A stretch of DNA of 8,037 nucleotides from Acidobacteriaceae bacterium (lineage in GTDB: Bacteria; Acidobacteriota; Terriglobia; Terriglobales; Acidobacteriaceae), in the NCBI GenBank assembly GCA_009781125.1, contig WQYS01000096.1, forward strand, positions 1 to 8,037. The letters run 5' to 3'. Under the pieces are notes generated by a model. It worked only from the letters and a program-made list of their open reading frames with translations, made no database searches and was not told the DNA's origin. How positions within the stretch are numbered: position 1 is the stretch's first letter; each line of letters opens with the position of its first letter. Position numbers and translations under genes: made by a program. Shown in pieces: positions 1 to 8,037 of this stretch.

Positions 1-1
1 C

Positions 2-1069
2 GGCCTGCTGAAGCTCTTTCTCGGCTACGCTCCCGGCGTAGGCAAGACCTACAACATGCTGAGTGAGGCCATCCGCCGCCGCACCAGGGGTGAAGACATT
101 GTGATCGGCGTGGTCGAGACCCACGGCCGCGTAAAGACCGCCGAGCTGGCCGCGCAGCTCGAACACGTTCCCAAGAAGAAGGTCGAGTACAAGGGCGTCA
201 TATTCGACGAGATGGACCTGGACGCCATCCTGGCGCGCAAGCCGCAGATCGTGCTCATCGACGAGCTGGCCCACACCAATATAGAGGGCAGCCTCCACCG
301 CAAGCGCTACGAGGACGTCATCGACCTGCTCGACGCCAATATTGACGTGCTCGCCACCATGAACGTGCAGCACATCGAGAGCGTCGCGCCCACGGTGCAG
401 AGCATCACCGGCATCCAGATCCGCGAGATGGTGCCGGACTGGTTCGTGCACCGGGCCGATGAGATCGTGATGGCCGACCTGACGCCCGAGGCTCTGCAAA
501 CGCGCATGCGCCGCGGCGACATCTACGGCACCGACCGCGCCGAGAAGGCGCTGGCCAACTTCTTCCGCCGCGGCAATCTGATTGCACTGCGCGAGCTGGC
601 GCTGCAGCACGTCGCCAAGGCAGTCGACCGCAATCTGACGGCCTACATGGACGCCAAGCGTATCCGCGAGAACTGGGCCGTGCGCGAGCGGGTGCTGGTC
701 TGCATGAGCTCGCATATCGCCTCGCAGACGCTGATTGCGCGCGGCCTCCACCTGGCTGAGGGCGTGGGCGGCGAGTTCTTCGTGCTCCACGTGGAGACGG
801 GCAGCGACGATGAAGATCGGCGCGCACTCGACGCCAACCTGCAGTTCGCGCGCAACCTGAACGCGCAGATATTTAACGTAAAGGGGAGAAGCGTCGCTCA
901 CGCGGTGGCGCAGTTCGTGCACGAGAACCGCATCACGCATGTCATCTTTGGCCGCTCCGCCGTCCGCGGCTTTCGCAAGTACGTTTACTACTGGGCGCTG
1001 CAGCACTTTCTCAACGAGGCTCCCACGGTGGACGTGCACATCGTCACGCAACGCGGGGAACACGCATGA
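2..1069 (+). CDS. kdpD: Short KdpD-type osmosensor (KdpD domain plus USP domain, no kinase), 5' partial
   Basis: This is the sensory half of the K+-responsive KdpD protein, cytoplasmic in known homologues. The frame is open from base 2, so the N-terminus (about 10-25 residues judging from E. coli KdpD) lies outside the window. The 355 visible residues show a Walker A motif GYAPGVGKT (residues 8-16), the family segment VVETHGR (37-43), a Walker B-like IVLIDELAHTN (83-93), MNVQHIES (120-127) and PDWFVHRADEI (145-155). A USP-like domain follows from about residue 230 to the end. The protein stops there: the four transmembrane helices, GAF region, HisKA and HATPase domains of full-length KdpD (about 900 residues in E. 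coli) are absent. Short KdpD proteins are known from Anabaena and Deinococcus, so this is probably natural, not a broken gene. The stop overlaps the kdpE start (ATGA), implying translational coupling. How it signals without a kinase is unknown. Confidence 0.9.
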   Translation, partial: GLLKLFLGYAPGVGKTYNMLSEAIRRRTRGEDIVIGVVETHGRVKTAELAAQLEHVPKKKVEYKGVIFDEMDLDAILARKPQIVLIDELAHTNIEGSLHRKRYEDVIDLLDANIDVLATMNVQHIESVAPTVQSITGIQIREMVPDWFVHRADEIVMADLTPEALQTRMRRGDIYGTDRAEKALANFFRRGNLIALRELALQHVAKAVDRNLTAYMDAKRIRENWAVRERVLVCMSSHIASQTLIARGLHLAEGVGGEFFVLHVETGSDDEDRRALDANLQFARNLNAQIFNVKGRSVAHAVAQFVHENRITHVIFGRSAVRGFRKYVYYWALQHFLNEAPTVDVHIVTQRGEHA

Positions 1070-1776
1070 CTCCACCCGCGGCTCAGGCCAAGATACTTCT
1101 CGTCGATGACGAGCCGCAGATTCTGCGCGTGCTGCGCGCGGCGCTCTCGGCGCAGGGATACTGGCTGCGCACGGCATCCAACGGCAGCGAAGGTCTGGCG
1201 GTTGCGCACGAGTGGAAGCCGGACCTCGTCATCACGGATGTCTCTATGCCGGAGATCAACGGCGTCGAGCTGTGCCGCGAACTGCGCGCCGTCTCCGATG
1301 TGCCCATTCTGATCCTCTCGGTGCGCACCCAGGAGCGCATGAAGATCGAGGCGCTCGACGCCGGCGCGGACGACTACGTGACTAAGCCCTTCAGTATTCA
1401 GGAGCTAGAGGCCCGAGTCCGCGCTCTGCTGCGCCGCGCGCAGATCACAGCGCCTGAGACCAAGCCCGTGCATGCGCTCGGCGATTTCGTTATTGATACC
1501 TTGCAACATCGCGTGCTGGTTCGCGGTGTGGAGATTCACCTTACGCCGAAGCAGTTCGATCTGCTGCTGGTGCTGGCCGAGCATCCCGGCGAGGTGCTCA
1601 CCCATCGCGCTCTGCTGTACGCCGTGTGGGGAACTAACGCCGATCAGCCGGAGTATCTGCGCGTTAACATAGGCCAGTTGCGCAAGAAGATCGAGACTAC
1701 CAGCGAGCCGCGTTACATCCTCACCGAACCGTGGATCGGCTACCGCTTCCGGCCTATGGGCAAAGAGGATTTGTAA
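1066..1776 (+). CDS. kdpE: KdpE-type OmpR/PhoB-family response regulator
   Basis: A cytoplasmic DNA-binding response regulator of 236 residues, normal for KdpE, expected to activate the kdpFABC high-affinity K+ uptake operon when phosphorylated. The receiver domain (about 8-122) has the acidic pair D14/D15, phosphoacceptor D58 in the context LVITDVSMPE, the switch residue S85 and K107 in TKPF. The C-terminal winged-helix DNA-binding domain (about 136-232) has the typical LTPKQFDLLLVLAEHPGEVL and VNIGQLRKKIE segments, and it ends with the family's YILTEPWIGYRF. The start ATG overlaps the kdpD stop by four bases, and a GGGGAA stretch 5 bases upstream is a weak ribosome binding site, so coupling to kdpD is likely. 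No kinase gene accompanies it here, so the phosphate donor must be encoded elsewhere. The assignment to KdpE instead of another OmpR-type regulator rests on sequence character and on the kdpD neighbour. Confidence 0.93.
   Translation: MTPPAAQAKILLVDDEPQILRVLRAALSAQGYWLRTASNGSEGLAVAHEWKPDLVITDVSMPEINGVELCRELRAVSDVPILILSVRTQERMKIEALDAGADDYVTKPFSIQELEARVRALLRRAQITAPETKPVHALGDFVIDTLQHRVLVRGVEIHLTPKQFDLLLVLAEHPGEVLTHRALLYAVWGTNADQPEYLRVNIGQLRKKIETTSEPRYILTEPWIGYRFRPMGKEDL
1764..1769 (+). promoter_or_regulatory. Ribosome binding site for the flavin reductase gene
   Basis: AGAGGA lies inside the last codons of kdpE, nine bases before the ATG at 1779. It supports that start over an in-frame ATG at 1731, which lies deep inside kdpE and would add 16 residues that are merely an out-of-frame reading of the kdpE end. 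Confidence 0.6.
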
Positions 1777-1778
1777 CT

Positions 1779-2309
1779 ATGAAAGATTTAGAGCTATCGA
1801 ATGTCTACCAGTTACTCGAACCTGGGCCAGTGATTCTGGTGACGACAGCACACAAAGGCCGCGCCAACGTTATGGCGATGTCGTGGCACATGATGGTCGA
1901 GTTCACACCGCCGCTGGTTGCCTGCATCGTGAGCACCGGTGACTTCAGCCATATCGCGCTGCGAGCCACCAAAGAATGTGTCATCGCTATTCCTTCGGAC
2001 AAGCTGGCGCGCAAGGTCGTCGGTGTTGGTAACTGCTCCGGCAGAGACACGGATAAGTTCCAGAAGTTCGGCTTGACTGCGGTTCAGGCCAAGCACGTTG
2101 CCGCTCCTCTGGTGGCCGAGTGCTTCGCCAATCTGGAGTGCAAGGTTGTCAATACCAGGCTCGTCAATCAGTACAACCTCTTCGTGCTGGAGGTGGTCAA
2201 GGCATGGATCGATCCGGCGCAAAAGCGCCCGAAGACCATACATCATCACGGCTACGGCGAGTTTGTCGTCGATGGCAGGCGCATCAAGCTGGCGTCCAGA
2301 ATGCCTTGA
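1779..2309 (+). CDS. Flavin reductase family protein (FMN-binding split-barrel fold)
   Basis: A 176-residue protein of the flavin-reductase-like domain family (the DIM6/NTAB group). Members bind FMN and reduce flavin with NAD(P)H or act as small flavin-dependent oxidoreductases; the substrate cannot be predicted here. Visible family features are PVILVTTAHKGRANVMAMSW (residues 16-35) followed by PPLVACIVS, which forms the flavin-binding strands, and NCSGRDTDKFQKFGLT further on. The C-terminal part FANLECKVVN...YNLFVLEVV is the usual second half of the barrel. No signal peptide or membrane segment is seen, so it should be cytoplasmic. The start at 1779 is chosen from the AGAGGA site and from the family's usual length. 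It begins two bases after the kdpE stop, so it is probably co-transcribed with kdpDE, although no functional link to potassium is known. It converges with the next gene, only 12 bases away, and no intrinsic terminator is visible between them. Confidence 0.88.
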   Translation: MKDLELSNVYQLLEPGPVILVTTAHKGRANVMAMSWHMMVEFTPPLVACIVSTGDFSHIALRATKECVIAIPSDKLARKVVGVGNCSGRDTDKFQKFGLTAVQAKHVAAPLVAECFANLECKVVNTRLVNQYNLFVLEVVKAWIDPAQKRPKTIHHHGYGEFVVDGRRIKLASRMP

Positions 2310-2321
2310 GTTATAAATGGA

Positions 2322-2960
2322 TCAGGCCGTCGCCAGAGTTGGCTGTTCCTCGCGCGCGCGCTTCGTCTCCGCGACATCGAGCATGTTGTTCACGTACCCT
2401 GCCGATCCCTTGCCGGAGACGATCTTCCCCGGATTTCCCAGCACCACGGCCATCGGCGGCACGTCGAAGTTCACATAAGCGCCGGGAGCGATCAGAGCGT
2501 CGTGGCCGATGGTGATCCTGCCGACGATGTTGCAGTTGGTTCCGACCCACACGCGGTCTTCCAGCGTAGGCGTGCCTTTTCTGGGCCCCCGGTTGGTGGC
2601 TCCAATCGACACGCCGGGCGAGAGGTTGATGTTTTCCCCTAGAACCGCGCCGGGGTTGACTCCGATCCTTCCAAAGTGGCCAAGATAGAGGCCGCCGCCG
2701 ATCTTCGCCGAAGGAGAAATTTCAAAGCCGTACTTAAATCGATACCGGTTAAGCAGAATCCTGTGCATTCCATAGAAGAAGATGACCCATGATTTCTTTC
2801 TGGGCGCAAGGGCCGTTACCCGGCGCAGATGATAGGTATAACGAAATGCCGGAACCGTGAAGTAGCTCCTGAGGAAGGCCTTGAAGGAAGTGTTCGCGTT
2901 GTAACGATAGAGGTCAGCTTTCAACAACCTTCCACTGTTGAGTAAGTCGAAATAATCCAT
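2322..2960 (-). CDS. Serine acetyltransferase-like hexapeptide-repeat acyltransferase
   Basis: A 212-residue acetyl-CoA-dependent acyltransferase of the left-handed beta-helix (hexapeptide) superfamily, closest in character to the 'serine acetyltransferases' encoded in capsule and exopolysaccharide clusters. Residues 1-80 form a helical N-domain rich in basic and aromatic residues. Hexapeptide turns run from ISPSAKIGGGLYLGHFGRIG (81-100) through GENINLSPGVSIG to the coil ending NPGKIV, followed by the family tail GSAGYVNN (185-192). H95 sits where CysE has its catalytic histidine. The last 20 residues are a charged, low-complexity tail. The ATG at 2960 is preferred because AGAGG lies six bases upstream; an in-frame ATG at 3086 would add 42 residues that look non-coding. 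The acceptor (serine, sugar or another alcohol) cannot be told from sequence. No glycosyltransferase or cysteine gene is adjacent, so it stands alone here. The 5' half is less GC-rich than neighbouring genes, hinting at acquisition. Confidence 0.87.
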   Translation of the reverse strand: MDYFDLLNSGRLLKADLYRYNANTSFKAFLRSYFTVPAFRYTYHLRRVTALAPRKKSWVIFFYGMHRILLNRYRFKYGFEISPSAKIGGGLYLGHFGRIGVNPGAVLGENINLSPGVSIGATNRGPRKGTPTLEDRVWVGTNCNIVGRITIGHDALIAPGAYVNFDVPPMAVVLGNPGKIVSGKGSAGYVNNMLDVAETKRAREEQPTLATA

Positions 2961-2966
2961 AGAGAA

Positions 2967-2971
2967 CCTCT
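2967..2971 (-). promoter_or_regulatory. Ribosome binding site of the acetyltransferase gene
   Basis: Read on the minus strand this is AGAGG, six bases before the ATG at 2960. It decides the start of the acetyltransferase in favour of a 212-residue protein beginning MDYFDLL. Confidence 0.6.
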
Positions 2972-3209
2972 GAAGATCATATGTGCAAATATGAACCATG
3001 ACCGCAATTATTACATGCGTATTAATTGTTTGTGTGTAAAGGCGGATATTTTCCGGTACTTTTCCCTCTGAATAACGAAATTTCATCCCGACCCAAGGAA
3101 TTAATTTATAGAAATACAGGAAAGTATCTTCTGTATAAATAAATTATTATCAAATTTATGCAAGACCATGCACAAAGCCTGAACTTATGGCTGCTTTATC
3201 TTTTACGGG

Positions 3210-3223
3210 TAACCATATAGTTA
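3210..3223. repeat. Imperfect 14-bp palindrome, candidate operator 1
   Basis: TAACCATATAGTTA reads as an inverted repeat with one mismatched pair out of seven. It resembles the palindrome at 3253-3266 (shared AAC...ATA...AGTT) and lies in the AT-rich divergent spacer. A transcription-factor site is an inference; chance palindromes are more frequent in AT-rich DNA. Confidence 0.35.
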
Positions 3224-3252
3224 GGAATAAAAAGTTATATTGCAATGTGAGT

Positions 3253-3266
3253 AACTATACATAGTT
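3253..3266. repeat. Imperfect 14-bp palindrome, candidate operator 2
   Basis: AACTATACATAGTT has two perfectly complementary 6-base arms (AACTAT/ATAGTT) around an AC centre. Its centre is 43 bp from the centre of the palindrome at 3210-3223, close to four helical turns, so a protein bound at both would face the same side of the DNA. The site also contains TATACA, so it could alternatively overlap a -10 element. Confidence 0.35.
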
Positions 3267-3408
3267 GAACAAATACCGTTCCGGTTGCTTTTCTTTTGCC
3301 CTGCCACCCGAGCGATCTCGCCGCTCCGGACAGAAAGCAGATTCCTCCGGTCGCCGCGGTGATCTCCTGAATGACAAGGAAAAGGGGGGAGTCCTGACCG
3401 TCCAGGCC

Positions 3409-3417
3409 TGATACCTT
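3409..3417 (+). promoter_or_regulatory. Extended -10-like promoter element of trpD
   Basis: TGATACCTT fits an extended -10 (TGn followed by TACCTT). Transcription would begin near 3424-3425, only about four bases before the trpD ATG at 3428, giving a nearly leaderless mRNA. No Shine-Dalgarno sequence is present at normal spacing, which agrees. Related TGATACACTT elements lie at 4493 and 7252. Confidence 0.45.
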
Positions 3418-3427
3418 AAAGAAACGG

Positions 3428-4495
3428 ATGTCTTTTCCCGGTTATCTCAAGCTGGTGGTCGAAGCCCGGTCTCGTCTGACGCGCGAGCAGGCCTGCGAGC
3501 TGATGCGCCAGATCCTGGAGCGCCGCCTGTCGGAGATCGAGATCGCCGCGCTGATCGGCGCCATCTCGGCGCGCGGCGAGACGCCCGAGGAGATCGCCGG
3601 ATTCGTCGACGCCATGCGCCAGGCGGTCACACACATTCCCGTCACCTGGAACGAACAGACCCTGCTGGTCGATACCTGCGGCACCGGCGGCGATTACAGC
3701 AAGAGCTTCAACATCTCCACCGCCTCCGGGCTGGTCGCCGCCGCCGCTGGAGCCAGCGTGGCCAAGCACGGCAATCGCGCCATTACATCGCAGTGCGGGT
3801 CAGCGGATGTGCTGGAGGCGCTCGGCATTCCCATTCACCCCAGTCCGGCGGAGGCGTCCGAATCGCTGCGCCTCCATCGCTTTGCCTTTCTCAATGCGGC
3901 TGAGCTGCATCCGGCGATGAAGGCGGTGATGCCGGTGCGCAAGGCTCTGCCGGTGCGGACCTTCTTCAACCTGCTGGGCCCGCTGACGAATCCTGCCGGA
4001 GCTACGGCGCAGGTCATGGGCGTCTATTCGCCTCCAGCGGTGCGTCTGGTGGCCGATTCGATGGTTCTGCTGGGAATGCGTCATGCGTATGTCGTTTATG
4101 GAAGGGTCGATCCGCATCTCTCCGGAAGGCCCGATGCCGCGAAGGGTGCGGTCGCCGGGCTGGACGAGATCTCCATCTCGGGCGCTACCTGGGTGGCGGA
4201 GATCCGCCACGGCAAGGTGCGCGAGTTCGTGATCGCGCCGGAGGACGTGGGCATGACCCGCTCGCCGGTCGAGTCGATCATGGGCGGCGATGCGCGCCAG
4301 AACGCCGGGATTCTCAGGGATATCTTTGCCGGCAAGCCGGGCCCGCACCGCGATATTGTGCTGCTCAACTCGGCGGCGGTGCTCGCGGCTGCCGGACTTG
4401 CGCCGGACCTGCCTGCGGGCGTGCGCCTGGCCGCACGGACTATTGATAGCGGAGCCGTGACAAAGCTGGTAGCGACACTTTCAGGCAAGGGTTGA
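3428..4495 (+). CDS. trpD: Anthranilate phosphoribosyltransferase
   Basis: A cytoplasmic enzyme of tryptophan biosynthesis that joins anthranilate and PRPP to give N-(5'-phosphoribosyl)anthranilate and pyrophosphate. At 355 residues it is slightly longer than usual (about 330-350). The helical N-domain includes the family's ISARGETPEEIAGF (46-59). The PRPP/Mg2+ motifs are DTCGTGGD (82-89), KSFNISTA (92-99) and KHGNRAITSQCGSADVLEAL (113-132). HPAMK (161-165), PVRKALPVRTFFNLLGPLTN (169-188) and GLDEIS (244-249) complete the catalytic set. The protein departs from canon after strand YVVYG (221-225): the usual short link 'VVHGxDGLDE' is expanded by about 17 residues (226-243, RVDPHLSGRPDAAKGAVA) and the typical His is Tyr. 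The start gives the standard TrpD N-terminus, but there is no clear ribosome binding site; a -10-like element lies just upstream. No other trp gene is in the window. Confidence 0.95.
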   Translation: MSFPGYLKLVVEARSRLTREQACELMRQILERRLSEIEIAALIGAISARGETPEEIAGFVDAMRQAVTHIPVTWNEQTLLVDTCGTGGDYSKSFNISTASGLVAAAAGASVAKHGNRAITSQCGSADVLEALGIPIHPSPAEASESLRLHRFAFLNAAELHPAMKAVMPVRKALPVRTFFNLLGPLTNPAGATAQVMGVYSPPAVRLVADSMVLLGMRHAYVVYGRVDPHLSGRPDAAKGAVAGLDEISISGATWVAEIRHGKVREFVIAPEDVGMTRSPVESIMGGDARQNAGILRDIFAGKPGPHRDIVLLNSAAVLAAAGLAPDLPAGVRLAARTIDSGAVTKLVATLSGKG

Positions 4496-4501
4496 TACAC
4501 T
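4493..4501 (+). promoter_or_regulatory. Extended -10-like promoter element overlapping the trpD stop
   Basis: TGATACACT begins with the TGA stop codon of trpD: the stop supplies the TGn of an extended -10 whose hexamer is TACACT (4496-4501). A weak -35-like GCGACA lies at 4472-4477 with an 18-base spacer. Predicted transcription start is near 4508, leaving a leader of about 100 bases before the 4613 gene. Ten identical bases (TGATACACTT) recur at 7252. Confidence 0.45.
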
Positions 4502-4523
4502 TTCGAGTATTGAAGATTTCGGC

Positions 4524-4538
4524 CCGCAGCCGCTGCGG
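4524..4538 (+). other. GC-rich hairpin downstream of trpD
   Basis: CCGCAG-CCG-CTGCGG forms a six-pair stem with a three-base loop, extendable by two G-C pairs across a bulged C. It is not followed by a T-run, so it is not a standard intrinsic terminator. It would lie within the leader of the downstream gene if the 4493 promoter is used. Confidence 0.4.
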
Positions 4539-4564
4539 CCCGCATTCGACCTGGTAGCTGCCAT

Positions 4565-4580
4565 CTCCCACAAATGGGAG
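4565..4580 (+). other. Small leader hairpin before the FAD-GH16 gene
   Basis: CTCCCA-CAAA-TGGGAG is a perfect six-pair stem with a four-base loop, 32 bases before the ATG at 4613. An upstream Shine-Dalgarno-like GGGAGGAGG (4576-4584) partly lies in its right arm. A role in mRNA stability or translation is possible but unproven. Confidence 0.35.
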
Positions 4581-4601
4581 GAGGTTAGTTACGCCTTATT
4601 C

Positions 4602-4606
4602 AGGAG
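4602..4606 (+). promoter_or_regulatory. Ribosome binding site of the FAD-GH16 gene
   Basis: AGGAG sits six bases before the ATG at 4613, a good spacing, and supports that start, which also yields a well-formed Tat signal at the very N-terminus. Confidence 0.7.
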
Positions 4607-4612
4607 TACTCC

Positions 4613-7228
4613 ATGCGCCGCATCTCTCGCCGCAAGCTGCTTCGTTCCGGACTTACGCTCTCTGCCGCATCGGCGGCGAACCTCTCCGCGTGGGCGCGCG
4701 TTGCTGAGAAGATCGCCGCTTCGGCCTCGCCCATGGTCATGGTTGAGGCCGAGACCTTCGCCGCGCGCGGCGGATGGGTCGTGGACCAGCAGTCTGCCTT
4801 CCAGATGGGATCCTCGTACCTGATGGCCCATGGCATGGGAGTTCCGGTAGAAGATGCGCGCACCGAAGTTGCTGTTCCCGTATCTGGCTCCTACCGCGTG
4901 TGGGTGCGCACGCGCGACTGGGTGGCGGAGTGGAAGGCTCCGGGCGCTCCCGGGCGCTTCAAGGTCGAGGTTGACGGCAAGCTGCTGGAGACCGTCTTTG
5001 GCGTTAGAGGCGGAGAGTGGCACTGGCAGGATGGCGGCGTCATCGATCTGCGGGCGGGCAAGGTTCCGGTCGCACTGCACGATCTGACCGGATTCGCAGG
5101 CCGCTGCGACGCCATACTCTTTGCCGCTGATGCGGATTTTGTTCCGCCCAACATTCTTGCGGAACAGGCTGCCTTTCGCAAGCAGGTCTTGCGCCTGCCG
5201 GAGCATCCAGAGGACGCGGGCCGGTTCGATTTGGTCGTGGCTGGCGGAGGAATGGCGGGGACGGCGGCAGCCATAACGGCGGCACGGCTGGGACTCAAGG
5301 TTGCGCTGATTCAGGACCGCCCGGTGCTGGGCGGCAATACCAGTTCGGAGATTCGCGTCGCTCTGGGCGGCGTCATCAATCTTCCTCCTTATCCCTCTAT
5401 CGGGGTCGTGGTGGGAGAGCTTGATCCTAATAAGCCCGGTAATGCAGCCGCAGCGGCCAACTACGGCGACGAGCAGAAACTTGATCTGGTGCGGGCAGAG
5501 AAGAACATCAGCCTGTTTCTCAACACGCGCCTGTTTTCAGTTGAAAAGCAGGATGGCAAGATTGAGTCCGTCACTGCGCGCGAGATACTTACGGGCAGGG
5601 ATCTGCGCTTCCGCGCTCCGCTGTTTGCCGATTGCACGGGCGACGCCACGCTGGGCTATCTGGCCGGAGCCGACTTCCGCTACGGACGCGAAAGCCGCGC
5701 CCAGACCGGCGAGCCGCTGGCTCCGGAGGTGGCCGATAACTTCGTCAACGGAGCGTCGGTGATGTGGTACTCGGAGGACGCGGGCAAGCCGTCGCCGTTT
5801 CCTGAGACTCCCTGGGCCATGCAGTTCAACGAGCAGAGTGTTCAGAACGCCGCGCGCGGAGACTGGGACTGGGAGCTGGGTCATCGCTTCAATCAGATCA
5901 CCGATTTCGAGCGCGTCCGCGACGCCGCCTTCCGCGCCATCTACGGCAACTGGTCGTTTCAGAAGAACAGCTACTCGCGCAAAGAGGAGTTTGCAAACCT
6001 GCGTCTGGCCTGGGTCTCGTCAATCGGCGGCAAGCGCGAGTCGCGCCGCCTGATGGGAGACGTCATCATCCAGCAACAGGATATCGCCGACCAGCGCAAG
6101 TTTCCCGACGGCTGCGTCACCGCCACATGGCCTATCGACCTGCACCACCCGGATACGAAGAACGCTGAGTACTTTCGGAGCGAAGCCTTTCGCACGGTCG
6201 CGGATTTCGGTGAGAAGATGCCTTATACCATTCCCTATCGCTGCCTGTACTCGCGCAACGTCGGCAACCTTTTCATGGCGGGGCGCAACATCAGTGTCAC
6301 CCACGTGGCGCTGGGCACGGTTCGCGTGATGCGCACCACGGGCATGATGGGCGAGGTGGTCGGCATGGCGGCGGCTATCGCGCGCGCGCGGGATACTTCA
6401 CCGCGTGGAGTCTATGAGAGTTATCTGCCCGAACTGATTGCTTTCATGACGCGCGGCGTGGGCAAGACCGCTCTTGCGCCTCCTCCGAAGAGCTCGGTTC
6501 CGGCAGGCTACACGCTGGCCTGGTCGGACGAGTTCGACGGCGACGCGCTCGACGCCGCCAAGTGGGACTACCGCACGGACAGCAAGTGCTGGAGCACGCA
6601 GGTTCCGCAGAACGTATCGGTTGGCGGCGGCAATCTGATGGTTGCTGCTACGTCAGGCACCAGAGAGTCGCTCGGCACCGGCGTCATCGTGCCCTGCCTC
6701 TCGAATGATCCCCCTGGGACGTTCAACGGCAGGTACAACGGCGGTGGCGTCATCAGCAAGGCAGCCTTTGGCTATGGCTACTACGAGTGCCGCATGCGCG
6801 TGATGGTCGGCAAAGGATGGCACTCGGCGTTCTGGCTGCTGCGGCACGATGGCTCGGGCAGCGCAGGCAGCTCGCTGGCGGACCTGGAGTTCGATGTGAT
6901 GGAGAACGATTCCGTCTCGCTGCACTCGTATGAGATCAACATGCATCAATGGAAGGGCGCGCGCAGCGACTTCGGCAACAAGACAGTCAAGACGCCGCCG
7001 CTCTCGGACTATCACGTCTACGGCTACGAATACACGCCCGAAAAGGCGAACTACTTTTTTGACGGCGAGCTGGTGCATTCGGTCGATATAAAGTCCCTGC
7101 CGCAGGCCGAGGTGAATATCTGGCTTACTCTCATCGCGGCTGGTTTCAACGATACCGACGCGGTCGATACGACGCGGCTGCCCGGACACGTGTATGTCGA
7201 CTACGTTCGCTTTTACAAAAAGGCCTGA
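4613..7228 (+). CDS. Tat-exported FAD-dependent oxidoreductase fused to a GH16 glycoside hydrolase
   Basis: This 871-residue protein has four parts. Residues 1-28 form a twin-arginine signal (SRRKLLRSG at 5-13, then a mild hydrophobic stretch ending AWA), fitting export of a cofactor-loaded enzyme. Residues 41-175 are a beta-sandwich-type domain (VEAETFAARGGWVVDQQ, YRVWVRTRDWVAEWKAPGAP, EWHWQDGG, LHDLTGFAGRCDAI) like the golvesin/xanthan-lyase binding domain seen in front of related oxidoreductases. Residues 205-612 are an FAD_oxidored-type enzyme: GxGxxG in VVAGGGMAG (208-216), PVLGGNTSSEIR (237-248), ADCTGDATLG (339-348) and MAGRNISVTHVALGTVRVMR (555-574). After a Pro-rich linker (about 620-632), residues 633-871 are a complete GH16 domain: LAWSDEFDG at its start and the catalytic motif EFDVME with E759 as nucleophile, D761, and E764 as acid/base. 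It probably oxidises and/or cleaves a beta-glucan or galactan outside the cytoplasm. The substrate is unknown, and family members of the oxidoreductase are poorly characterised. No frameshift or internal start is seen at the junction. Confidence 0.88.
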   Translation: MRRISRRKLLRSGLTLSAASAANLSAWARVAEKIAASASPMVMVEAETFAARGGWVVDQQSAFQMGSSYLMAHGMGVPVEDARTEVAVPVSGSYRVWVRTRDWVAEWKAPGAPGRFKVEVDGKLLETVFGVRGGEWHWQDGGVIDLRAGKVPVALHDLTGFAGRCDAILFAADADFVPPNILAEQAAFRKQVLRLPEHPEDAGRFDLVVAGGGMAGTAAAITAARLGLKVALIQDRPVLGGNTSSEIRVALGGVINLPPYPSIGVVVGELDPNKPGNAAAAANYGDEQKLDLVRAEKNISLFLNTRLFSVEKQDGKIESVTAREILTGRDLRFRAPLFADCTGDATLGYLAGADFRYGRESRAQTGEPLAPEVADNFVNGASVMWYSEDAGKPSPFPETPWAMQFNEQSVQNAARGDWDWELGHRFNQITDFERVRDAAFRAIYGNWSFQKNSYSRKEEFANLRLAWVSSIGGKRESRRLMGDVIIQQQDIADQRKFPDGCVTATWPIDLHHPDTKNAEYFRSEAFRTVADFGEKMPYTIPYRCLYSRNVGNLFMAGRNISVTHVALGTVRVMRTTGMMGEVVGMAAAIARARDTSPRGVYESYLPELIAFMTRGVGKTALAPPPKSSVPAGYTLAWSDEFDGDALDAAKWDYRTDSKCWSTQVPQNVSVGGGNLMVAATSGTRESLGTGVIVPCLSNDPPGTFNGRYNGGGVISKAAFGYGYYECRMRVMVGKGWHSAFWLLRHDGSGSAGSSLADLEFDVMENDSVSLHSYEINMHQWKGARSDFGNKTVKTPPLSDYHVYGYEYTPEKANYFFDGELVHSVDIKSLPQAEVNIWLTLIAAGFNDTDAVDTTRLPGHVYVDYVRFYKKA

Positions 7229-7251
7229 TGCGTTCATGGGATGCCTGGGGC

Positions 7252-7260
7252 TGATACACT
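7252..7260 (+). promoter_or_regulatory. Extended -10-like element placing the M2 peptidase start at +1
   Basis: TGATACACT contains the TGn extension and hexamer TACACT (7255-7260). The ATG begins at 7268, seven bases after the hexamer, exactly where transcription would be expected to start, so the mRNA may be leaderless. No Shine-Dalgarno sequence lies in the 15 bases before the ATG. The only G-run (7247-7250) is upstream of the element itself. Confidence 0.5.
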
Positions 7261-7267
7261 TCCGAAC

Positions 7268-8037
7268 ATGCGAGTGTTTCGAGTTGTATTTATTGCAGCC
7301 CTTCTAGCTTTCATTCCGATGTTATCCGCCGAGACCAAGCCCGCCGCCTCTGAGACGAAGCCGACCGTGGCCGAGGCCCAGGCTTTCATGGTGAAGGCCG
7401 AGGCCGAGCTTCTGGCTGCGGCCAACGAGTCCAGCCGCGCCAGTTGGGTGCAGGAGACTTTCATCACCGACGACACCGAGGCCATCGCCGCCAAGGCCAA
7501 CGAGCGCTACATGGTGTTAACCAACGATCTGGTGATCGCGGCGCGGCGCTTCGACGGCCTCCAGATGCCGCCCGATCTGGCGCGCAAGTTCATGCTGCTG
7601 AAGCTGAACGGATCGCCCACCGACCCGAAGCTGGTGGCCGAGCTTTCGCAGGTCTCTGCCGCGCTCGATGGCATGTACGGCAAGGCGAAGTATTGCCGCC
7701 AGGCGGCGCCGTCGGCTACAGGTCCGGGTGAGGAGTGTTTCGGAATCGATGAGCTTGACGTGCTGATGGCGAAGTCGCGCGATCCGAAGGAGCTGCAGGA
7801 CCTCTGGGTGGGATGGCACAAGATCGGCGTGCCTATGCGCGTGAAGTATGCGCGCATGGTCGAGCTGTCGAACCAGGGCGCGACGGAGTTCGGCTACAAG
7901 GATACGGGAGAGCTGTGGCGCTCGGGCTACGACATGACTCCGGCGGAGTTCTCCGCCGAGCTGGAGCGGGTGTGGACGCAGCTTGAGCCTCTCTACAAAG
8001 AGCTGCATGCTTATGTTCGCTTCAAGCTGATCCAGAA
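7268..8037 (+). CDS. M2-family (ACE-like) peptidyl-dipeptidase, 3' partial
   Basis: The frame stays open to the window end, giving the first 256 residues of a zinc dipeptidyl carboxypeptidase related to angiotensin-converting enzyme. Family members are roughly 600-700 residues, so the zinc site HEMGH lies beyond the window and activity cannot be judged. Residues 1-21 are a Sec signal peptide (basic MRVFR, hydrophobic VVFIAALLAFIPML, small residues SA before the likely cut), so the enzyme is exported. The mature part matches M2 well: ASWVQETFITDDTE (58-71), LDGMYGKAKYC (133-143), the cysteine pair C143/C157 that corresponds to a conserved ACE disulfide, LDVLMAKSRDPKEL (163-176), the W180-x-x-W183 region, VELSNQGATEFGY (198-210), ELWRSGYD (215-222) and PLYKELHAYVRFKL (241-254). 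The start follows a -10-like element with no ribosome binding site. It probably releases dipeptides from peptides in the periplasm. It begins 39 bases after the GH16 fusion gene but likely has its own promoter. Confidence 0.92.
   Translation, partial: MRVFRVVFIAALLAFIPMLSAETKPAASETKPTVAEAQAFMVKAEAELLAAANESSRASWVQETFITDDTEAIAAKANERYMVLTNDLVIAARRFDGLQMPPDLARKFMLLKLNGSPTDPKLVAELSQVSAALDGMYGKAKYCRQAAPSATGPGEECFGIDELDVLMAKSRDPKELQDLWVGWHKIGVPMRVKYARMVELSNQGATEFGYKDTGELWRSGYDMTPAEFSAELERVWTQLEPLYKELHAYVRFKLIQ

Follow-up and report, generated by a model that had tools for sequence, protein, structure and literature searches.

An uninterrupted open reading frame in the window, the whole stretch of 8,037 nucleotides analysed here, joins a flavoprotein domain of the FAD_oxidored family to a glycoside hydrolase domain of family 16 (GH16) in one polypeptide, and this combination is a conserved architecture, found mainly in one probably acidobacterial clade and with a likely second origin. 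With a probability of about one half, the product is read here as an exported two-enzyme polypeptide attacking a beta-linked polysaccharide, in which the FAD domain is a constant core and the glycan-active partner is exchangeable. The features of the gene are the following:

4613..7228, + strand: fused coding sequence of 871 amino acids, with Tat-type signal, N-terminal beta domain, FAD_oxidored domain, linker and GH16 domain (open reading frame list, Pfam)
4613..4705, + strand: twin-arginine type signal with SRRKLLR, about residues 1-31 (by eye and regular expression; signal end approximate)
4733..5137, + strand: beta-rich N-terminal domain, weakly Golvesin_C-like, about residues 41-175 (secondary structure of the model, sub-threshold PF25275)
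5228..6412, + strand: FAD_oxidored domain PF12831, residues 206-600 (Pfam, model)
5243..5260, + strand: flavin glycine motif GGGMAG (GxGxxG), residues 211-216 (motif search)
6470..6508, + strand: Pro-containing linker ALAPPPKSSVPAGY, about residues 620-632 (translation)
6509..7222, + strand: GH16 domain, residues 633-870 (PF00722 at 708-864, model superposition over 632-870)
6887..6904, + strand: GH16 catalytic motif EFDVME (ExDxxE), residues 759-764 (motif search)

The first-pass annotation had described a single polypeptide with a Tat-type signal, a binding domain, an FAD oxidoreductase and an active-looking GH16, and the continuity of the signal, the FAD domain and the GH16 domain was confirmed by the 871-residue frame (4613-7228, +), the Pfam matches and the motifs. 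PF12831 matched residues 206-600 with 254 bits against a cut-off of 27 (E 4.1e-75), and PF00722 (Glyco_hydro_16) matched residues 708-864 with 48.8 bits against a cut-off of 22 (E 7.1e-13). The residue numbers given for the motifs were also correct: GGGMAG starts at residue 211, and the ExDxxE acids E759, D761 and E764 are all present in the window's protein. The predicted structure reached a mean pLDDT of 84.4 at full length and 91.9 for the FAD domain alone, and its GH16 part is modelled as a jelly-roll fold that superposes on laminarinases over residues 632-870. The N-terminus of the protein, MRRISRRKLLRSG, read by eye and with a loose pattern, has the form of a twin-arginine signal, in which SRRKLLR fits the twin-arginine consensus, and Tat export is predicted from it. 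The putative N-terminal "binding domain" is the weakest part of the architecture: a strand-rich domain is indeed present in the model, but its identity as Golvesin_C (PF25275, residues 46-101, E 0.0019) falls below the cut-off, with 18.7 bits against 31.6. The same profile was matched at E up to 1 by 16 of the 35 fused proteins described below.

How common the architecture is had been left as a question. A search in which 8,000 candidates were scored and 7,994 proteins matched revealed FAD_oxidored followed by a GH16-like domain in 35 proteins, query included, among the best 120 matches, mainly in the one probably acidobacterial clade, and PF00722 was matched at E up to 1 by all 35. The few that bear names include Terracidiphilus sp. 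(P0021), an uncultured Paludibaculum (P0029), an "Acidobacteria bacterium" (P0020) and a member of the Planctomycetaceae (P0079), and from these names the window is probably of acidobacterial origin. An assembly or sequencing error fusing two adjacent genes near the linker, which had been raised as a threat to the finding, is a negligible explanation. Its only support is that the exact protein clusters with no other and comes from a single contig of 8037 bases, whereas the 34 other fused proteins among the best 120 matches are independent relatives of the same architecture (50-69% identity), carried full length on other contigs from several data sources, and therefore rule out an assembly join, in agreement with the even GC content over the linker (0.657 at 6250-6549 and 0.640 at 6400-6699).

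In sampled genomes, none of 396 from the phylum of a Holophagales genome matched at E 1e-100, in a sample that may not cover the right acidobacterial classes, and 18 of 149 genomes of the same phylum matched at 1e-12, with the best FAD match at 42%. One further sampled class (G067), which may not be the relevant acidobacterial one, gave matches at 1e-40 in 4 of 38 genomes. FAD_oxidored proteins were themselves widespread: P0079 was matched at E 1e-40 by 142 of the 288 genomes sampled from the phylum of an Akkermansia MAG, and the window's protein at E 1e-25 by 69 of the 294 sampled from that of a Phycisphaerales MAG. No fused protein was found in these two phyla, where only the best few candidates per genome were scored, so that this is weak evidence, and no relative of the fused protein was found in the viral contigs searched.

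The FAD tree comprised 115 rows (P0018, P0089, P0094, P0113 and P0118 were left out of the 120), 55 of which stop after the FAD domain. All fused proteins except P0079, 34 in number, fell within one 42-row clade (SH 99), which also contains eight relatives lacking a full GH16 domain. This clade is composed of 18 rows whose signals lack the twin arginine and 24 rows among which all 21 proteins with the loose twin-arginine pattern are placed. The Tat route invoked by the first-pass annotation thus holds as a predicted signal of the window's protein but not as a requirement of the architecture, since sister-branch fusions do without the twin arginine. Similarly, in the GH16 tree (87 rows, using 52 of the 120 best GH16-side proteins), the 34 fused proteins and 11 single-domain or fragment relatives formed one clade of 45 rows (SH 99) nested among secreted stand-alone GH16s. 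The simplest reading of both topologies is that a stand-alone GH16 would have joined a FAD_oxidored protein once in the window's lineage.

The concern that orthologues might exist as two separate genes proved partly justified, as the Tat-type signal also occurs on each half alone. Inside the GH16 clade, P0122, P0126, P0127, P0129 and P0130 carry it directly on a GH16 that retains ExDxxE, with no FAD part, and P0122, from a 1,208-base contig, is the nearest GH16-tree relative of the window's protein (SH 97). Inside the FAD clade, P0038, P0039, P0040 and P0042 have a Tat-type signal and the FAD part but no GH16. Most of these single-domain relatives come from short metagenomic contigs, P0130 with its 96-kb contig being an exception. 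Judging by their position inside the fused clades, the halves have separated again in some relatives, part of which may be broken genes or fragments at contig ends; P0058 and P0123 look as if a frameshift or the gene call had cut a single gene in two, and P0034 and P0036 end in odd tails.

A second fusion is represented by P0079 and the partial P0241 (83% identical), which also join FAD_oxidored to GH16, in the same domain order and with the catalytic motif intact. On the FAD side, a single clade of all fusions was rejected (p-AU 0.0005) in a set of 62 rows, hand-picked from two protein searches and including the nearest stand-alone relatives, and P0079 is 66% identical to the stand-alone P0242 against 49-54% to the other fusions. 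The single clade was not rejected in the 115-row FAD tree (p-AU 0.106) or in the GH16 tree (p-AU 0.326). From these trees and identities two fusion origins seem likelier, although a single origin after which the FAD part was exchanged would also fit.

The second fusion and the nearby genes of some other bacteria suggest that the two activities go together. For example, in a Clostridia MAG (locus L003) a GH16 gene precedes a FAD_oxidored-like gene by 38 bases, and DHDPS-family and FGGY-kinase genes follow downstream. Six annotated plasmid neighbourhoods were examined, and in two of them, from Catenovulum and Persicobacter, the gene of a FAD-dependent oxidoreductase lies near those of GH16, GH2 and another glycoside hydrolase, which in Catenovulum is GH43-like by Pfam. 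Among 80 loci scanned, a FAD match was present in six, and four of the six had a GH16 as well, a count biased by the use of GH16 words in the scan. The pairing does not extend to the FAD family at large, since GH16 was found near none of 33 FAD_oxidored loci in the phylum of the Phycisphaerales MAG (up to about 8 kb per side, some stopped at contig ends). When 74 FAD-side rows were compared with 120 GH16-side rows, genes of the two kinds were found on contigs of identical size in four cases where 0.19 would be expected, the sources matching in three of the four, so FAD and GH16 genes probably also share contigs without fusion, as in P0059 with P0136.

These unfused pairs, and the halves found apart with the same Tat signal, would fit two activities of the same pathway that act independently, the fusion serving only joint expression and export and being perhaps nearly neutral. 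This is rather unlikely, given that the fusion was retained in most of the 42-row clade and that a second fusion adopted the same order.

The fate of the GH16 domain differs between the branches. Of the 35 fused proteins, 18 have the E-D-E triad unchanged. In the other 17 it is altered, with many different replacements; 15 of these belong to the branch that lacks the twin arginine, and P0015 and P0022 to the Tat branch. The FAD tree needs at least two changes between these states. Evolutionary rates were compared in 17 intact proteins, a set without P0079, and in 15 altered ones, a set without P0015 and P0022. In the intact set, the median ratio of GH16 to FAD distance was 1.09 over 135 pairs, indicating that GH16 is no passenger there, and in the altered set it was 4.39 over 105 pairs, the FAD domains of this set being mutually closer than those of the intact one. 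Nevertheless, the altered branch keeps 40 of the 97 positions conserved in the intact-set GH16, so its GH16 domains are not random. The two ratios, together with the kept positions, point to the flavin core as the constant element and to a GH16 that still serves as an enzyme in the group of the window's protein and has been relaxed or put to another use in the sister branch, where the FAD domain stays conserved. The description of the window's GH16 as active-looking is consistent with its intact motif and with the ratio of 1.09. The covalent pairing emphasized at first pass is borne out as a form shared by 35 proteins, the second fusion P0079 among them, but not as essential, given the 17 altered motifs and the halves that also occur separately.

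The altered motifs raise the alternative that GH16 serves mainly as a glycan-binding or targeting module for the flavoenzyme, hydrolysis being secondary and dispensable. The reading frame continues through the domain in those 17 proteins, part of the conserved positions survive in the altered branch, and other FAD_oxidored proteins (P0086, P0114) carry F5/8-type domains, though below the Pfam cut-off. Such a role is doubtful for the window's protein, which has all three acids and belongs to a set whose GH16 is under the same constraint as the FAD domain, and the GH16-only Tat relatives retain ExDxxE as well. The two-enzyme reading is kept here for the window's group, and the branch with lost acids offers a natural experiment on the purpose of the partner.

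Conversion of the decayed GH16 into a 3-keto-disaccharide hydrolase (PF06439) was considered and rejected, as this family was absent from the 24 Pfam families matched by the 35 fused proteins at E up to 1. The fusion P0031, with its GH16 motif lost, and the stand-alone GH16 P0142, with its motif intact, both have a longest contig of 27,313 bases, so they seem to share a contig, in which case the separate GH16 may make up for the lost activity in trans. At another locus, L100, a GH16 related to the window's and fused to a GH43-like domain, and a nearby PF06439 gene, were observed at 7190-9058 (+) and 11371-12192 (-).

The FAD_oxidored domain was also found fused to GH88 (P0089), WbsX (P0256) and a GDSL esterase (P0251), and consequently the family appears to be tied to glycans generally rather than to GH16 specifically. 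FAD_oxidored proteins of about 1,100-1,140 amino acids (P0054, P0067, P0070, P0117 and similar) have an extra C-terminal domain with no confident Pfam match in those scanned; 16 rows of the FAD tree have a C-terminal part of 500-599 amino acids, and a weak GH127-like match (E 0.012) was observed in P0070 and P0071.

In the proposed mechanism, the Tat-type signal is predicted to export the fused protein, and the GH16 domain would cut the polymer, for which a beta-1,3- or 1,3/1,4-glucan is likelier than a galactan. The FAD domain would act by redox chemistry on a hydroxyl group, either of that glycan or of the oligosaccharides released from it, and pass the electrons to some acceptor, the action of both domains on one polysaccharide being plausible. 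The FAD domain would be the core and GH16 one of several swappable glycan-active partners. A bolder and quite improbable extension would treat the FAD_oxidored proteins as exported oxidases or dehydrogenases of glycans, a class so far uncharacterised, to which glycan-active partners were added time and again. The partner would be an active GH16 in the window's clade, and in the sister branch a GH16 fold without its acids would be re-used to bind or cleave the oxidised (keto-)glycan from the flavin domain.

Structure and fold searches found no close solved or characterised relative of the FAD domain, which was modelled alone because the search with the whole model was filled by GH16 matches, and the oxidation of GH16-exposed residues put forward at first pass therefore stays a conjecture; no GMC-type sugar oxidase appeared among its best 50 fold matches listed, which carries no weight. 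Among the literature matches listed, nothing described the FAD_oxidored plus GH16 architecture or gave FAD_oxidored a function. The chemistry of GH16 is well understood, and so the fusion gives a handle on the substrate of these widespread flavoproteins, the glycan cleaved by GH16 being a clue to what the flavin domain encounters.

Redox modules joined on one chain to a hydrolase or a glycan-binding module occur in LPMO-GH fusions and in cellobiose dehydrogenase, so the principle is already known and FAD_oxidored with GH16 is a new variant of it; those proteins rely on copper or GMC/cytochrome chemistry, and the window's protein has a FAD_oxidored domain. The GH16 model superposes on the laminarinases ZgLamC (4crq) and SCLam (6xof/6xqf), which are GH16 beta-1,3(4)-glucanases, with only 25-29% identity, and differs from them in being fused behind a flavoprotein; its closest sequence relatives among the best 120 matches are uncharacterised stand-alone proteins. 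Stand-alone FAD_oxidored (PF12831) proteins share the N-terminal and FAD domains with 60-70% identity and lack GH16. GlycDH is reported to couple flavin oxidation of a glycoside to bond cleavage by beta-eliminases, as separate proteins (PMC10628242). The likeness is a works-like analogy only, with an eliminase and separate proteins there and GH16 on the same chain here. GlycDH is presumably GMC-like, and the 35 fused proteins matched no GMC-type Pfam profile at E up to 1. Novel elements are the decay of GH16 in one branch, the second fusion, the Tat signal directly on GH16, and the FAD fusions to GH88, WbsX and GDSL.

Within the 8,037-nucleotide window, no further glycan genes were recognised by Pfam beside the fused gene. 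A partial M2-family peptidase of the angiotensin-converting-enzyme type (7241-8037, +; PF01401, E 9e-49) begins 12 bases past the fused gene's stop codon and continues beyond the window edge. At the other end, positions 56-1776 (+) comprise two genes that overlap by four bases: a 337-amino-acid frame, its N-terminus perhaps cut by the window edge, that carries a KdpD sensor domain (PF02702) without a kinase domain, and a response-regulator gene (PF00072, PF00486).
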